The notes under the pieces: generated by a model | What the model was told of the DNA's origin: nothing | Databases searched by the model: none | The model's input: only the letters and a program-made list of their open reading frames with translations | Program-made: the position numbers and the translations under genes | Shown here: in pieces, positions 1-64,000 of the stretch | How positions within the stretch are numbered: position 1 is the stretch's first letter | Layout: the number at the start of each line of letters is the position of its first letter | Assembly: GCA_022509065.1 (NCBI GenBank) | Contig: JAFLTY010000002.1 | Span: 1-64,000, forward strand | From: Muribaculaceae bacterium | Lineage (GTDB): Bacteria > Bacteroidota > Bacteroidia > Bacteroidales > Muribaculaceae | Length of the DNA: 64,000 nucleotides | Direction: 5' to 3'

Positions 1-450
1 ATTATATCCTCGGTCAAGTTCAGTCTGGAGATTGGCAACTAATAACGGAGCAAAATTTTCAATTTTGGAACGTACCAATGCAAGACGTTCTCGGTTGCTG
101 AAAATCTCGCGCACGAGGAAACCCGGCAATTCCGAATTATCTGCAATGAAATCAATATGACGGTCTATGATATGTCGAAGCTTTTCCGCGAAAGGATAAT
201 CCCCGGAGATAATTGTATCTTTAATCAGGGAGGCAAGAAGTTCCAGTTTCTGTGAGATAATTTTTTCAAAAATTTTCTCTTTGGTTCTGAAATAATAATG
301 GAACATTGCATGAGTTACACCGGCTTTTGCAGCGATTTCAGTGGTACGTGCACCGGCAAAACCCTTCAGCATGAATTCCGCCTCAGCCGCTTCAATTATT
401 TTCTGTTCAGTGTTTTGCTCAATATTTTGGCTCGAGTTTTCTGGTATCAT
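1..450 (-). CDS. TetR/AcrR family transcriptional regulator (partial)
   Basis: The first 150 codons of a TetR-type repressor are present; the C-terminus lies outside the window. The N-terminal helix-turn-helix is recognisable around residues 18-60 (TTEIAAKAGVTHAMFHYYF followed by a KEKIFEKI helix). The rest is the start of the ligand-binding helical domain. The ATG at 448-450 is chosen because an in-frame TAG lies eight codons upstream. The gene runs away from the YtxH genes at 870, and a perfect palindrome (481-496) lies just in front of it. TetR proteins commonly repress their own gene and a neighbouring efflux or envelope gene. The regulated target beyond the window edge cannot be seen and the ligand is unknown. 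Confidence 0.85.
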   Translation of the reverse strand, partial: MIPENSSQNIEQNTEQKIIEAAEAEFMLKGFAGARTTEIAAKAGVTHAMFHYYFRTKEKIFEKIISQKLELLASLIKDTIISGDYPFAEKLRHIIDRHIDFIADNSELPGFLVREIFSNRERLALVRSKIENFAPLLVANLQTELDRGYN

Positions 451-480
451 AAAATCTTTAATTTTTACCGCCTATATTGA

Positions 481-496
481 TTAACAATATTGTTAA
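481..496. promoter_or_regulatory. Candidate TetR operator (perfect 16-bp palindrome)
   Basis: TTAACAATATTGTTAA reads identically on both strands and lies 31 bp upstream of the TetR-type start codon. TetR-family repressors bind palindromes of about this size as dimers, usually over their own promoter. Assignment to this regulator is inference from position and symmetry. Confidence 0.55.
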
Positions 497-503
497 CGCA
501 AAT

Positions 504-722
504 TTATAAATAAATTCTAATTGAGCCAAAAATAATTTGACAGAGTTCGCGGATGCCACGAGAGTTGTAGAGTCCATTGGATCCATAGACAGTTTGTATA
601 TTACTATCAAGAAGAATTAGAGAGGTAGTCGGGAGCTCAGACTCGCTTGACTGGGCGCTGAAGTTTTGCACCTCGTTTTGGAACCTACATACAACCCAAT
701 CAAGAGGATGTGAAATAGTTTC
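504..722 (-). other. Unassigned intergenic stretch with a start-less open frame
   Basis: This lies within the 419-bp gap between the TetR gene and the first YtxH gene. The minus strand stays open for about 70 codons between a TAA at 725-723 and a TAA at 506-504, but has no ATG. Its predicted peptide includes the run TVYGSNGLYNSRGIRELCQ, which I do not recognise with confidence. The stretch is less AT-rich than the flanking spacer. It could be a gene remnant, a dispersed repeat or a structured RNA. The rest of the gap (723-869) is AT-rich and holds the likely promoter region of the YtxH genes, with a TATTTTTG box at 768-775. Confidence 0.25.
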
Positions 723-869
723 TTAAAAATAAAGTTGTTATACAACCTTTTTTATAAAAATTTGTTATATTTTTGAACGAATTATTCAAAACTACTCTTT
801 GACCATTAAATATCAATAATTTCAACAATTAAATATCTGTAATTATAAACAATCTAAAATTTAAAGATT

Positions 870-1070
870 ATGAAAACACTTCCCGCAATCCTGGCTATAG
901 CCGGCGGCGTAGCAGCCGGAGCTGCTGTTGGTTTGTTGCTTGCACCTACATCAGGTAAAGAAACACGCAAATCAATTCGCGATTTTGTCAAGTCAAAATG
1001 TCCTGCCATGAAAGAACACAAACTTGAAGCTCTCGTAGAGAAAATAAAAGAAGAACTTGAAGAAGTATAA
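870..1070 (+). CDS. YtxH domain-containing small membrane protein
   Basis: A 66-residue protein. A glycine/alanine-rich hydrophobic segment (about residues 5-27, ILAIAGGVAAGAAVGLLLAP) is followed by the TSGKETRK motif typical of YtxH proteins and a charged amphipathic tail. YtxH-type proteins are general-stress envelope proteins with one membrane segment; their molecular role is not established. It is the first of four small same-strand genes, 24 bp before a second YtxH-like gene with the same layout, so the pair probably arose by duplication and is co-transcribed. Confidence 0.8.
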   Translation: MKTLPAILAIAGGVAAGAAVGLLLAPTSGKETRKSIRDFVKSKCPAMKEHKLEALVEKIKEELEEV

Positions 1071-1094
1071 ATTATCATATACACTTATATAGTC

Positions 1095-1343
1095 ATGAAA
1101 AGTTTAGGTATATTTTTAAGTGGTCTGGCAGCCGGTGCTGTAGCCGGTATATTGCTTGCTCCTGACAAGGGTACTGTAACTCGCGAAAAATTATGTGAAC
1201 GCGTTAGAGACGTTTTAAGGAGAAAAGGTTTGCTCACTGCAGAAGAGGTTGAAACGGTTGTCGAAGCCGTTGCGGCTCTCGAAGCTGAGGCAGAAGCAGA
1301 AGCCAAAGAAGCAAAAAAAGAACATCATTCAGCAAAGAAATAA
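1095..1343 (+). CDS. YtxH-like small membrane protein, alanine/glutamate-rich tail
   Basis: An 82-residue protein with the same plan as its upstream neighbour: a membrane segment (about residues 5-23, IFLSGLAAGAVAGILLAPD), a KGTVTREK motif in place of SGKETRK, then a charged helix. The tail (about 56-82) is a low-complexity run of Ala, Glu and Lys that probably forms a long charged helix. It is likely a paralogue of the 870-1070 product and in the same transcript. The function is unknown beyond the family association with envelope stress. Confidence 0.75.
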   Translation: MKSLGIFLSGLAAGAVAGILLAPDKGTVTREKLCERVRDVLRRKGLLTAEEVETVVEAVAALEAEAEAEAKEAKKEHHSAKK

Positions 1344-1362
1344 ATATATCGTCTTTTTTACG

Positions 1363-1402
1363 CTCACAAAGCTTTGAAGCTAAGACTTTGAGGCTTTGTG
1401 AG
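1363..1402 (+). terminator. Hairpin after the YtxH pair
   Basis: Perfect 10-bp arms CTCACAAAGC and GCTTTGTGAG enclose a 20-nt loop, 20 bp after the second YtxH stop codon. There is no T-run after the stem, so it may act as a transcript 3' end or a stability stem and not as a classical intrinsic terminator. Confidence 0.4.
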
Positions 1403-1593
1403 GGAAAAAGGGATTCTTGAATTGCGGGATGATTGTTATAAAATATGCCCGTAATGGAATTATTTGATAACTTCCTATTATGGGATTTGTCGTCCAACGA
1501 AAAAAAGCTCTTTAAAGAGAACACTTGCCTTTAAAGAAGAAGAGATTGGTAGAGTCTGATTAATTTATTGTTCATTTCTTAATAGTTCACATT

Positions 1594-2103
1594 ATGCCGA
1601 TAAAAGCACGCCAAACCATTCGAGACTCGATAAACGGAATATCCGACGACGCGCGTCGGCTTGCAATGCTGTATATTGACAAAGCGAAACTGGTGACAAC
1701 TGAGAAACTTTCATTGACGTTGTCATCAATAGCCTTTTCAGCTGTTGCAATAGCCGTCGGCATTGTTTTTTTGGTTTTTGTCTCAATAGGTATAGGTCAC
1801 CTTCTTGCCTCAAGCATAGCTCCACATCTGGCTTACCTTATTGTGGCAGGGTTTTATCTGGTTCTTTTTATAGCTGTTTTTTGCCTGCGTAAGAGATTGT
1901 TCATCAATCCTGTGACACGTTTCATGTCGCGAATGATATTGAATGAGCCGGATTCTGTGGATGACGATCAGTTGGACGAGCTGGCGCGCCAAATCGCTCA
2001 GGTTATACGTCAAACAAAATCGACCAAGGCTATTCGTGGAGATATAGAAAAAGATAATATCCCGGGTATCGAAGATTTAGACCAGGAAGGAGGTGAATCA
2101 TGA
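1594..2103 (+). CDS. YqjE-like / holin-superfamily III membrane protein
   Basis: A 169-residue protein with two strong membrane helices (about residues 48-72 and 75-100) joined by a short turn. It has a charged N-terminal helix and an acidic C-terminal tail. This is the layout of the YqjE/holin-X group, which is chromosomal and not phage-borne despite the name. It overlaps the next gene by four bases (ATGA). With the YtxH-like genes upstream and a small basic protein downstream, the order resembles the enterobacterial yqjD-yqjE-yqjK group. The function is inferred as envelope-associated only. Confidence 0.7.
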   Translation: MPIKARQTIRDSINGISDDARRLAMLYIDKAKLVTTEKLSLTLSSIAFSAVAIAVGIVFLVFVSIGIGHLLASSIAPHLAYLIVAGFYLVLFIAVFCLRKRLFINPVTRFMSRMILNEPDSVDDDQLDELARQIAQVIRQTKSTKAIRGDIEKDNIPGIEDLDQEGGES

Positions 2104-2363
2104 CTAAGATAAGTAGTGAGAACTCCCGGTGGAAAGGTTATACTTTGGAGGAGATACAACAGTTAAGGCTCGAAAATCAGGCAGACATCGATGCCCAAAA
2201 AAGAGTCTTGTTGTCGCGTTTCGACTTTATCAGTTCTTTCAGAGCCAAAAACAAAGAGATAGTGGGCAATGTTATGTCTTTTGTGGGCTATCTTGACTAT
2301 ATCAGTCTGGGTATAACGCTAATCAAGAAACTAAGACCATTGTTTTCACGAAAGAAGAAATAA
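2100..2363 (+). CDS. Small basic protein downstream of YqjE-like gene
   Basis: An 87-residue protein that I cannot place in a named family from sequence alone. The N-terminal half is predicted helical and charged (EEIQQLRLENQADIDAQKR). A moderately hydrophobic segment follows (about residues 57-78), and the end is strongly basic (SRKKK), as in membrane-peripheral YqjK-type proteins. Its start codon overlaps the stop of the YqjE-like gene, so the two are translationally coupled and probably act together. Confidence 0.6.
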   Translation: MTKISSENSRWKGYTLEEIQQLRLENQADIDAQKRVLLSRFDFISSFRAKNKEIVGNVMSFVGYLDYISLGITLIKKLRPLFSRKKK

Positions 2364-2440
2364 TAATAACAAGCAGTAAGAAAAGAAAACGAGTGACCGC
2401 CCTGCATTTAACAGTTCTTTGCTTATTGTTTATTTTTGGT

Positions 2441-3793
2441 TCAAAGCGTCTTTGACGATGAATTGTCGAGCCGGCTAAAGAAATGTGTAAAGGCCGAAAT
2501 TACATAATTGTGGTCTGCAATCGATGCTGTTTCTCGTGCTGAATGCATTGCCCAAATAGCTGCTCCCATATCGACGCCGCGCAAAGGTATCTGAGATGTA
2601 AGTATATTGCCAAGGGTAGATCCACCTGCCGTGTCACTGTGATTGACAAAATATTGTACTGGGACACCGGCTTCATGGCAAATGGATGCGAAGATTGCGG
2701 CTGAGACGGCGTCCGTCATGTACTTGCAATTGGCGTTGATTTTGATAACCGGTCCTTTGCCAAGCACCGGGTGGTTTGTGGGATCCTGTTTCTCGACATA
2801 GTTGGGATGGACTCCATGAGCATTATCAGCGCTTATCATGAAAGAATCGGCGATGGAGCGCATGTAGTTTTCCTCAGACTGTTTCATGGAGGCATTGATG
2901 CGCCGTAATACGTAATCGAGGATAGGCGAGCCTGCGCCCTGTTTAGTTCCGGAGCCGGTCTCTTCGTTGTCGAAGATGGCGACCACTCGGGTGAAATCGG
3001 CGTTTCTTTTTTGATTGACAGCATTTATGAGCGACGTTACGGCGGCGTGAACCATCGAGAGGTCATCCAGACGGCCGCATGTTATGAAGTCGTCGTATGC
3101 GCCAACTGTTTCGGGACCGGTGGTGTCGTACACTGACAGGTCGTAATCCAAAATATCTTCAATCCTCAATCCCAACTCCGCGGCCACAAGCCGAGTGAGC
3201 CATCCTTCAGGTTTCTCATTTTCCGGCAGACGTCCCACTATGGGTAACATGTCTTTTTGACGGGAAATAGCGTATCCGTCATTGACTTGACGGTTGTAAT
3301 GAATGGCCAAACTCGGAATAGTCATTAACGGAAGGTCAAATTTTACGAGTCTTATATAAGGATGCAAAGCGTCCTTACCCCGTACCACTACTCGACCTGC
3401 AAGTGACAAAGGACGGTCAAACCATGTGGAAAGAATGGGACCGCCATAGACTTCCGTATTGAGTTTCATCATCCGACCGTCGCTAAGTATTTCGGCGTTG
3501 GGTTTGACCCTGAAGCATGGCGAATCACTATGAGCTGATATTATGCGGAAAGGTACAACGCCGGCAACGGTATCTGCTGTTACAAAGGCAAATACTGCGC
3601 TGTCATTTTGTGTTATATAATATCCCTCACCGGGTCTAATATCCCAAGAATCAGTGGCGTGGAGACGGGTGAATCCAGCTTCGTCCAGCATGTGGCACAC
3701 AGTGTCAGCGGCCCAAAAATTAACGACTGAGCGTTTTAGAAAATCATTAATATCCATGGTTCTAAAACAAGGCGTGTCGGAAGGATGTGTCAT
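2441..3793 (-). CDS. M18 family aminopeptidase
   Basis: A 450-residue dinuclear zinc aminopeptidase related to aspartyl aminopeptidase. Zinc-ligand motifs are visible: ISAHSDSP near residue 85, FDNEETGSGT near 275, and the C-terminal NHSDTAGGSTLG near 385. The length fits the family. It would release acidic N-terminal residues from peptides in the cytoplasm. It is the last gene of the yicC operon, 7 bp after the DUF5063 gene. A second ATG at codon 13 gives a start (3757) closer to the usual family N-terminus, so the first 12 residues are uncertain. Confidence 0.9.
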   Translation of the reverse strand: MTHPSDTPCFRTMDINDFLKRSVVNFWAADTVCHMLDEAGFTRLHATDSWDIRPGEGYYITQNDSAVFAFVTADTVAGVVPFRIISAHSDSPCFRVKPNAEILSDGRMMKLNTEVYGGPILSTWFDRPLSLAGRVVVRGKDALHPYIRLVKFDLPLMTIPSLAIHYNRQVNDGYAISRQKDMLPIVGRLPENEKPEGWLTRLVAAELGLRIEDILDYDLSVYDTTGPETVGAYDDFITCGRLDDLSMVHAAVTSLINAVNQKRNADFTRVVAIFDNEETGSGTKQGAGSPILDYVLRRINASMKQSEENYMRSIADSFMISADNAHGVHPNYVEKQDPTNHPVLGKGPVIKINANCKYMTDAVSAAIFASICHEAGVPVQYFVNHSDTAGGSTLGNILTSQIPLRGVDMGAAIWAMHSARETASIADHNYVISAFTHFFSRLDNSSSKTL

Positions 3794-3800
3794 AGTTGAA

Positions 3801-4349
3801 TTATTCGAAATCCGAATTTAATGTGCCATTAAAAGCGATAGCGTTTATTGCGCGAAGTACATTTGTAAGTGTTTGGCTCCAAAAGTCGACAAACGATTCT
3901 TTAACAGCGGCCAACGCGTCATTTATAATGACCACAGGAGCTTCTCGACATGTTTCGAGGAGGTCGTAGTATACCTGAAAAAGATCTGCGAGACATTCGC
4001 TTATGGTAGCGGCTATAGGAGAATCAGAGTATTTCATGTCCTGCATGAAAACTTCGAGAAAAGTGTCTTCTTCACCAAGTAGAGAAGCTATTGAGTCGCG
4101 TGCAGTGTTATATGCGTCCTCATCGAGTGCGGGTGCTATATAACCGCCTTCGCCTTCAAACATATCCACTTTAAGATCTATTGCCGAGATATAAATACGC
4201 GGCAACAAACGCACCATACGATCCACAAAAGATTGAGGCTCATAGTCACCTATGTTTTCAATTGCCTCACAGTATTCGTTGCATAATGCGAGAAACGATA
4301 ACGCGTTAGGTGTCAATTGATCGGATTGATTATCGTTAAATGCATCCAT
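3801..4349 (-). CDS. DUF5063 domain-containing protein
   Basis: A 182-residue acidic, largely helical cytoplasmic protein without signal peptide or membrane segment. It matches my recollection of the Bacteroidetes DUF5063 family, found beside nadD and gmk; its function is not known. It overlaps the upstream nadD stop by one base and is followed closely by the M18 gene, so it belongs to the five-gene operon. No catalytic motif is visible. Confidence 0.65.
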   Translation of the reverse strand: MDAFNDNQSDQLTPNALSFLALCNEYCEAIENIGDYEPQSFVDRMVRLLPRIYISAIDLKVDMFEGEGGYIAPALDEDAYNTARDSIASLLGEEDTFLEVFMQDMKYSDSPIAATISECLADLFQVYYDLLETCREAPVVIINDALAAVKESFVDFWSQTLTNVLRAINAIAFNGTLNSDFE

Positions 4350-4939
4350 TAGGATTTGTTTTGATAAAGTTTGTTGTCAATGATGTATTTATAAACTCCT
4401 GCAGGGAGAAAGAAGGACACATCTCGTCCCTGGGTTACGGCTTGTCTCACAAATGTGGATGAAATATCGATTATAGGCGCTTCTATAACTTCCATGCCAT
4501 CGACATTCTGATTTTCTATAGGATAGCCCAGACGCGGATAAACAAGAACTGAGTATTCATCCAGGATACGTTGCCACTCTTTCCATTTCTCAAAAACAGC
4601 CCAGTTATCGCTGCCGATAATCAGTTTGAATTTTTTAGAAGGATAACGTTTCGACAATGTATCGAGCGTGTTAATGGTAAATGAAGGGCGAGGCATTGAC
4701 AGTTCAATGTCGCATGTTTCGATACCTTTGATATCTTTAGTGGCACGATTCAGCATGTGGAGCCTTTTCATGTCTGGCATTAGCGAAGCCGAACTTTTCA
4801 GCGGATTCTGAGGTGAAAGCGTCAGCCATACTTTGTCGGCATATCCCCATTCGCGTACATACTGAGCGAGCATCAAATGGCCGATATGTACCGGATTAAA
4901 CGAGCCTCCAAGGATACCGATAGTTTCTTCCAAAGCCAT
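4349..4939 (-). CDS. nadD: Nicotinate-nucleotide adenylyltransferase
   Basis: A 196-residue enzyme adenylating nicotinate mononucleotide to deamido-NAD, the penultimate step of NAD synthesis. The nucleotidyltransferase signature GGSFNPVHIGH (residues 11-21) and the C-terminal ISSTFVR motif, which contacts the ATP phosphates, are both intact. It sits 12 bp after gmk in the yicC operon. The partner NAD synthetase (nadE) is also in this window, at 32651-34600, in a different transcript. Confidence 0.93.
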   Translation of the reverse strand: MALEETIGILGGSFNPVHIGHLMLAQYVREWGYADKVWLTLSPQNPLKSSASLMPDMKRLHMLNRATKDIKGIETCDIELSMPRPSFTINTLDTLSKRYPSKKFKLIIGSDNWAVFEKWKEWQRILDEYSVLVYPRLGYPIENQNVDGMEVIEAPIIDISSTFVRQAVTQGRDVSFFLPAGVYKYIIDNKLYQNKS

Positions 4940-4951
4940 TCCGGGTGAGAA

Positions 4952-5536
4952 TCAAGAGTTAAGAAAATCAGTAATGACACGTCGCGTGTTTATGATGGCT
5001 CTTTCGAGATCGTCGTTGACAAGCTGTTTGTCTAATTTGTCAGCGAAAGAAATCTCGTACTGGGCTTTGGCTATGCGTTCATCGATGACAGACGGGTCTT
5101 CTGTGCCGCGACTTACCAGACGCTTGCGCAGTTCGTCAATGGAAGGAGGCAGTATGAAAAGGGTTAGGGCATCGTCGCCAAATATTTTTTTTACGTTCAT
5201 AGCCCCCTTCACGTCGATGTCAAGAACAATATTTTCGCCTCTATTCAGAGCGGTTCGCAATTCCGATTCGAGAGTGCCGTAATAACGGCCGGGATAAACT
5301 TCTTCCCACTCAATAAACTTATTCTCGGCAACTGCCTGTTTAAATTCAGGGGTTGTCATGAAATGATAATGAACGCCGTCAACCTCGCCATCGCGTGGGG
5401 CGCGGTTGGTAGCCGACACTGAAAACTGCAGCGGCATATCGCTGTCATCGAGTATGGAATTGATAATGGTTGACTTGCCGCATCCCGAGGGAGCAGCCAC
5501 AACAAACAGTTTTCCTTTCTTTTGCCCGTTATTCAT
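4952..5536 (-). CDS. gmk: Guanylate kinase
   Basis: A 194-residue kinase converting GMP to GDP with ATP. The P-loop PSGCGKST is at residues 16-23. The GMP-binding region (SVSATNRAPRDGEVDGVHYHF) and the lid region with RLVSRGTEDPSVIDERI follow in the usual order. It sits between yicC and nadD with short gaps (19 and 12 bp). The yicC-gmk order is widespread in bacteria. Confidence 0.95.
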   Translation of the reverse strand: MNNGQKKGKLFVVAAPSGCGKSTIINSILDDSDMPLQFSVSATNRAPRDGEVDGVHYHFMTTPEFKQAVAENKFIEWEEVYPGRYYGTLESELRTALNRGENIVLDIDVKGAMNVKKIFGDDALTLFILPPSIDELRKRLVSRGTEDPSVIDERIAKAQYEISFADKLDKQLVNDDLERAIINTRRVITDFLNS

Positions 5537-5555
5537 ATCTTTTGGTTTTAATTGA

Positions 5556-6446
5556 TTACATAACGTTGAGCACCTGCTCTTTTATTTGCTCGAGTTCATC
5601 TTTCATTCTCACAACTATGTTTTGCATTTCGGCATGGTTGCTTTTAGAACCGAGAGTGTTGATTTCGCGGGTCATTTCCTGCGCGATAAAACCGAGCTTC
5701 TTTCCTTGTCCACCTTTGGGTTGGTTCATTGTCTCGATAAAATAATCGAGGTGTTGTCTTAAACGTTGCTTTTCCTCATTGACATCGAGTTTTTCGATGT
5801 AATATATCATTTCTTGCTCGAGTCGGTTTTTATCGTAATCAACTGCCGGTATCTTGGAAAGAGAGTCGGTAAGACGTTCTCGTATCTTTTCTACCCGTTC
5901 TGTTTCATATTTGTCGACCTGTGAAAGCAATTCGCGGATACGCTCAATGCGTAGGCTGAAAAATTCTTCCAATCGAAGCCCCTCGCTTCTACGGTAATCC
6001 ATCAATGCTTTCAGCGCGGATTTTGCTGTATTCATTACATCGACCAGCAGTGTGTTTGTGGTCTGTTCGGATTGATCGAATTCGTCGGTTGCCGTCACTA
6101 CGTCAGGTAACCTCAGTATTGTCGCATACCAATCCTCGGGCGCCGGAATACCGACAATTCTTGCTACTTCGGTCAGTTGATCCTTATATGCGGCAAAGAC
6201 ATCGGGATTGATGCGCGAAGAAGTACGAAAGTCCGTCCTTTCGATATTGATAATCAGATCTATTTTTCCTCTTTCGGCAATCGATGACACTAAACTACGC
6301 AACTCCGGTTCGATGGATCTGCAGCCGAAGGGCATACGACAAGTCAGGTCGAGTTGTTTGGAATTAAGAGACTTGACATCCGCGGTGATTTTACGGGTTG
6401 GAGTTTCTGTGATGTGGCTGCCGTATCCGGTCATTGAGTAAAGCAT
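5556..6446 (-). CDS. yicC: YicC family protein
   Basis: A 296-residue protein starting MLYSMTGYGSH, the characteristic YicC N-terminus (SMTGYG). The C-terminal part carries the DUF1732-type helical region, including NRLEQEMIYYIEKLDVNEEKQRL and the ending NTLGSKSNH...MKDELEQIKEQVLNV. YicC proteins are reported as endoribonucleases that act on small RNAs in enterobacteria; that role here is by family. It is the first gene of the minus-strand operon. A TAAATTTG box at 6514-6521 on the minus strand may be its -7 element, but no matching -33 element is seen. Confidence 0.92.
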   Translation of the reverse strand: MLYSMTGYGSHITETPTRKITADVKSLNSKQLDLTCRMPFGCRSIEPELRSLVSSIAERGKIDLIINIERTDFRTSSRINPDVFAAYKDQLTEVARIVGIPAPEDWYATILRLPDVVTATDEFDQSEQTTNTLLVDVMNTAKSALKALMDYRRSEGLRLEEFFSLRIERIRELLSQVDKYETERVEKIRERLTDSLSKIPAVDYDKNRLEQEMIYYIEKLDVNEEKQRLRQHLDYFIETMNQPKGGQGKKLGFIAQEMTREINTLGSKSNHAEMQNIVVRMKDELEQIKEQVLNVM

Positions 6447-6540
6447 AATCTCTGATTGTGTTGAAAGATGCTTAGAGTTAAACGTAAGGAGATGATGTGA
6501 AAAGTAGTTGACGCAAATTTACAAAAAAATCTGATATATG

Positions 6541-6609
6541 AGAGCCGGGTTTGACAATTTATCTTCTTTGACTCTTCAGCGCTTAACAGTTATTGTCGAA
6601 CCGGCTCTT
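6541..6609. repeat. Dispersed palindromic element, copy 1
   Basis: The arms AGAGCCGGGTTTGACAAT and ATTGTCGAACCGGCTCT face each other across about 33 bp. The minus-strand sequence starting TTAAGAGCCGGTTCGACAAT also opens the copy at 37892-37926, with one mismatch over 27 bases. It lies in the 496-bp divergent gap between yicC and the fimbrial operon, so it is not a gene-end terminator here. The rest of the gap (6610-6942) is very AT-rich and has no gene; a weak TATTTTTG box at 6782-6789 could belong to the fimbrial promoter. Confidence 0.6.
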
Positions 6610-6942
6610 AAGATACTGAAGATTGAGTTGTTGTACTTTCCAATATATAGAGGCAATAGATAAAAAATAAAAAAACTAAAAAGTGTTAACAAGGCATGGT
6701 AAAAATAAAAAGTAAGTTAAAAAATCATCTTTACTATAAAAAAAACCATTAAAAAAAGTTGTGTGAATTTGGAGTTATGTATATTTTTGTGCTTTGTAAG
6801 AAGATAGGCGATAAACGCATCGTTGTTTTTTCTTCAAAAATTCAAGTTATTTCATTGTTTTGTAACAAAATTGTTATTTTTATAAGCCAATCGTTTACAA
6901 ACCAAAAGAGACAAGGTTTAATCCGTCTGTCTTATAATAAAT

Positions 6943-7524
6943 ATGTGTTTAAAAAGATATTTACTAATATTGCTTACCATGGTTAGTCTTGCCGCAGTTA
7001 CAAAAGCGCAAGACGTTTCGGTAAAGACTAATTTGTTATATGACGCGCTCGCCAACGTCAATGCGGGAGCCGAAGTTAAGCTCGCTCCTCGATGGTCGGT
7101 TGATGTATCGGGCGATTTCAATTGCTGGACAATAAATGAACACAAGTGGAAGCACTGGTTTGCTCAACCCGAACTGCGTTATTGGTTTTGCGATGCCTTT
7201 GCGAAACACTTTGTGGGTGTCCATGCCATAGGCGGTCAATATAACGTAGGTAATATTAGTGGCCTCCCTAATTTTTTAGGTAATGATTTTTCTAAACTGG
7301 CTCATGAACGCTATCAAGGATGGGGCGTTGGCGGAGGTGTCGCTTATGGTTACGCTTTACCATTAAGCCATCATTGGAACATGGAGTTCGAAATAGGCTT
7401 CGGTTACGTTTTTCTTGATTACGACATATACGAATGCCACGATTGTGGTAAGAAAGTAGGCGATAAGAAACATCATTATGTTGGTCCGACAAAAGCCGCC
7501 ATTAATCTTGTTTACATATTTTGA
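6943..7524 (+). CDS. DUF3575 outer-membrane protein of fimbrial locus
   Basis: A 193-residue protein with a signal peptide (about residues 1-22, ending TKAQ) and alternating aromatic beta-strands typical of a small outer-membrane barrel. It ends in the strand AAINLVYIF with a terminal Phe. The segment VSVKTNLLYDALANVNAGAEVKLAPRWS is the DUF3575 hallmark. DUF3575 genes are regularly found at the head of Bacteroidales fimbrial clusters together with DUF3868. Here the stop codon is 20 bp before the chosen start of the DUF3868 gene. A cysteine pair (ECHDC, near residue 166) is notable. The role in pilus assembly is inferred. Confidence 0.8.
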   Translation: MCLKRYLLILLTMVSLAAVTKAQDVSVKTNLLYDALANVNAGAEVKLAPRWSVDVSGDFNCWTINEHKWKHWFAQPELRYWFCDAFAKHFVGVHAIGGQYNVGNISGLPNFLGNDFSKLAHERYQGWGVGGGVAYGYALPLSHHWNMEFEIGFGYVFLDYDIYECHDCGKKVGDKKHHYVGPTKAAINLVYIF

Positions 7525-7544
7525 CAGGAAAGGAGAACAGTAAG

Positions 7545-9020
7545 ATGAAAATAGGATATATTCTCAAAACAGGCATATTTGCCACGTTTTTCCTTTCAGC
7601 AAGCGTACTTTCGGCCAGCGAAACGCAACAACAGCTTGTACGTCAAATGACCACAGTCCATGACACCGTGGTTTGGAACATTCCGGTCAATGACATCACT
7701 ATGAAACGCAATGGCGATCTTTTGTCCGTAGGAATGGATATCGCTGTTGGGCAATACCCCATGCATGGAGACAAGGTGACTGTGCTTACACCAATGCTTG
7801 TCAACGGCAAAGACACTCTTTCGCTTAACAGCACCGGGCTTTACAGTCGCATACGATACATTCAATATCTGCGCGACGGGCGTGAACCGGTCAGCGGTCC
7901 CGACGAAACAGCCTATAAGTATTCCAAGCGTCCCGCAGTGCTTGATGTGAAAGAAGCTCTCAATTACGACGAATGGATGAACGGCGCAACTCTTTACCTT
8001 GAACGTTGCGATTATGGCTGTTGCCATACTTTGACCTATCGCGATCTGGTGCCTCTGGGACGTTGGCATCAGGCTATGTACACACCGGCATACCATTATG
8101 TCACACCTGAAGCTGAATTGGTTAAATTGCGTGAACTGAAGGGTAGGGCTTATATCGATTTCCCGGTCAATATGACCAACCTCTATCCCGACTATCGCAA
8201 AAACCCCATAGAACTTCAGAAAATCATTGCCACTATTGATTCAGTGCGCAATGACGAAGATGTAACAATCAAAGAAATCACCATCAAAGGTTACGCATCG
8301 CCCGAAAGCTCATGGAGCAACAACACACGCCTGGCTATGGGGCGCACGGCCACTTTGAAGAACTATGTCCAGAACTTGTATCGTTTTGACGAAAACCTGC
8401 TCAAAACAGACTTCACTCCCGAGGACTGGGAAGGTTTGCGCGAGTTTGTGGCTCAGTCCGGTCTCGAGCATCGTGACGAGATTCTGGCTCTCATAGACGA
8501 CCAATCCATCGAGCCCGATCCAAAAGAGGCGCTCCTGAAAAAAAGATATCCTCAGGAATACGATTTCCTGCTTAAGAATGTGTATCCGGCGCTACGTCAC
8601 TCCGACTACACCATCGAGTACACGATACGTCTATACACAACCCCCGACGATATTAAGCGTGTAATGGCGGAGGCTCCGCAAAAACTGTCACTCAACGAAT
8701 TTTTTGTTCTCGCTCAGTCTCTCCAGCCCGGTAGCGATGAGTATAACGAGGTTTTTGAGACTGCCGTGCGTATGTATCCCAACGATGAGGTTGCCAACCT
8801 CAATGCCGCCAACTCGGCCATGCAGCGTGGTGATATGACTAATGCCGCGCGATATCTCGAGAAAGCTGGCGACTCGGCCGATGCCGTTTATGCGCGTGGG
8901 GTTTATGCAGCTCAGACAGGCGATTATGACCGGGCGGCAAAACTTTTCCGCCAAGTAGCCGACACTATTCCCGAGGCTGCCGACGCTTTGACTTTTATAA
9001 ATGAATTAATTGTAAATTAA
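7545..9020 (+). CDS. DUF3868 / OmpA-like fimbrial accessory protein
   Basis: The ATG at 7545 is preferred: it is immediately followed by a signal peptide (MKIGYILKTGIFATFFLSAS), whereas an upstream in-frame TTG would add eight polar residues. The product has about 491 residues. The N-terminal third has DUF3868-like beta structure. The middle has an OmpA-like peptidoglycan-association region (KEITIKGYASPESSWSNNTRLAMGRTA). The C-terminus carries TPR-like helices (NLNAANSAMQRGDMTNAARYLEKAG). Such proteins pair with DUF3575 in fimbrial loci and may anchor the assembly site to the cell wall. That role is inference. Confidence 0.8.
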   Translation: MKIGYILKTGIFATFFLSASVLSASETQQQLVRQMTTVHDTVVWNIPVNDITMKRNGDLLSVGMDIAVGQYPMHGDKVTVLTPMLVNGKDTLSLNSTGLYSRIRYIQYLRDGREPVSGPDETAYKYSKRPAVLDVKEALNYDEWMNGATLYLERCDYGCCHTLTYRDLVPLGRWHQAMYTPAYHYVTPEAELVKLRELKGRAYIDFPVNMTNLYPDYRKNPIELQKIIATIDSVRNDEDVTIKEITIKGYASPESSWSNNTRLAMGRTATLKNYVQNLYRFDENLLKTDFTPEDWEGLREFVAQSGLEHRDEILALIDDQSIEPDPKEALLKKRYPQEYDFLLKNVYPALRHSDYTIEYTIRLYTTPDDIKRVMAEAPQKLSLNEFFVLAQSLQPGSDEYNEVFETAVRMYPNDEVANLNAANSAMQRGDMTNAARYLEKAGDSADAVYARGVYAAQTGDYDRAAKLFRQVADTIPEAADALTFINELIVN

Positions 9021-9138
9021 TTATATCACCAATGAAATTTCCGGGTCTCTCATTCCGGTTTCCTGGAAAGTGATCCCAACAAATCTTTTAGAAATTAATT
9101 CGAAAAAAAAATAATAAAAACCATTCAATACTAACAAA

Positions 9139-10974
9139 ATGAAAAAGAGTCTCTTATTACTCTCGATGGCAGCCCTTCTTTGGAGCTGTTCGAACGATGA
9201 ACCGGCCTCGAAAAACCCAAGCGAAAACGAGGGCCGTGTTTCTAACTATCTTTCAGTTAAAATCCGTCCTGCAAGTGCCGGAGGCAGAGCTACCTATGAA
9301 CAGGGTGGCGGTACATATGAGGACGGCATAGGAGAAGAGAGTGCAGTCAACGCTATTCGTCTGTATTTCTTCGATGCTGCCGGTAATGCTGCCAAGGCCT
9401 TCCATCAGGGCGATACATACAGTAATTACTGGGATTGGAATAAAGATATAGAAACGGGCTCTGGTGACCATAATCAGACAGTCGAAGAAACTGTAATCGC
9501 CACCGTTGTGCCCTTGACTATGGATGAAATGTCTGAAAAACCGGCATATATCGTGGCTGTCATCAATCCCACTGCAAATATATTGCAAAATGTCGGAAGC
9601 ACTACTCCACAAGGAGTTGTTGGAATGAGTCTGAAAGACTTGAGGAGGGCTATTGCCAATTATATGCCTTCCGGCGAGGCCGGTAGCTTTGTGATGAGCA
9701 ATTCGGTATATGCTGATAACGATGTGGTTATCGATGCCACTCCTATCAATCCCAATTGTTTCCAGCCCACCGAAGACGCCGCCAAGGAAAATCCTGTAAT
9801 AATATATGTTGAACGTGTAATCGCGCGTGTGGATTTCGGCGTCAACATGGAGGGAGCTACCGATATGGATCCGGAAGCGCAGGGTACATTCTATAAAATC
9901 GGTTCTTACCTCGTTGAAGAATACGATGAAACTGCAAAGAAAAACGTTTCGCATGAAGAAGTTATTTATGTTAAATTCCTTGGATGGAACGTTACAACCA
10001 CCACCAATGTTTCGCGTCTTATCAAATCTATCGATACCGGCTGGTCTGACCAGGAGCTCATGGGAGATCTGACTCTTTGGAACTCTGATAATTACCATCG
10101 TTCTTTCTGGGCCATTAATCCTCCCGTAAACGGTAACCCCGGTCTTGAGTTCTCTTATGGAGACTTCGGCAGGGTAGATGATAGCACAGGTAAGTTCACA
10201 GGCACCGGCAATTTTGCAACTGCTTTAGACATTCCTGCTAAAGGTAATTATAAAACGGCCTACCTTCAGGAGAATGCCGCTCCCGATGAAGAAAAAACAG
10301 CCGGTCCCACCAATCCTTCACAGGTTATCGTTGGTGCTCAGCTCGTCGATAAAAGTGGTAACCCCTTTACTCTCTGCCAATGGGGTAGTTACAAATACAC
10401 TTTGAATGGTTTGAAAAATGCAGTTGCCGATGTCTGCAAACTGTATTATAAAGAAGGTGACGAATATATCAAAATCAAACCTTCTATGATTGACTTTGAG
10501 CAGATTAGCGCGAGCGAATCCAATCAAGACAATAATTATGCTGTTTTCCCCATCATTGCTGAGGGCGTTAACTATACTTGGTACATTCCCGATGCTACAA
10601 ATACCATGCAGCCTATTGCACAAGGTACTTACGAAAATCTCCTTGCAGCCGTTAACGCGGAACTCAAGAACGAAATCGGTAGCGTCATGATATGGAACAC
10701 CGGTTGGACATATTACTATTTTGACATCCGTCACCTTGGCTACAACACTGACTTAGACCCCGACAAGCAGCAGAACATCGCCGCTTTCGGTATTGTCCGT
10801 AATCACATCTATCGTACAACTGTCACCTCTGTAAAAGGTCTCGGGACCCCTGTATACAATCCCGATCAGGTTATCTATCCCGAACCCGTCGATCCTACCG
10901 TTACTTCGCTTGCCGCTCAGATCGACATCCTGTCGTGGCGCGTCGTAGCACAGGACTATGAGTTTGTCTGGTAA
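9139..10974 (+). CDS. Mfa1-like major fimbrial (stalk) subunit
   Basis: A 611-residue lipoprotein precursor with lipobox LLWSC (Cys17). Type V fimbrillins are exported as lipoproteins, then cleaved by a trypsin-like protease, which frees a groove for strand exchange. Typical segments are visible: YLSVKIRPAS near residue 37, the ERVIARVDFGV strand near 230, VRNHIYRTTVTSVKGLGTPV near 555, and the terminal IDILSWRVVAQDYEFVW. This last strand resembles the polymerising C-terminus of Mfa1-type stalk proteins. It is followed 94 bp later by the Mfa2-like anchor gene, the expected order. It is probably the main shaft protein. Confidence 0.85.
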   Translation: MKKSLLLLSMAALLWSCSNDEPASKNPSENEGRVSNYLSVKIRPASAGGRATYEQGGGTYEDGIGEESAVNAIRLYFFDAAGNAAKAFHQGDTYSNYWDWNKDIETGSGDHNQTVEETVIATVVPLTMDEMSEKPAYIVAVINPTANILQNVGSTTPQGVVGMSLKDLRRAIANYMPSGEAGSFVMSNSVYADNDVVIDATPINPNCFQPTEDAAKENPVIIYVERVIARVDFGVNMEGATDMDPEAQGTFYKIGSYLVEEYDETAKKNVSHEEVIYVKFLGWNVTTTTNVSRLIKSIDTGWSDQELMGDLTLWNSDNYHRSFWAINPPVNGNPGLEFSYGDFGRVDDSTGKFTGTGNFATALDIPAKGNYKTAYLQENAAPDEEKTAGPTNPSQVIVGAQLVDKSGNPFTLCQWGSYKYTLNGLKNAVADVCKLYYKEGDEYIKIKPSMIDFEQISASESNQDNNYAVFPIIAEGVNYTWYIPDATNTMQPIAQGTYENLLAAVNAELKNEIGSVMIWNTGWTYYYFDIRHLGYNTDLDPDKQQNIAAFGIVRNHIYRTTVTSVKGLGTPVYNPDQVIYPEPVDPTVTSLAAQIDILSWRVVAQDYEFVW

Positions 10975-11068
10975 GAAAATCGCCATGTCATAGGCAATTT
11001 TCCGGATATCAAACCTACGCTCGTTCTATAAATTGCGTATAATCCCTTTCATTTTCAAGGATTAACCA

Positions 11069-12178
11069 ATGTCATTTTTTAAATCAGTAAAAAAAACGTT
11101 AACAGTCGCTATCGCCTCGATTGTCGGTCTGTCTTTCTCGTCGTGCGAGGATTTCTTCGATTACGAAGGCGATTGCGACGTTATCCACAAAGTCCGTTTT
11201 GTGTACGACCTGAACCTCAAATGGGCGGATGCTTTTCCGTCCGAGGTAAAATCGGTCAACCTTTACGTCTTTGATTCCAAAGGCATATTTGTCAGGGAGT
11301 ATTCCGAAAGCGGTGATGCTTTGTCACAACCCGGTTACGAAATAACACTCGACCTCCCAGCCGGCGACTACACTTTGCTTGCTTGGTGCGGTCTGCACAA
11401 CGAGGGTGTCGATAGTGAATCGTTCACTGTGCCTTCGCCTGTTGTCGGTGTCACTCATATCGAGGAGATGACCTGCGTCATGAATACTACGCCGACGCCC
11501 ACTAAGTCGCGCGCCGATGAGCCGATGGTTTATTCGGACCGTCGTCTGCAGTTTCTTTATCATGGGCTTCTCGATGTTACTCTCGAGGACAATCACGACG
11601 GTAAGGAGTACATACACACAGTCTCTCTAACAAAAGATACAAACCACATTCGCATCATTCTTCAGGAACTGTCCAGCGAGCAGGGACTCAACGAAGACGA
11701 TTACGAGATTTATATCGAGGATGCCGACGGTCGTATTGCCTATAACAACGACCTTATCGGCAGTCAGATTGTACATTTCTCGCCCTGGAGTCAGGTTACC
11801 GATGCGGTAGGCGTGGGTCGTGTCGAGGCTGGTGGTATCAAATATGTGAACGGACTTGTTGCCGATTTAAGCGTAGGTAGGATGATGGCTTCCCGACAGA
11901 ACGACATGATGCTTACAATCCGCAATGCCCATACGCATTCCGACATCATTGCGCGCGTTCCCCTTATCCAGTATGCTTTGCTCTCGCGTACTTATTATGA
12001 GATGGCATACGGACATACTATGACACCACAGGAATTTCTTGACCGTGAGGACGAGTATGTCTTGACGTTCTTCCTTTATAACCAGACATGGATGGGCGCT
12101 TACATCGACATCCTTTCATGGCGAATTGTCCTGGGTAATTACGACATGACATCTTATTCTTTTTGGGATAAAAATTAA
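11069..12178 (+). CDS. Mfa2/FimB-family fimbrial anchor lipoprotein
   Basis: A 369-residue lipoprotein with a signal sequence ending FSSC (Cys26). The family pattern follows: an N-terminal EGDC cysteine, then HKVRFVYDLNLKWADAFPSEVKSVNLYVFD and DLPAGDYTLLAWCGL. Mfa2/FimB proteins stay at the outer membrane, anchor the pilus and limit its length. Unusually, its C-terminus (YIDILSWRIVLGNYDM) closely resembles that of the stalk protein upstream. It sits between the stalk gene and a 471-residue accessory lipoprotein gene. Confidence 0.85.
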   Translation: MSFFKSVKKTLTVAIASIVGLSFSSCEDFFDYEGDCDVIHKVRFVYDLNLKWADAFPSEVKSVNLYVFDSKGIFVREYSESGDALSQPGYEITLDLPAGDYTLLAWCGLHNEGVDSESFTVPSPVVGVTHIEEMTCVMNTTPTPTKSRADEPMVYSDRRLQFLYHGLLDVTLEDNHDGKEYIHTVSLTKDTNHIRIILQELSSEQGLNEDDYEIYIEDADGRIAYNNDLIGSQIVHFSPWSQVTDAVGVGRVEAGGIKYVNGLVADLSVGRMMASRQNDMMLTIRNAHTHSDIIARVPLIQYALLSRTYYEMAYGHTMTPQEFLDREDEYVLTFFLYNQTWMGAYIDILSWRIVLGNYDMTSYSFWDKN

Positions 12179-12222
12179 CATTCCCTTTATGGGCTGATTA
12201 TGTTGCTGGGTTACATTCTGAA

Positions 12223-13638
12223 GTGACAATGGTGAAAGCTTTTCAACATATCATCGTGATGCTCCTTATGTTAGGATGTCTCCCCGCTGTGACATCCTGC
12301 GTCATGGAGAAAGCCTTCGACGCGCCCGGTAGCGGTGATGACGATGACAAGCTGTATGTTTACCTTAACATCACTCCGCTCAATTCTGTCGTTAACACTA
12401 CAGCAACCGACAACGAGTATGTCAAGTCATTGCGTATCGTGTTGCTTTCCGACGGCATGATTGAACGCAACGAATATGTCCCTCTCGATCAGCTTGCAGT
12501 CACCCTGACTTATCGCTCGCGCATGGAAACTGTGGAGGGTAGGAAAGAATTCTATCTTATCGCCAATGAGGAAAGTGTCGGACCTGTCTCCTTTATGCCG
12601 TCTGACGGCGTCTCGCTGCCGAACCCTTTGCCCGAAGGCACTCTCCACCAGTTGCTTGAGAGCTATACACCCGAATTCTCGGTTGAGGATGTAAATGAAA
12701 ATACCGGGGGCACTTCCGATAACGCTCCAACTAAAGGCGAGGAACTCGCAGCTCTGTTAAACGCCGTGTATTTCTCACCTGAATACACTGCCGGTGATGA
12801 TGGGCGTATTTATCTGCCGTATGTCTCTTATTATGGCACGTACGACATAGAAAAGGGCGTCGATCATTCGCTTACGAATCCGGATGGTATTTTCGACCCT
12901 AATCCCAACCCCATCAACATGTATCTGGTGCCTGTTGCCACTAAATTCACTTTCAACTTCACCAACTATCGTGAGGATGCGGTGAATATTAACGAAATTA
13001 CCATCAATAGCGTTAACAGTCAGAACTATCTGCTCGCAAGAGTGGGGGAAAATGATATGACAAAAAGACTCCCAGGTTCTGACGACGACCTCTATTGGAT
13101 CGACTGGCTCGGTGAAGTGTCCCATCTTTCCCAGAGCAATGCCGGTTTCTATCCCAATATCAATTTTAATGGAAAGTATGGATGGATAACTGACTACGCG
13201 TTGCCTTTCGAAACCGAAACCAATACCGCCAATCAGTATACCTTTATTGGCGGCAACATTCAAGGTTTCAAAGTGCTTGGAGGAGCAAAGGACAATCCCT
13301 ATTTCTGCACCGTTGGTCCTTTTTATATCCCGGAAAGTAAAAACTTTTATAACCCGATTACTGAGCAGAATGAGGATGAACAGGCATATTACCTGACGTT
13401 CAATTTTGAGGATACCAAGGTAGGCGAGGATCCGCAGGAGTATCAATACGTCAACATTTCCAACCTTAAAGCGTTGTTCCGCAATACACATGTTATCATT
13501 AACATTAAGATGGAACCGGGTCCCATTAAAGTGTATGCCGAGATAGCTCCCTGGATTGTGAAATCTATTAACGGATGGGTTACCGAAGGCGGTGTGCCTA
13601 ACCCCAATCCCTTCAAGATCAAAGCCGCAGATAAATGA
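12223..13638 (+). CDS. Fimbrial accessory lipoprotein (Mfa-like, minor subunit 1)
   Basis: A 471-residue lipoprotein; the lipobox AVTSC places Cys26. A second ATG (12229) is an equally good start. Two beta-sandwich regions are suggested by LYVYLNITPLNSVVN and VATKFTFNFTNYREDAVNINEITINSV. The C-terminal pattern HVIINIKMEPGPIKVYAEIAPW resembles the end of Mfa/Fim accessory subunits. The gene overlaps the next by four bases (ATGA at 13635). It is probably a minor subunit between shaft and tip. The exact Fim/Mfa letter name cannot be assigned from sequence. Confidence 0.7.
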   Translation: MTMVKAFQHIIVMLLMLGCLPAVTSCVMEKAFDAPGSGDDDDKLYVYLNITPLNSVVNTTATDNEYVKSLRIVLLSDGMIERNEYVPLDQLAVTLTYRSRMETVEGRKEFYLIANEESVGPVSFMPSDGVSLPNPLPEGTLHQLLESYTPEFSVEDVNENTGGTSDNAPTKGEELAALLNAVYFSPEYTAGDDGRIYLPYVSYYGTYDIEKGVDHSLTNPDGIFDPNPNPINMYLVPVATKFTFNFTNYREDAVNINEITINSVNSQNYLLARVGENDMTKRLPGSDDDLYWIDWLGEVSHLSQSNAGFYPNINFNGKYGWITDYALPFETETNTANQYTFIGGNIQGFKVLGGAKDNPYFCTVGPFYIPESKNFYNPITEQNEDEQAYYLTFNFEDTKVGEDPQEYQYVNISNLKALFRNTHVIINIKMEPGPIKVYAEIAPWIVKSINGWVTEGGVPNPNPFKIKAADK

Positions 13639-14954
13639 AAGGTAGGATGAAACAATTCTTTTACATATTTGCTTTATTGCTTTTTTCGGCTTGTTCTAAT
13701 CATATTATTGATGACGAACCGGAAAATATCGACAGTGATGAAGTAAAGACTATCTCGGTAATGTCTCATTTGCCCAAATCGGCAGGTGGCGTTGACACTT
13801 ACGCCGACGATGCGGAATCGGGAGACAACTCCCAATCGAGTGGTGCGTCTGACAATATTATCATCGACAAGTTCGAGGAGGGTAGCCTGCTTTATATTTC
13901 GCAAATGGGTCCGAGCATTAATCCCAATTTCAGCGATTTCTCTACGGATGCAGAATCTTACTGCTACGTCTATCAGTACTCCGAAAACCCTTCTGCCAAC
14001 TGGAATTACGATTATAATTTCATCCTTCCTGAAAATGATGATTTTGAGATTCCGGGTGTTGTCGGAGAGGGAAGCTCTGGTGTAAGAAACCCCATCAAAT
14101 GGAATGTCATCAAGCAAATGGGTTCGGTCGGTAATTCTTTTAATTTCTATGCATTCTTTTTCCCGGTCGAAAACGAGGTGAGATGGAGTGTAGAGGAAGA
14201 CCAGAGGGGGCCGGAAACAAATCGTTACGATCAGACTAATTTTAGGAAATCAGACATACTCGGTGCATACCACACTACCTCCTCCCTATACAGCCGTCTG
14301 CGCTTCAACCTTTTCCACCTGATGGTTTACCTGAAGGTGACTCTTTATGTGCCTGATGTCCAAGATGTGGCAGACGATACATCTAATTTCAAGTATTCGG
14401 GATTTGACGAAACCGCGCTTCAAGGAGCATATGTGCTGAACGCGGCTAAAGATTTTGAAATAGAGTGGCGCGCCAGCCGAAGTTCTGACACGGATCCGCC
14501 TCTGACACAGGCAAAATCTAACAAAACCAATATCCGGATGTATTTGCACGAACCCGATTATAAGGTTTTTGAATTAGAGAATATTAAAAGTTCATTCAAT
14601 CCCAGTTATCAAGGTGAGGATACAGAACAAGTTCGCGAATACAATTTCAGCGTTCTATTCCCCAACCAGTCTTTCAATGGCAACTTTTTGTGCTTTGCAC
14701 TGAAGGATAAGGAGGGTAACATGCGTTACTTCTATTTTGCCAGCAATCAGATTAACGGCTCAAGCGGTAACTATGGTTTTGCACCGGGAACACTGCAGGA
14801 GCTAAAGTTATTCCTTCCGCGCGAAACCAACCAGACTATTCTCATAAGCGCCAACGTTCTCCCATGGTCGAGTGCCGTAACCGACATGACGGTGTCTCAA
14901 CAGGGTGCGACTGACAAGAATGATGATAATCCGACAGGAAGCGACAACAACTGA
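13635..14954 (+). CDS. Fimbrillin-family lipoprotein (minor subunit 2)
   Basis: A 439-residue lipoprotein with lipobox LFSAC (Cys20); a start at the fifth codon (13647) is possible. It shows the general fimbrillin signature: an N-terminal strand region, then SDILGAYHTTSSLYSRLRFNLFHLMVYLKVTLYVPD around residues 198-235, where the H-L-M-V-Y-L strand is typical, and a C-terminal LISANVLPW strand. It overlaps the upstream gene and is probably translated with it. It is likely a pilin of the distal fibre. No beta-helix region is seen. Confidence 0.7.
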   Translation: MKGRMKQFFYIFALLLFSACSNHIIDDEPENIDSDEVKTISVMSHLPKSAGGVDTYADDAESGDNSQSSGASDNIIIDKFEEGSLLYISQMGPSINPNFSDFSTDAESYCYVYQYSENPSANWNYDYNFILPENDDFEIPGVVGEGSSGVRNPIKWNVIKQMGSVGNSFNFYAFFFPVENEVRWSVEEDQRGPETNRYDQTNFRKSDILGAYHTTSSLYSRLRFNLFHLMVYLKVTLYVPDVQDVADDTSNFKYSGFDETALQGAYVLNAAKDFEIEWRASRSSDTDPPLTQAKSNKTNIRMYLHEPDYKVFELENIKSSFNPSYQGEDTEQVREYNFSVLFPNQSFNGNFLCFALKDKEGNMRYFYFASNQINGSSGNYGFAPGTLQELKLFLPRETNQTILISANVLPWSSAVTDMTVSQQGATDKNDDNPTGSDNN

Positions 14955-14979
14955 GAATGACGATAAATCTTATAGACGA

Positions 14980-16458
14980 ATGAATAGCTATTTATATCGA
15001 TACATATCTTGCCTCAAGGTGGCGTTGGGATGTCTGCTCGCCCTGCCGGCCGTCGTGTCGTGTACCAATGAGGTACCCGAGATTGTCGACCCCGAAACTG
15101 GTGCCTCGATAACAGTAAGTGCCGATATAGCCAATACGCTGTTTTCAAGAACCTATATCGAAAAAGGACAGGTAGATAAAGGTACTCTATATATCTCTTA
15201 CCCCACAACTTCTAACAATGTTTATGCGACTTTGCCGGTCCAATTCGGAGTGGAGGGAGTTTCCCCTCAGATTGGTATGGTGCAAACGGGCGATCCCGAC
15301 AAGAAATTCGCCTGGACCATGGTCAGTGACTTCGCCACGCCGACTTTTTACCTTGACAACGTCAGTATCGATGGTTATACAGTAGATCGTGAAGCACCCA
15401 ATATAGTTATTTTCGACGATACGAATAATCCTTTCCGTGCCGGTAAATTTGATGATGAAAATGGAACAAACGACTTGCTATGGGGTGAAAAACAGGTCAG
15501 CAGGCAGTCTACCAATACTTTGGTTTTCGACCTGCACCACAACATGTCACGAATTCGTCTCGAGATTACTGTAGATAAGACCAATGTTGCTGATGACAAT
15601 TTTGACCTTGAGACAGGTGCTAAAGTCTCTATTTCGTCCATAAATCAGACTCCGGTTTCGTACAATCGTCTTGACGGTACATTGGCACTTGACTCCGAAC
15701 CCAAAGACGGAGTAAGTCCTTACTCCGATCTGACTTTTGTCAACATAGGATCTGAAATTGAAGCAAAGGATGTAATCGGTTGGGCTAAGGAACCGCAGCA
15801 AGACCCTGCAAATGAAAAAGTATGGGTTTATACTACTTACGATTTTGTTGTTCCTCCGCAGGGTCTTCTTGATGATGAAAACCGTCCCCGTCTCACCATC
15901 GAGACTAAAAACGGAAAGACCTATTCGGGTATCCTCCCTCACGCTATGCTGATTACCGACCCAAACAAACCAGGCGATACCGAATTGACATATCCGGTAA
16001 CAATGTATTTCCTCAAGGAGCATATTCTGACCATCCGTACCCGCATAACCGAAGAACCTCCGACACTGTCGTTCATGCCTGTTCAGGTTGTTCAATGGGT
16101 TGACAAGGGCACTTTCTCGCTCGAAGGTCATCAGGCAGGTCTATATTTCGCCCAAGAATTCTACAAGCTTATAGGTTACTATACTAACTATAACGAATAT
16201 CAGTTGACACGTTACGGCACAAAATCACCGGTAGAACAAGGTTCGAGTGTCTATAAGTGGACGTTCCCGGTATTCCGTTCTTTCACTGTTAAATACGAAG
16301 ATGTTTATGGAAAAATGGTTCCCGGAGGCGAAAAGCTTGATTTCGAATTTGTCTTTAACGGTTATTCGGTGTTCGTCACTAAAGATGGTGAAACCAAATC
16401 GGTCACTCCTAACCAGTTATCCGGTATTGTAAAAGGTACCTCTTCGGCACCTTTCTAA
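14980..16458 (+). CDS. Fimbrillin-family lipoprotein (minor subunit 3)
   Basis: The ATG at 14980 is preferred over an in-frame upstream one at 14905, because it begins a clean lipoprotein signal (MNSYLYRYISCLKVALGCL, lipobox VVSC, Cys28) and avoids a 50-bp overlap. The mature part has the fimbrillin pattern DLLWGEKQVSRQSTNTLVFDLHHNMSRIRLEITVD. After the usual terminal strand region (FMPVQVVQWVDKG) it continues for about 115 residues with aromatic-rich sequence of unknown fold. That extension is unlike a stalk pilin and suggests a cap or adaptor role. Confidence 0.7.
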   Translation: MNSYLYRYISCLKVALGCLLALPAVVSCTNEVPEIVDPETGASITVSADIANTLFSRTYIEKGQVDKGTLYISYPTTSNNVYATLPVQFGVEGVSPQIGMVQTGDPDKKFAWTMVSDFATPTFYLDNVSIDGYTVDREAPNIVIFDDTNNPFRAGKFDDENGTNDLLWGEKQVSRQSTNTLVFDLHHNMSRIRLEITVDKTNVADDNFDLETGAKVSISSINQTPVSYNRLDGTLALDSEPKDGVSPYSDLTFVNIGSEIEAKDVIGWAKEPQQDPANEKVWVYTTYDFVVPPQGLLDDENRPRLTIETKNGKTYSGILPHAMLITDPNKPGDTELTYPVTMYFLKEHILTIRTRITEEPPTLSFMPVQVVQWVDKGTFSLEGHQAGLYFAQEFYKLIGYYTNYNEYQLTRYGTKSPVEQGSSVYKWTFPVFRSFTVKYEDVYGKMVPGGEKLDFEFVFNGYSVFVTKDGETKSVTPNQLSGIVKGTSSAPF

Positions 16459-16519
16459 ACGTGTCATTAAATCGGACAAGGATGAAAGTCCCTTCGATAA
16501 AGTTGAATAAAGGAAATAA

Positions 16520-18292
16520 ATGAATATAAACCAATCAATAAAAGCTGTTATATCGTCTGTCATAATGCTGACGGCGGTGTCGTGTAACGAGGCGTGGGAT
16601 AACCCATCCGAAGATGGTGTGTCATATCCTCTCGTTGTATATGCTGAAATTGTCGGACAGGTTAAGTCTGAGAGCCGGGCTAACCGTACCGAAATCAACG
16701 ACATGTGGTCAATTACGGCATTCACCGAGAATGACAAAATCGGCATCTTTGCCTCCGCCGGTAACTTCGCTGATGATAACGGCCCCTTTAATAACTATGA
16801 ACTGACCTATTTGGTCTCCGCTGACGGTGAAATGTTTAAAGGTGAGGACGGTGCCACGTTCAGTCCAACGGCTATGAACGGAAACGAAGCGGTCATATAT
16901 TATCCTTACAGTAAAGATGTTACGAATCCCGGCATGTGGTTGCGTACCACTGCCGAGGGAGAAACATCACCGTTGCGCTGCGTTGATATGCTCGTCTCGA
17001 CTGAGTTGGTAATTGCTGGGGAAAATAGCGCTCTTTACGGTAAAATGGGACATCTGTTTGCCGAGCTGATAATTATGCGTGGCCCCGGTTTTGATGATCC
17101 TCCCCAGGGTTTGGATCGAATTACGGCCGTGCTGTCCGACCCTGTCACACGGGTAAAAATCGAAATGACGACCGATCCCTGGAATTGCGTTCCTGAAATG
17201 GTTTATATCGAAAATGACGGAAACATGACAAAGGATGATGCACGAAAATGGGACGCATGGAAAGGTGGCGAATTCCAACCTACCGAACAAGATGAAGGTA
17301 AACCGGCATGGTATGTTATTGTTCCTACCGTCGGCAGTAACGAAGGTATAACAAGACCCGGCAATCGCTCGATAGTCGACTATATAGAACTGTATGACAA
17401 TCAAGGTCACTTGCAAAGGGTTTCCGGACTGCAGTTAAGCGGACACAATTCGAAATATGTGGATGCTGGATGGCGCTATCCTTTAGAGATAACCATGAAC
17501 GAGCTTGTGCCTACCGTCAGTGTCTTTCCAATTCTGCCTTGGGGTGAGGATATCAACCTCACTGACGAAAGGAAAAGAGGTATCAACAACTTAGCCGAGT
17601 TTGCTAACTGGATACATGACTACAATTTGTATGTGCTCACTCCCGAGAATGAAGAAAAAGTCCAGGCGTTGTTGAAATACGGTGACAAATATCAGGATCC
17701 GGAAGGCAAAATTTCGTGGCACTTCTATTTGCTGACCGACATCGATCTTACCAATTATAACCCGTTGCCGTATGAAGACTTGAACGGTTCAACCATAACC
17801 GAATCGGAATTTATACTGCCTAAACTGCAGGATATCCTTGATGGCAAAAGTACAACATTGGTTAACGGTAAGTTTTTGAACCATAAGATAATTGGTCTTA
17901 ACAAAACTTTTGTCGGTGAAATGACCACCAACTCTTCGAATCAGAACAACGGTTCTATCCAGAATGTAGACTTCGTTAATCCCGATGTCAAAAAAGAAGA
18001 AACCTCGGATACTCCTACCGGAATTATCGCCAATTCGATGAACGGTGCGTCGGTTATTAATTGTCGGATTCTTCAGGGTAGCCTATACAATCCCGGAGGC
18101 CCTGCCGGAATGATAACAGGTACCATCAACGACGGTACGATCAGAGATTGTTCCGTTTCCAATTTCATGGTATGTAAATCCACCGCCACCGGCGATGCTT
18201 CAAGAATTGTAGGGGTGAACCCCACAGGTGAATGTACCTTTGTAAACAATAATGTTGATGTCGCGATGAATAATGAAACAGAGCAACCATGA
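16520..18292 (+). CDS. Fimbrillin-family lipoprotein with beta-helix-like C-terminus (minor subunit 4)
   Basis: A 590-residue lipoprotein with lipobox AVSC (Cys22). The first ~345 residues are fimbrillin-like (SITAFTENDKIGIFAS; VIYYPYSKDV; MGHLFAELIIMRGPG; the strand TVSVFPILPWGED). The remainder changes character to short repeated strand-turn units such as GSIQNVDFVNPD, GASVINCRILQGS and GTIRDCSVSNFMV, as in right-handed beta-helices of the GLUG type. It overlaps the next gene by four bases. The pattern suggests a surface-exposed binding module carried on a fimbrial domain. Function is inferred. Confidence 0.65.
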   Translation: MNINQSIKAVISSVIMLTAVSCNEAWDNPSEDGVSYPLVVYAEIVGQVKSESRANRTEINDMWSITAFTENDKIGIFASAGNFADDNGPFNNYELTYLVSADGEMFKGEDGATFSPTAMNGNEAVIYYPYSKDVTNPGMWLRTTAEGETSPLRCVDMLVSTELVIAGENSALYGKMGHLFAELIIMRGPGFDDPPQGLDRITAVLSDPVTRVKIEMTTDPWNCVPEMVYIENDGNMTKDDARKWDAWKGGEFQPTEQDEGKPAWYVIVPTVGSNEGITRPGNRSIVDYIELYDNQGHLQRVSGLQLSGHNSKYVDAGWRYPLEITMNELVPTVSVFPILPWGEDINLTDERKRGINNLAEFANWIHDYNLYVLTPENEEKVQALLKYGDKYQDPEGKISWHFYLLTDIDLTNYNPLPYEDLNGSTITESEFILPKLQDILDGKSTTLVNGKFLNHKIIGLNKTFVGEMTTNSSNQNNGSIQNVDFVNPDVKKEETSDTPTGIIANSMNGASVINCRILQGSLYNPGGPAGMITGTINDGTIRDCSVSNFMVCKSTATGDASRIVGVNPTGECTFVNNNVDVAMNNETEQP

Positions 18293-20679
18293 CGGAAATA
18301 TTTAAACGACATATTGCGTGGTGTTTGATAACACTGTTGGTAATGCCTTTCATGCTGACGGCATGTAGCGATGATTTCGAAATTCCGACAAACGGTTATG
18401 AAACAAGCGACGAACTCCCCGTAGAATTCGAGTTTCTTCTACCCGAAGACTTGGGGTCAAGAGGTTTTGCTCCTGACGAAACCGTAAAAACGAAATTTGA
18501 GGATGGCGATGTCATTCATTTGTTTGGCACTTTCAAGACCCGTATCCTCCAGGAAAACGGTAATTATATAGATGGTCCCATAGTTAAGCGATATGGTGCT
18601 TTGAAATATAACGGTAAGCTGTGGAGACCGGTCGAAGGCTCGACCCTAACATGGCCGTCGATATCGGTGTCTGGTACCTTCGTAGCTTATTACATCAAAG
18701 AAAGTAACGGTGTGCTTAACAGTGAAAAATCGAGTGAAACCTACAACCTGTCGTCCGTCACACCCTCGTCTGACCCGCTTAAGGCTGAGTCGGAACCGGA
18801 TGTTCCTTACGGAAACGGTCTTAGGATGAGGTTCGGTCACCTTTGTGCGTATCTTGCGCTAATCGACCTCGAACCTATGGTAGCCGAACGGTATTGGTTC
18901 CTGACAGACAATGTTAAGGAATCGGCCGATGGTCCCAACAAGATTTTTAACAATGCTTTCAAGATATCCCTGAACGAAACTACTGAAGGGCCCGAAGTCA
19001 TTTTCGAATTCTGTCAGGTTGGGGGCGAAAAAGGTTATGAAAACTTGACATATATAGCCGGTAATGTGACAAATATCGAGGGTTCCGACCAGGATAACAA
19101 CCTGCAGGTTACCGCACGAGCCGGTTTCTTCCTTGAGCCCGGATTTTATGAGTCGTTCGAGCTCGTTTATCCTTCGGGTCAAGGCAAGACCTACAGCTAC
19201 CTTGAATACAATTACAAAAACGTTCCTGATAATTCGGGTGGTGTCGGAGTAACAAACACTCCCCCCGATTTGAAAGCAAACAAGTCTTATACTCTCACTA
19301 TTACCAAATCGCCAGGTATTACTGTGAACACCCCTCCGGTGGCAGGTGGCTGGGATGAAAGCGAAACCTATTTTGATATAGATGTCGAGGAGTTCCTGAA
19401 AGCCATTAATGATGAGAAAGAATATAAAGTTAAAGATGAGTACGGTAATGATGTAACCATTCTCGAGGAGACTCCAAACGGAACCAAGCTTCTTCATAAT
19501 GTAGATTTTAAAAATTTTGATTACTCAAAGTTTAATGATCAGACGTTCCGTGCTAATAATATGGAAGGATCGGTGTTCGACGGTGATTATCACTATATTA
19601 GAAATCTGGGCAGTCCTCTTTTCAGATATAACTTCGGAACGATTCAGAATCTTGGAATCAAAGGTGCCAAAATTGAGCGCGTGTCCTATGAGGATAAGGA
19701 CCTGAACAATGATATGAGCCGAAACGGAGCGCTGTGCATGTGGAACCGAAGCAATGCAACCATATCGAATGTGCGCCTATCGGACGTCGAGATAACTATT
19801 TATATAAAATCGGTAGATTCGGAAGGTCAGGAAGCACACAATATCGGCGGTATAGTAGGTGCCAATACAGGTGTCATAAACGGAGCTGCCATATCGGGTA
19901 CATACAATATTACGGTTACCGGACTTGCCGCTGATAATGAGTTAAATAAAGACAAAAAGAATTACCCCGTAAACGCATCTGTACTTATAGGTGGCATCGC
20001 GGGGCAGAATGCCGGTGAAGGCGATATATACGACGTGTCACCGCTTGAAGGTTCCCCGGTCATCAACATTTACAACAATTGTGTGGGACCATTGGGCGCC
20101 TATTCTGTTGGAGGCGTTATCGGTGAATCTCAAGGTTATATTACCGGAGTCATTCTGCCTTACATCAAGGTAGACGCTACAAAGAGCAGTGGTCTGACAT
20201 CTTATATCGGAGGTATTGTCGGTCAGTTGGCAGTTTCGACAGACTCAGACAATGCCGTGCTCAACGAATGCGTGGTGAGCGGAACGGTAAGGGCCGGTGT
20301 GTCACAAGGATTGAATGCAAGCGGCCTGTCCAGTGTGTCGTTCATCGGCGGAGTGGCTGGCACTGTTTTGAGCGTTCCGGTTTTGGATTGCAGTTCAGCT
20401 GTATCGGTCTATGCCACGACAGAACCGAAAGCCGGAGTACTTTACGGAACCGGTGGCGCTTTCGGTCGTATCCGCAAGTCGGAAAGTTACAACATAAAAG
20501 ACATCACTGCATACGGCAATGAGTTGATTGCTCCGGCTGGAATTACAACCAACAATTATTACGGAAGCTTTGCCGGGATAGTTCCTGCCGGTCAGACGTG
20601 GATTGATGATTACAGCAAAAGCAACATCACCATCCACAGATTCCCCAACATGAGTGAAATCGGAGGTGATATCGATTGA
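18289..20679 (+). CDS. Fimbrillin / GLUG beta-helix lipoprotein, candidate tip adhesin (minor subunit 5)
   Basis: This is the largest protein of the locus: 796 residues, lipobox MLTAC (Cys26). A fimbrillin-like region spans roughly residues 40-365, with RMRFGHLCAYLALIDL and the strand PPVAGGWDESETYFDI. A long beta-helix follows, built of repeated GLUG-like turns: IGGIVGANTG, IGGIAGQNAG, VGGVIGESQG, IGGIVGQLAV, IGGVAGTVLS, GTGGAFGRIR and YYGSFAGIVP. GLUG repeats occur in large surface adhesins. The fusion of a pilin domain to a helix makes this the best tip-adhesin candidate. The ligand is unknown. Confidence 0.7.
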   Translation: MTEIFKRHIAWCLITLLVMPFMLTACSDDFEIPTNGYETSDELPVEFEFLLPEDLGSRGFAPDETVKTKFEDGDVIHLFGTFKTRILQENGNYIDGPIVKRYGALKYNGKLWRPVEGSTLTWPSISVSGTFVAYYIKESNGVLNSEKSSETYNLSSVTPSSDPLKAESEPDVPYGNGLRMRFGHLCAYLALIDLEPMVAERYWFLTDNVKESADGPNKIFNNAFKISLNETTEGPEVIFEFCQVGGEKGYENLTYIAGNVTNIEGSDQDNNLQVTARAGFFLEPGFYESFELVYPSGQGKTYSYLEYNYKNVPDNSGGVGVTNTPPDLKANKSYTLTITKSPGITVNTPPVAGGWDESETYFDIDVEEFLKAINDEKEYKVKDEYGNDVTILEETPNGTKLLHNVDFKNFDYSKFNDQTFRANNMEGSVFDGDYHYIRNLGSPLFRYNFGTIQNLGIKGAKIERVSYEDKDLNNDMSRNGALCMWNRSNATISNVRLSDVEITIYIKSVDSEGQEAHNIGGIVGANTGVINGAAISGTYNITVTGLAADNELNKDKKNYPVNASVLIGGIAGQNAGEGDIYDVSPLEGSPVINIYNNCVGPLGAYSVGGVIGESQGYITGVILPYIKVDATKSSGLTSYIGGIVGQLAVSTDSDNAVLNECVVSGTVRAGVSQGLNASGLSSVSFIGGVAGTVLSVPVLDCSSAVSVYATTEPKAGVLYGTGGAFGRIRKSESYNIKDITAYGNELIAPAGITTNNYYGSFAGIVPAGQTWIDDYSKSNITIHRFPNMSEIGGDID

Positions 20680-20701
20680 TAAACCATCTATGGTATCTAT
20701 A

Positions 20702-22330
20702 ATGAATATAAAAAAATTAATATATAGCAGTAAAATAAACGTCATCGGGTTGCTGCTTGTCATGGCGGTTATATCATCCTGTCAGTCGCAATTACGCGAA
20801 CCCGATATGTCGGATGAAAAAGTAACGTTCATCGGCTATTTAAAAGAAGATGCCGAAGTCAGGTCACGCACACTCGACTCGGTTTATATCAACTCAACCT
20901 ATCAGGATCTTGACTTTTTTGTTCAGCTCGAATGGGGTACGCAAAAAGAATTCGGAATCTATGAGGTATCATCGGCCTACGAAGGTCGTTTAAATGCCAA
21001 AGGAACTCAAGATGAGCTTAACTGGAAAGATCTTACAACTCCACACACCTTTTATTCTTGGACACTTCCCTGGAATCCCGAATGGGATCAGACACAAGGA
21101 GTGCCTGAGTCTTTCGAGATTGAATTTAAAAATTCATCGGAAGGTGACGATTATAACGATGCGTTGAACAACAAGGTTTTGGAACGTTTTATAGGAGCGA
21201 TGTCGGGACCGTATTCCTATGCAAACCGCGGCAAATATGTCGACCTTACATTTTTCCATCTTGTGTCAAAGATAAAGATAGCCGATCTTTCACTGATTGA
21301 GACGGACGGCTCAATTCAGAGACACCTTAAGGCAGACGTGACGTTTATCAACATGCCGACGAAGGCCACATTCTATCCGTGTCCGACAGAAGATCAACTT
21401 GCAAACAATCAATATGCTCCCAAAATCAGGCGACCCTTTGTTGTGCCAGGCGAGGCTAATCTCGACGACGGTATCACGTACTTTATAGATAATGATGCCA
21501 GGGATCAAACCGATGTATTCTATATCTGTCCGGAAATAGACTTCCGAGAGCTCGATTATAAAATAGTGCTGAACAATACGGAATATGCAAACTACAAAAC
21601 ATATTATGGCACATTCGCAAATGTAGAGTTTATCAGAGAAGCCGGGAACGATTATGATTTGGGTGATGAGGACAAATACATACTCCATGCGGGAGAGATG
21701 ATGACTCTTTACATATCTCTTATACCCGGTATCGGACCCGGTTTGAGACTGATTATAAGCGACTGGAGTACTGACAGACCTACCGAAGCTGAATATCACA
21801 GCCAGCCGGGTATATACTCGGATGCAGAATTTAACGCGTTTTTAGATTCGTTCCTCAACCAAACGGATTATAGCCAACCGCCAGCTAATATTGAGAGCTT
21901 ATTCGAAATGTATGGCAAAGAAGGTGAAGATGGTAACAATTATTTCCAGCTTTTTGACGATGTTTTCAGTAACAGCAATATCTTTCCGGTCTATAAAGGT
22001 TATACAATCGACGGACAAGGACATACCGTCTTTATGAAGACAAATCGCGGTAATTATTTCCCGGATAGACCCGGCGACCATTACTATTTTAATATAGGTC
22101 AGTGTGAGGATATTTATCTTAAAAGCGAAAGCGATAATCCCCAGTATGGAATTTATATAGATAAAAACCACTGTGTATGGGTGCTAAACGCTGATACAGG
22201 AGAGTATGAACAGACAGAGTATAAACTTGATCCGTTCCCGCTGAAAGACCCTTATAAAGGTTATGATATCAGTGCTGAAACAGGGCAGGTGCGTCCGACG
22301 GATTATTACAACAATAATATTACAAGATAA
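20702..22330 (+). CDS. Fimbrillin-like lipoprotein, terminal gene of locus (minor subunit 6)
   Basis: The ATG at 20702 is chosen because it starts a lipoprotein signal (MNIKKLIYSSKINVIGLLLV, lipobox ISSC, Cys27) and lies 22 bp after the previous stop; an in-frame ATG at 20654 would overlap that gene. The product has about 542 residues. The middle has fimbrillin features (DLTFFHLVSKIKIADLSLIE; GEMMTLYISLIPGIGPGLRLIISDW). The C-terminal ~150 residues include YTIDGQGHTVFMK and YYFNIGQCEDIYLKSES, resembling the first turns of a GLUG beta-helix. The gene is followed directly by a strong terminator, so it ends the operon. Confidence 0.65.
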   Translation: MNIKKLIYSSKINVIGLLLVMAVISSCQSQLREPDMSDEKVTFIGYLKEDAEVRSRTLDSVYINSTYQDLDFFVQLEWGTQKEFGIYEVSSAYEGRLNAKGTQDELNWKDLTTPHTFYSWTLPWNPEWDQTQGVPESFEIEFKNSSEGDDYNDALNNKVLERFIGAMSGPYSYANRGKYVDLTFFHLVSKIKIADLSLIETDGSIQRHLKADVTFINMPTKATFYPCPTEDQLANNQYAPKIRRPFVVPGEANLDDGITYFIDNDARDQTDVFYICPEIDFRELDYKIVLNNTEYANYKTYYGTFANVEFIREAGNDYDLGDEDKYILHAGEMMTLYISLIPGIGPGLRLIISDWSTDRPTEAEYHSQPGIYSDAEFNAFLDSFLNQTDYSQPPANIESLFEMYGKEGEDGNNYFQLFDDVFSNSNIFPVYKGYTIDGQGHTVFMKTNRGNYFPDRPGDHYYFNIGQCEDIYLKSESDNPQYGIYIDKNHCVWVLNADTGEYEQTEYKLDPFPLKDPYKGYDISAETGQVRPTDYYNNNITR

Positions 22331-22332
22331 GA

Positions 22333-22374
22333 GCAAGAGGCTGCCTAACTTTTTATCGTTAGGCAGCCTCTTGC
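22333..22374. terminator. Bidirectional terminator between fimbrial locus and maeB
   Basis: A perfect 17-bp stem (GCAAGAGGCTGCCTAAC and its complement) encloses an 8-base loop, TTTTTATC, two bases after the last fimbrial stop. The genes on either side converge, so the stem can end both transcripts. No long T-run follows. Confidence 0.8.
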
Positions 22375-22459
22375 ATATAGAGCACGTCGCACATAGCGTT
22401 ATGCGTGTATAAGAGAACGCACACCTTCATTAAGTGCTCGCTGCTAAAGAGGTTTGTTA

Positions 22460-23809
22460 TCAGGCTCCTTTTTCAAGATGGTGATGACGCCCGCGAGTTG
22501 CGTATTCCATTACACGGTTTATAGTGGCGTTGTCACGGTGTACGCGCATGGAAAGATGACGGGCATACTGACCGTAATCCTGTATTGGCTCCTTGGCGAC
22601 GCCTGAATCGGCAGCAGCCTTTGCGACGGCAGGAGCCACAGTGCTGATAAGGCGCGGATCGAAAGGAGTGGGGATGATGTATTCTTTACCGAAGCTGAGT
22701 TCACGACCACCTACGGCACGCCGTACTGAATCGGGTACAGGCAGATGGGCGAGGTCGGCAATGGCATGGACAGCCGCTATCTTCATGTCTTCATTGATGA
22801 CGGAAGCGCGACAGTCGAGAGCTCCTCGGAAAATGTATGGGAAGCCGAGGACATTGTTGACCTGATTGGGATAATCGCTACGTCCCGTGGCAAAGATAAG
22901 GTCATCGCGAGTCTTTTTCGCAACATCATAAGCAATTTCGGGGTCAGGATTCGCCAAAGCGAAGACAATTGGTCGGGGTGCCATGGACTTAATCATATCC
23001 GGAGTGACAACATCGGCTACGGACAGACCTAAAAAGACATCGGCACCCTTCATTGCGTTGGCGAGGGTCTCATAGGGTACATCACGGGCAAAGGCAGCTT
23101 TCTGAAAAGACAGACTGGAGCGTCGCGTGGTGATTACACCTTTCGAATCGCACACCACTATATTGTCTGGGTTTACACCTAACTCAATAAATAGTTTTAT
23201 GCAAGACGTTGACGCGGCACCGGCACCGTTTACGACAACGCGCACTTCACCTATGCTTTTTCCCTGCAATTCGAGAGCGTTAAGCAAAGCCGCCCCGCTT
23301 ATGATGGCAGTTCCGTGCTGGTCGTCGTGCATGACAGGGATGTCGAGTCGATTTTTGAGACCATCCTCGATAACGAAACAGTCAGGAGCCTTGATATCCT
23401 CGAGATTGATGCCACCGAAAGTGCCTGCGATAGCACGGACCACCTCAATGACTTTCTGCGGGTCTTTCTCGTCAACTTCGATGTCGAAGCTGTCGATATC
23501 AGCGAAAATCTTGAAAAGAAGCGCCTTCCCCTCCATGACCGGCTTGGATGCCTCGGAACCGATATCTCCAAGCCCAAGGACGGCAGTACCGTTTGAGATG
23601 ACTGCGACGAGATTACCCTTGTCCGTATATCGATAGGCGTTAGCAGGTGATTCCTCGATTGCTTTGGATGGATATGCCACACCTGGCGAATAGGCAAGAC
23701 CTAAATCGTATTGCGTGCGATATGGCTTGGTTGGTGTTATCTCGATTTTACCGGGACGTGGATATTCATGATAGCGCAGAGCTTCTTCTTTGAGTGTGTC
23801 TTTTTTCAT
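22460..23809 (-). CDS. maeB: NADP-type malic enzyme, stand-alone (no phosphotransacetylase domain)
   Basis: A 449-residue oxidative decarboxylase of malate to pyruvate. Malic-enzyme motifs are present: [38 protein letters not shown], the metal-site HDDQHGTA, the dinucleotide-binding VVNGAGAAS and FALANPDPE. Many MaeB proteins are about 760 residues, with a C-terminal phosphotransacetylase-like domain. Here the reading frame stops after the catalytic domain and the following bases do not encode that domain. It converges with the fimbrial operon. Its leader is long and contains a candidate attenuator and tandem repeats. Confidence 0.9.
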
Positions 23810-23889
23810 AGCAGCAGTATCGTATAAATGTTTATATTAAATCGGTATCTTATAGATAATCATTTATAATATAACATACACCGTTCTGA

Positions 23890-23967
23890 TTAGTTTATCG
23901 ATGTACGAGATAGGGTTAGTTTATCTATGTGCGCGACAAGATTAGTTTATTGATATACGCGACATGC
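23890..23967. repeat. Three tandem copies of a 26-bp unit
   Basis: Units begin TTAGTTTAT at 23890, 23916 and 23942, exactly 26 bp apart. The rest of each unit is diverged (for example CGATGTACGAGATAGGG versus CTATGTGCGCGACAAGA). They lie between the maeB start codon (23809) and the hairpin at 24001-24025, in the 442-bp gap between maeB and the LpxH-like gene. The remainder of that gap (24120-24251) is AT-rich with nothing recognised. Confidence 0.7.
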
Positions 23968-23995
23968 TTTTATTATAGCAAATAAAAACATACAC

Positions 23996-24025
23996 AAAAA
24001 GAGGAGCTCCATCACGGAGATCCTC
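23996..24025 (-). terminator. Intrinsic terminator in the maeB upstream region
   Basis: Read on the minus strand, GAGGATCTCC and GGAGCTCCTC form a 10-bp stem with one mismatch around a 5-base loop, followed by TTTTT. It lies about 60 bases downstream of a good minus-strand promoter (24088-24119) and about 190 bases before maeB. Confidence 0.65.
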
Positions 24026-24082
24026 TCTATGGGTTTCCAATAGGTACAATTTCTAAGGTAAAAAAGATTGAATGTCTGTTAA
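23996..24082 (-). ncRNA. Candidate small RNA or attenuated maeB leader
   Basis: A minus-strand promoter (TTTG, 20 bases, TATCTTTG) predicts a start near 24082, and an intrinsic terminator ends near 23996, giving a transcript of about 87 nt. The RNA would include an unpaired A/U-rich 5' part and the terminator stem. It could be a free small RNA, or a leader whose read-through controls maeB, since no other good maeB promoter is visible. I do not recognise a known RNA family. Confidence 0.4.
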
Positions 24083-24087
24083 CAGTG

Positions 24088-24119
24088 CAAAGATAAGCCT
24101 GAAATTACGTTATGTCAAA
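24088..24119 (-). promoter_or_regulatory. Bacteroidetes-type promoter
   Basis: On the minus strand TTTG (24119-24116) and TATCTTTG (24095-24088) are 20 bases apart, matching the known -33/-7 consensus of the Bacteroidetes primary sigma factor. It points toward maeB. Confidence 0.6.
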
Positions 24120-24251
24120 CTTTTTTATATGTTATAAAGCATACTTTTTGAGCACCTTTTGTGTAATTGTTAAAATTGTAAGTTTTTTATTATTGAAAAT
24201 CAGTGTGATATCTAAAAATTAAGAATAGATAACAGCGATTTTTAGTATTTG

Positions 24252-25040
24252 TTAATTAGTGTGAAAATTAAGATTGTTGCTATCAAATTGCTCTAATGTT
24301 AGGTTTCGGCCATTCCACACAGCATAACTGAACAAATCGAAACAATCACCAAGTATGACAAAATCGCATGTGTCGGTCAGTTTTTTTTCTACAAGAAGGT
24401 GACGGTGACCAAAAATAAAACATTCTATCGAAGGGTCTATATTTTCAATATAGTTTTTAGCGAAAAGCCACGAGGGTTCTATCTCATCGCCCAACCACAT
24501 TCCATATTTTTCGGAATTTTTATGACGGCTGTTTGCGCTCCATTTATGAGCGAAAGGAACCGTCCACCGAGGGTGAATGGCCGAATAAAGCTTCTGACAT
24601 ACCTTGTTGCGAAACACGGAACGAATAAATCTGAAATTAGATTTGAGTAAATCGCCTAAATCGTCGCCATGTGCGAGATAGAACTTGCGTCCGTCTATCT
24701 GTCGGATAATGGCACCGTCAATAACCTCGATTCCTATTTCATCACGCAGATAATCAAAGAGCCATATATCGTGATTGCCTAAAATCCAGGTAATCTTGAT
24801 GCCGCTGTCTGCCATCTTAGCGAGAGTTCCGAAAAAACGTATGAAGCCGCGCGGTACAACAGTGCGATATTCGAACCAGTAGTCAAGTACATCACCCAAC
24901 AAATATATTTGTGCGGCATCTTCGCTCATTCTTTCGAGCATCGAGACTACAGTGTGTTCGTGCTTGCGTTTGTCAGGCACATGTGGTGTTCCCAGGTGAA
25001 TGTCGCTAAGAAAATATGTTTTCTTGTGTTGGTTGTTCAC
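24252..25040 (-). CDS. lpxH: UDP-2,3-diacylglucosamine diphosphatase (LpxH-like)
   Basis: A 262-residue metallophosphoesterase. The calcineurin-type metal motifs are all present: SDIHLGTP (residues 12-19), LGDVLDYWFEY, LGNHDIW, HGDDLG and FGHRH. LpxH removes UMP from UDP-2,3-diacylglucosamine to form lipid X in lipid A synthesis at the inner membrane. The D-x-H...GD-x-D...GNHD order supports this subfamily, but other UDP-sugar hydrolases share it. It is followed on the same strand by a 442-bp gap before maeB and preceded by a 90-bp gap after the MIP18-like gene. Confidence 0.82.
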   Translation of the reverse strand: MNNQHKKTYFLSDIHLGTPHVPDKRKHEHTVVSMLERMSEDAAQIYLLGDVLDYWFEYRTVVPRGFIRFFGTLAKMADSGIKITWILGNHDIWLFDYLRDEIGIEVIDGAIIRQIDGRKFYLAHGDDLGDLLKSNFRFIRSVFRNKVCQKLYSAIHPRWTVPFAHKWSANSRHKNSEKYGMWLGDEIEPSWLFAKNYIENIDPSIECFIFGHRHLLVEKKLTDTCDFVILGDCFDLFSYAVWNGRNLTLEQFDSNNLNFHTN

Positions 25041-25130
25041 TTTGCAGTTATTAGGTGATGGTTTACAGATATTGGCAGATATTAAAGTGTAGTAAACGTG
25101 GAAGCAATCAGGTATATAAGATTTGAAACA

Positions 25131-25475
25131 TCAAAGAAGTCCTAATTCAAGCTTGGCTTCTTCGGACATCATATCCTTATTCCATTCCGGTTCGAAAACA
25201 ATATTGATGGTCACAGATTTTATCCCCTCGATGCTTTCAAGCTTGATGCGGGCATCTTCGACTATAAAATCGGCCATCGGACAGTTCGGAGCTGTCATTG
25301 TCATATCAACCTGAAGATTCCCCTCATCATCAATGTCGACGCGGTATATCAGCCCCAAGCTGTAGATATCCACCGGAATCTCGGGGTCAAATACAGTTCG
25401 CAACATCTCGACTACTTTTGTCTCGAGCTCCAGACGGTGTTCGGGCGTCATGATGTCTTTTTCTGATTCGCTCAT
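25131..25475 (-). CDS. MIP18/DUF59 family iron-sulfur assembly factor
   Basis: A 114-residue protein with the DUF59 core: VVEMLRTVFDPEIPVDIYSLGLIYRV and the MTMTAPNCPMADFI segment with the conserved cysteine. This family (SufT/PaaD/MIP18) helps deliver Fe-S clusters to target proteins. The start overlaps the stop of the alcohol dehydrogenase gene (ATGA), so the two are translated from one mRNA. Physiological targets are unknown. Confidence 0.85.
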   Translation of the reverse strand: MSESEKDIMTPEHRLELETKVVEMLRTVFDPEIPVDIYSLGLIYRVDIDDEGNLQVDMTMTAPNCPMADFIVEDARIKLESIEGIKSVTINIVFEPEWNKDMMSEEAKLELGLL

Positions 25476-26638
25476 ACCATAAGTTTATATATTGCCATTG
25501 AGACTTTCGCATCTATTGGATAATATCCGCCAAATACCTCGCCCATGTTTTCGTGAAGTTTTTTTACGAGCAAGTCAAAATCCGGGTTTTCAATTCCAAG
25601 TTCGGCAAGCGTAGTGGGCATGCCTATTGAACGATAAAAGTTTCTGAGTCGGCTAATACCCTCTTTAGCTACTGCGGGGTCATTATCGCCGGTGATATCG
25701 AAAACGCGACGTGCCATCTGAGCCACACGTTCAACGCGATGGTCAACCATATATGTCATCCAAGCCGGGTTAACGACTGCCAAGCCGGCTCCGTGTGTCA
25801 CACCATAGACAGCGCTAAGTTCATGTTCCATACGATGAGATACCCAGTCTTCAGCTCTTCCACAACCGCATGTTCCGTTATGAGCCAAGGTGCCTGCCCA
25901 CATTATGTTGGCACGGGCATCATAATCGTCAGGACGCGCCAGAACCTTGGGAGCTTCGTTCATGATGGCTTTCAACAACCCTTCACAAAGGCGGTCAGTG
26001 ACCTCGGTGCCTTCGGTGGGAGAAAAATAACGTTCAAAGATATGTGCCATCATGTCTACAATCCCGGCTGCTGTCTGGTAGGGGGGGAGTGTAAAAGTCA
26101 ACTCAGGGTTGAGAAGTGCAAATTTTGGACGTAGTACATGTTCGGTTCTAATACTTATTTTATGAAGACCGTCACGCTTGGTGATTACGGCGTTGCCGGA
26201 ACCTTCACTGCCTGCTGCCGGTATTGTGAGTACAACACCGACTGGTAAAGCGCGCTCTATGGTCTTACCGGAAAAGAAATCCCAAAAATCGCCATCATAG
26301 ACAGCTCCGGCGGCTATGGCTTTTGCAGTATCGATGACAGATCCGCCTCCGACGGCGATGATACCTTCACAACATGTCTGTTTCGCGAGCTCTATGCCTC
26401 GGTAAACCATATCGTCTGTCGGATTGGGGCATACTCCGGACAAAATTTCATATCTAACACCAGCTTGGTCTAACGATGCAGATACTCTGTCCAACAATCC
26501 TGAACGAACCACCGAGCCTTGGCCGCAGATTATTAACACTTTAGATGCCGGTAATGCAAGTGTCAACTCTCCTACTCGGTTTTCAACACCTCGGCCGAAC
26601 TCATATCGTGTCGGAGCATAGAAATTGAAATTGTTCAT
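25472..26638 (-). CDS. Iron-containing alcohol dehydrogenase
   Basis: A 388-residue NAD(P)-dependent oxidoreductase of the group III (Fe-ADH) family, close in layout to YqhD/BdhB-type enzymes. Visible are the N-terminal NNFNFYAPTRYEFGRG, the nucleotide-binding GGGSVIDTAKAIA (near residue 98), and metal-ligand regions ending in HGAGLAVVNPAWM. It probably reduces aldehydes to alcohols in the cytoplasm; substrate preference cannot be read from sequence. A TAACTTTG box on the minus strand at 26790-26797 is the likely promoter core. A candidate small RNA lies directly upstream of that. Confidence 0.88.
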   Translation of the reverse strand: MNNFNFYAPTRYEFGRGVENRVGELTLALPASKVLIICGQGSVVRSGLLDRVSASLDQAGVRYEILSGVCPNPTDDMVYRGIELAKQTCCEGIIAVGGGSVIDTAKAIAAGAVYDGDFWDFFSGKTIERALPVGVVLTIPAAGSEGSGNAVITKRDGLHKISIRTEHVLRPKFALLNPELTFTLPPYQTAAGIVDMMAHIFERYFSPTEGTEVTDRLCEGLLKAIMNEAPKVLARPDDYDARANIMWAGTLAHNGTCGCGRAEDWVSHRMEHELSAVYGVTHGAGLAVVNPAWMTYMVDHRVERVAQMARRVFDITGDNDPAVAKEGISRLRNFYRSIGMPTTLAELGIENPDFDLLVKKLHENMGEVFGGYYPIDAKVSMAIYKLMV

Positions 26639-26789
26639 CTATATTAGATTTATGTTTTTTATAATAAGTTATACCCATCAAGGAATCGGTCTATTATGCA
26701 AAATATTGGTTTGTAGTTTCTTGCATATCTGGCACGGAGGATATGATATTCTCGAAATGTTATGAAAAAACATCGCGTCATACTGACAA

Positions 26790-26797
26790 CAAAGTTA
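26790..26797 (-). promoter_or_regulatory. Likely -7 box of the alcohol dehydrogenase gene
   Basis: TAACTTTG on the minus strand fits TAnnTTTG. At the expected -33 distance the sequence is the T-run of the neighbouring terminator (26812-26820), so this promoter and the terminator are packed together. A leader of about 145 bases would follow. Confidence 0.45.
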
Positions 26798-26811
26798 GTA
26801 AAATATTTTGC

Positions 26812-26844
26812 AAAAAAAAATTACTCGTCGTCACGACGAATAAT
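26812..26844 (-). terminator. Intrinsic terminator with nine-T tract
   Basis: On the minus strand ATTATTCGTC pairs with GACGAGTAAT (one G-U pair) around loop GTGAC, followed by nine consecutive T. This is the most canonical intrinsic terminator in the window. No protein gene ends before it: the nearest candidate start is the -7 box at 26882-26889. Confidence 0.75.
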
Positions 26845-26876
26845 CTTCTTACCTTAAATCTAATACCATGAAAAAC
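26812..26876 (-). ncRNA. Candidate small RNA upstream of the alcohol dehydrogenase gene
   Basis: A TATCTTTG box on the minus strand (26889-26882) and the terminator at 26844-26812 define a transcript of about 65 nt with no coding capacity worth noting. Its 5' part reads CATGGTATTAGATTTAAGG before the stem. It may be a free small RNA or a leader RNA. The 549-bp gap it lies in is otherwise AT-rich, with a doubled decamer ATCCTGTCAT at 27061-27080. Confidence 0.45.
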
Positions 26877-26881
26877 TGTTG

Positions 26882-26889
26882 CAAAGATA
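26882..26889 (-). promoter_or_regulatory. -7 box for candidate small RNA
   Basis: TATCTTTG on the minus strand matches the Bacteroidetes -7 consensus exactly. No TTTG is seen at the -33 distance. Confidence 0.4.
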
Positions 26890-27117
26890 TACGTTTTATG
26901 TTATATAACATAATTTTCAAGCATAAAAATACGAATATTTAATATTAATTAACAAAAACTAATAATGACATCTCTAAATTAACAAATATTTGCAAAATAA
27001 GATAATGTTCAAACCTCCCAATTTAGGTAAATCAGAAGTGGCCTATTGAACGGCCTATAAATCCTGTCATATCCTGTCATATGAAGTAACATTTTTTAGG
27101 TTTAAGTATGAAATATG

Positions 27118-27125
27118 TATCTTTG
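27118..27125 (+). promoter_or_regulatory. -7 box upstream of the AlkD-like gene
   Basis: TATCTTTG lies 63 bases before the chosen ATG at 27188. A -33 TTTG is not seen at the right distance. It is preceded by the direct repeat ATCCTGTCAT (27061-27070, 27071-27080), which could be a regulator site. Confidence 0.45.
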
Positions 27126-27187
27126 TACAAAGATAGAAAGCATATTTACGGCACCTTGTGTGCTCCCTGAAAGACAGTTTAAATAAT

Positions 27188-27928
27188 ATGATAGCGAAAC
27201 AAATAGAAGAGGCTTTAAAGGACTTGCGTAACGATGAGCAAGCCACGCAGTTATCACGGTATTTTAAAACGGCTCCGGGTGAATACGGTTACGGTGATAG
27301 TTTTCTCGGAATCCGTGTGCCAAGTGTACGCGCTATAGTCAAACAATATCGAACAAATGCTGAGGTAGAAGACTTCAAATATTTGGTACAGTCGCCATGG
27401 CATGAGATAAGGCTTGCCGCTTTTTTGTTATTATTAGAAATTTATAATCATCAAAAAAAGAAAAAACTCCGCGATGCTGAATCTGTAGTACAACTGTATA
27501 TTGAAAACCTGCGCTATGGAAACAATTGGGACTTGGTTGACCTTGTGGCTCCTAATATTTTGGGTGATTGGTTGGTCTCGCATCCGCATGAACGCTATAT
27601 ACTTTTGTCGTTATCCGATAGTGATATCCTGTGGGAGCAACGTGTCGCCATTGTCAGCACATTGGCTCTTGTACGGAAAGGTATTTTTGATCCGACACTT
27701 GAGCTGGCAGGACGTTTTCTCGCTCACCCCCATGACTTAATGCACAAAGCCACGGGTTGGCTACTGCGAGAAGTTGGCAAGTATGGAGGTCGTGACCGGT
27801 TGGAAGATTTTCTTGAAAGATATGCTGATGTCATGCCACGCACGTCACTGCGCTATGCGCTTGAGCACTTCGAGCCGGAAGAGAAATTGTATTATATGAG
27901 TCTGAAAAAGAAGAATATAAAGCAATAG
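27188..27928 (+). CDS. AlkD-like DNA alkylation repair protein
   Basis: About 246 residues, starting MIAKQIEEALKDL at the ATG; an upstream in-frame GTG (27158) would add ten residues. It belongs to the HEAT-repeat DNA glycosylase family: YFKTAPGEYGYGDSFLGIRVPSVRAI is the family N-terminal signature, and helical repeats run to the C-terminus (LMHKATGWLLREVGK, ALEHFEPEEKL). Such enzymes excise alkylated bases such as 3-methyladenine or 7-methylguanine. It stands alone between divergent or converging neighbours. Confidence 0.85.
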   Translation: MIAKQIEEALKDLRNDEQATQLSRYFKTAPGEYGYGDSFLGIRVPSVRAIVKQYRTNAEVEDFKYLVQSPWHEIRLAAFLLLLEIYNHQKKKKLRDAESVVQLYIENLRYGNNWDLVDLVAPNILGDWLVSHPHERYILLSLSDSDILWEQRVAIVSTLALVRKGIFDPTLELAGRFLAHPHDLMHKATGWLLREVGKYGGRDRLEDFLERYADVMPRTSLRYALEHFEPEEKLYYMSLKKKNIKQ

Positions 27929-27971
27929 TGGGAGTGAAATGTCAAAACGGGGGATTGAGACGAATCAAATG

Positions 27972-28622
27972 TTAGTCAAGAATGATATCTCCGAAGAACT
28001 CCGGACGATGGAAGTCGGGGCGGTCAGTAACGATGGGTGCCCAACTAAGATAATGAGGAGAGGAGGTCTTGGCTCCGCATTTATAGAAATTTCCTTTCAT
28101 AGCCAAGGGGAACGTAGGGTTAGGCAATCCGAGTAAGGACAAAGGAATAGAGACAAGAAGCGACCAGGAGTGCCAGCCCGACTTTTCCGCAAAAGGAGTT
28201 AAGCCCTCTGATGGCAACACGGCAATTTGCGCAAGCTCGTCCGCGTTAAGACGTCTGGGTTCGGGGCGTAAAATGCGAGTGGAAACGTTTTTACGTCCTA
28301 TGGCATTGAATTCGAAGTTCCAATACCGTCCTGTATCCGGAACAGGTGATATAAAGAATTCGACGCACGAATCGTTAGCTACCGGTCCGAGGTCGTCTGT
28401 TACCTCAGCCTTAAGGTCAGATCCTTCGCATTCGAATAAAAGGAACAGGTTGTTATTCGAGTGAGCGGCGTACACAGTTGTGTCTCGTGAGTCGGGGTAA
28501 GTCTCAGGCCAATTGACACAATCAATCGATATAGGCGTTCCACGTTTAATCAATGAGTCGCGTATTTCAGTCAAATCGATATTGTCGATATTGTCAATAT
28601 AAGGTATGTGTACTGACTTCAC
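27972..28622 (-). CDS. Carbohydrate-binding family 9-like protein
   Basis: A 216-residue protein without an obvious signal peptide. It shows the CBM9-like beta-sandwich features often annotated in Bacteroidetes: AHSNNNLFLLFECEG, DSCVEFFISPVPDTGRYWNFEFNAIG and GHWSW-like WHSWSLLVSIPLSLL. It starts at GTG (28622); no in-frame ATG exists upstream before a stop. It follows the LysE exporter gene by 25 bp and is probably co-transcribed. Sugar binding is inferred from the family only. Confidence 0.65.
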   Translation of the reverse strand: MKSVHIPYIDNIDNIDLTEIRDSLIKRGTPISIDCVNWPETYPDSRDTTVYAAHSNNNLFLLFECEGSDLKAEVTDDLGPVANDSCVEFFISPVPDTGRYWNFEFNAIGRKNVSTRILRPEPRRLNADELAQIAVLPSEGLTPFAEKSGWHSWSLLVSIPLSLLGLPNPTFPLAMKGNFYKCGAKTSSPHYLSWAPIVTDRPDFHRPEFFGDIILD

Positions 28623-28647
28623 GGCGGCAAAGGTTATAGAAGGGATG

Positions 28648-29319
28648 TTATAGAATTTCTATTTTTAAGTTGGGGAAGAACTCAGTCTGTATAGCCATTG
28701 CAACACCTACGAGAGCCATACTAAGCAAGATTAGACCGATGATGCGGTTAATAATCCACAATGAGCGCACGTTAAAGCGCTTCCGTAACTTGTTGACCAA
28801 AAATGTCACAAGATACCACCAAATCAGTGCCCCTGCAAGAATAAGGCTGTAGGCAATGACGAAATGATGTACCTCATATTCAGGCAGGATGAAATTGAAG
28901 CGGGCAAAAAGACCGATAATGAAGAAAAGAATGAGAGGATTGGAGAATGTCAGTAAGAAACCTGAAACCACATCACCCCAGTAGTTATTGGAGGAGTGTT
29001 TGGTTGGTTGAAGCGCTCGCGTAGGATTCTTGCTAAACAGATATACACCGAAGGCTGCAAGGACAATGCCACCAATGAGCTGTATCATGAACTGGTGTGC
29101 CTCGATAAAAGGAGTTACAAAACTGAGTCCAAAGCCCGTGAGAAGACAATACATAAGATCACTAATACCGGCTCCAATACCAGTGAAGAAAGCCGGCCAA
29201 CGGCCTTTTGACAGTGTGCGCTGGATGATAAGCATCCCTATTGGCCCCATAGGAGCCGATACAAGAATGCCAATAGCGATTGCCCGCGGAATAAGATATA
29301 TATAGCTGTCTATTTGCAT
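28648..29319 (-). CDS. LysE family translocator
   Basis: A 223-residue inner-membrane exporter with about six helices. It starts with the typical PRAIAIGILVSAPMGPIGMLIIQRTLSKGRW, and the FSNPLILFFIIGLFA segment lies in the middle. LysE-type proteins export amino acids or related small molecules; the substrate cannot be inferred. A well-formed promoter lies just upstream (29363-29394), and the CBM9-like gene follows. Confidence 0.82.
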   Translation of the reverse strand: MQIDSYIYLIPRAIAIGILVSAPMGPIGMLIIQRTLSKGRWPAFFTGIGAGISDLMYCLLTGFGLSFVTPFIEAHQFMIQLIGGIVLAAFGVYLFSKNPTRALQPTKHSSNNYWGDVVSGFLLTFSNPLILFFIIGLFARFNFILPEYEVHHFVIAYSLILAGALIWWYLVTFLVNKLRKRFNVRSLWIINRIIGLILLSMALVGVAMAIQTEFFPNLKIEIL

Positions 29320-29362
29320 TAATTAAAGATGCCTTAACACTATGGTCAAGGCATAGCAGATG

Positions 29363-29394
29363 CAAAAATAATAAACTAAACGCTCGCAACCAAA
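29363..29394 (-). promoter_or_regulatory. Promoter of the lysE-type operon
   Basis: Minus strand: TTTG (29394-29391), 20 bases, TATTTTTG (29370-29363), about 45 bases before the start codon. This is a full match to the Bacteroidetes consensus. Confidence 0.6.
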
Positions 29395-29500
29395 AATTTG
29401 CCTCAAAAACAGCCTCAATGCAACAGAAATACCAAAAAAGTCAAGAAGCCGGTTGAAATTTTGCAAATTAAAAAAAATGGCGTAATTTTGCAAACGCATT

Positions 29501-29574
29501 CGGGGCGTAGCGCAGTCCGGTAGCGCTCCTGGTTTGGGACCAGGCGGTCGCAGGTTCGAATCCTGTCACCCCGA
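29501..29574 (+). tRNA. tRNA-Pro (anticodon TGG)
   Basis: A cloverleaf can be drawn: acceptor CGGGGCG paired with CACCCCG (one mismatch) plus discriminator A, D-arm AGCGCAGTCCGGTAGCGCT, anticodon stem CCTGG/CCAGG with loop TTTGGGA (anticodon TGG), and T-arm CAGGTTCGAATCCTG. No CCA is encoded. A palindromic hairpin 17 bases downstream may end the transcript. Confidence 0.95.
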
Positions 29575-29591
29575 CTTAGCCCTTGTGTTAA

Positions 29592-29623
29592 AGAGCCGTT
29601 CAATATTTATTGTTGACGGCTCT
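29592..29623. repeat. Dispersed palindromic element, copy 2 (tRNA-Pro 3' hairpin)
   Basis: AGAGCCGTTCAATATTTATT followed by GTTGACGGCTCT forms an imperfect stem-loop, then AAGTTTTT. It aligns with the copy at 37892-37926 almost throughout, including the downstream AAGTTT when that copy is read on the minus strand. Here it probably also serves as the terminator of the tRNA gene. Confidence 0.6.
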
Positions 29624-29757
29624 AAGTTTTTAACCGATGCAATTATGAAAGCAAATCAAAACGGACACCTTGTTTAAGTGGGGTGTCCGTTTTAAAATAA
29701 TTGTATGATAAGAGTCGGTGGGAATCTTTTAAAAAGATTCAGACATGAGCTTGTTAT

Positions 29758-31697
<1,940 letters not shown>

Positions 31698-31878
31698 AAC
31701 TTTACTTTGGTTAAATGTAATTATATTAGTTAATGTAAATTCACACAAAAGTTTTCAAGTAACTACGATACTATTTAACAAACATCGTGCCAAATTTGTT
31801 GAGTGTGTCGGCAGACAACTTCCATCTTCGTTTTGATGTTATCTTTGTTTTGGCTACAAAATCTTGTAGCGTGTGCGT

Positions 31879-31919
31879 AAAAAATGAGATAGACCTCAGT
31901 AATAACGAAGTCTATCTCA
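31879..31919 (-). terminator. Intrinsic terminator of the 31990-32544 gene
   Basis: A perfect 10-bp stem (TGAGATAGAC/GTCTATCTCA) with a 15-base loop is followed on the minus strand by six T. It lies about 70 bp after the membrane-protein stop. Confidence 0.7.
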
Positions 31920-31989
31920 AAAAGTTTATTTCGAACAGACCGGCTGTATCGAAAATCTATCTTTAAAGAGTAATAAAATTACCGAGGTA

Positions 31990-32544
31990 TTACCAAAGAA
32001 GGGTAATGGCCATCATAACACCGTAGGCGACGGTGCTTAATGTCATCACGCCGACAAAAATCTCACCTGCTTTTGCATGACTGCGATGAGCTGAAGGCAG
32101 GTCGGCTTCGACAGCGGGCGATGTCACCATATATCCATACCAGCATATTGACCATACAAACATGGCAATGGCATTGATGGCTGCTGTATCTTGCTGATAG
32201 AAGAAAAGAAGTACCAGTGATATTGCCTGTAGCATGAGAAGATACATTGATGTACCACCCCAGAAAATAAGTGATGTGCATTTGTTAAGTATGCAGACAG
32301 TGGCATAGCAGGCTGTAACCCCGATAATACCCATGTTTACAAGATACCACACATTCAGATATTTCATGTTCTGCGGAAGATCCACGTCACCGCAGAGACC
32401 AAGAATAAAAGTGATAATCACCCACGCTGCTGTAAGACCGGTAATCCAAGCGAGCCATTTGTGACCGTTCTTGAAATATGAGTTTTCAGTTGGTTTAAGG
32501 TCTCTTTTTACTTCAGGGTTAGAAGTTTCTTTGTCTTTCTTCAT
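31990..32544 (-). CDS. Polytopic membrane protein of unknown function
   Basis: A 184-residue protein I do not recognise. After a charged, cytoplasm-like N-terminus of about 28 residues come five predicted membrane helices (about residues 31-53, 68-88, 92-116, 122-142 and 160-184). A conserved-looking HRSHAKAGE loop precedes the last helix. It is monocistronic, with its own promoter (32610-32640) and terminator (31879-31919). No channel, transporter or enzyme motif is visible. Confidence 0.7.
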   Translation of the reverse strand: MKKDKETSNPEVKRDLKPTENSYFKNGHKWLAWITGLTAAWVIITFILGLCGDVDLPQNMKYLNVWYLVNMGIIGVTACYATVCILNKCTSLIFWGGTSMYLLMLQAISLVLLFFYQQDTAAINAIAMFVWSICWYGYMVTSPAVEADLPSAHRSHAKAGEIFVGVMTLSTVAYGVMMAITLLW

Positions 32545-32609
32545 ATTCTAATTTGTTTTTTGTTATCTATTATTAAGAATGTGGCGTATAAGACTGCGCT
32601 ACGTGTGTG

Positions 32610-32640
32610 CAAAGGTAATATTAATTTTGGAATCTTCAAT
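32610..32640 (-). promoter_or_regulatory. Promoter of the orphan membrane protein gene
   Basis: Minus strand: ATTG (32640-32637), 19 bases, TACCTTTG (32617-32610). The -7 box is a full match and the -33 box has one mismatch. Confidence 0.5.
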
Positions 32641-32650
32641 AAAAATCGCT

Positions 32651-34600
32651 TTATTTTTCGCGGTTGTGGAGCGTTATGAGCCATTCAGAAACAGAAGCGT
32701 CACTGGGCATGCGCCAATCGCCTCGGGGGGACAGGCAAACAGAGCCTACTTTGGGAGCGTCGGGCATGCATGAGCGTTTAAACTGTTGGGAGAAGAAGCG
32801 TCTAATAAATGTGTGCAACCAATGCAAAATGTCCTCGTGCACATACTTGCCTTTGAATGCATGACAAGCGCGGTCAAGTATGTCGTCGGGCGTGAGACCG
32901 TATCTTATAGTGTAATACAGGAAAAAGTCATGGAGTATGTAAGGTCCCACAAGGTCTTCGGTCTTTTGGACGATATTGCCTTTATCGTCAGCGGGTATCA
33001 GTTCGGGACTTATGGGTGTGGCAGCAATGTCGGTCAGTATCGTATGTACTGCGGAATTCTCGGGAATATTGATGAGTTTGGCGGTACCTTGTGCAAAATG
33101 CTCGACCAGATATCTCACCAAGGTTTTGGGTACACCCGCGTTAATATTGTACATGGACATGTGGTCACCGTTGTATGTTGCCCAACCGAGTGCCAGTTCG
33201 CTTAGGTCTCCCGTGCCCAAAACCATTCCTCCGACTTGGTTGGCAATGTCCATAAGAATCATTGTACGTTGACGCGCCTGACTATTTTCGTAAGTGACGT
33301 TCTTTACTGCCGCATCATGGCCGATGTCGTTGAAATGCTGAGTAACAGACTGCGAGATGTTTATCTCGCGGAATGACGTTTCAAGAGCCTCAATTAAATT
33401 GACGGCGTTGTTGTAAGTTCGGTCGGTGGTGCCGAAACCGGGCATAGTGACGGCATGAATTCCTTTTCGATTCAATCCGAGTGTGTCAAAGGTACGTACG
33501 GCAACAAGTAAAGCCAGCGTGGAATCAAGGCCACCGGATACACCCACCACCAAATTTCGTGTGCGAGTTGCAGATAACCGTTGAGCCAAACCCGCCGTCT
33601 GGATATTGATTATCTCCTCACAACGCGATGCTATATCGACAGTCGAGGTCGGTACAAAAGGAGTAGGGGAGATAAGACGTGCGAACTTACCTTGCGATTT
33701 AACGGGAAAAGCGTCTGTCACAGAGTATTTTTCTTTTATGGTGGCTATAGCGCAATCGTTGAATGATGACAATGACATTCTGTCATGACGGATGGCGGCT
33801 ATATCAATATCTGCTGTGGTATAAAATTTGCCTTTATGCCACCGTTCGCCCTGAGAAATCATATTGCCGTTTTCAGCGATAAACGTTATTCCGTCAAAAA
33901 CCAAATCAGTAGACGATTCGCCGTAACCGGCCGAAGCATAGACATAACCCACGGTACAACGGCCTGATTGCGCGAGGACAAGGTTACGGAGATAATCGTA
34001 TTTGCCTATGACTGTATTGCTTGCTGAGAGGTTAAAGATTATCTCGGCGCCTGCAAGCGCGGCTTGTGAGCTCGGGGGAACAGCCGTCCACAGATCCTCG
34101 CAGATCTCAATGCCGAATGTTACGCCGTTCACCCTGAAAAGCGATTCAACGGACATAGGTACCTCTCCATAGCCGGCTATATCCACGTCTATAGGATGCG
34201 AAGGGGCTGATGCCCACCAGCGCTTTTCGTAAAACTCGTTATAATTAGGTATATATGTCTTGGGAACCAAACCTAATATTTTGCCGCGTTGTACGACAGC
34301 CGCAACGTTATACAAAATGTTGTTTACAGCAATAGGTAATCCTACTATACATACCAACGACCAGTCGGTGGATTTGCGAGCGAAATCAACAAGGGCAGCA
34401 CGTGCACTTTCGAGCAAAGTGTTGTTATGAAAAAGATCTCCGCATGTATAGCCGGTGATGCAAAGTTCGGGGAATACTGCGACAACAACTCCGTCCGAAT
34501 CCAATTTCTGACATATTTCGGTTATGGACGCGATGTTTATTTTTGTGTCCGCTACTGCAACACGGGGCACAGCAGCCGCTACCTTGATAAATCCTCTCAT
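32651..34600 (-). CDS. nadE: Glutamine-dependent NAD(+) synthetase
   Basis: A 649-residue two-domain enzyme. The N-terminal nitrilase-type glutaminase has its catalytic Glu in AVFPELCITGY, Lys in GLVPKTYIPN and Cys in FGIEICEDLW. The C-terminal synthetase carries the ATP pyrophosphatase loop GVSGGLDSTLAL (about residues 354-365). It amidates deamido-NAD to NAD, completing the pathway to which nadD in this window belongs. It is the last gene of the udk-lptB-nadE run, 20 bp after lptB. Confidence 0.95.
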   Translation of the reverse strand: MRGFIKVAAAVPRVAVADTKINIASITEICQKLDSDGVVVAVFPELCITGYTCGDLFHNNTLLESARAALVDFARKSTDWSLVCIVGLPIAVNNILYNVAAVVQRGKILGLVPKTYIPNYNEFYEKRWWASAPSHPIDVDIAGYGEVPMSVESLFRVNGVTFGIEICEDLWTAVPPSSQAALAGAEIIFNLSASNTVIGKYDYLRNLVLAQSGRCTVGYVYASAGYGESSTDLVFDGITFIAENGNMISQGERWHKGKFYTTADIDIAAIRHDRMSLSSFNDCAIATIKEKYSVTDAFPVKSQGKFARLISPTPFVPTSTVDIASRCEEIINIQTAGLAQRLSATRTRNLVVGVSGGLDSTLALLVAVRTFDTLGLNRKGIHAVTMPGFGTTDRTYNNAVNLIEALETSFREINISQSVTQHFNDIGHDAAVKNVTYENSQARQRTMILMDIANQVGGMVLGTGDLSELALGWATYNGDHMSMYNINAGVPKTLVRYLVEHFAQGTAKLINIPENSAVHTILTDIAATPISPELIPADDKGNIVQKTEDLVGPYILHDFFLYYTIRYGLTPDDILDRACHAFKGKYVHEDILHWLHTFIRRFFSQQFKRSCMPDAPKVGSVCLSPRGDWRMPSDASVSEWLITLHNREK

Positions 34601-34620
34601 ACTGGATATGTTTTATTGGG

Positions 34621-35517
34621 TTATGCTAAGTTTTTACGATGGAAAATAAATTCCTTTCCGAGGTATTTGTTTCTAACGACTGGGTTTTCGGCCAATTCCT
34701 CCGAAGTGCCCTGAAAAAGTATTCTCCCCTCGAACAATAGATACGCTCGGTCAGTGATGGATAATGTCTCATTAGCGTTGTGGTCTGTTATCAAGATGCC
34801 AATGTTGCGCTGTTTAAGACGGTAAATGACTCTCTGAATATCCTCAACAGCAAGGGGGTCAACCCCGGCAAAGGGCTCGTCAAGCATTATGAACTTGGGA
34901 TCGATGGCAAGACAACGGGCAATTTCAGTGCGCCGGCGCTCGCCGCCCGACAGACGGTCGCCATAGTTTTTGCGACGGTCGGCGAGGTTGAAATCTTCGA
35001 GTAGCTCTTCGAGTTTCTGTTTCTGATATTCCTTGGGTTTGCCGGTCATCTGCAAGACTGAACGTATATTGTCCTCGACAGTCATTTTACGGAAAACTGA
35101 TGCTTCCTGGGGTAGATATCCTATCCCGCATTTGGCGCGTTTATACACCGGATACTTGGTAATCTCCATGTCGTTTAAGAAGATGCGTCCTTCGTTAGGA
35201 GTCACCAATCCTGTCGTCATATAGAATGTAGTCGTCTTGCCGGCACCGTTTGGACCGAGCAAACCGACTATTTCTCCCTGAGTGACGTTTATGGAGACAT
35301 GGTCGGCGACAGTGCGGTGACCGTATATCTTGACGAGATTATCCGTTCGCAGAATCATCTTTTGTTCAGGCTGTTCCTCGGCTTGCTCGTTGCCTACAAC
35401 TTCAAAAGGCTCGGAAGGTGCAGACTCTTCGGAAACCTGATCTTCGGGCAGCTCGATATTGATCACCTCGATATCTTCGGCGTTGCTTTCGGGCTTATAT
35501 GGTCTGAAAAGTCCCAT
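34621..35517 (-). CDS. lptB: LPS export ABC transporter ATPase with acidic N-terminal extension
   Basis: A 298-residue protein. The ATPase domain begins near residue 54 ([13 protein letters not shown]), with Walker A GPNGAGKT at 88-95, the signature LSGGERRR, Walker B FIMLDEPF and the LptB-typical [15 protein letters not shown]. LptB powers extraction of LPS from the inner membrane. The first 53 residues are an acidic Glu/Pro-rich stretch ([17 protein letters not shown]) absent from typical LptB of about 240 residues. An internal ATG at 35358 would give the normal length, so either the extension is real or the start is downstream. Confidence 0.9.
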
Positions 35518-35521
35518 CAGA

Positions 35522-36133
35522 TTATTTTTTTAAACGGCTTTCAATATAATCAGTCAACAGTTTTATAGCCACTGTGTTACTACCACCTTGAGGAAGGATA
35601 AGGTCTGCAAAACGCTTTGATGGCTCGATATATCGATCGTGCATAGGCTTGAGAACTTCCTGATAACGGTCTATGACCATCTGTGGAGTACGGCCTCGTT
35701 GCACACAATCGCGCGATATGACACGTATAAGTCGGTCGTCGGCATCAGCATCTACATACACCTTGACATCCATCTTTTTGCGCAGTCCGGGTTGTCCCAA
35801 AACCAGAATACCTTCTATAATTATAACTTCGCGAGGTTCAACATGTACCGTTTCCGGCTGCCGGGTACATGTCAGATAGGAATAAGTTGGCATCTCGATA
35901 GCTTTTCCCGAACGTAGTTCGTCAAGGTGCTTTTCGAGAAGAGACCATTCGATAGCTGCCGGTTCGTCAAAATTTATTTTGCTGCGCTCTTCCGGAGGTA
36001 TATGGCTGGAGTCTTTATAATATGAGTCTTGTGGAATGACAGTAACTTCACCGGCAGCAAAACTGTTAATAATTTTATTGACAACGGTGGTTTTGCCTGA
36101 ACCGGTTCCACCGGCTATACCTATAATTACCAT
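35522..36133 (-). CDS. udk: Uridine kinase
   Basis: A 203-residue pyrimidine-salvage enzyme phosphorylating uridine and cytidine. P-loop GGTGSGKT is at residues 8-15, and [30 protein letters not shown] and [15 protein letters not shown] are typical. It is the first gene of the udk-lptB-nadE run, with a 4-bp gap to lptB. Confidence 0.95.
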
Positions 36134-36183
36134 ATTGTAAAGCGATTTATGAGTGGCTCTGGTTATTACTGTTTTAATTTTTG

Positions 36184-36214
36184 CGAAATTACAACATTTT
36201 TTTGTGATAATAAA
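36184..36214 (-). promoter_or_regulatory. Possible udk operon promoter
   Basis: Minus strand: TTTA (36214-36211), 19 bases, TAATTTCG (36191-36184); one mismatch in each box. The 311-bp gap 36134-36444 contains this, the terminator at 36388-36418 and otherwise nothing recognised. Confidence 0.35.
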
Positions 36215-36387
36215 ACCGAGCCAGAAAAAATCCTTACCTGGAGAGTAACGGGAGAGACAAACTGAATAGAATGGCAGTCAAGGATTCGTAGAAACCGGAG
36301 ATTGAAATCACTTTATAAATGGTTGTATTCGACCCAACATGAAGCTGTGATACACATATTTTTTAACTGCAGATGACTATAAAAAGC

Positions 36388-36418
36388 AAAGAAAGGGCAT
36401 GATAAATGCCCTTTCTTT
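36388..36418 (-). terminator. Terminator of the secreted-protein gene
   Basis: A perfect 13-bp stem (AAAGAAAGGGCAT and its complement) with a 5-base loop, followed on the minus strand by GCTTTTT, 27 bp after the stop at 36445. Confidence 0.8.
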
Positions 36419-36444
36419 ACGGTTATTAATTGACTTATATATGG

Positions 36445-37770
36445 TTAGCGTACAATTAGTTTCGATACATTGTTACCCTGTTTTTTGATAACCAGTTGTC
36501 CCGATTCGGGGTTTTCCAAACGGACTCCCTGCATGTTGTAATATTCGACCTTTGATGTAATGTCGTTATTTGCGACAATGCTTTGAATGCCATCTTGTTG
36601 AGCGTAAGGGATAATTAACTCACTGTCGTAATCGCTACCGAACGAAGCATCGCCAGCTACTTCATCGACCATAGCAACACTATAAGCCGGTATTACAATA
36701 GTCACCGTACCGTCGGCATCTGTTGTCAAGACACCGCAGTCTGAGGGGTCGTAGCCCTTGCTGAGGTCGGTATTGGCATAGTAATGCCACCACCATCCGT
36801 AGTTGTAATAAGTAAAGGTGGTTTCGTAGTATCCGTCATAGTATATTTGGGTAAGTATTCCGATTGGTTGACGCTCAAGCAAAACGTTTTTGGGGTTAGA
36901 AGCATCAATAATCATATCAGGGGAAGGACCGTCGGGAATGCCACTCATCCCTTTTTCACGACCATCTTGATAAGTACATTTAAATGCATCTATGACCTTG
37001 TATACATGTTCGAATTTAGGATGACGATATATTTCTACGTCAACAAATTTCTGATTATCTACGCCAAAGTAGAAGTTATAAGCGATATTCTCGCGGAATT
37101 GGCCTATGTTGTAATATTGCCAATCAATGGGACGTGTCAGATTGGCGCCATATATCCTATAACCGGCAGCGTAACCAAGAGCTTGGGTTTCACCGGCTTC
37201 GTCATCATACACCCCCCATACGAGTCCTTGGCCACCGTTTATATTGACGCCTTGACGAACTTCGTAGTACGGCAGCGAGAAAGGTACTTCATCACTCCCA
37301 ACCAGAGTTTCCATAAAAACATAATGATCGCCGTCAGAGAAAGTGTACTTGCCTAAACCGATGCGGTTAAATTCGAATGCATTAGTCGTCGGATTATATT
37401 TGGCTATCATAGGAAACATTTCGCCTGTTGGGTCTTCAAAAACAACTGTGTTGTCTTCTTTGAAAGTGGCATTAAAATAATACAAATCGGAGAGACCTGT
37501 TGCATTAGTAAGAATACGGTCGGAAAGAGTAAATACCCATTCACCTTCAAATTCGGATTTATCGAATGCCATAGTATTGACGGGTGCGCCCATTAAAGCG
37601 GGATTTTTGGTATCATTCTTGAAATCCACTGTTTTGGCTCCTTCCGGAAGCTGTACTACGGTACTTTGCGTACCATTAGTAACCGAAGGATTGATTTGAT
37701 GAATTACAGGTAAAGCAAAGCCGGATAAGGCTGCCAAAGCAGCGATAGGTAGAGTGTAAAATTTTTTCAT
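36445..37770 (-). CDS. Secreted protein with type IX-like C-terminal sorting domain
   Basis: A 441-residue protein with an N-terminal signal peptide (MKKFYTLPIAALAALSGFAL). Its C-terminus (VEYYNMQGVRLENPESGQLV...VSKLIVR) matches the T9SS type A pattern of many Bacteroidetes surface proteins. The body is beta-rich and aromatic, with YYETTFTYYNYGWWWHYYAN near residue 320, and I do not recognise a catalytic domain. It has its own consensus promoter and terminator, so it is expressed alone. It is likely exported to the cell surface or medium; the role is unknown. Confidence 0.75.
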   Translation of the reverse strand: MKKFYTLPIAALAALSGFALPVIHQINPSVTNGTQSTVVQLPEGAKTVDFKNDTKNPALMGAPVNTMAFDKSEFEGEWVFTLSDRILTNATGLSDLYYFNATFKEDNTVVFEDPTGEMFPMIAKYNPTTNAFEFNRIGLGKYTFSDGDHYVFMETLVGSDEVPFSLPYYEVRQGVNINGGQGLVWGVYDDEAGETQALGYAAGYRIYGANLTRPIDWQYYNIGQFRENIAYNFYFGVDNQKFVDVEIYRHPKFEHVYKVIDAFKCTYQDGREKGMSGIPDGPSPDMIIDASNPKNVLLERQPIGILTQIYYDGYYETTFTYYNYGWWWHYYANTDLSKGYDPSDCGVLTTDADGTVTIVIPAYSVAMVDEVAGDASFGSDYDSELIIPYAQQDGIQSIVANNDITSKVEYYNMQGVRLENPESGQLVIKKQGNNVSKLIVR

Positions 37771-37808
37771 AAAAATAAATTAATTGATGTCGTTTTAAAT
37801 ATCCATTA

Positions 37809-37839
37809 CAAAATTAAACATTATTTTCAAAAAAACAAA
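37809..37839 (-). promoter_or_regulatory. Promoter of the secreted-protein gene
   Basis: Minus strand: TTTG (37839-37836), 19 bases, TAATTTTG (37816-37809), about 39 bases before the start codon. Full consensus match. Confidence 0.6.
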
Positions 37840-37891
37840 CCATAGTTGTAATAGGATACCTTTTACTCGACTCTGTTGAGCAAATAAACTT

Positions 37892-37926
37892 AGAGCCGAT
37901 TCAACATTTATTGTCGAACCGGCTCT
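37892..37926. repeat. Dispersed palindromic element, copy 3
   Basis: AGAGCCGATTCAACATTTAT and TGTCGAACCGGCTCT form an imperfect stem. Minus-strand flanks resemble copy 1 on one side and copy 2 on the other. It lies about 110 bp after the end of the metal-efflux operon and may act as its terminator. Confidence 0.6.
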
Positions 37927-38037
37927 TAAATGTGCATATGACATCTTTCAAGTTTGAGTCACTTGCAAAGACTATTTCTTAGACGTTGTAAAAGCTTTTG
38001 CTAGAAGTTAAAGACGAAGAATTATATGAATAACGCT

Positions 38038-39213
38038 CTAAAGCTCGAAGCGGTTAAGAGAGGCGTTCAATAAGGCATATTTCTCTTCAATGTCTGTAAT
38101 GCTGAGGAATATATTTATATAATAGGATTTCTCGCGTATATAATCCAACAGACTGAGTTCACCACCTTCCAATGCGTCTTTCAGAAAATTCCAGTATCTG
38201 TTTACTACGCCTTCGGCTTGATGCTGGCCTATATTGTCGCGAAGTATAGTTGCAGCCTTGTATTCATTGTCAATGCGAGCCATGGACACGCGTTTACTCA
38301 ACAAAGAGCTTATTTCTGCTGTCTCCAGGTTGAATTGGGCTGCTTGACGATAAGTCTTCAGCCCATAGGTCGGTAAACTGATAGAAATGCCGAAACCGTT
38401 GAAATGGTCGTTTTCTTCTTTCTCGTGCCGATAACCTATACCGAAAGAAGGCAAATTTGCCATTTTAGACTGTTCAATTTCAAGTAAAGCTGCATTACGG
38501 GTCGCTTCCATCGCAAGCAGGGTGGGATCTTCCTCCAATTGGGCGATGTAGTATTCGCGTTGATGTAATGCCGGTAATACGGGGAGTTCGAATTTTTCTT
38601 CAGCGAAGTCCAATTCTCCACCGGCAAGTTCGGTCAGTTTTGCGATGTCTTCGTTTAGATTATTGACATAATCGGTCAATTGTATTCTGAGTTGAATCAA
38701 TTCGATTTCAACCTTAGTTTCGTCCAGAATAGTGACATTTCCGGCTTCAAGGGCTTCTTTCATCTGCTCGTGAAGTTGGGTATAGTCGTCTAACATGTTT
38801 TGGACAAAGTCAATGCGTTTTTGGTCATACGCGATACTGATAGTCAGTTGGAATGCTTGAAGTTTAAGTTCGTTGATCGTGGACAACAGCCGCAGGTCAT
38901 TGCTTAAGTTTTTGGCGTCATTCACTTTTTTTCTTGCCGAATACAATCCGGGCCAGTCAAAATTCTGTGTCACGCTAAGTGACCATTTCGTCATTCCATC
39001 GTGACTCCACAAATGATCGAAATCTATTTCGGGTCCGGGGAGCCAGTTTTGGGAACGATTAGCGTAGTGTTCTGCGAGGTTTTGGTTTTTATATACCTTT
39101 ATAAGAGCACCGTTGACAACTTTGTCTATTATTTGTTCGGTTGTCAGGGCGTTGGCCGGCAAACCAATACTGATGCATGTCGCTATTATCGTTATTATTT
39201 TATTTAAAGTCAT
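38038..39213 (-). CDS. TolC-type outer-membrane factor of metal efflux system
   Basis: A 391-residue outer-membrane factor with signal peptide (ending GLPANA). Long helices contain repeated TolC/CzcC features: LKLQAFQLTISIAYDQKRIDFVQNMLDDY and SLLSKRVSMARIDNEYKAATILRD. It forms the exit duct for the RND pump encoded immediately upstream; the start overlaps the pump stop by four bases. It lacks the size of full TolC proteins, as usual in Bacteroidetes CzcC-like factors. Confidence 0.85.
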   Translation of the reverse strand: MTLNKIITIIATCISIGLPANALTTEQIIDKVVNGALIKVYKNQNLAEHYANRSQNWLPGPEIDFDHLWSHDGMTKWSLSVTQNFDWPGLYSARKKVNDAKNLSNDLRLLSTINELKLQAFQLTISIAYDQKRIDFVQNMLDDYTQLHEQMKEALEAGNVTILDETKVEIELIQLRIQLTDYVNNLNEDIAKLTELAGGELDFAEEKFELPVLPALHQREYYIAQLEEDPTLLAMEATRNAALLEIEQSKMANLPSFGIGYRHEKEENDHFNGFGISISLPTYGLKTYRQAAQFNLETAEISSLLSKRVSMARIDNEYKAATILRDNIGQHQAEGVVNRYWNFLKDALEGGELSLLDYIREKSYYINIFLSITDIEEKYALLNASLNRFEL

Positions 39214-42200
39214 TGGTTGTTGGAGTCTTCTTTTCGATTCATTAAAAAATAGATGGTCGGAACGACAAATACATTGAGTAGTGTGGATGAGATAAGGCCT
39301 CCTAAGATTACGACTGCAAGCGGAGACTGGATCTCGTTACCCGGTTTGTTGCCGGCCACAGCCAGTGGTATGAGAGCCAACGCCGAGGTAAGAGCTGTCA
39401 TAACAATAGGCAAGAGGCGGTCTACAGAACCCGTGTAAATACGTTGCATCAACGGAATGCCTTCCTCTTTCAGCCCGTTGAACCTCGACATTAATAACAT
39501 TCCGTTGCGTGTCGAGATGCCAAGCAAAGATATGAAACCGATAATCGCCGGTATATTAAGTTCGGCTCCGGTAAACACGAGGATGAGAACTCCACCTATC
39601 ATTGCCAGCGGCATATTTATAAGGATAAGTAAAGACTGTGAGGCGCTTTTGAAATCATGATACAGTAGCATGAATATTACAAGCAAAGCACCCAACGAAG
39701 CCCATGCCAATGTACGCGTGGCGGCAGCTTCGCTTTCAAACTGTCCTCCATAGCTAACATAATAGCCTTCGGGCAATTTTATCTCTTCCTCTATTTTGGT
39801 GCGTATTTCGTTGACTGTGCTTCGCAGGTCTCTTTCCTGCACATTAGCCGATATTACTATTCTTCGTTTTATATTTTCGCGATTGACAGTATTAGGTCCA
39901 GTCGTCGAGGATATTGTGGCCAACTGCTCGAGAGGAACTGCTCCGCTGTTAGTGTCTATGAGTATGTCTTTTAGTGCATCGATAGTGCTTCTGGTGTCGG
40001 GCTTGTAGATTACTACGACGTCAAAAGGAATACCACCCTCATAAACCTGCGACACTTCTACCCCAGACAGAGCGGTTTCGAGTGCTTGGTGGAAAGTAGG
40101 CAGTGTAACACCATACCTTGCAAGCATCTCACGGCGTGGTTTAATGGAAATTTCGGGTCGCATAATCTGCTGTTCAATGTTGACATCGACTACACCGTCA
40201 ACCTCCTGCGCTACTTGTTTTATATTGTTGCCTATCGTGTACAACCGGGTCAAGTCATCTCCGAAGAGTTTGATGGCTATTTGAGCCTCAGTACCGGAAA
40301 GCATGGCATCTATACGATGCGATATAGGTTGTCCTATCTCTATATTCGTTCCCGGTATTTCACTAAGCTTGTCTCGCAAATCGCGTACCATCTCGTTGCG
40401 TGTGCGTCCTGCGTCGAGGGTGTAAGGCGCTTCTATCTCGCTGACATTCGATCCGAAAGAGTGCTCTGCCAGTTCGGCGCGTCCTGTCTTGCGTGCTGTC
40501 GTTTTTATCTCAGGCATAGACAGGAGTATTTCTTCAGCAAGACGACCAACTTTGTCGCTTTCTTCAAGCGAAATGCCGGGCAATGTCGAAACATTGACTG
40601 TAAGAGACCCTTCGTTGAAAGGAGGCAGGAACGACCTTCCAAGCATGGCGAAAAGTACGCAACATATTACAAATATCGCTCCGACAGTTATGAGCATAGC
40701 TCGTCGATAACGGATAGCAACGCGCAGAAGTTTCTCATAACAGCCCTTCATCTTGCGAGTCAGATAAGGTTCGCGGCTCAATTCCTTATTTTCTTTGCCG
40801 GTGCCCAAAAGCAATGAACAAAGAACCGGGGTAAGTGTAAGTGCAACTATTGTCGAAGCAATGAGTGCTACGATAAACGATACTCCGAGTGGTATTAACA
40901 TCCGACCTTCAACGCCGCTGAGAAAGAATAGCGGAACAAAAGCAGCTATGATAATCAAAGAAGAGTTAAAAATTGGCATACGCACTTCGGCGGACGCTTG
41001 GTACACAACTCTCAAAACGGGCTGTCTTTCGTCGGGTGGGAGCAAGCGGTTTTGACGCAAACGTTTATATACATTCTCCACATCGACAATGGCGTCGTCC
41101 ACAAGGCTGCCAATGGCTATCGCTATGCCACCCAGACTCATAGTGTTTAGCGTATAACCCATCAGATGAAGAATGATGACAGTGACGATGATTGACAAAG
41201 GCAGAACAACTGCCGATATTACAGTGGTACGCACGTTCATCAAGAAGACGAAAAGGACGAGTATCACGAACAACGCCCCTTCTAAAAGCGACTCTTGTAG
41301 GTTCGATATCGAATTCTCAATAAAATCAGCTTGCCGGAAAATTTCTGTATTGACATTCACATCGGGAGGTAACGTTGTTTTTATGTCATCAAGTTGCGCC
41401 AGTATATCGTCAGTAAGTTGAGTAGTGGCAGTCCCCGGCTGCTTAGTGACCGTAACGAGTACGGCAGGCCTGCCGTTTACTGACCCTTTGCCTAAAGTGG
41501 GACTTTCAGGAGCCACAGTTATAGTGGCGATATCGCCTAAAGTTACCTGTCCGCTTTGGTCGCTTCGCACTACCGCGAGTGACAAATCGTCCAATGACGA
41601 CGTATTGACATCACCTTTTATAACATATTCGTTACCCCAGTCATAGATAAGGGATCCACGAGCGTTGTCATTCAGCCCGGATGTCGCACCTATAACTTCG
41701 TCAACGGTCACTCCATAGGCTTTCATCAATTCTGGGTCGAGTTGTATCTGATATTGTTTGACATCACCTCCAAGTACACTCACTTGCGCCACGCCGCCAA
41801 GTCCAAGCAGACGTGGAGATATGACTTTGTCAGCAATTGTACGAAGTTCCATCAAGTCGGTAGAGTCAGCGCTTAGACCAATAATAAGCATCTCACCCAA
41901 AATAGACGATTGCGGTCCCATAACAGGTGTCTCAACTCCCGGCGGCAATTTCTCCGAAACTGCACCAAGACGCTCAGAAACTATCTGGCGAGCTTCCATA
42001 ACATCGGTAATCCAGTCAAATTCGATGTCGACGATAGAAAAGCCGGTATTAGATGTCGAGCGCACCCTACGTACTCCAGAGGCTCCGTTTACAGCAGTTT
42101 CAATAGGGTAAGTTACAAGTTTTTCAACTTCCTCGGGCGCCATCCCGGGAGCTTCCGTCATGACAACCACTGTAGGTGCGTTGAGGTCCGGAAAAATATC

Positions 42201-42308
42201 TATTTCGCTATGAACGAGGGTCACCGTGCCGGCGATAAGCACCAAAGCGGTGACTATAAGAATCGTCAACCGATTGTTAAGCGAAAAGTTTATTATCTTG
42301 TTAAGCAT
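39210..42308 (-). CDS. CusA/CzcA family heavy-metal RND efflux pump
   Basis: A 1032-residue inner-membrane proton-driven pump with twelve membrane helices and two large periplasmic loops. Heavy-metal RND features are visible: the start MLNKIINFSLNNRLTILIVTALVLIAGT, the helix-4 charged motif GSLVDDAIVDVENVYKRL (about residues 404-421), and the C-terminal repeat ending LLNVFVVPTIYFLMNRKE. Metal specificity cannot be read with confidence. It sits between the adaptor and outer-membrane factor genes, giving a complete tripartite system. Confidence 0.92.
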   Translation of the reverse strand: MLNKIINFSLNNRLTILIVTALVLIAGTVTLVHSEIDIFPDLNAPTVVVMTEAPGMAPEEVEKLVTYPIETAVNGASGVRRVRSTSNTGFSIVDIEFDWITDVMEARQIVSERLGAVSEKLPPGVETPVMGPQSSILGEMLIIGLSADSTDLMELRTIADKVISPRLLGLGGVAQVSVLGGDVKQYQIQLDPELMKAYGVTVDEVIGATSGLNDNARGSLIYDWGNEYVIKGDVNTSSLDDLSLAVVRSDQSGQVTLGDIATITVAPESPTLGKGSVNGRPAVLVTVTKQPGTATTQLTDDILAQLDDIKTTLPPDVNVNTEIFRQADFIENSISNLQESLLEGALFVILVLFVFLMNVRTTVISAVVLPLSIIVTVIILHLMGYTLNTMSLGGIAIAIGSLVDDAIVDVENVYKRLRQNRLLPPDERQPVLRVVYQASAEVRMPIFNSSLIIIAAFVPLFFLSGVEGRMLIPLGVSFIVALIASTIVALTLTPVLCSLLLGTGKENKELSREPYLTRKMKGCYEKLLRVAIRYRRAMLITVGAIFVICCVLFAMLGRSFLPPFNEGSLTVNVSTLPGISLEESDKVGRLAEEILLSMPEIKTTARKTGRAELAEHSFGSNVSEIEAPYTLDAGRTRNEMVRDLRDKLSEIPGTNIEIGQPISHRIDAMLSGTEAQIAIKLFGDDLTRLYTIGNNIKQVAQEVDGVVDVNIEQQIMRPEISIKPRREMLARYGVTLPTFHQALETALSGVEVSQVYEGGIPFDVVVIYKPDTRSTIDALKDILIDTNSGAVPLEQLATISSTTGPNTVNRENIKRRIVISANVQERDLRSTVNEIRTKIEEEIKLPEGYYVSYGGQFESEAAATRTLAWASLGALLVIFMLLYHDFKSASQSLLILINMPLAMIGGVLILVFTGAELNIPAIIGFISLLGISTRNGMLLMSRFNGLKEEGIPLMQRIYTGSVDRLLPIVMTALTSALALIPLAVAGNKPGNEIQSPLAVVILGGLISSTLLNVFVVPTIYFLMNRKEDSNNQ

Positions 42309-42333
42309 CTTTTAAGACCTTGCAGAATGTGGG

Positions 42334-43542
42334 TTAATGCGAATGAGTGTGTCCCTCGGGTACTGCGCCCGATGTCTCGGCCAATCTAAGAGCCGAAACT
42401 CCCTCGGTAACTATGACGTCACCCTCGTGTAGTCCTTTCTTTATCTCGACAGTAGATCCATTACGTACCCCCAAAGTGACCGGTGATTTGATATAACCTT
42501 CTTCATCGACTTTAACGAATACGAAGTGCTTGCCTTGCTGTTCAGTAATAGCAGTCAACGGTATTGAAATAACGTTTGAACGCTCAGCGCCAATCAAATA
42601 AGCTTCCACAACCGAGCCTGCAATCAAGCTGCCATCGTTGTTGAAAGTGAAAGAAACGGGTACATACCCCGGTTTGGTACTAATCGGGGTTGCTGATGAC
42701 ACTTTTCGAGCTCCAAGTGTCGCAAGATCTGTAATTGTTTGACCATTATCTGTAACAATACGTGCCGAGTTGAAAGTGGGAATAAGCCGAGCGTGACGCT
42801 GAGGAACGTCTGCTGTCAATGAAAGTGTTTCTCCATCTGTGATGTCTGCAATGACATTTCCTACATCTACATACTGTCCTTCTGTAACGGTCAATGCAGT
42901 TATTATTCCACTTATCGGAGCTGTGACTGCGCCGCTGGAAGCTGCCGGGCTGTAACGTGCTTTGGCGAGCTCATAAGCGGTGACAGCCGCGTTGTATTTA
43001 TCAGCGGTGATTAGTCTTTTCTCATATAGGGGGGTCAGACGGTCAAGTTCACGTTTGGCACTGTTGAGTTCTGCTAAAGCCGCAGCATTACTGTCACCGC
43101 CGCTTACTGTCCGGGTATCTATATGTCCTAATGTCTGGCCGCGTTTCACATGGCTTCCTACATTGATGCCTTTCGAGAAAACAAATATACCAGAAGTCGA
43201 AGCTGAAGCCGATGCCGTAGATGATGGTGAGGGATTAATCCGGGCACTTACTCTCAGAGCGTCGGCAAAAGGTCCGGTGTGAACTTCGGATGTAACAACG
43301 CCCATGCGAGAGGCTTGTTCCGGCTCAAGAATTATCTCGTTGCCGTTGCCATGGTCATGACCTTCGTGATCTTTATGGCTGTGTTCTCCATCGTGATTAT
43401 GAACATGATTGGTAGTGTTATGGTTGTGTTCATGCGAATGATCGTGAGCAAGTTCGTTTTTTTCTTGACTACAACCGGAAACTGTCACATTCATCATGAA
43501 CAAATAAAAACCCGCAAATGCTAAATGCCAAAATTTTTGCAT
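42334..43542 (-). CDS. Periplasmic adaptor of RND metal efflux, histidine-rich
   Basis: A 402-residue membrane-fusion lipoprotein (lipobox VSGC, Cys24). Residues about 33-70 hold 13 histidines in HDH/HEH/HSH patterns, a likely metal-binding segment, and the C-terminus ends GHTHSH. The body has the usual order: lipoyl half-motif (GIFVFSKGINVGSHVKRGQTLGHIDT), helical hairpin, second half-motif (APISGIITALTVTEGQYVDVGN), then barrel. It links pump and outer-membrane factor. The His segment supports zinc, copper, nickel or cobalt handling. Confidence 0.9.
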   Translation of the reverse strand: MQKFWHLAFAGFYLFMMNVTVSGCSQEKNELAHDHSHEHNHNTTNHVHNHDGEHSHKDHEGHDHGNGNEIILEPEQASRMGVVTSEVHTGPFADALRVSARINPSPSSTASASASTSGIFVFSKGINVGSHVKRGQTLGHIDTRTVSGGDSNAAALAELNSAKRELDRLTPLYEKRLITADKYNAAVTAYELAKARYSPAASSGAVTAPISGIITALTVTEGQYVDVGNVIADITDGETLSLTADVPQRHARLIPTFNSARIVTDNGQTITDLATLGARKVSSATPISTKPGYVPVSFTFNNDGSLIAGSVVEAYLIGAERSNVISIPLTAITEQQGKHFVFVKVDEEGYIKSPVTLGVRNGSTVEIKKGLHEGDVIVTEGVSALRLAETSGAVPEGHTHSH

Positions 43543-43590
43543 AAAATAATTGAAAGTTGTGAATTCGATTATCTACCAAAACCATCTTTA

Positions 43591-43617
43591 AAACAATTGC
43601 CTACCTATCAATTGTTT
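43591..43617. promoter_or_regulatory. Inverted repeat upstream of the metal-efflux operon
   Basis: Perfect arms AAACAATTG and CAATTGTTT are separated by 9 bp, 49 bp in front of the adaptor start codon. The symmetry suggests a dimeric repressor or activator site for a metal sensor. No regulator gene adjoins it. A TAAATTTG box (43682-43675, minus) upstream could be the -7 element. Confidence 0.45.
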
Positions 43618-43705
43618 ACCATGAAAAGTAGGAGTTGGGGATAATGTAGATAGTCGTTAAGGTTAGTTATGCCACAAATTTAAGCATTATTATTGACATT
43701 TCCTC

Positions 43706-46700
43706 TTAGACAGGAGGCAAAAGTATGGCTGTATCAAGTACACTATATGCTTCTTCCATAGTATGTACGTCCGAAATAACAAAAGAGGGTCGGCCATTCT
43801 GCTCGCGTATCTTTGACCGGCGACTGTTGAGCTGAAGGTAATGCAACAATCGTCCGAACATGGGTGATTGATAATAAGCTTTGTTCGAGGTGTCAACAAA
43901 GTAGATATACATCAGGCCGTTCTTTAGGTTTATTTTCTCTATGCCGAAACGTCGAGCCAGTCTTCGTAACCTGGGAACATACAATAACTGGCGCGTAACT
44001 TCCGGAATTGGACCGAAACGGTCTACAAGCCGCTGTTCGAAAGCTTTTAGATCTTCGCTCTGCTCAATGGAGTCTAACTCACGGTATAGGTTGATACGCT
44101 CACTTTCCTGTGGAACATAATCAGCTGGTAAAAGAACTTCCATGTCAGACTCTATAACAGTATCTGCCACATATTCAGCATCACCTTCTTCGTTTAACAA
44201 TCCGGCACCACCTTTCGCCGTCTCAGTGTCGGCAAATTCCTGGGTGTTAAGTTCAAGCATCGCTTCGCGTAGTATTTTCTGATATGTCTCGTAACCTAAA
44301 TCGGCTATAAAACCGCTCTGTTCGGCTCCAAGCAGGTTGCCGGCACCACGAATGTCAAGGTCTTGCATGGCGATGTGGATTCCGCTTCCCAAGTCGCTGA
44401 AGGCTTCTATAGCCTGTAACCGGCGTCTCGCAACGGGTGTCATTGCCTCGTCGGGTGGCACCATAAGATATGCGAAGGCTTTGCGTGACGAGCGTCCCAC
44501 ACGGCCTCTAAGTTGATGAAGTTCGCTCAATCCGAAGTGATGCGCGTTATTGACAATTATGGTATTGACATTAGGCATATCGATGCCACTTTCGACTATC
44601 GTGGTGGCAAGCAGTATGTCGTAGTCATGGTTGGTAAAGTCCAGTATAGCCTTCTCAAGGTCTTCAGGTGGCATCTGTCCGTGAGCGACAACTATGCGTG
44701 CATCGGGTACAAGCTGTTGCACCTTGTCTTTCAGCCTGTATAAACCTTCTATACGGTCGTTGACGATGAATATTTGGCCATTACGGGACAACTCGAAGTT
44801 GGTTGCCTCCAAAAGTATTTCGTCACTGAGAGTCGATACAGTTGTCAGTATTGGATAGCGGTTAGCCGGCGGAGTGTTTAACGAAGACAAGTCGCGTGCG
44901 CCCATTAATGAGAACTGAAGTGTGCGGGGTATGGGCGTTGCGCTCATCGTCAGGGTATCGACGTTGGTTTTAAGTTGTTTCAGCTTTTCTTTGACAGCCA
45001 CTCCGAATTTTTGTTCCTCGTCCACGACAAGAAGACCGAGGTCTTTAAATTTGACCGATTTTGAAATGAGCTTGTGAGTGCCTATTATGATGTCTATCTT
45101 ACCTTCCTGTAGGTCAGCGAGGATCTGGCGTGTCTGAGATGGCGTGCGTGCTCGCGACAGATATTCTACTCTGACCGGGAAATTAGCAAGGCGTTCTTTG
45201 AAAGTGTTGAAATGTTGATATGCCAGTACTGTTGTGGGAACAAGGACTGCTGTCTGTTTCCCATCCGTAGCAGCTTTGAACGCGGCGCGTATTGCGATTT
45301 CAGTCTTACCGAAACCCACATCGCCGCATATCAAACGATCCATGGGTTTATCAGATTCCATGTCAGCTTTCACTGCTCGCGTTGCGGTGAGCTGGTCGGG
45401 AGTGTCTTCATATATGAACGAAGCTTCGAGTTCGTGCTGAAGATAAGAATCAGGTGAAAATGCAAACCCTTTTTGTTCCTTGCGAGTGGCATATAATCGA
45501 ATAAGATCGCGAGCAATGTCCTTGAGCTTGCTCTTGGTGCGATCTTTCAGTTTGTTCCACGCTCCTGAACCGAGTTTATTGATTCGTGGTGGTACGCCTT
45601 CCTTCCCTCGGTACTTCGATAGTTTATGAAGTGCATGGATTGACACGAACACTATATCATCGTTCTGATAGATAAGCTTAATCATTTCCTGAGTGTGCCC
45701 GTTGACATTAGTCCGCAACAAACCGCCGAACTTACCAACGCCATGATCAATGTGCACTACATAGTCGCCTACCTCAATAGCGGCGAGTTCCTTCAGCGAC
45801 AAAGCAAGTTTACCGGTACGAGCCCGGTCACTCCGAAGGGTATATTTATGGAATCGATCGAAAATCTGGTGGTCGGTAAAAACGCAGCATTTGGTGGCGT
45901 GATTGACAAACCCTTCATGAAGAGTCGAATGTATCGGAATGAAAGAAATGTTGTCGCCGCGGTCTTCGAATATAGCGCGAAGTCTGTCGAACTGTTTGGG
46001 CTGGTCGCTTAAAATATACAGTTTATAGCCTTCCGAAAGCAAGCGTTTGAAGTTGTCAGCGATAAGTTCGAAGTTCTTGTGATAGATGCCTTGTGGCGAA
46101 CAGGCAAGATTCAAAGAGTTTTTAATTTTAGAGGAAATCTCGGCTCCCGAAAATGTAAGGCGCCTCATGCGGGCATATACGTCTGCGAAGGCTTCCGTGT
46201 CTACTATGTCCTTCACAGCATCCGCAGAACCTCCGTCCGTACCTTCGGAGGCGTGGACTGCATTAACAGCAAAGCCTTCGGCTGCAACATTGCGTACACG
46301 AGCCACGGGATCTGTTCCTGACGAAACGATTAACAACGTCTTTTCAGACACGAAATCCAAAAGCGAAAGGCCTTTATCACTGTCGTTCTTGACATCGGCA
46401 ATAATGGAGACATTATCGAGACGAGTTTCAGACAGTTGAGTCTCTATATTAAAGGTGCGGATTGATTCTACTTCATCACCAAAAAGGTCTATTCGGCAAG
46501 GTAATTCAGAAGCATATCCGAAAATGTCGAGAATAGAACCTCGAATCGCAAATTGCCCCGGTTCGTAAACATAATCGACACGCACAAAACCGTTGTCTAT
46601 CAGCCATTTTTCGGTTTGCGTCAAATCGAGCGTGCAATTGACGGCAACATTAAGAGTATGTGTCTGTAGATCATCGCGGCTGGCAACTCTTTCGGCTAAT

Positions 46701-47077
46701 GCTTCCGGATAAGTTACAACAAACCGCAGCCCGGAATGAGGGTCGCTGAGTGCGTTCAATGTTTCGGTACGCAGAATGCGTGCCGGAGGGTCTGCTTGCC
46801 CGTATTTAAGGGCGCGTCGGTAACCGGAAGGCATAAAGGCTACCTTCTCTTCACCAAGAAGACGGGTCAAATCGTGATACATGTACCCAGCGCTGTCAGC
46901 ATCTGATGAGATGACAATGGAAGCTACACTCCGAACCTTCATAGCCGCCAACATGACAGCAGATGCAGAGCCTGCAACTCCTCCGACATAACTCTCACGA
47001 GACAGCAATAACTTATGAAAATCTTTGCTTTGCTCTTCGGTAAAGAAGGATGCAGTTATATCGCTCGGTGCTTCCAC
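43706..47077 (-). CDS. mfd: Transcription-repair coupling factor
   Basis: A 1123-residue DNA translocase that removes stalled RNA polymerase and recruits UvrA. The order is standard: UvrB-like N-terminal modules, the polymerase-interaction domain (GDYVVHIDHGVGKFGGLL), helicase motor with Walker A GDVGFGKTEI and DEEQKFGV, the RGRVGRS motif, and the C-terminal TRCF domain (LPADYVPQESERINLYREL). It follows the S41 protease gene by 12 bp. Confidence 0.97.
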   Translation of the reverse strand: MEAPSDITASFFTEEQSKDFHKLLLSRESYVGGVAGSASAVMLAAMKVRSVASIVISSDADSAGYMYHDLTRLLGEEKVAFMPSGYRRALKYGQADPPARILRTETLNALSDPHSGLRFVVTYPEALAERVASRDDLQTHTLNVAVNCTLDLTQTEKWLIDNGFVRVDYVYEPGQFAIRGSILDIFGYASELPCRIDLFGDEVESIRTFNIETQLSETRLDNVSIIADVKNDSDKGLSLLDFVSEKTLLIVSSGTDPVARVRNVAAEGFAVNAVHASEGTDGGSADAVKDIVDTEAFADVYARMRRLTFSGAEISSKIKNSLNLACSPQGIYHKNFELIADNFKRLLSEGYKLYILSDQPKQFDRLRAIFEDRGDNISFIPIHSTLHEGFVNHATKCCVFTDHQIFDRFHKYTLRSDRARTGKLALSLKELAAIEVGDYVVHIDHGVGKFGGLLRTNVNGHTQEMIKLIYQNDDIVFVSIHALHKLSKYRGKEGVPPRINKLGSGAWNKLKDRTKSKLKDIARDLIRLYATRKEQKGFAFSPDSYLQHELEASFIYEDTPDQLTATRAVKADMESDKPMDRLICGDVGFGKTEIAIRAAFKAATDGKQTAVLVPTTVLAYQHFNTFKERLANFPVRVEYLSRARTPSQTRQILADLQEGKIDIIIGTHKLISKSVKFKDLGLLVVDEEQKFGVAVKEKLKQLKTNVDTLTMSATPIPRTLQFSLMGARDLSSLNTPPANRYPILTTVSTLSDEILLEATNFELSRNGQIFIVNDRIEGLYRLKDKVQQLVPDARIVVAHGQMPPEDLEKAILDFTNHDYDILLATTIVESGIDMPNVNTIIVNNAHHFGLSELHQLRGRVGRSSRKAFAYLMVPPDEAMTPVARRRLQAIEAFSDLGSGIHIAMQDLDIRGAGNLLGAEQSGFIADLGYETYQKILREAMLELNTQEFADTETAKGGAGLLNEEGDAEYVADTVIESDMEVLLPADYVPQESERINLYRELDSIEQSEDLKAFEQRLVDRFGPIPEVTRQLLYVPRLRRLARRFGIEKINLKNGLMYIYFVDTSNKAYYQSPMFGRLLHYLQLNSRRSKIREQNGRPSFVISDVHTMEEAYSVLDTAILLPPV

Positions 47078-47089
47078 GTTTTCTGAATT

Positions 47090-48781
47090 TTATTTGTTAC
47101 CGGACTCCGGCGAGAGATAACTTTTGTAACGAGCTGGGTCGAGAAGGAGTTTGCGGGCTTCAAATACTTCATCGTCCGATGCTATTACCACGGCCTCTAT
47201 TTCATCCGGCGCGAAATAGCGTTCCATTAACGAGTATTTAAGTTGATCGACTATTACATCTCTGTTGGCATCTATTTCTGTTACCATGTCGTGAGTAAGA
47301 AGTTTTTCCACTTCATCAATAGCAGATTTTATATTCTCAGAATCGAGTCCCTCATAGTCAACAGCCAACCGAAGGTATTCTATGCCTTTCTTACTGGCTT
47401 CGCCCCATTTTATTTTCTCAGGATTTAGAGTAGCGACAAACTCCTTGTATAACGTGTTGTTGATCAGGCTGTCAATATTGTCGATGTTGTCATGATTGTT
47501 ACGATAACGATTGCTGAAATCGTCAAAAGCTGTTCCTTCGCTTATTTGCCAAAAAATTGTTCCAGGTTGGCGAGCAGAATACTCATAGTCCGGTTTTATA
47601 CCTCGACCGTCACGAACCATACGACCGTTGGCGGTATGGAATTCGTGTGTCAGAGAGTCCGGAATGAGCGTTTCTTCGCCGTTGGCATCACGATAATCTC
47701 GCGCCTGAATAAGTCGTCCGGACGGGAGATAATATTTACCTGTGGTGTATTTAATGACACTGTTATAACCGACAGGTGCAGAAGTTTGCACAAGACCTTT
47801 TCCGTAGGTTCGGCGACCCATGATGACAGCGCGGTCAAGATCCTGCAAAGCACCTGCCACTACTTCGGCAGCACTTGCTGTGTAACCGTTGACAAGGACG
47901 ACTATGGGAATGGAAACATCAACCGGAGTTTTTTTTGTCTTACTTTCTTCAGTTTCGCCGTTACGATAACGAGTCTCAAGTACTTTTGTACCCTTGTTGA
48001 TAAATACCGACAGTAAATCCACTGCGCTTGACATAACTCCCCCTCCGTTGGCTCTTAAATCCAACACAATGCCTTTCAGAGTATCGCCATAGTTGTTCTT
48101 CATCTCGGCAACCGTCTTACGTACATCTTCTCCTGTATTTACATCAAATGTGGTAACATCGATATATCCTGTCCCATCCTCAAAAACAGTGTTGTATGGA
48201 ATGGGGTCAAGAGATATGTTTTTGCGTTCTATATCAAAAACAAAAATTGAGTCGGAGGTGTCTTCAAGCCAGGGACGAAGCACTTTCAGCCGTACCGACG
48301 TGCCAGGGTTACCCTTGAGTTTGTTGCCTATTTCGGAAATATTGGCGTGTGGAGGTACGATGTAATTGTCTATCTGCAACAATATGTCACCGTGTCGTAA
48401 TCCAGCTTCGCGAGCCGGTTTGCCGTAATATGGGTTCTCAACAACCACAAGCGAATCGCGAGCAGAGATCTGACAACCTATTCCACCGTATTTGCCTGAC
48501 GCTACTACAGTGAGTTGCTCTATGTTGTCGGCATTATAATATTCGGTATAAGGATCAACGGTCGCAAGCATGGCATCTATTCCGGCTTTAATAACAGCCT
48601 CCATGTCGAGTGTGTCAACATATTGGTTCTGAAGTACACTCAGTATTTGTCTGTACTGCTGCGCCCTTTCGTTAAGTGTGGCTTGATTGAGTATTTTGAC
48701 CGGTGTCCCGTGAATAGAATTCACGCAATAACAGACTGTCAAGACTGTTAATAGTACCCGACAAAGAAAATTTGTTTTCAT
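47090..48781 (-). CDS. S41 family C-terminal processing peptidase
   Basis: A 563-residue exported serine protease. After a signal peptide come a PDZ domain (GKYGGIGCQISARDSLVVVENPYYGKPAREAGLRHGD) and the S41 catalytic core, with Ser in GYTASAAEVV and Lys about 25 residues later in RRTYGKGLVQ. A helical C-terminal extension follows. CtpA-type proteases trim or degrade envelope proteins. It is upstream of mfd in one transcript. The 203-bp gap before it (48782-48984) shows no clear promoter. Confidence 0.92.
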   Translation of the reverse strand: MKTNFLCRVLLTVLTVCYCVNSIHGTPVKILNQATLNERAQQYRQILSVLQNQYVDTLDMEAVIKAGIDAMLATVDPYTEYYNADNIEQLTVVASGKYGGIGCQISARDSLVVVENPYYGKPAREAGLRHGDILLQIDNYIVPPHANISEIGNKLKGNPGTSVRLKVLRPWLEDTSDSIFVFDIERKNISLDPIPYNTVFEDGTGYIDVTTFDVNTGEDVRKTVAEMKNNYGDTLKGIVLDLRANGGGVMSSAVDLLSVFINKGTKVLETRYRNGETEESKTKKTPVDVSIPIVVLVNGYTASAAEVVAGALQDLDRAVIMGRRTYGKGLVQTSAPVGYNSVIKYTTGKYYLPSGRLIQARDYRDANGEETLIPDSLTHEFHTANGRMVRDGRGIKPDYEYSARQPGTIFWQISEGTAFDDFSNRYRNNHDNIDNIDSLINNTLYKEFVATLNPEKIKWGEASKKGIEYLRLAVDYEGLDSENIKSAIDEVEKLLTHDMVTEIDANRDVIVDQLKYSLMERYFAPDEIEAVVIASDDEVFEARKLLLDPARYKSYLSPESGNK

Positions 48782-48984
48782 TATATAGTTTAAGAAGAGA
48801 GATTAACTAATTCAGAGGGGAGAAAAAGTCAGAGTGGTAGTCAAGGTTGAGAGGAAGTTAGAGGGGAATACGTGGGACAATTCAGGTCGATACGCTTTGT
48901 CTGCGCCATTCTCCAACCCGAAACAACGGTGAGGCGAATGCCTAAGTGTGCTTCGGCGAATTGAATGAGGTTTTACCCTTAGTC

Positions 48985-50118
48985 TTAATAAAGACCTTCA
49001 ATCACTTTTTGCAGGTTGGCGGGGTCGTCTATGCGAGCGATTAGTTCGCCATTGCGGTCAAAAACAAAGCTTATGGGATTGCCGTTTATGGGATCCGCAT
49101 TATATGCCACCAATATGTCTATGGCATCGGTTGGACGATTATAAACCGTGATCCAGGGTAATGTTGAGGCTGTTTGACGCCAATGACCCTCATTGGGTTC
49201 GAAACTGATTTGATAGATTTCAAGACCTTTAGGCTCATACTTTTGGTAAATTTCACCCAATGCAACGGTATTAGCTGCCGAAAGGGGATGGTCATAGCGT
49301 GTCAGACTCAGTACAGTCACGCCGCCGCGATCAAGCACGGCATCCAGATTCTGTTCTTTGCCATTGTCGTCAGTGCGGACATATTCAACAACAGGGCGGC
49401 CGGCGACTTGAGCGGCAACAGCCTGATTGTCATCGACTCCGCGCAGTCGTTTTTTTGCGTTGAAATGCATTGCTGCAAGCTCTTGACCGCGTACGTCGTT
49501 TGGTCGAAGAGTGGCATAGCGAGTAGCAGCAGCTCCTGCAAGTCCAATCTTTCGAGGTTCGTCAAAAGTGAATATAGGCGTACCTTCAACGGGTTTCTTT
49601 ATGGTATAATAGCTGACGATGCAGGTAGTGTCGTTAAGTATTACATCTCCAAGTTGTGTAATCAGTTGATTGTCATTGATAGCGGCTTTCGCTCCGACTC
49701 TCGTAATAGCGTCAGAAATAAGTGAATCTACAGTATTGAAACCTTGAGCGGCAGGACTACCGGCAAGTTTATGGTTGACATCCATGTCTGTATTCGCCGC
49801 TGTCAGAGAAAGGGCGTCCGCACCTTCGATGGGGAAGTACACTGCTTTGTCGTTGAGGCGCAGACGATAAATAGCCTGGTTCGCGCCATGCAACGGTTCT
49901 AATGCTGTATAAGTGAATTGCCCGTCTTGGTTAGCCTTAACAGAATCGATGATGATCCATGCCGGACCACTGGGCTCTTCTATATATAATGTGGAATCGG
50001 ATGCACCTTCAATAACACCACTGATGGACCATCCATGATGACCCGATCCGCATGATGTGATTAATAAAAGCGCTGATGCCATGCTGCTTAGAGCAACTGT
50101 TTTAAATATGTTTTTCAT
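48985..50118 (-). CDS. DUF4369/thioredoxin-like lipoprotein lacking the CXXC motif
   Basis: A 377-residue lipoprotein (lipobox LITSC, Cys23). The N-terminal region resembles the DUF4369 beta-domain (SGVIEGASDSTLYIEEPSG). The C-terminal ~140 residues have the TlpA fold order: VTVLSLTRYDHPLSA, then GLEIYQISFEPNEGHWRQTASTLPWITVY and GNPISFVFDRNG with the cis-Pro. The position of the redox CXXC carries TRYDHP instead, so it is probably not an oxidoreductase. It follows the HIT gene by 42 bp. Confidence 0.8.
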   Translation of the reverse strand: MKNIFKTVALSSMASALLLITSCGSGHHGWSISGVIEGASDSTLYIEEPSGPAWIIIDSVKANQDGQFTYTALEPLHGANQAIYRLRLNDKAVYFPIEGADALSLTAANTDMDVNHKLAGSPAAQGFNTVDSLISDAITRVGAKAAINDNQLITQLGDVILNDTTCIVSYYTIKKPVEGTPIFTFDEPRKIGLAGAAATRYATLRPNDVRGQELAAMHFNAKKRLRGVDDNQAVAAQVAGRPVVEYVRTDDNGKEQNLDAVLDRGGVTVLSLTRYDHPLSAANTVALGEIYQKYEPKGLEIYQISFEPNEGHWRQTASTLPWITVYNRPTDAIDILVAYNADPINGNPISFVFDRNGELIARIDDPANLQKVIEGLY

Positions 50119-50160
50119 TTGACGAATGATATTATATATCTGACTTATTGATTCCTTGGA

Positions 50161-50568
50161 CTATCGTATGTCTTTGGGCAATGTTGCGTTGATTGCTTCG
50201 GCAATACGTTTCATCTCCTGTTCTGGAAGTGTCTTTTTTGGAGCGCGGAAGTCCATATCGGCTTCGCTGTTCAGAGGTATTAGGTGTATATGGGCATGAG
50301 GTACCTCGAGACCGATTGCGGCCGTACCTATGCGTTTGCACGGCATGGCTTTCTTCATGCCTTCGGCTATGCGTTTTGCAAAAAGTTCGAGAGCAGCGAA
50401 TTCTTCGTCGTCAAGGTCGAATAGATAATCAACCTCGCGTTTGGGTATGACGAGAACATGACCCGGAGCAACAGGATTAATGTCAAGAAAAGCATAGAAC
50501 CGATCATTCTCGGCAACGCGATAGGAAGGAATTTCTCCTTTAGCTATGCGTGAAAATATGGTAGCCAC
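50161..50568 (-). CDS. HIT family nucleotide hydrolase
   Basis: A 135-residue histidine-triad protein: FSRIAKGEIPSYRVAENDRFYAFLDINPVAPGHVLVIPK, then the catalytic H-x-H-x-H in VPHAHIHLIPL near residue 110. HIT proteins hydrolyse nucleoside phosphoramidates or dinucleoside polyphosphates. It lies upstream of the thioredoxin-like lipoprotein gene on the same strand. Confidence 0.92.
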   Translation of the reverse strand: MATIFSRIAKGEIPSYRVAENDRFYAFLDINPVAPGHVLVIPKREVDYLFDLDDEEFAALELFAKRIAEGMKKAMPCKRIGTAAIGLEVPHAHIHLIPLNSEADMDFRAPKKTLPEQEMKRIAEAINATLPKDIR

Positions 50569-50601
50569 AGATTTTATAATGATATTAGTTAATTAACAAT
50601 G

Positions 50602-50625
50602 AAAAAGCTAATGTTTTGAATTAGC
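50602..50625 (-). terminator. Terminator of greA
   Basis: On the minus strand GCTAAT and ATTAGC flank a 7-base loop and are followed by TTTTT, about 80 bp after the greA stop. The stem is short. Confidence 0.5.
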
Positions 50626-50706
50626 GTTAGAGAGCAATTGTTAGACGATTTGTCTGATCGCGTTCGGGCAAACGGTTGTGTCCACTCTTGCGTCCGAAAT
50701 ATCCGA

Positions 50707-51177
50707 TTAGATGGAAATTTCAAGAATCTCAAACTTAACAAGACCAGAGGGTACTTTGACCTCAACGATATCTCCTACCTTATGGCCGAGCAGTCCCTGG
50801 GCAATGGGAGTCGACGAAGCAATCTTCTTTTCTTTGAGATTGGCCTCAGAATCAGCCACAATAGTATATTCCATAGTCATACCATTACCGACATTCTTTA
50901 TCTTTACACGATTGAGAATTTGTACTTCGTCGGTGTTAAGATTACTCTCGTCAAGAATACGTGCGTTGGCCACGAGTTCTTTTAGTTGAGCAATGCGCAT
51001 TTCCAGCATACCTTGGGCTTCTTTGGCCGCATCATATTCGGCGTTCTCCGACAGGTCGCCTTTGTCACGGGCTTCTGCTATGGCATGCGATATTTTGGGG
51101 CGTTCTACCGATTCAAGATATGCTATTTCTTCCATTTTCTTTTTATAACCTTCTTTGGTCATATATGTGATAGCCAT
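50707..51177 (-). CDS. greA: Transcription elongation factor GreA
   Basis: A 156-residue factor that stimulates RNA cleavage in backtracked RNA polymerase. The N-terminal coiled coil carries the acidic tip DKGDLSENAEYDAAKE (about residues 38-53). The C-terminal globular domain has ASSTPIAQGLLGHKVGDIVEV. Full length. It has a consensus promoter with an unusually long leader of about 220 bases. Confidence 0.96.
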   Translation of the reverse strand: MAITYMTKEGYKKKMEEIAYLESVERPKISHAIAEARDKGDLSENAEYDAAKEAQGMLEMRIAQLKELVANARILDESNLNTDEVQILNRVKIKNVGNGMTMEYTIVADSEANLKEKKIASSTPIAQGLLGHKVGDIVEVKVPSGLVKFEILEISI

Positions 51178-51403
51178 AATGAAAAGTGAGTTTAATGGTT
51201 TTACTTTATTTCGTTTAAATGTCTATTGTATTACATAAACTGTGATACATCGATCAACATACAATGTTTATCAAAAGACACGGTAGTTTTATAAAAGATA
51301 AATTACACTATATCAAAAAATACGATACATAAAAATAAAGGTTCTCGATTCGCATAATACGAACGAGACACCAAATAGTTTAGGTTTGTATTTTATTTCA
51401 CCG

Positions 51404-51434
51404 CAAAGTTACGATTTTCTTGTAAAATACCAAA
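51404..51434 (-). promoter_or_regulatory. Promoter of greA with long leader
   Basis: Minus strand: TTTG (51434-51431), 19 bases, TAACTTTG (51411-51404). The 590-bp gap 51178-51767 holds this, the ~220-base AT-rich greA leader, a hairpin at 51485-51507 (TTTGAATG/CATTCAAA) and the tcdA -7 box; nothing else is recognised. Confidence 0.6.
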
Positions 51435-51606
51435 TACCTAAACTTAATAAAAACAAAAAATGATATTCAAAAATTCTAAAGCAGTTTGAATGTTGTATGC
51501 ATTCAAAGGTCTTTCCCTCAAATTTAGTTATATTATAATCGGATATAAAGAAGCGAGAACTCAATGAGAGAATTTTTAACAAGAAGAGCATTTATGAAAA
51601 ATTACG

Positions 51607-51614
51607 TATCTTTG
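51607..51614 (+). promoter_or_regulatory. -7 box of tcdA
   Basis: TATCTTTG, about 150 bases before the tcdA ATG. No TTTG is found at the -33 distance. Confidence 0.45.
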
Positions 51615-51767
51615 TCAACAATTTATTATAATTGTAAAACGCTCCAAGATTGGTTGTTTGATGCATGATAAGTAAACCGCTTTGCTATGTAAAGGACAAA
51701 CTTATTATTCTTAGATAGGTCTCTTTTTTCGAGGAGTGTTGTAATTGTCATTTATTTATTTTGAGAT

Positions 51768-52565
51768 ATGGGAATAGAGAAAGCTGTTCTGAATCGTACA
51801 CGACTCTTACTTGGCGATGAAGCTATGGATAAATTGGCTTCAGCCCGTATCATAATATTTGGCGTTGGAGGTGTAGGCTCATGGTGCGCAGAATCACTTG
51901 TTCGTTCTGGAGTCGTCAATCTTACGATAGTGGATAGTGACCGCGTATGTATCACGAATATCAATCGTCAACTGATGGCGAATACTTCGACAGTAGGACA
52001 AGTGAAAGTGGAGGCGTTGCGAAATCATCTGCTACTTATAAATCCATCGGCAAACATAGAAGCGCGCCAGCAGATTTTTTGTGCCGAGACTGTCAATGAT
52101 TTTAAGTTGGAAGAGTATGATTATATAATAGATTGTATCGACTCTCTAAAAGACAAAGCGTTGTTGATTGAGGTAGCTACTCGTACTAAAGCCCGGTTTT
52201 ACTCATCGATGGGAGCGGCTCTTAAGATGGATCCTACAAGAGTGCGAGTTGCCGAGTTTTGGCAGGTTAAAGGTTGCCCTTTAGCCCGCGCATTACGAAA
52301 CCGGTTCAAGCGTTCTAAAATATTTCCCGCTAAAAAGTTTCTTTGCGTTTATAGCGATGAGTTGTTGGAGAATAAAGGCAAGAACAGTTCTTGCGGCACT
52401 GATAGATGCATGTGTCCGAAGGCAGCTGATGGGCCTGGAGATGCATCCTTATTAAACCATGAATGGTGTAGCGCAAAAGCGCAGATAAATGGATCGTTAA
52501 TGCATATCACATCGTTGTTTGGGATAATCTTGGGGGGATTGGTAATACAGAATATAACACGATAG
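51768..52565 (+). CDS. tcdA: tRNA threonylcarbamoyladenosine dehydratase
   Basis: A 265-residue E1-like (ThiF/MoeB-type) adenylating enzyme: GVGGVGSWCAESLVRSGVVNLTIVDSD for ATP binding, NINRQLMA, and DYIIDCIDSLKDKALLIEVA. TcdA converts t6A in tRNA to its cyclic form. The family length and the C-terminal hydrophobic helix (ITSLFGIILGGLVIQNI) fit. It precedes the nqr operon on the same strand, but 377 bp away with an intervening promoter. Confidence 0.88.
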   Translation: MGIEKAVLNRTRLLLGDEAMDKLASARIIIFGVGGVGSWCAESLVRSGVVNLTIVDSDRVCITNINRQLMANTSTVGQVKVEALRNHLLLINPSANIEARQQIFCAETVNDFKLEEYDYIIDCIDSLKDKALLIEVATRTKARFYSSMGAALKMDPTRVRVAEFWQVKGCPLARALRNRFKRSKIFPAKKFLCVYSDELLENKGKNSSCGTDRCMCPKAADGPGDASLLNHEWCSAKAQINGSLMHITSLFGIILGGLVIQNITR

Positions 52566-52748
52566 AAATGTCAGTGCTATGAATTGAACTTGTTTATTAG
52601 AATGTGCAAGACACCTATTTTCAATATTTCGGGCAATGATATGTTACCGGCTTATCTCACCTTTGCTAAATTGCTGTATTTTAGTTGTTTACAGTGAAAG
52701 TGATGCGTTTTGCGTATATTTTTTAGGCGCATTTTCAGAAATTATTAG

Positions 52749-52756
52749 TATCTTTG
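52749..52756 (+). promoter_or_regulatory. nqr operon promoter core and structured leader
   Basis: TATCTTTG lies about 187 bases before the nqrA ATG. The leader contains two dyads: GTCTATTGTAATAGAC (52769-52784), just past the expected start, and ATAAAGCTTTAT (52821-52832), within a wider GGTCA...TGACC stem. These could be operator or RNA stems. The rest of the 377-bp gap, before the promoter, has nothing recognised. Confidence 0.45.
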
Positions 52757-52942
52757 CGCAGTTTTGTGGTCTATTGTAATAGACTCGATATATTAAAGCC
52801 TCTCCCCATAGTGGTCAACAATAAAGCTTTATGACCATCTATCTAACTTAACCTGGCTCGCAAAACGCTGGAAAACAATATACAGTTAGTTGTAAAGCTG
52901 TAATTGAAGCGCATAACGAGTTTATTATTAAAAAACTAACCC

Positions 52943-54316
52943 ATGAAAATAACCATCAAAAAGGGTCTAGATTTGCGTTTACAGGGGGCTGTAGACAAAC
53001 AACACCAACCGATTGACATCAGTGTCGACCGTGTAGCTGTTAGCCCGGATGATTTTGAGGGTTTTGTTCCTAAAACCGATGTGCGTCCCGGTGACAAAGT
53101 GTTGATTGGCGACGTACTTATGCATGATAAACGAGACATTGGCTTATCCTTGGTTAGTCCTCTTGCCGGTACGGTGAAAGAGGTGAATCGAGGTGCTCGA
53201 AGACACATAGAAAATATAGTGATCCAGGCTGATGACTACGATTCGGCCTCACAGCCTCGTAATCAAAAGGACAGTCAATATTATCGTACATTCGAAATCC
53301 CTGAAAATGCCTCTCCGCGGCAGCTTATTGACTTACTGGCGCGTTCAGGATTGCTTGCCTTTATACGTCGTCGGCCGTTTGCAGATGTCCCTTCAACTGA
53401 TGTTATACCCAGAGATATTTTTATAAGCGCTTTTGATAGCGCTCCTCTTGCTGTGGATCGACAATGGAGTGAGGAGGAAGCAAATGTAATTCAAGCAGGT
53501 CTTGAGTTGCTTGCGCAAATAACGTCCGGATCAGTTTTTTTGTCGTTGCGTGAAGGACAACACTTACCTGAATTCAAGGACGTAACGGTAGTCAGGGTCA
53601 AGGGCCCTCACCCGGCAGGATTGCCTGGGATACAAACGGCGAATATTGCACCGGTTAACGCAGGCGACACAGTGTGGACTCTTTCTCTCGATACGGCATG
53701 GAGAATAGGGGTTCTTGCAACGAAAGGGATTTACGAGCCTTCTACGTTGGTCGCTGTGTGTGGAAGCTGTGTCCAAGAGCCGTTCGTAGCCCATACCATT
53801 TTGGGTGCCTCTGTGAAAGAATTATTGCAAAACCGACTGAATGGAGATTGCGGCAACGTACGGGTGATAGCCGGTAATGTCTTAACAGGTATTAAAGTAG
53901 AAATGGACAAAGGTTATTTGCATTTTCCCTACACTCAATTGACTATAATCCCCGAAGGAGATGACCGTTCCGAGTTTATGGGCTGGGCTTCCCTCTCGCC
54001 CACAAAGATGAGTGTTAACCCTTCTTTTCCGGGAGCTTTGACTCATAGACGATTCCGTCCCGATGCAAGAGTGTTGGGTGGCAAACGTGCAATGATAATG
54101 TCAGGCCAATATGACAGATATTTGCCAATGGATATATATGCCGAATATCTTCTGAAAGCTATCATTAGCCGAAACATCGAAAACATGGAAAAACTCGGCA
54201 TATATGAAGTGGCTCCGGAGGATTTCGCTCTCGCCGAATGTCTTGATTCTTCCAAGCAACCGTTACAGAGGATTGTTCGAGAAGGACTCGATTTCCTCAG
54301 GAACGAATTGGGTTGA
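52943..54316 (+). CDS. nqrA: Na+-translocating NADH-quinone reductase subunit A
   Basis: A 457-residue peripheral subunit of the six-subunit NQR complex, which oxidises NADH, reduces quinone and exports Na+. It starts MKITIKKGLDLRLQGAV; the long cytoplasmic body contains VRVKGPHPAGLPGIQ and SGSVFLSLREGQ as in the family. It is the first gene of a compact six-gene operon in standard order. Confidence 0.95.
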   Translation: MKITIKKGLDLRLQGAVDKQHQPIDISVDRVAVSPDDFEGFVPKTDVRPGDKVLIGDVLMHDKRDIGLSLVSPLAGTVKEVNRGARRHIENIVIQADDYDSASQPRNQKDSQYYRTFEIPENASPRQLIDLLARSGLLAFIRRRPFADVPSTDVIPRDIFISAFDSAPLAVDRQWSEEEANVIQAGLELLAQITSGSVFLSLREGQHLPEFKDVTVVRVKGPHPAGLPGIQTANIAPVNAGDTVWTLSLDTAWRIGVLATKGIYEPSTLVAVCGSCVQEPFVAHTILGASVKELLQNRLNGDCGNVRVIAGNVLTGIKVEMDKGYLHFPYTQLTIIPEGDDRSEFMGWASLSPTKMSVNPSFPGALTHRRFRPDARVLGGKRAMIMSGQYDRYLPMDIYAEYLLKAIISRNIENMEKLGIYEVAPEDFALAECLDSSKQPLQRIVREGLDFLRNELG

Positions 54317-54361
54317 ATCTTTCGAAATTAACTTATTAATCAGACAATCTATACCTGAGAT

Positions 54362-55579
54362 ATGATATTTTTAAGAAAACTGATGGATAATGCCCGTCCC
54401 CATTTTGAAAAGGGAGGACGTTTGGAGATGTTCCACTCGGTTTATGAGGGCATGGACACTTTCTTGTTCACGCCACGCGAGACAGGGGGTATCGGTACTG
54501 TACATATCCACGATGCGATGGATTCGAAGCGCACCATGATATTGGTTGTCCTGGCCTTGATGCCCTGTTTCTTTTTCGGAATGTATAACACCGGATATCA
54601 GCACTGGCTTGCATGCGGTTTATCGGAATTTCCTTTCTGGTCCCTTATGTGGTACGGATTCCTTGCTGTTTTGCCCCTTGTGCTGACTACTTACATTACC
54701 GGATTGACGATTGAATTTGCATCCGCACAAATAAAAGGGGAGGAAATTCAGGAAGGTTTTCTTGTGAGCGGCCTCCTTATACCGATGATACTTCCGGTTG
54801 ACACCCCGTTGTGGATGGCAGCAGTAGCCACCGCATTTGCGGTGATATTTGCTAAAGAAGTTTTCGGAGGAACCGGATACAACATATTTAATGTAGCTCT
54901 TGTGGCACGAGCATTCTTGTTTTTTGCCTATCCTGCCAATATGTCGGGCGATAATGCTTTTGTTCCCGTCGGAAAAGCTCTCGGTTATGGACCTGTGGCT
55001 CCTGACGCTTATTCATGTGCCACTCCTCTGGGACAGATAGCGACTTCTACAGATCCGGCAACTACGTTAGTAGGTGCTGACGGAACCCCCATATCGGCTT
55101 GGGACGCTTTCTTGGGACTGATACCGGGCTCGTTTGGGGAAACATCGTTGTTATGTATCCTGATTGGAGGCGCTTTCCTCCTGCTGATGCGCATTATTGA
55201 TTGGCGCATAGTGATATCGGTATTTTTAGGCGCAGTCATTATGGGAAGTGTGACACATCACTTCGCAACGCCTCTTTATCCTAATTCCTATCTTACTCCC
55301 TTGGATCAATTTCTTTATGGTGGATTGGCATTTGCTGCAGTCTTTATGGCCACAGATCCTGTGACGGCTGCGCGGACAAATACCGGTAAATGGATTTATG
55401 GCGCGTTGATAGGCGTAATAGCTATCTTGATCCGCACGTACAATAACGGTTATCCCGAAGGTGCGATGTTGGCCGTCCTTCTTATGAATGCTTTCGCTCC
55501 GTTAATCGACTGGTGCGTGGTGCAAGCGAACATACGTAGGCGATTAAGACGCAAAGCTCAAAGTAAAATTTCGTGCTGA
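54362..55579 (+). CDS. nqrB: NQR subunit B
   Basis: A 405-residue integral membrane subunit with about ten helices. The covalent FMN site is recognisable as DAYSCATPLGQ, with Thr near residue 221, where the family has a D-x-x-S-x-A-T pattern. Charged residues in membrane segments relate to Na+ transport. It is 45 bp after nqrA. Confidence 0.95.
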   Translation: MIFLRKLMDNARPHFEKGGRLEMFHSVYEGMDTFLFTPRETGGIGTVHIHDAMDSKRTMILVVLALMPCFFFGMYNTGYQHWLACGLSEFPFWSLMWYGFLAVLPLVLTTYITGLTIEFASAQIKGEEIQEGFLVSGLLIPMILPVDTPLWMAAVATAFAVIFAKEVFGGTGYNIFNVALVARAFLFFAYPANMSGDNAFVPVGKALGYGPVAPDAYSCATPLGQIATSTDPATTLVGADGTPISAWDAFLGLIPGSFGETSLLCILIGGAFLLLMRIIDWRIVISVFLGAVIMGSVTHHFATPLYPNSYLTPLDQFLYGGLAFAAVFMATDPVTAARTNTGKWIYGALIGVIAILIRTYNNGYPEGAMLAVLLMNAFAPLIDWCVVQANIRRRLRRKAQSKISC

Positions 55580-55595
55580 TGAAATTCTGAATTGT

Positions 55596-56321
55596 ATGAA
55601 GATTAACAGACAAAGCAATATATATACGCTTGTTTACATCATAATCATTGTGGTTATTGTTGGAACCGTTCTTGCTGTGACCTCAATGTCACTGAAGGAC
55701 AAGCAAGAGGTCAATGCCGATGCAGACAAGATGAAACAAATACTGGCGTCGGTTCATGTAGTCACTGATGACACCAACGTCCACGAAAAGTACAATGAAT
55801 TGATAGTGTCAACACCTGTTGTTGACTATCAAGGTAATGTAATAGGTGAGGATGCTTTTGAAATCGACGTTCAGAAGGAGTCTAAAATAAAGGATATAAC
55901 CCAAAGAAAATTGCCGGTCTATGTCTGTAATCTGGGTGTCAAAGGTGTGAAGTATATCTTACCTGTGTACGGAAACGGCCTCTGGGGTCCCATTTGGGGC
56001 TATATAGCTGTTGACAGCGACGGATCAAATATATATGGAGCTTTTTTCGCGCACCAAGGAGAAACTCCAGGCCTGGGAGCCGAAATTGAAAAGCCGGCTT
56101 TCAGCAATCAGTTTGATGGTAAGCAGTTGTTCAAGAACGGACGTTTTTTGCCCGTAGCCGTCATCAAAAAAGGACAGAAGGTGACGAACGGCGAGGATTA
56201 TGTCGACGCTGTGTCGGGTGGCACTATCACCAGTAAAGGTGTAAGTGCAATGCTTGACGACTGTCTTAAGCCTTACGAGGCTTATCTTGAAAGGATAGCT
56301 GTCGAATCACAAAACAGTTGA
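55596..56321 (+). CDS. nqrC: NQR subunit C
   Basis: A 241-residue subunit with one N-terminal membrane helix (about residues 9-30) and a periplasmic FMN-binding domain. The covalent flavin motif SGGTITS is present near residue 208. It is 16 bp after nqrB. Confidence 0.95.
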   Translation: MKINRQSNIYTLVYIIIIVVIVGTVLAVTSMSLKDKQEVNADADKMKQILASVHVVTDDTNVHEKYNELIVSTPVVDYQGNVIGEDAFEIDVQKESKIKDITQRKLPVYVCNLGVKGVKYILPVYGNGLWGPIWGYIAVDSDGSNIYGAFFAHQGETPGLGAEIEKPAFSNQFDGKQLFKNGRFLPVAVIKKGQKVTNGEDYVDAVSGGTITSKGVSAMLDDCLKPYEAYLERIAVESQNS

Positions 56322-56328
56322 GAAGATT

Positions 56329-56952
56329 ATGGCAGAAAAAATAAATTACAAAAAAGTATTTTTAAATCCATTGTCAAAAGACAATCCTGTCATTGTCCAG
56401 ATTCTGGGTATATGCTCGGCTTTAGCGGTGACCGCACAGCTCGAACCCGCTATGGTGATGGGATTGTCTGTGATTGCCATTCTGGCTTTTTCGAATGTGA
56501 TTATCAGTGTGATACGAAAGACTATTCCCGCCAACGTTCGCATTATCGTGCAACTGGTTGTGGTGGCGGCTCTTGTAGTCGTAGTCAATCAACTGTTATT
56601 GGCTTATGCATACGATGTGAGCAAAGAGTTGTCAGTATTCATAGGCCTAATCATTACCAACTGCATTTTGATGGGTCGTTTGGAGGCATTTGCCATGAGT
56701 AATAAGCCGTGGCCATCATTTCTTGACGGTATAGGCAACGGCATAGGCTACACAATAATCCTTATAATAGTCGCTTTTTTCCGCGAACTTTTTGGCTCGG
56801 GCACACTTTTTGGATGTCAGATAGTTCCACAGTCGTGGTACGATGCGGGATATGTCAACAACGGTCTGATGATACTGCCGCCCATGGCTCTCATTGTCGT
56901 TGCATGTGTCATTTGGGTACACCGCTCGTATCACAAGGAGTTAAACGAATAA
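56329..56952 (+). CDS. nqrD: NQR subunit D
   Basis: A 207-residue membrane subunit with six helices, including the LGICSALAVTAQLEPAMVMGL half-helix with its Cys ligand for the membrane Fe site, and IGLIITNCILMGRLEAFAM with the second. Paralogous to NqrE. It is 7 bp after nqrC. Confidence 0.95.
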   Translation: MAEKINYKKVFLNPLSKDNPVIVQILGICSALAVTAQLEPAMVMGLSVIAILAFSNVIISVIRKTIPANVRIIVQLVVVAALVVVVNQLLLAYAYDVSKELSVFIGLIITNCILMGRLEAFAMSNKPWPSFLDGIGNGIGYTIILIIVAFFRELFGSGTLFGCQIVPQSWYDAGYVNNGLMILPPMALIVVACVIWVHRSYHKELNE

Positions 56953-56956
56953 CGTT

Positions 56957-57574
56957 ATGGAAGAATTCAATGTCTTTATACGGTCGATATTTGTCGACAA
57001 TATGATATTTGCCTATTTTCTGGGCATGTGTTCTTTTCTTGCGGTGAGTAAGAATGTGCGTACCGCCTTCGGGCTTGGTATAGCCGTCACATTCATGTTG
57101 ACCATCACGTTGCCCATCAACTATTTGTTAGACACCTATGTACTTAAAGCCGGAGCTCTTTCATGGCTTGGCGCTGAGTTCGCCGGCATCGACCTGTCAT
57201 TTTTGTCTTTGATAATGTTCATCGCTGTTATCGCTTCGATGACCCAATTGGTCGAAATGGCGGTAGAGAAATATTCGCCGTCGTTATATGCCTCCTTGGG
57301 AATATTTCTCCCGCTTATTGCTGTTAACTGTGCCATCCTGGGAGGATCGCTTTTTATGGAACAACGCGATTTTCCGAATATAGGAACAGCGATATTCGCC
57401 GGAGCAGGGTGGGGCATCGGTTGGTTGCTCGCTATCGTGGCTATTGCCGCCATACGGGAACGACTCCAGTCTCATTCAAATATACCAAAGCCCTTGCGCG
57501 GAGTGGGTATCACTTTTATCATCACCGCGTTGATGGGGATAGCTTTCATGAGTTTTCTCGGTATCAAAATTTGA
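56957..57574 (+). CDS. nqrE: NQR subunit E
   Basis: A 205-residue membrane subunit, inverted paralogue of NqrD: FAYFLGMCSFLAVSKNVRTAFGLG and PLIAVNCAILGGSLFM supply the Cys ligands. It is 4 bp after nqrD and 6 bp before nqrF. Confidence 0.95.
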   Translation: MEEFNVFIRSIFVDNMIFAYFLGMCSFLAVSKNVRTAFGLGIAVTFMLTITLPINYLLDTYVLKAGALSWLGAEFAGIDLSFLSLIMFIAVIASMTQLVEMAVEKYSPSLYASLGIFLPLIAVNCAILGGSLFMEQRDFPNIGTAIFAGAGWGIGWLLAIVAIAAIRERLQSHSNIPKPLRGVGITFIITALMGIAFMSFLGIKI

Positions 57575-57580
57575 GTCTCT

Positions 57581-58885
57581 ATGTTACCCAATATATTATT
57601 ATCCGCTGAGAGCATGTCGTCGCTGACAGTCTATACGTCGGTAGCGATATTTCTTGTTATCACCATTTTGCTTGTGGCCATTTTGCTTGTGGCCAAACGC
57701 TTTCTTGTACGAACCGGCGATGTTACGGTGACTATTAACCATGACGATAAACTGCAGGTGCCTTCAGGCGAATCGCTTCTTTCAGCGTTAAGCGAGAAAG
57801 ACATACATCTGCCGTCGGCGTGCGGTGGCAAAGGAAGTTGCGCTCAGTGTAAAGTACAGGTCGAAAGCGGCGCTGGAGATATTTTGCCAACCGAGGTTGT
57901 TCATTTCTCTCGCCGTCAGATAAACGAAGGATGGCGATTGGGATGTCAAGTAAAGGTAAAAGAGGATCTCGAAATCACTTTGCCGCCATCGATAATGAAT
58001 ATTAAAGAATGGGACTGCGAGGTCATCTCGAATCGCAACGTTGCTACCTTCATGAAAGAGTTCATAGTGGCGCTTCCCCCCGGCGAACACATGGACTTTG
58101 TGCCCGGTTCGTATGCCCAGATACGTATTCCGGCATACGATATCGATTATGACAGAGACATCGATAAAAGCCTGATTGGCGAGGCCTATCTGCCTGCATG
58201 GGAAAAGTTCGGGCTCTTCGGCCTTAAGTGCCATAACAGCGAACCCACAGTCCGCGCCTATTCGATGGCCAACTATCCGGCCGAAGGCGACCGCATCATG
58301 CTGACCGTGCGCATCGCCACCCCTCCCTTTAAACCCAAGCCACAGGTCGGCTTCATGGACGTGCCTCCCGGCATAGCATCGACATATATCTTCTCGCTAC
58401 GCCCCGGCGACCATGTGCTGATGAGCGGCCCCTACGGAGATTTCCACCCCATTTTCGATTCGAAAGCCGAGATGATGTGGATAGGCGGCGGCGCAGGCAT
58501 GGCACCACTGCGCGCTCAAATCATGCACATGACACGCACCCTCGACACTCGCGACCGCGATATGCATTATTTCTACGGAGCTCGCGCGCTCAACGAAGTT
58601 TTCTATCTGGAAGATTTCCTGCAGCTTGAAAAAGACTTTGATAACTTCCATTTCCATCTGGCGCTCGACCGCCCCGATCCTGCTGCCGACGAAGCCGGTG
58701 TCAAGTACACCCCGGGCTTTGTCCACCAAGTCATCTATGACACCTATCTCAAGAACCACGAGAGCCCCGAGGACATCGAGTATTACATGTGCGGCCCCGG
58801 TCCGATGAGCAACGCCGTCAACAACATGCTGTACGACCTTGGCGTCGAACCCACATCGATACACTACGACAACTTCGGCGCCTAA
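57581..58885 (+). CDS. nqrF: NQR subunit F (NADH dehydrogenase subunit)
   Basis: A 434-residue electron-input subunit. It has an N-terminal membrane helix (about residues 16-40), a 2Fe-2S ferredoxin domain with PSACGGKGSCAQCKV and the later Cys in RLGCQVKV, an FAD domain with VRAYSMANYP, and an NADH domain with GGGAGMAPLRAQI. It accepts hydride from NADH. A second ATG at codon 11 (57611) is an alternative start. The 3' half uses clearly more C-ending codons than the 5' half and the rest of the operon. Confidence 0.95.
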   Translation: MLPNILLSAESMSSLTVYTSVAIFLVITILLVAILLVAKRFLVRTGDVTVTINHDDKLQVPSGESLLSALSEKDIHLPSACGGKGSCAQCKVQVESGAGDILPTEVVHFSRRQINEGWRLGCQVKVKEDLEITLPPSIMNIKEWDCEVISNRNVATFMKEFIVALPPGEHMDFVPGSYAQIRIPAYDIDYDRDIDKSLIGEAYLPAWEKFGLFGLKCHNSEPTVRAYSMANYPAEGDRIMLTVRIATPPFKPKPQVGFMDVPPGIASTYIFSLRPGDHVLMSGPYGDFHPIFDSKAEMMWIGGGAGMAPLRAQIMHMTRTLDTRDRDMHYFYGARALNEVFYLEDFLQLEKDFDNFHFHLALDRPDPAADEAGVKYTPGFVHQVIYDTYLKNHESPEDIEYYMCGPGPMSNAVNNMLYDLGVEPTSIHYDNFGA

Positions 58886-58968
58886 CCCCTCACCTTTGGC
58901 TTCCTGTCCGTTCCTAAGAATCCCACCCTTCAGTTCAACATCCTCAAACAACATCCTCAGACACCACT

Positions 58969-59072
58969 CTCTGAGACACTACTTTGAGGCACTTACCCAC
59001 ATTCTCTGAGACACTACCTCACATTCTCTGAGACACTACCTCTGAGACACTTACCCACATTCTCTGAGACAC
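58969..59072. repeat. Cluster of five CTCTGAGACAC repeats
   Basis: CTCTGAGACAC starts at 58969, 59004, 59026, 59040 and 59062 (spacings 35, 22, 14 and 22), joined by related ACTACCT and ACTTACCCACATT segments. It lies in the 313-bp gap between nqrF and the polysaccharide operon, which also contains the terminator at 59107-59150 and no gene. Confidence 0.75.
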
Positions 59073-59106
59073 AATCAGTTCGGTCAGCTACAACACCAGA
59101 CTTCCC

Positions 59107-59150
59107 CAAAAAGAAAGCGCTTGCGCAGCCCATAAGCCTACACAAGCGCT
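59107..59150 (-). terminator. Terminator of the polysaccharide operon
   Basis: Perfect 8-bp arms AGCGCTTG/CAAGCGCT, with further pairing inside the loop, are followed on the minus strand by TTCTTTTT. It lies about 50 bp after the last gene of the operon and may also stop nqr transcripts from the other side. Confidence 0.65.
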
Positions 59151-59198
59151 CCACTTTCTATATCTTCTATATCTATTATTTATCTAGGGGTCACTGAC

Positions 59199-59786
59199 CT
59201 ATTTTCTGATAGCATTGAATGTGCTGAAAATAAGTTTGATATCATACCAAAAGCCGGCTTTTTTAACGTATTCGAGATCCAATTTCAACTTATCTTGCAT
59301 AACTTGTTCGATATAAGCCTGTTCTGGATCGGAGGCTGCTGCCAAGACATCGTTTTCGTTACGATATCTGATTGAAGCAAGAGATGTTATTCCCGGTCGA
59401 ACCTTGAGAACCTCCATTTGTTCTTGTGTATACATATTGACGTATTTACGCACCTCGGGTCGTGGCCCTACAAGGCTCATGTCGCCTTTGAATACATTAA
59501 TGAGTTGAGGCAGTTCGTCCAGTTTGTATTTACGAATATAATAACCTGAACGAGTTACTCTCGGGTCACGTCCCCCGATCGTTATAAGGCTTCCCTTGTC
59601 CGAATCGGGACGCATTGAACGAAATTTAAACAGTCGGAAATCTTTGTTTCCACGACCCACTCTGGTTTGTCGATAAAAGACCGGACCTTTTGAATCAGTT
59701 TTTATCCAAACAGCTAAAATCAAGAAGACTGGGCTCAAAGCGACAAGACCCAAACCGCTTGCTGTAATGTCGAAAATACGTTTCAA
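59199..59786 (-). CDS. Undecaprenyl-phosphate sugar phosphotransferase (small, PglC-like)
   Basis: A 195-residue bacterial sugar transferase with one N-terminal membrane segment (about residues 10-32) and the catalytic region KFRSMRPDSDKG, RKYKLDELPQLINVFKGDMSLVGPRPE. It transfers a sugar phosphate to the undecaprenyl carrier, the first step of a surface glycan. It lacks the extra membrane domain of WbaP/WcaJ, like PglC. It overlaps the aminotransferase gene by four bases and ends the operon. Confidence 0.9.
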   Translation of the reverse strand: MKRIFDITASGLGLVALSPVFLILAVWIKTDSKGPVFYRQTRVGRGNKDFRLFKFRSMRPDSDKGSLITIGGRDPRVTRSGYYIRKYKLDELPQLINVFKGDMSLVGPRPEVRKYVNMYTQEQMEVLKVRPGITSLASIRYRNENDVLAAASDPEQAYIEQVMQDKLKLDLEYVKKAGFWYDIKLIFSTFNAIRK

Positions 59787-61024
59787 AGTTTCGATATAAT
59801 ATCAATGAAGTTGTCAAGAATATACTGCACCTCATCGTCCGTGAGACGGGTATGTAGAGGTAAAGTCATCTCATTGTGGTATTGATTGAATGCATTCGGG
59901 AAATCCTTTATATCATATCCCATTGCCTTATAAGCCGTCATCATAGGCAACGGTTTATAATGCACATTGGTTGCAATGCCTCGCTCGGCCATTTTTACTA
60001 TCACATCGTTACGTTGCTCAGTTGTCGCATCAAGCAGCCGGACTAGATAAAGGTGACCGCTTGAGCTGTGTTCGTTACTATAGTGATTGAGCACTTGTAC
60101 ATTATAAGGTTCCAATGCTACGTTATAACGTTCAATTAGTTGTCGGCGCCGACGCATCATCTCGGGGTAACGTTTCAATTGGGCAAGACCGATTCCTGCC
60201 ATAATATCGGTCATGTTACATTTGTACCAGGTTCCGATGATGTCATACTCCCAACCTCCGAGTTTAGATTTGGCCAAGGCATCCTTGTTTTGACCGTGCA
60301 GAGATAACAATTGCAAGTGTTTGTATATGTCCATATCTGACACGCCATTAATTTTACGCCATGTCAAAGCGCCACCCTCTGCCGTTGTCAAGTTCTTGAC
60401 AGCGTGAAACGAGAAAGATGTGAAGTCAGCAATCTCGCCGCACATCAACCCATGACGCATGGCTCCGAAAGCATGTGCAGCATCGGCAATGACGATACAG
60501 CGACCGAATGCTTTCTGAATGTCATTTGATGGGTGGAATAGATGTTTTTTAGCTTCGACAGCAGCAAATACCTTATCGTAATCGGCCACTATACCGGCAA
60601 GATCGACAGGCATAATAGCCTTGGTTCGCTCGGTAATTGCGTCAGACAATCTATCATAATCCATCTCGAAAGACTCTGGAGCACAATCAACCATGACAGG
60701 GAAAGCGCCAACGTGACACACTGCACTTGCCGTTGCTGTATATGTATAAGCCGGTACTATCACCTCATCGCCTTCGCCGATGCCCAACACGCGTAACGCC
60801 AACTCCATGCATGCCGTAGCCGAGTTGAGACACACTGTCGTGGGGAGCGACATTCCGTTTTCATCATTGCGAGCCGTCTGGCAACATATCGAAATAAGAT
60901 GCTCAAACTCTTTTGTCTTAGGACCGGTTGTGATCCATCCCGACTTCATGGCTTCGATGACCTCGTTCACTTCACCCTCCGACATATCTGGAGGTGAAAA
61001 CGGTATATTCCTCTTATTTGTCAT
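59783..61024 (-). CDS. DegT/DnrJ/EryC1/StrS family sugar aminotransferase
   Basis: A 413-residue PLP enzyme that aminates a nucleotide-linked keto-sugar. Family features: IPFSPPDMSEGEVNEVIEAMKSGWITTGPKT, AHAFGAM, the PLP-lysine region SFSFHAVKNLTTAEGGAL, and YKCNMTDIMAGIGLAQLKR. It forms one operon with the flanking glycan genes. The sugar made is unknown; with PglC-like transferases such enzymes often supply a diamino or 4-amino sugar. Confidence 0.9.
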   Translation of the reverse strand: MTNKRNIPFSPPDMSEGEVNEVIEAMKSGWITTGPKTKEFEHLISICCQTARNDENGMSLPTTVCLNSATACMELALRVLGIGEGDEVIVPAYTYTATASAVCHVGAFPVMVDCAPESFEMDYDRLSDAITERTKAIMPVDLAGIVADYDKVFAAVEAKKHLFHPSNDIQKAFGRCIVIADAAHAFGAMRHGLMCGEIADFTSFSFHAVKNLTTAEGGALTWRKINGVSDMDIYKHLQLLSLHGQNKDALAKSKLGGWEYDIIGTWYKCNMTDIMAGIGLAQLKRYPEMMRRRRQLIERYNVALEPYNVQVLNHYSNEHSSSGHLYLVRLLDATTEQRNDVIVKMAERGIATNVHYKPLPMMTAYKAMGYDIKDFPNAFNQYHNEMTLPLHTRLTDDEVQYILDNFIDIISKL

Positions 61025-61029
61025 AATGA

Positions 61030-62229
61030 TTAATTTAAATTCGCTTCTAAGAACTTGTTCAATTGAACAATCTGTTTTGGTCTGTTAAAATTATTATTTG
61101 CTGCTTGACGACAGTTGTTACTCATTTTTTGTAACATCTCTCTGTCCATTGACGCATTTTTTATTATATTTCTTAGCGATGTAAAATCTTTGGAGTGTAT
61201 TATAAAACCTAATTTATGGTCTTTGATTATTTTAGCTCCTTCACCTTCGCCAATGAAGAGTATTGGTAAACCCGCAGCCATCGCTTCATAAATTTTAGAT
61301 GGAACGGCTCCAAATATATTTTTAACCAATGGCACAAGAGCCATATCAGCTCCCATTAATATTAAAGGAAGTTCTTCTCTTGTTACTACTCCATGATAAA
61401 AGATCCCGTTTTCGGGATTTGCTTCTATCAAATTCATAATCTCCTTCTGTTCACCGCCATTTCCATAAATATGAAATTCCGCGCCTAATTCTTTAAAATT
61501 GATAGATCGACAAATATCTGCTATGCCCTGAGCATAACCTAATAAACCAGCATATATAATTTTAATGTTGCTATTTTTGTCATTTGGTTTTTTTAATGAC
61601 AAATCAAATCTTGTAGGATCTACTCCGTTCCTGAATAAATACGTTAATTTTCCTCCATGTTTCGAAATATAATCAACAATTTCTTCAGATTGACCCATTG
61701 CAATATCTGAATGGGTATAAATGTTTCTTTCAAGTTTTTCAAGAAGTCGGTATATGCGACCTTCCGATATCGCTCCGAGTTCTTTAGCCGATAACGGCCA
61801 CAAATCTGAAATGTTGGCTATAAATTTTGCCCCAATAAATTTTGACAACCATCTTCCCGTCCATGCTAAAGTTAAGGGCGGACTTTCTACAATTAAATAG
61901 TCAAGTTTCTTTCTTCTAAGATATGATAAACTGAAAAAAGATGTTATTGAAAACGAAAGCATGTTCCATATTCTAGGAATGGTTTTTCTAGAATTTGAGG
62001 CATAGAGCCAATATCGCTTAATTTCGGTACCCTCAATATCTTCTTTATATGTGAATTTCTTTTTGTATTTATCAAAGATTTTTCCGGAAGGATAATTGGG
62101 CATTCCTGTAACTACGTAAATTTCATTTCCCAGATTTTGTAATCCTTGCACCAATTCATATAAGCGGTTTTGAGCTGCCCCCATTTCCGGTTTAAAATAT
62201 TGTGTAAGTATTCCGATTCGCATAATCAA
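61030..62229 (-). CDS. GT4 family glycosyltransferase (WbuB-like)
   Basis: A 399-residue glycosyltransferase with an N-terminal [23 protein letters not shown] and C-terminal GT4 nucleotide-sugar region ([31 protein letters not shown]). It is close in layout to WbuB, which adds an N-acetylated amino sugar during O-antigen synthesis. The gene is clearly AT-richer than its neighbours, common for transferred glycan genes. It overlaps wecB by four bases; a start at the third codon is possible. Confidence 0.85.
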
Positions 62230-63377
62230 CCTAATTTTGACACTATTCTTTCGCAGGCCTGACCGTCCCCGTATGGGTTGATGGCTTGCGACATTTGGTT
62301 GTAATGATCAGGGTTGTCAATTAGCGAAGATACTTCGTTGACAATACGGTCGTAGTCGGTGCCAACAAGACGTACTGTCCCGGCTTCGAGAGCTTCGGGG
62401 CGTTCTGTCGTGTCTCGCATCACTAATACCGGTTTGCCAAGGCCTGGCGCTTCCTCTTGAATACCTCCGCTGTCTGTCAAGACAATATGAGCCTTTTCCA
62501 TCAGAAAGACAAAAGATAGGTATTCAAGTGGTTCGATAAAGAACATATTACCTAAGTTGGATAGATCTTCCCCGAACACATCGTGTATGGGTCGGCGCAC
62601 GTTGGGATTGAGGTGCATCGGATAGACAAAATCAGTGTCAGGATACTTCTCGGTAAGCGTTTTTATAGCCTTACACATGGAGATAAATCCATCGCCGAAG
62701 TTTTCGCGACGGTGTCCTGTGATTAACACCAGTTTACGTCCTTTAGATAGTCGGTCAGTGTCGTATCCTGCCTTTCGTAGTTCGGCTTTCAGTTCATCAG
62801 CCAGCCTAGGGGTATTTTTAATTTTATCAACTACCCAATATAAGGCATCAATGACAGTGTTGCCGGTTACTGTTATTCTTTCCTTCGCGACTCCTTCATC
62901 AAGGAGGTTTTGACGACTTAACGGTGTCGGTGCAAAATGGTGTGAGGCTATGCGACCGGTCAGTTGACGGTTCATCTCCTCAGGCCACGGGCTGTATATG
63001 TTATGAGTTCGCAATCCGGCCTCGACATGTCCTACGGGAATCTGTCGGTAGAAAGCGGCCAGGGCGGCGGCTGTCGATGTTGTTGTGTCGCCGTGAACCA
63101 GGACGATATCGGGTTTCGCTTCGTCGAGGACATCACGCATGCCGATGATGACACGTGCCGTTACATCAAACAGGTCTTGTCCGGCTTGCATTATGTTGAG
63201 GTCGTAATCAGGCTTTATATCGAAAATGTCCAGCACCTGGTCAAGCATCTGTCGATGTTGTCCGGTCACGCAGACGACTGTATCGAAAGTCTCAGGGTGC
63301 TTTTGGAACTCCTTGACCAGTGGAGCCATTTTGATAGCTTCCGGACGAGTCCCGAAAACAAGCATTATCTTTTTCAT
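62226..63377 (-). CDS. wecB: UDP-N-acetylglucosamine 2-epimerase (non-hydrolysing)
   Basis: About 383 residues, starting [20 protein letters not shown] at 63377; an in-frame upstream start at 63425 would run into the preceding gene and adds 16 atypical residues. Motifs include [40 protein letters not shown] and [29 protein letters not shown]. It interconverts UDP-GlcNAc and UDP-ManNAc. wecC, the next enzyme of the path, is directly upstream. Confidence 0.95.
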
Positions 63378-63381
63378 AGAA

Positions 63382-64000
63382 TTATTTTTTGAATATACCG
63401 CAGAAATCGAGTATAACTTTGTCATCCCTCCACGACAGCGTCTTAAACGGCGTATGAGCTGTTAAAAAGACTACAATGTCAGCTTTCTCGTATGCCTCTT
63501 TATAGTCAGTCAATTTGAATACATTATGCGATTTGACATTGGGTTCAACAACCAAAATGTCGGCATTATTGCAGTTTTGCATTACTGCCGAGACAATTTG
63601 TTTGGCGGGTGATTCGCGTAGATCGTCGATATCTGGTTTGAAGGCCAGTCCCATCATAGCTACAACAGGCTTACGATTGTTCTCAAGCTCGAATCTAAGC
63701 ATAGCATTTTTGACCTTTTCGGCACACCACAGAGCCTTGTAATTGTTGATTTCGCGCGCTTGTGCAATTATTTTTGCCTGTTCAGGAAATTCAGCTGTAA
63801 TGAAATACGGGTCGACAGCTATGCAATGACCCCCCACGCCACATCCGGGTTGCAAAATGTTGACTCGAGGATGTTTATTAGCTAAATTTATCAGATCCCA
63901 CACGTTAATACCCGCTTTGTCGCAGATAAGACTGAGTTCGTTAGCGAAAGCTATCTGCACGTCACGACTCGAGTTCTCGGTCAACTTACACATTTCTGCT
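63382..64000 (-). CDS. wecC: UDP-N-acetyl-D-mannosamine dehydrogenase (partial)
   Basis: The last ~205 residues of a UDP-glucose/GDP-mannose dehydrogenase family enzyme; the start lies beyond the window edge, where the frame remains open. Visible are [22 protein letters not shown], the active-site Cys in [16 protein letters not shown], and ALKPDID-like [16 protein letters not shown] in the C-terminal domain. It oxidises UDP-ManNAc to UDP-ManNAcA with NAD. The assignment to WecC over other family members rests on the adjacent wecB. Confidence 0.88.

What the first reader, a model, noticed from the sequence alone, without database searches (positions are those of the whole stretch)
18289..20679. 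Pilin domain fused to a seven-turn GLUG beta-helix
The 796-residue product combines a fimbrillin-like half with repeated (I/V)GG(I/V)xGxxxG units typical of GLUG beta-helices. Such a pilin-helix fusion is a strong tip-adhesin candidate, with a fold different from the usual lectin-like tip modules.
Basis: partly seen in the sequence, partly recalled or inferred. Interest (0 to 1): 0.65.

Follow-up and report, generated by a model that had tools for sequence, protein, structure and literature searches.

The report
Pilus tip-type protein with beta-helix
A gut Muribaculaceae bacterium encodes, at the end of a type V pilus operon, a pilin-like lipoprotein whose tail is a nine-rung beta-helix, probably a sticky module at the pilus tip; it always travels with two sister proteins and replaces the giant tip protein that its relatives use.

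Summary
The 796-aa ORF at 18289-20679 is intact and joins a type V pilin half (residues ~45-355) to a confident C-terminal beta-helix (AlphaFold2 on 13 orthologues: mean pLDDT 81, helix core ~90-96). The helix has about nine rungs, seven with the GG motif. Foldseek's best solved matches are Bacteroides fimbrillins. GLUG (PF07581) is sub-threshold in this protein but over its cut-off in two orthologues. All 13 orthologues keep Cys26, Arg58 and Trp355, the positions of the type V lipidation, cleavage and interdomain-Trp landmarks.

The unit is larger than one gene. E is fifth in a six-gene block A-F after mfa1-mfa2. D-E-F are adjacent in all 31 loci examined; D is a paralogue of E with a shorter helix-like tail, and F shares the pilin-helix junction. 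The block is patchy (14 of 397 Muribaculaceae genomes, plus Alistipes). Other genus members instead carry a 970-1,205-aa protein there, usually after one adaptor. Best reading: an alternative tip cassette of a type V pilus, with E a helix-bearing terminal subunit. Tip position is inferred; binding is untested. Rival: the helices are a scaffold and gene C is the adhesin.

The parts
18289..20679 (+). Protein E, 796 aa: lipoprotein signal with Cys26; pilin half ~45-355; beta-helix 356-796
   Evidence: ORF; model pLDDT 81; invariant C26, R58, W355 in 13 orthologues
18289..18366 (+). Signal peptide and lipobox ending in invariant Cys26 (LTAC)
18460..18462 (+). Invariant Arg58, position of the type V maturation (Rgp-like) cleavage site
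   Evidence: 13/13 orthologues; cleavage itself inferred from PMC5789003
18421..19353 (+). Pilin half, residues ~45-355, ending at invariant Trp355
   Evidence: Mfa_like_1 22.7 bits sub-cutoff; Foldseek to 4h40, 3t2l, 4k4k, 4qdg
19354..20676 (+). C-terminal GLUG-like beta-helix: capping helix 366-374, about nine rungs from residue 429
   Evidence: BFVD match to an IgA1 protease-like protein
16520..18292 (+). Protein D, 590 aa: pilin half plus shorter helix-like tail, paralogue of E; overlaps E by ATGA
   Evidence: Mfa_like_1 32.7 bits; hhalign D-E prob 95.8, E 6.8e-9 over 455 columns
20702..22330 (+). Protein F, 542 aa: pilin half plus ~190-aa tail sharing the pilin-helix junction
   Evidence: hhalign E-F prob 69, E 4.3e-5; invariant C27, R56, W355
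14983..16458 (+). Protein C, 491 aa: pilin with ~110-aa tail; homologues 1652 and 2136 aa in Alistipes
   Evidence: Mfa_like_1 34.3 bits; locus tables
13635..14954 (+). Protein B, 439 aa, lipoprotein with a short donor-like C-terminal tail after Trp
   Evidence: sequence; synteny
12229..13638 (+). Protein A, 469 aa, lipoprotein with a short donor-like C-terminal tail after Trp
   Evidence: sequence; synteny
11069..12178 (+). Mfa2-type anchor
   Evidence: PF08842 180.8 bits
9139..10974 (+). Mfa1-type major pilin
   Evidence: NF038041 145.6 bits, cut-off 130
22333..22374 (.). 17-pair stem-loop closing the operon, terminator-like
   Evidence: pattern scan

Best explanation
E is a terminal (tip) subunit of a type V pilus. 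It is exported as a lipoprotein (Cys26). A trypsin-like protease then cleaves at Arg58, as Rgp does in P. gingivalis, opening a groove that accepts the C-terminal strand of a neighbouring subunit. Shaft and anchor end in a short donor-like tail after a conserved Trp (here WRIV...Y); in E the equivalent Trp355 is followed directly by a capping helix and about nine GLUG-like beta-helix rungs. E can therefore accept but probably not donate a strand, so it would end the fibre with the helix pointing outwards as the contact module, in company with D and F, in place of the ~1,100-aa tip protein of related pili. Shown: architecture, landmarks, synteny, replacement pattern. Inferred: cleavage, tip position, ligand binding.
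For: Predicted fold of both halves; fimbrillin crystal structures as the best PDB matches; GLUG-type helix matches; invariant C26, R58, W355; position after Mfa1 and Mfa2; six-gene block in order in the loci read in full and D-E-F adjacency in 31 of 31; other genus members carry a 970-1,205-aa protein at the same place. PMC5789003: anchor first strand not cleaved, Mfa1 C-terminal tail needed for polymerisation, tip protein Mfa3 has 105 residues after its Trp and its C-terminus is dispensable.
Against: No binding or localisation data. C, D, E and F all lack the short donor tail, so not all can end the same fibre unless the tip is a complex or there are alternative tips. The helix is slightly more conserved than the pilin half (mean 50 versus 47%). 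The ~10 residues between Trp355 and the capping helix could still donate a short strand. The donor-strand mechanism of type V pili is itself described as not fully settled in the papers read.
Confidence: 0.58

Rival explanations
1. The helices of D and E are a structural scaffold: they pair or stack to build a rigid tip platform, and another subunit, most likely C, carries the adhesive activity.
For: D and E are full-length paralogues always adjacent, often overlapping by ATGA; helix glycines and loops are conserved; gene C varies from 469 to 2,136 aa between lineages, the behaviour expected of the adhesin.
Against: Nothing shows D-E contact; F and D tails are more variable than their pilin halves.
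Confidence: 0.25
2. E is a cell-surface lipoprotein adhesin that is co-expressed with the pilus but never enters the fibre.
For: It keeps an intact lipobox; GLUG helices also occur in proteins without a pilin half.
Against: Invariant R58 and W355 and the pilin fold make most sense for strand exchange; strict synteny inside the pilus operon.
Confidence: 0.12
3. The helix is an enzyme of the pectate-lyase-like kind acting on mucus or plant glycan.
For: Beta-helices of this general shape include polysaccharide lyases (general knowledge); a weak Peptidase_M26_N similarity covers the helix onset.
Against: Pfam and NCBIfam scans show no catalytic family; the M26_N model is the N-terminal region, not the catalytic one; conserved residues are mostly structural Gly and Asn.
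Confidence: 0.03

Closest known systems
Type V (FimA/Mfa1) pilus tip proteins of Porphyromonas gingivalis, Mfa3 in particular
   Same: Lipoprotein pilin of two beta-sandwich domains, Arg cleavage position, interdomain Trp followed by an extra C-terminal region, gene downstream of mfa1-mfa2
   Different: Mfa3 has about 105 extra residues of unknown fold; E has about 440 residues of beta-helix, and the tip block has six genes instead of three
Mfa5 of P. gingivalis
   Same: Large ancillary tip protein with a non-pilin binding-type domain
   Different: Mfa5 has a vWF domain, Ig-like domains and a type IX secretion signal and does not depend on gingipains (PMC7835359); E is a cleavage-type pilin with a beta-helix
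GLUG motif (PF07581) beta-helix proteins, including the N-terminal region of M26 IgA1 proteases
   Same: Repeated GG-turn rungs and helix onset FDG..H.I.NL
   Different: Here the helix is fused behind a fimbrillin domain; the profile score of E itself is sub-threshold
Adaptor plus ~1,100-aa tip protein of other genus members
   Same: Same place after mfa1-mfa2
   Different: No homology to B-F by profile search; only weak DUF4906 or FimA similarity

Membership tests
Type V pilin (fimbrillin, FimA/Mfa family) | Lipoprotein signal with Cys | tested here: met
   C26 in 13/13
Type V pilin (fimbrillin, FimA/Mfa family) | Arg in the loop cleaved at maturation | tested here: met
   R58 in 13/13; position only, cleavage not tested
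Type V pilin (fimbrillin, FimA/Mfa family) | Two-domain beta-sandwich fold | tested here: met
   Foldseek E 3.6e-5 to 7e-4, probability 1.00, five fimbrillin-type chains; TM-score by target only 0.33-0.47, so the domain arrangement is approximately matched
Type V pilin (fimbrillin, FimA/Mfa family) | Pfam Mfa_like_1 over cut-off | tested here: inconclusive
   22.7 of 27 bits; six of 13 orthologues match at E<=0.1, none listed reaches the cut-off; paralogue D is over it (32.7)
Type V pilin (fimbrillin, FimA/Mfa family) | Operon with Mfa1 major pilin and Mfa2 anchor | tested here: met
Type V pilin (fimbrillin, FimA/Mfa family) | Incorporated into pili by strand exchange | not testable with these tools
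   needs experiment
GLUG motif beta-helix (PF07581) | Profile over curated cut-off | tested here: inconclusive
   E 15 bits, orthologues L040 21.9 and L041 25.0 against 20.5
GLUG motif beta-helix (PF07581) | Beta-helix with GG turn per rung | tested here: met
   handedness not measured

The most novel reading that the evidence does not exclude
A previously undescribed type V pilus tip architecture: a mobile six-gene cassette in which paired helix-tailed pilins (D, E, with F) form a beta-helical tip complex that substitutes for the usual giant tip protein and determines what these gut bacteria bind.
Probability: 0.35. Interest if true: 0.65.

Novelty: new variant of a known kind. Interest (0 to 1): 0.45.

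Why it matters
Type V pili are widespread in gut Bacteroidales, yet the tip modules and ligands of most are unknown. A conserved beta-helix module that stands in for the giant tip protein gives a defined, expressible domain (residues 356-796) for ligand screens. It also gives a natural test of the C-terminal donor-strand model: subunits whose C-terminus is a folded domain should be terminal.

Tried and rejected
Single-sequence folding gave nothing usable. Sequence search of the PDB with the protein and with the profile found nothing. No relative in the phage collection or the viral contigs, so a phage origin is not supported; the best BFVD fold match (A0A8S5VQE1) carries no name and was not pursued. 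The first genome-contig scan with the single protein found none; the alignment query found 12. NCBIfam gave no name for A-F apart from chance-level hits. A widespread fimbrillin-GLUG family was considered: of about 30 best Mfa_like_1 loci in 60 Bacteroidales genomes none carries a GLUG array, and the GLUG-region loci inspected show GLUG proteins without a recognisable pilin half (by eye only); these samples are small, so other such fusions are not excluded. Papers with both 'GLUG motif' and 'fimbrillin': none in the library; only four papers mention GLUG domain, repeat or motif.

Full report
Observation. The ORF at 18289-20679 (+) is real, intact and single-copy in its genome. Its C-terminal half holds (I/V)GG(I/V)xG at residues 519, 567, 607, 640 and 686 and two degenerate copies at 721 and 758; shuffles of the same composition give 0.02 strict copies on average and never more than 2.

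Relatives. Within Muribaculaceae, 14 of 397 genomes (6 of 30 genera) carry a homologue at E<=1e-10. Outside the family, two Alistipes records carry it, and one other genome in a broad sample of 295 Bacteroidales shows a relative. None was found in phage or viral collections. The distribution is patchy: in the window's own genus only one other species of those searched has it.

Fold. With 13 orthologues at 32-66% identity, AlphaFold2 gives mean pLDDT 81.4, pTM 0.65, with the helix core at about 90-96. Strands recur in sets that define about nine rungs from residue 429 to the end, after a capping helix at 366-374. Rung boundaries were read from the secondary-structure string, not from coordinates. 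Handedness was not measured; right-handed is inferred from the family. The PDB search returns Bacteroides fimbrillin-type adhesion proteins as the best matches (4h40, 3t2l, 4k4k, 4qdg, 3up6, 4gpv, and Mfa2 5nfi), E down to 3.6e-5. The viral library returns a putative IgA1 protease and algal-virus proteins at TM-score 0.2-0.27 of the query. GLUG is sub-threshold in E but over the cut-off in the L040 and L041 orthologues.

Type V landmarks. Cys26, Arg58 and Trp355 are invariant in 13 orthologues. In P. gingivalis the first strand is removed by cleavage at an Arg, the anchor Mfa2 keeps its first strand, the short C-terminal tail of Mfa1 is needed for polymerisation, a Trp near the C-terminus sits between the domains, and the tip protein Mfa3 has 105 further residues after its Trp with a dispensable C-terminus (PMC5789003). 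E has the same order of landmarks, with the beta-helix where Mfa3 has its extra region. Equating R58 and W355 with these sites is by position, not by structure superposition.

Neighbourhood. The operon runs from two upstream genes at 6943 and ~7539 (no firm family assignment) through Mfa1 9139, Mfa2 11069 and then A-F to 22330, followed by a 17-pair terminator-like stem-loop. Mfa1 and Mfa2 end in similar donor-like tails after a Trp; A and B also have short tails; C, D, E and F have long ones. D is a paralogue of E across pilin and helix onset (hhalign probability 95.8, E 6.8e-9, 455 columns), and C and F form another pair (87.8, 3.3e-6, 409 columns). E and F share the junction region. D, E and F are adjacent in all 31 loci examined, some of which are the same place fetched twice, and D and E overlap by ATGA in the window and several relatives. 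In L039 the block lies upstream of the mfa1-mfa2 genes on the same strand instead of downstream, so it appears to move as a unit. In Alistipes gene C grows to 1,652 and 2,136 aa.

Replacement. Fourteen Mfa2 neighbourhoods from the same genus were read, one of them the window genome's own second locus, truncated by a contig end. The other thirteen have a large ORF of 970-1,205 aa downstream of Mfa2, usually after one adaptor of about 370-600 aa, and none matches B-F; one adaptor matches A weakly. The large proteins show only weak FimA, Mfa1-family or DUF4906 similarity. The A-F block thus stands where relatives keep a giant tip-type protein.

Function. The best-supported reading is a terminal pilus subunit whose helix is the exposed contact module. 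Supporting points are position, landmarks, the absent donor tail and the replacement pattern. Against a simple adhesin story: the helix is not faster-evolving than the pilin half (50 versus 47% mean identity; 70 versus 62% to the closest orthologue), and four proteins share the terminal-type C-terminus, so the tip must be a complex or exist in alternatives. A scaffold role for D-E with C as adhesin stays open.

Novelty. Type V pili, fimbrillins and GLUG helices are each known. The combination in a conserved six-gene tip block was not found described in the held literature, which lacks most subscription papers, so priority is not claimed.

Noticed in passing
L040 1529-7939; L043 3067-8025: Alistipes homologues of gene C are 2,136 and 1,652 aa, three to four times the Muribaculaceae size; almost no Pfam match beyond a sub-threshold Mfa_like_1 or DUF7402.
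   Followed up: partly
L039 / L011 2635-17900: The A-F block precedes the mfa1-mfa2 genes on the same strand instead of following them, so the block seems to have moved as a unit; its gene C is split into two frames (5623-6267, 6203-6955).
   Followed up: no
G000:C46 (locus L072): The window's genome holds a second, different Mfa1-Mfa2 locus cut by a contig end.
   Followed up: no
window 18289-20679, residues Cys661 and Cys701: Two cysteines one rung apart in the helix are conserved in 12 and 13 of 13 orthologues; a rung-bridging disulphide is possible.
   Followed up: no
window 18289-20679, residues 475-487: Strongly conserved loop DMSRNGALCMWNR between the first two helix rungs (D475, S477, N486 invariant or nearly so); candidate contact site.
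   Followed up: no
L045 1243-4203: A 987-aa relative of E in another Bacteroidales family, with weak D-like and F-like neighbours.
   Followed up: no
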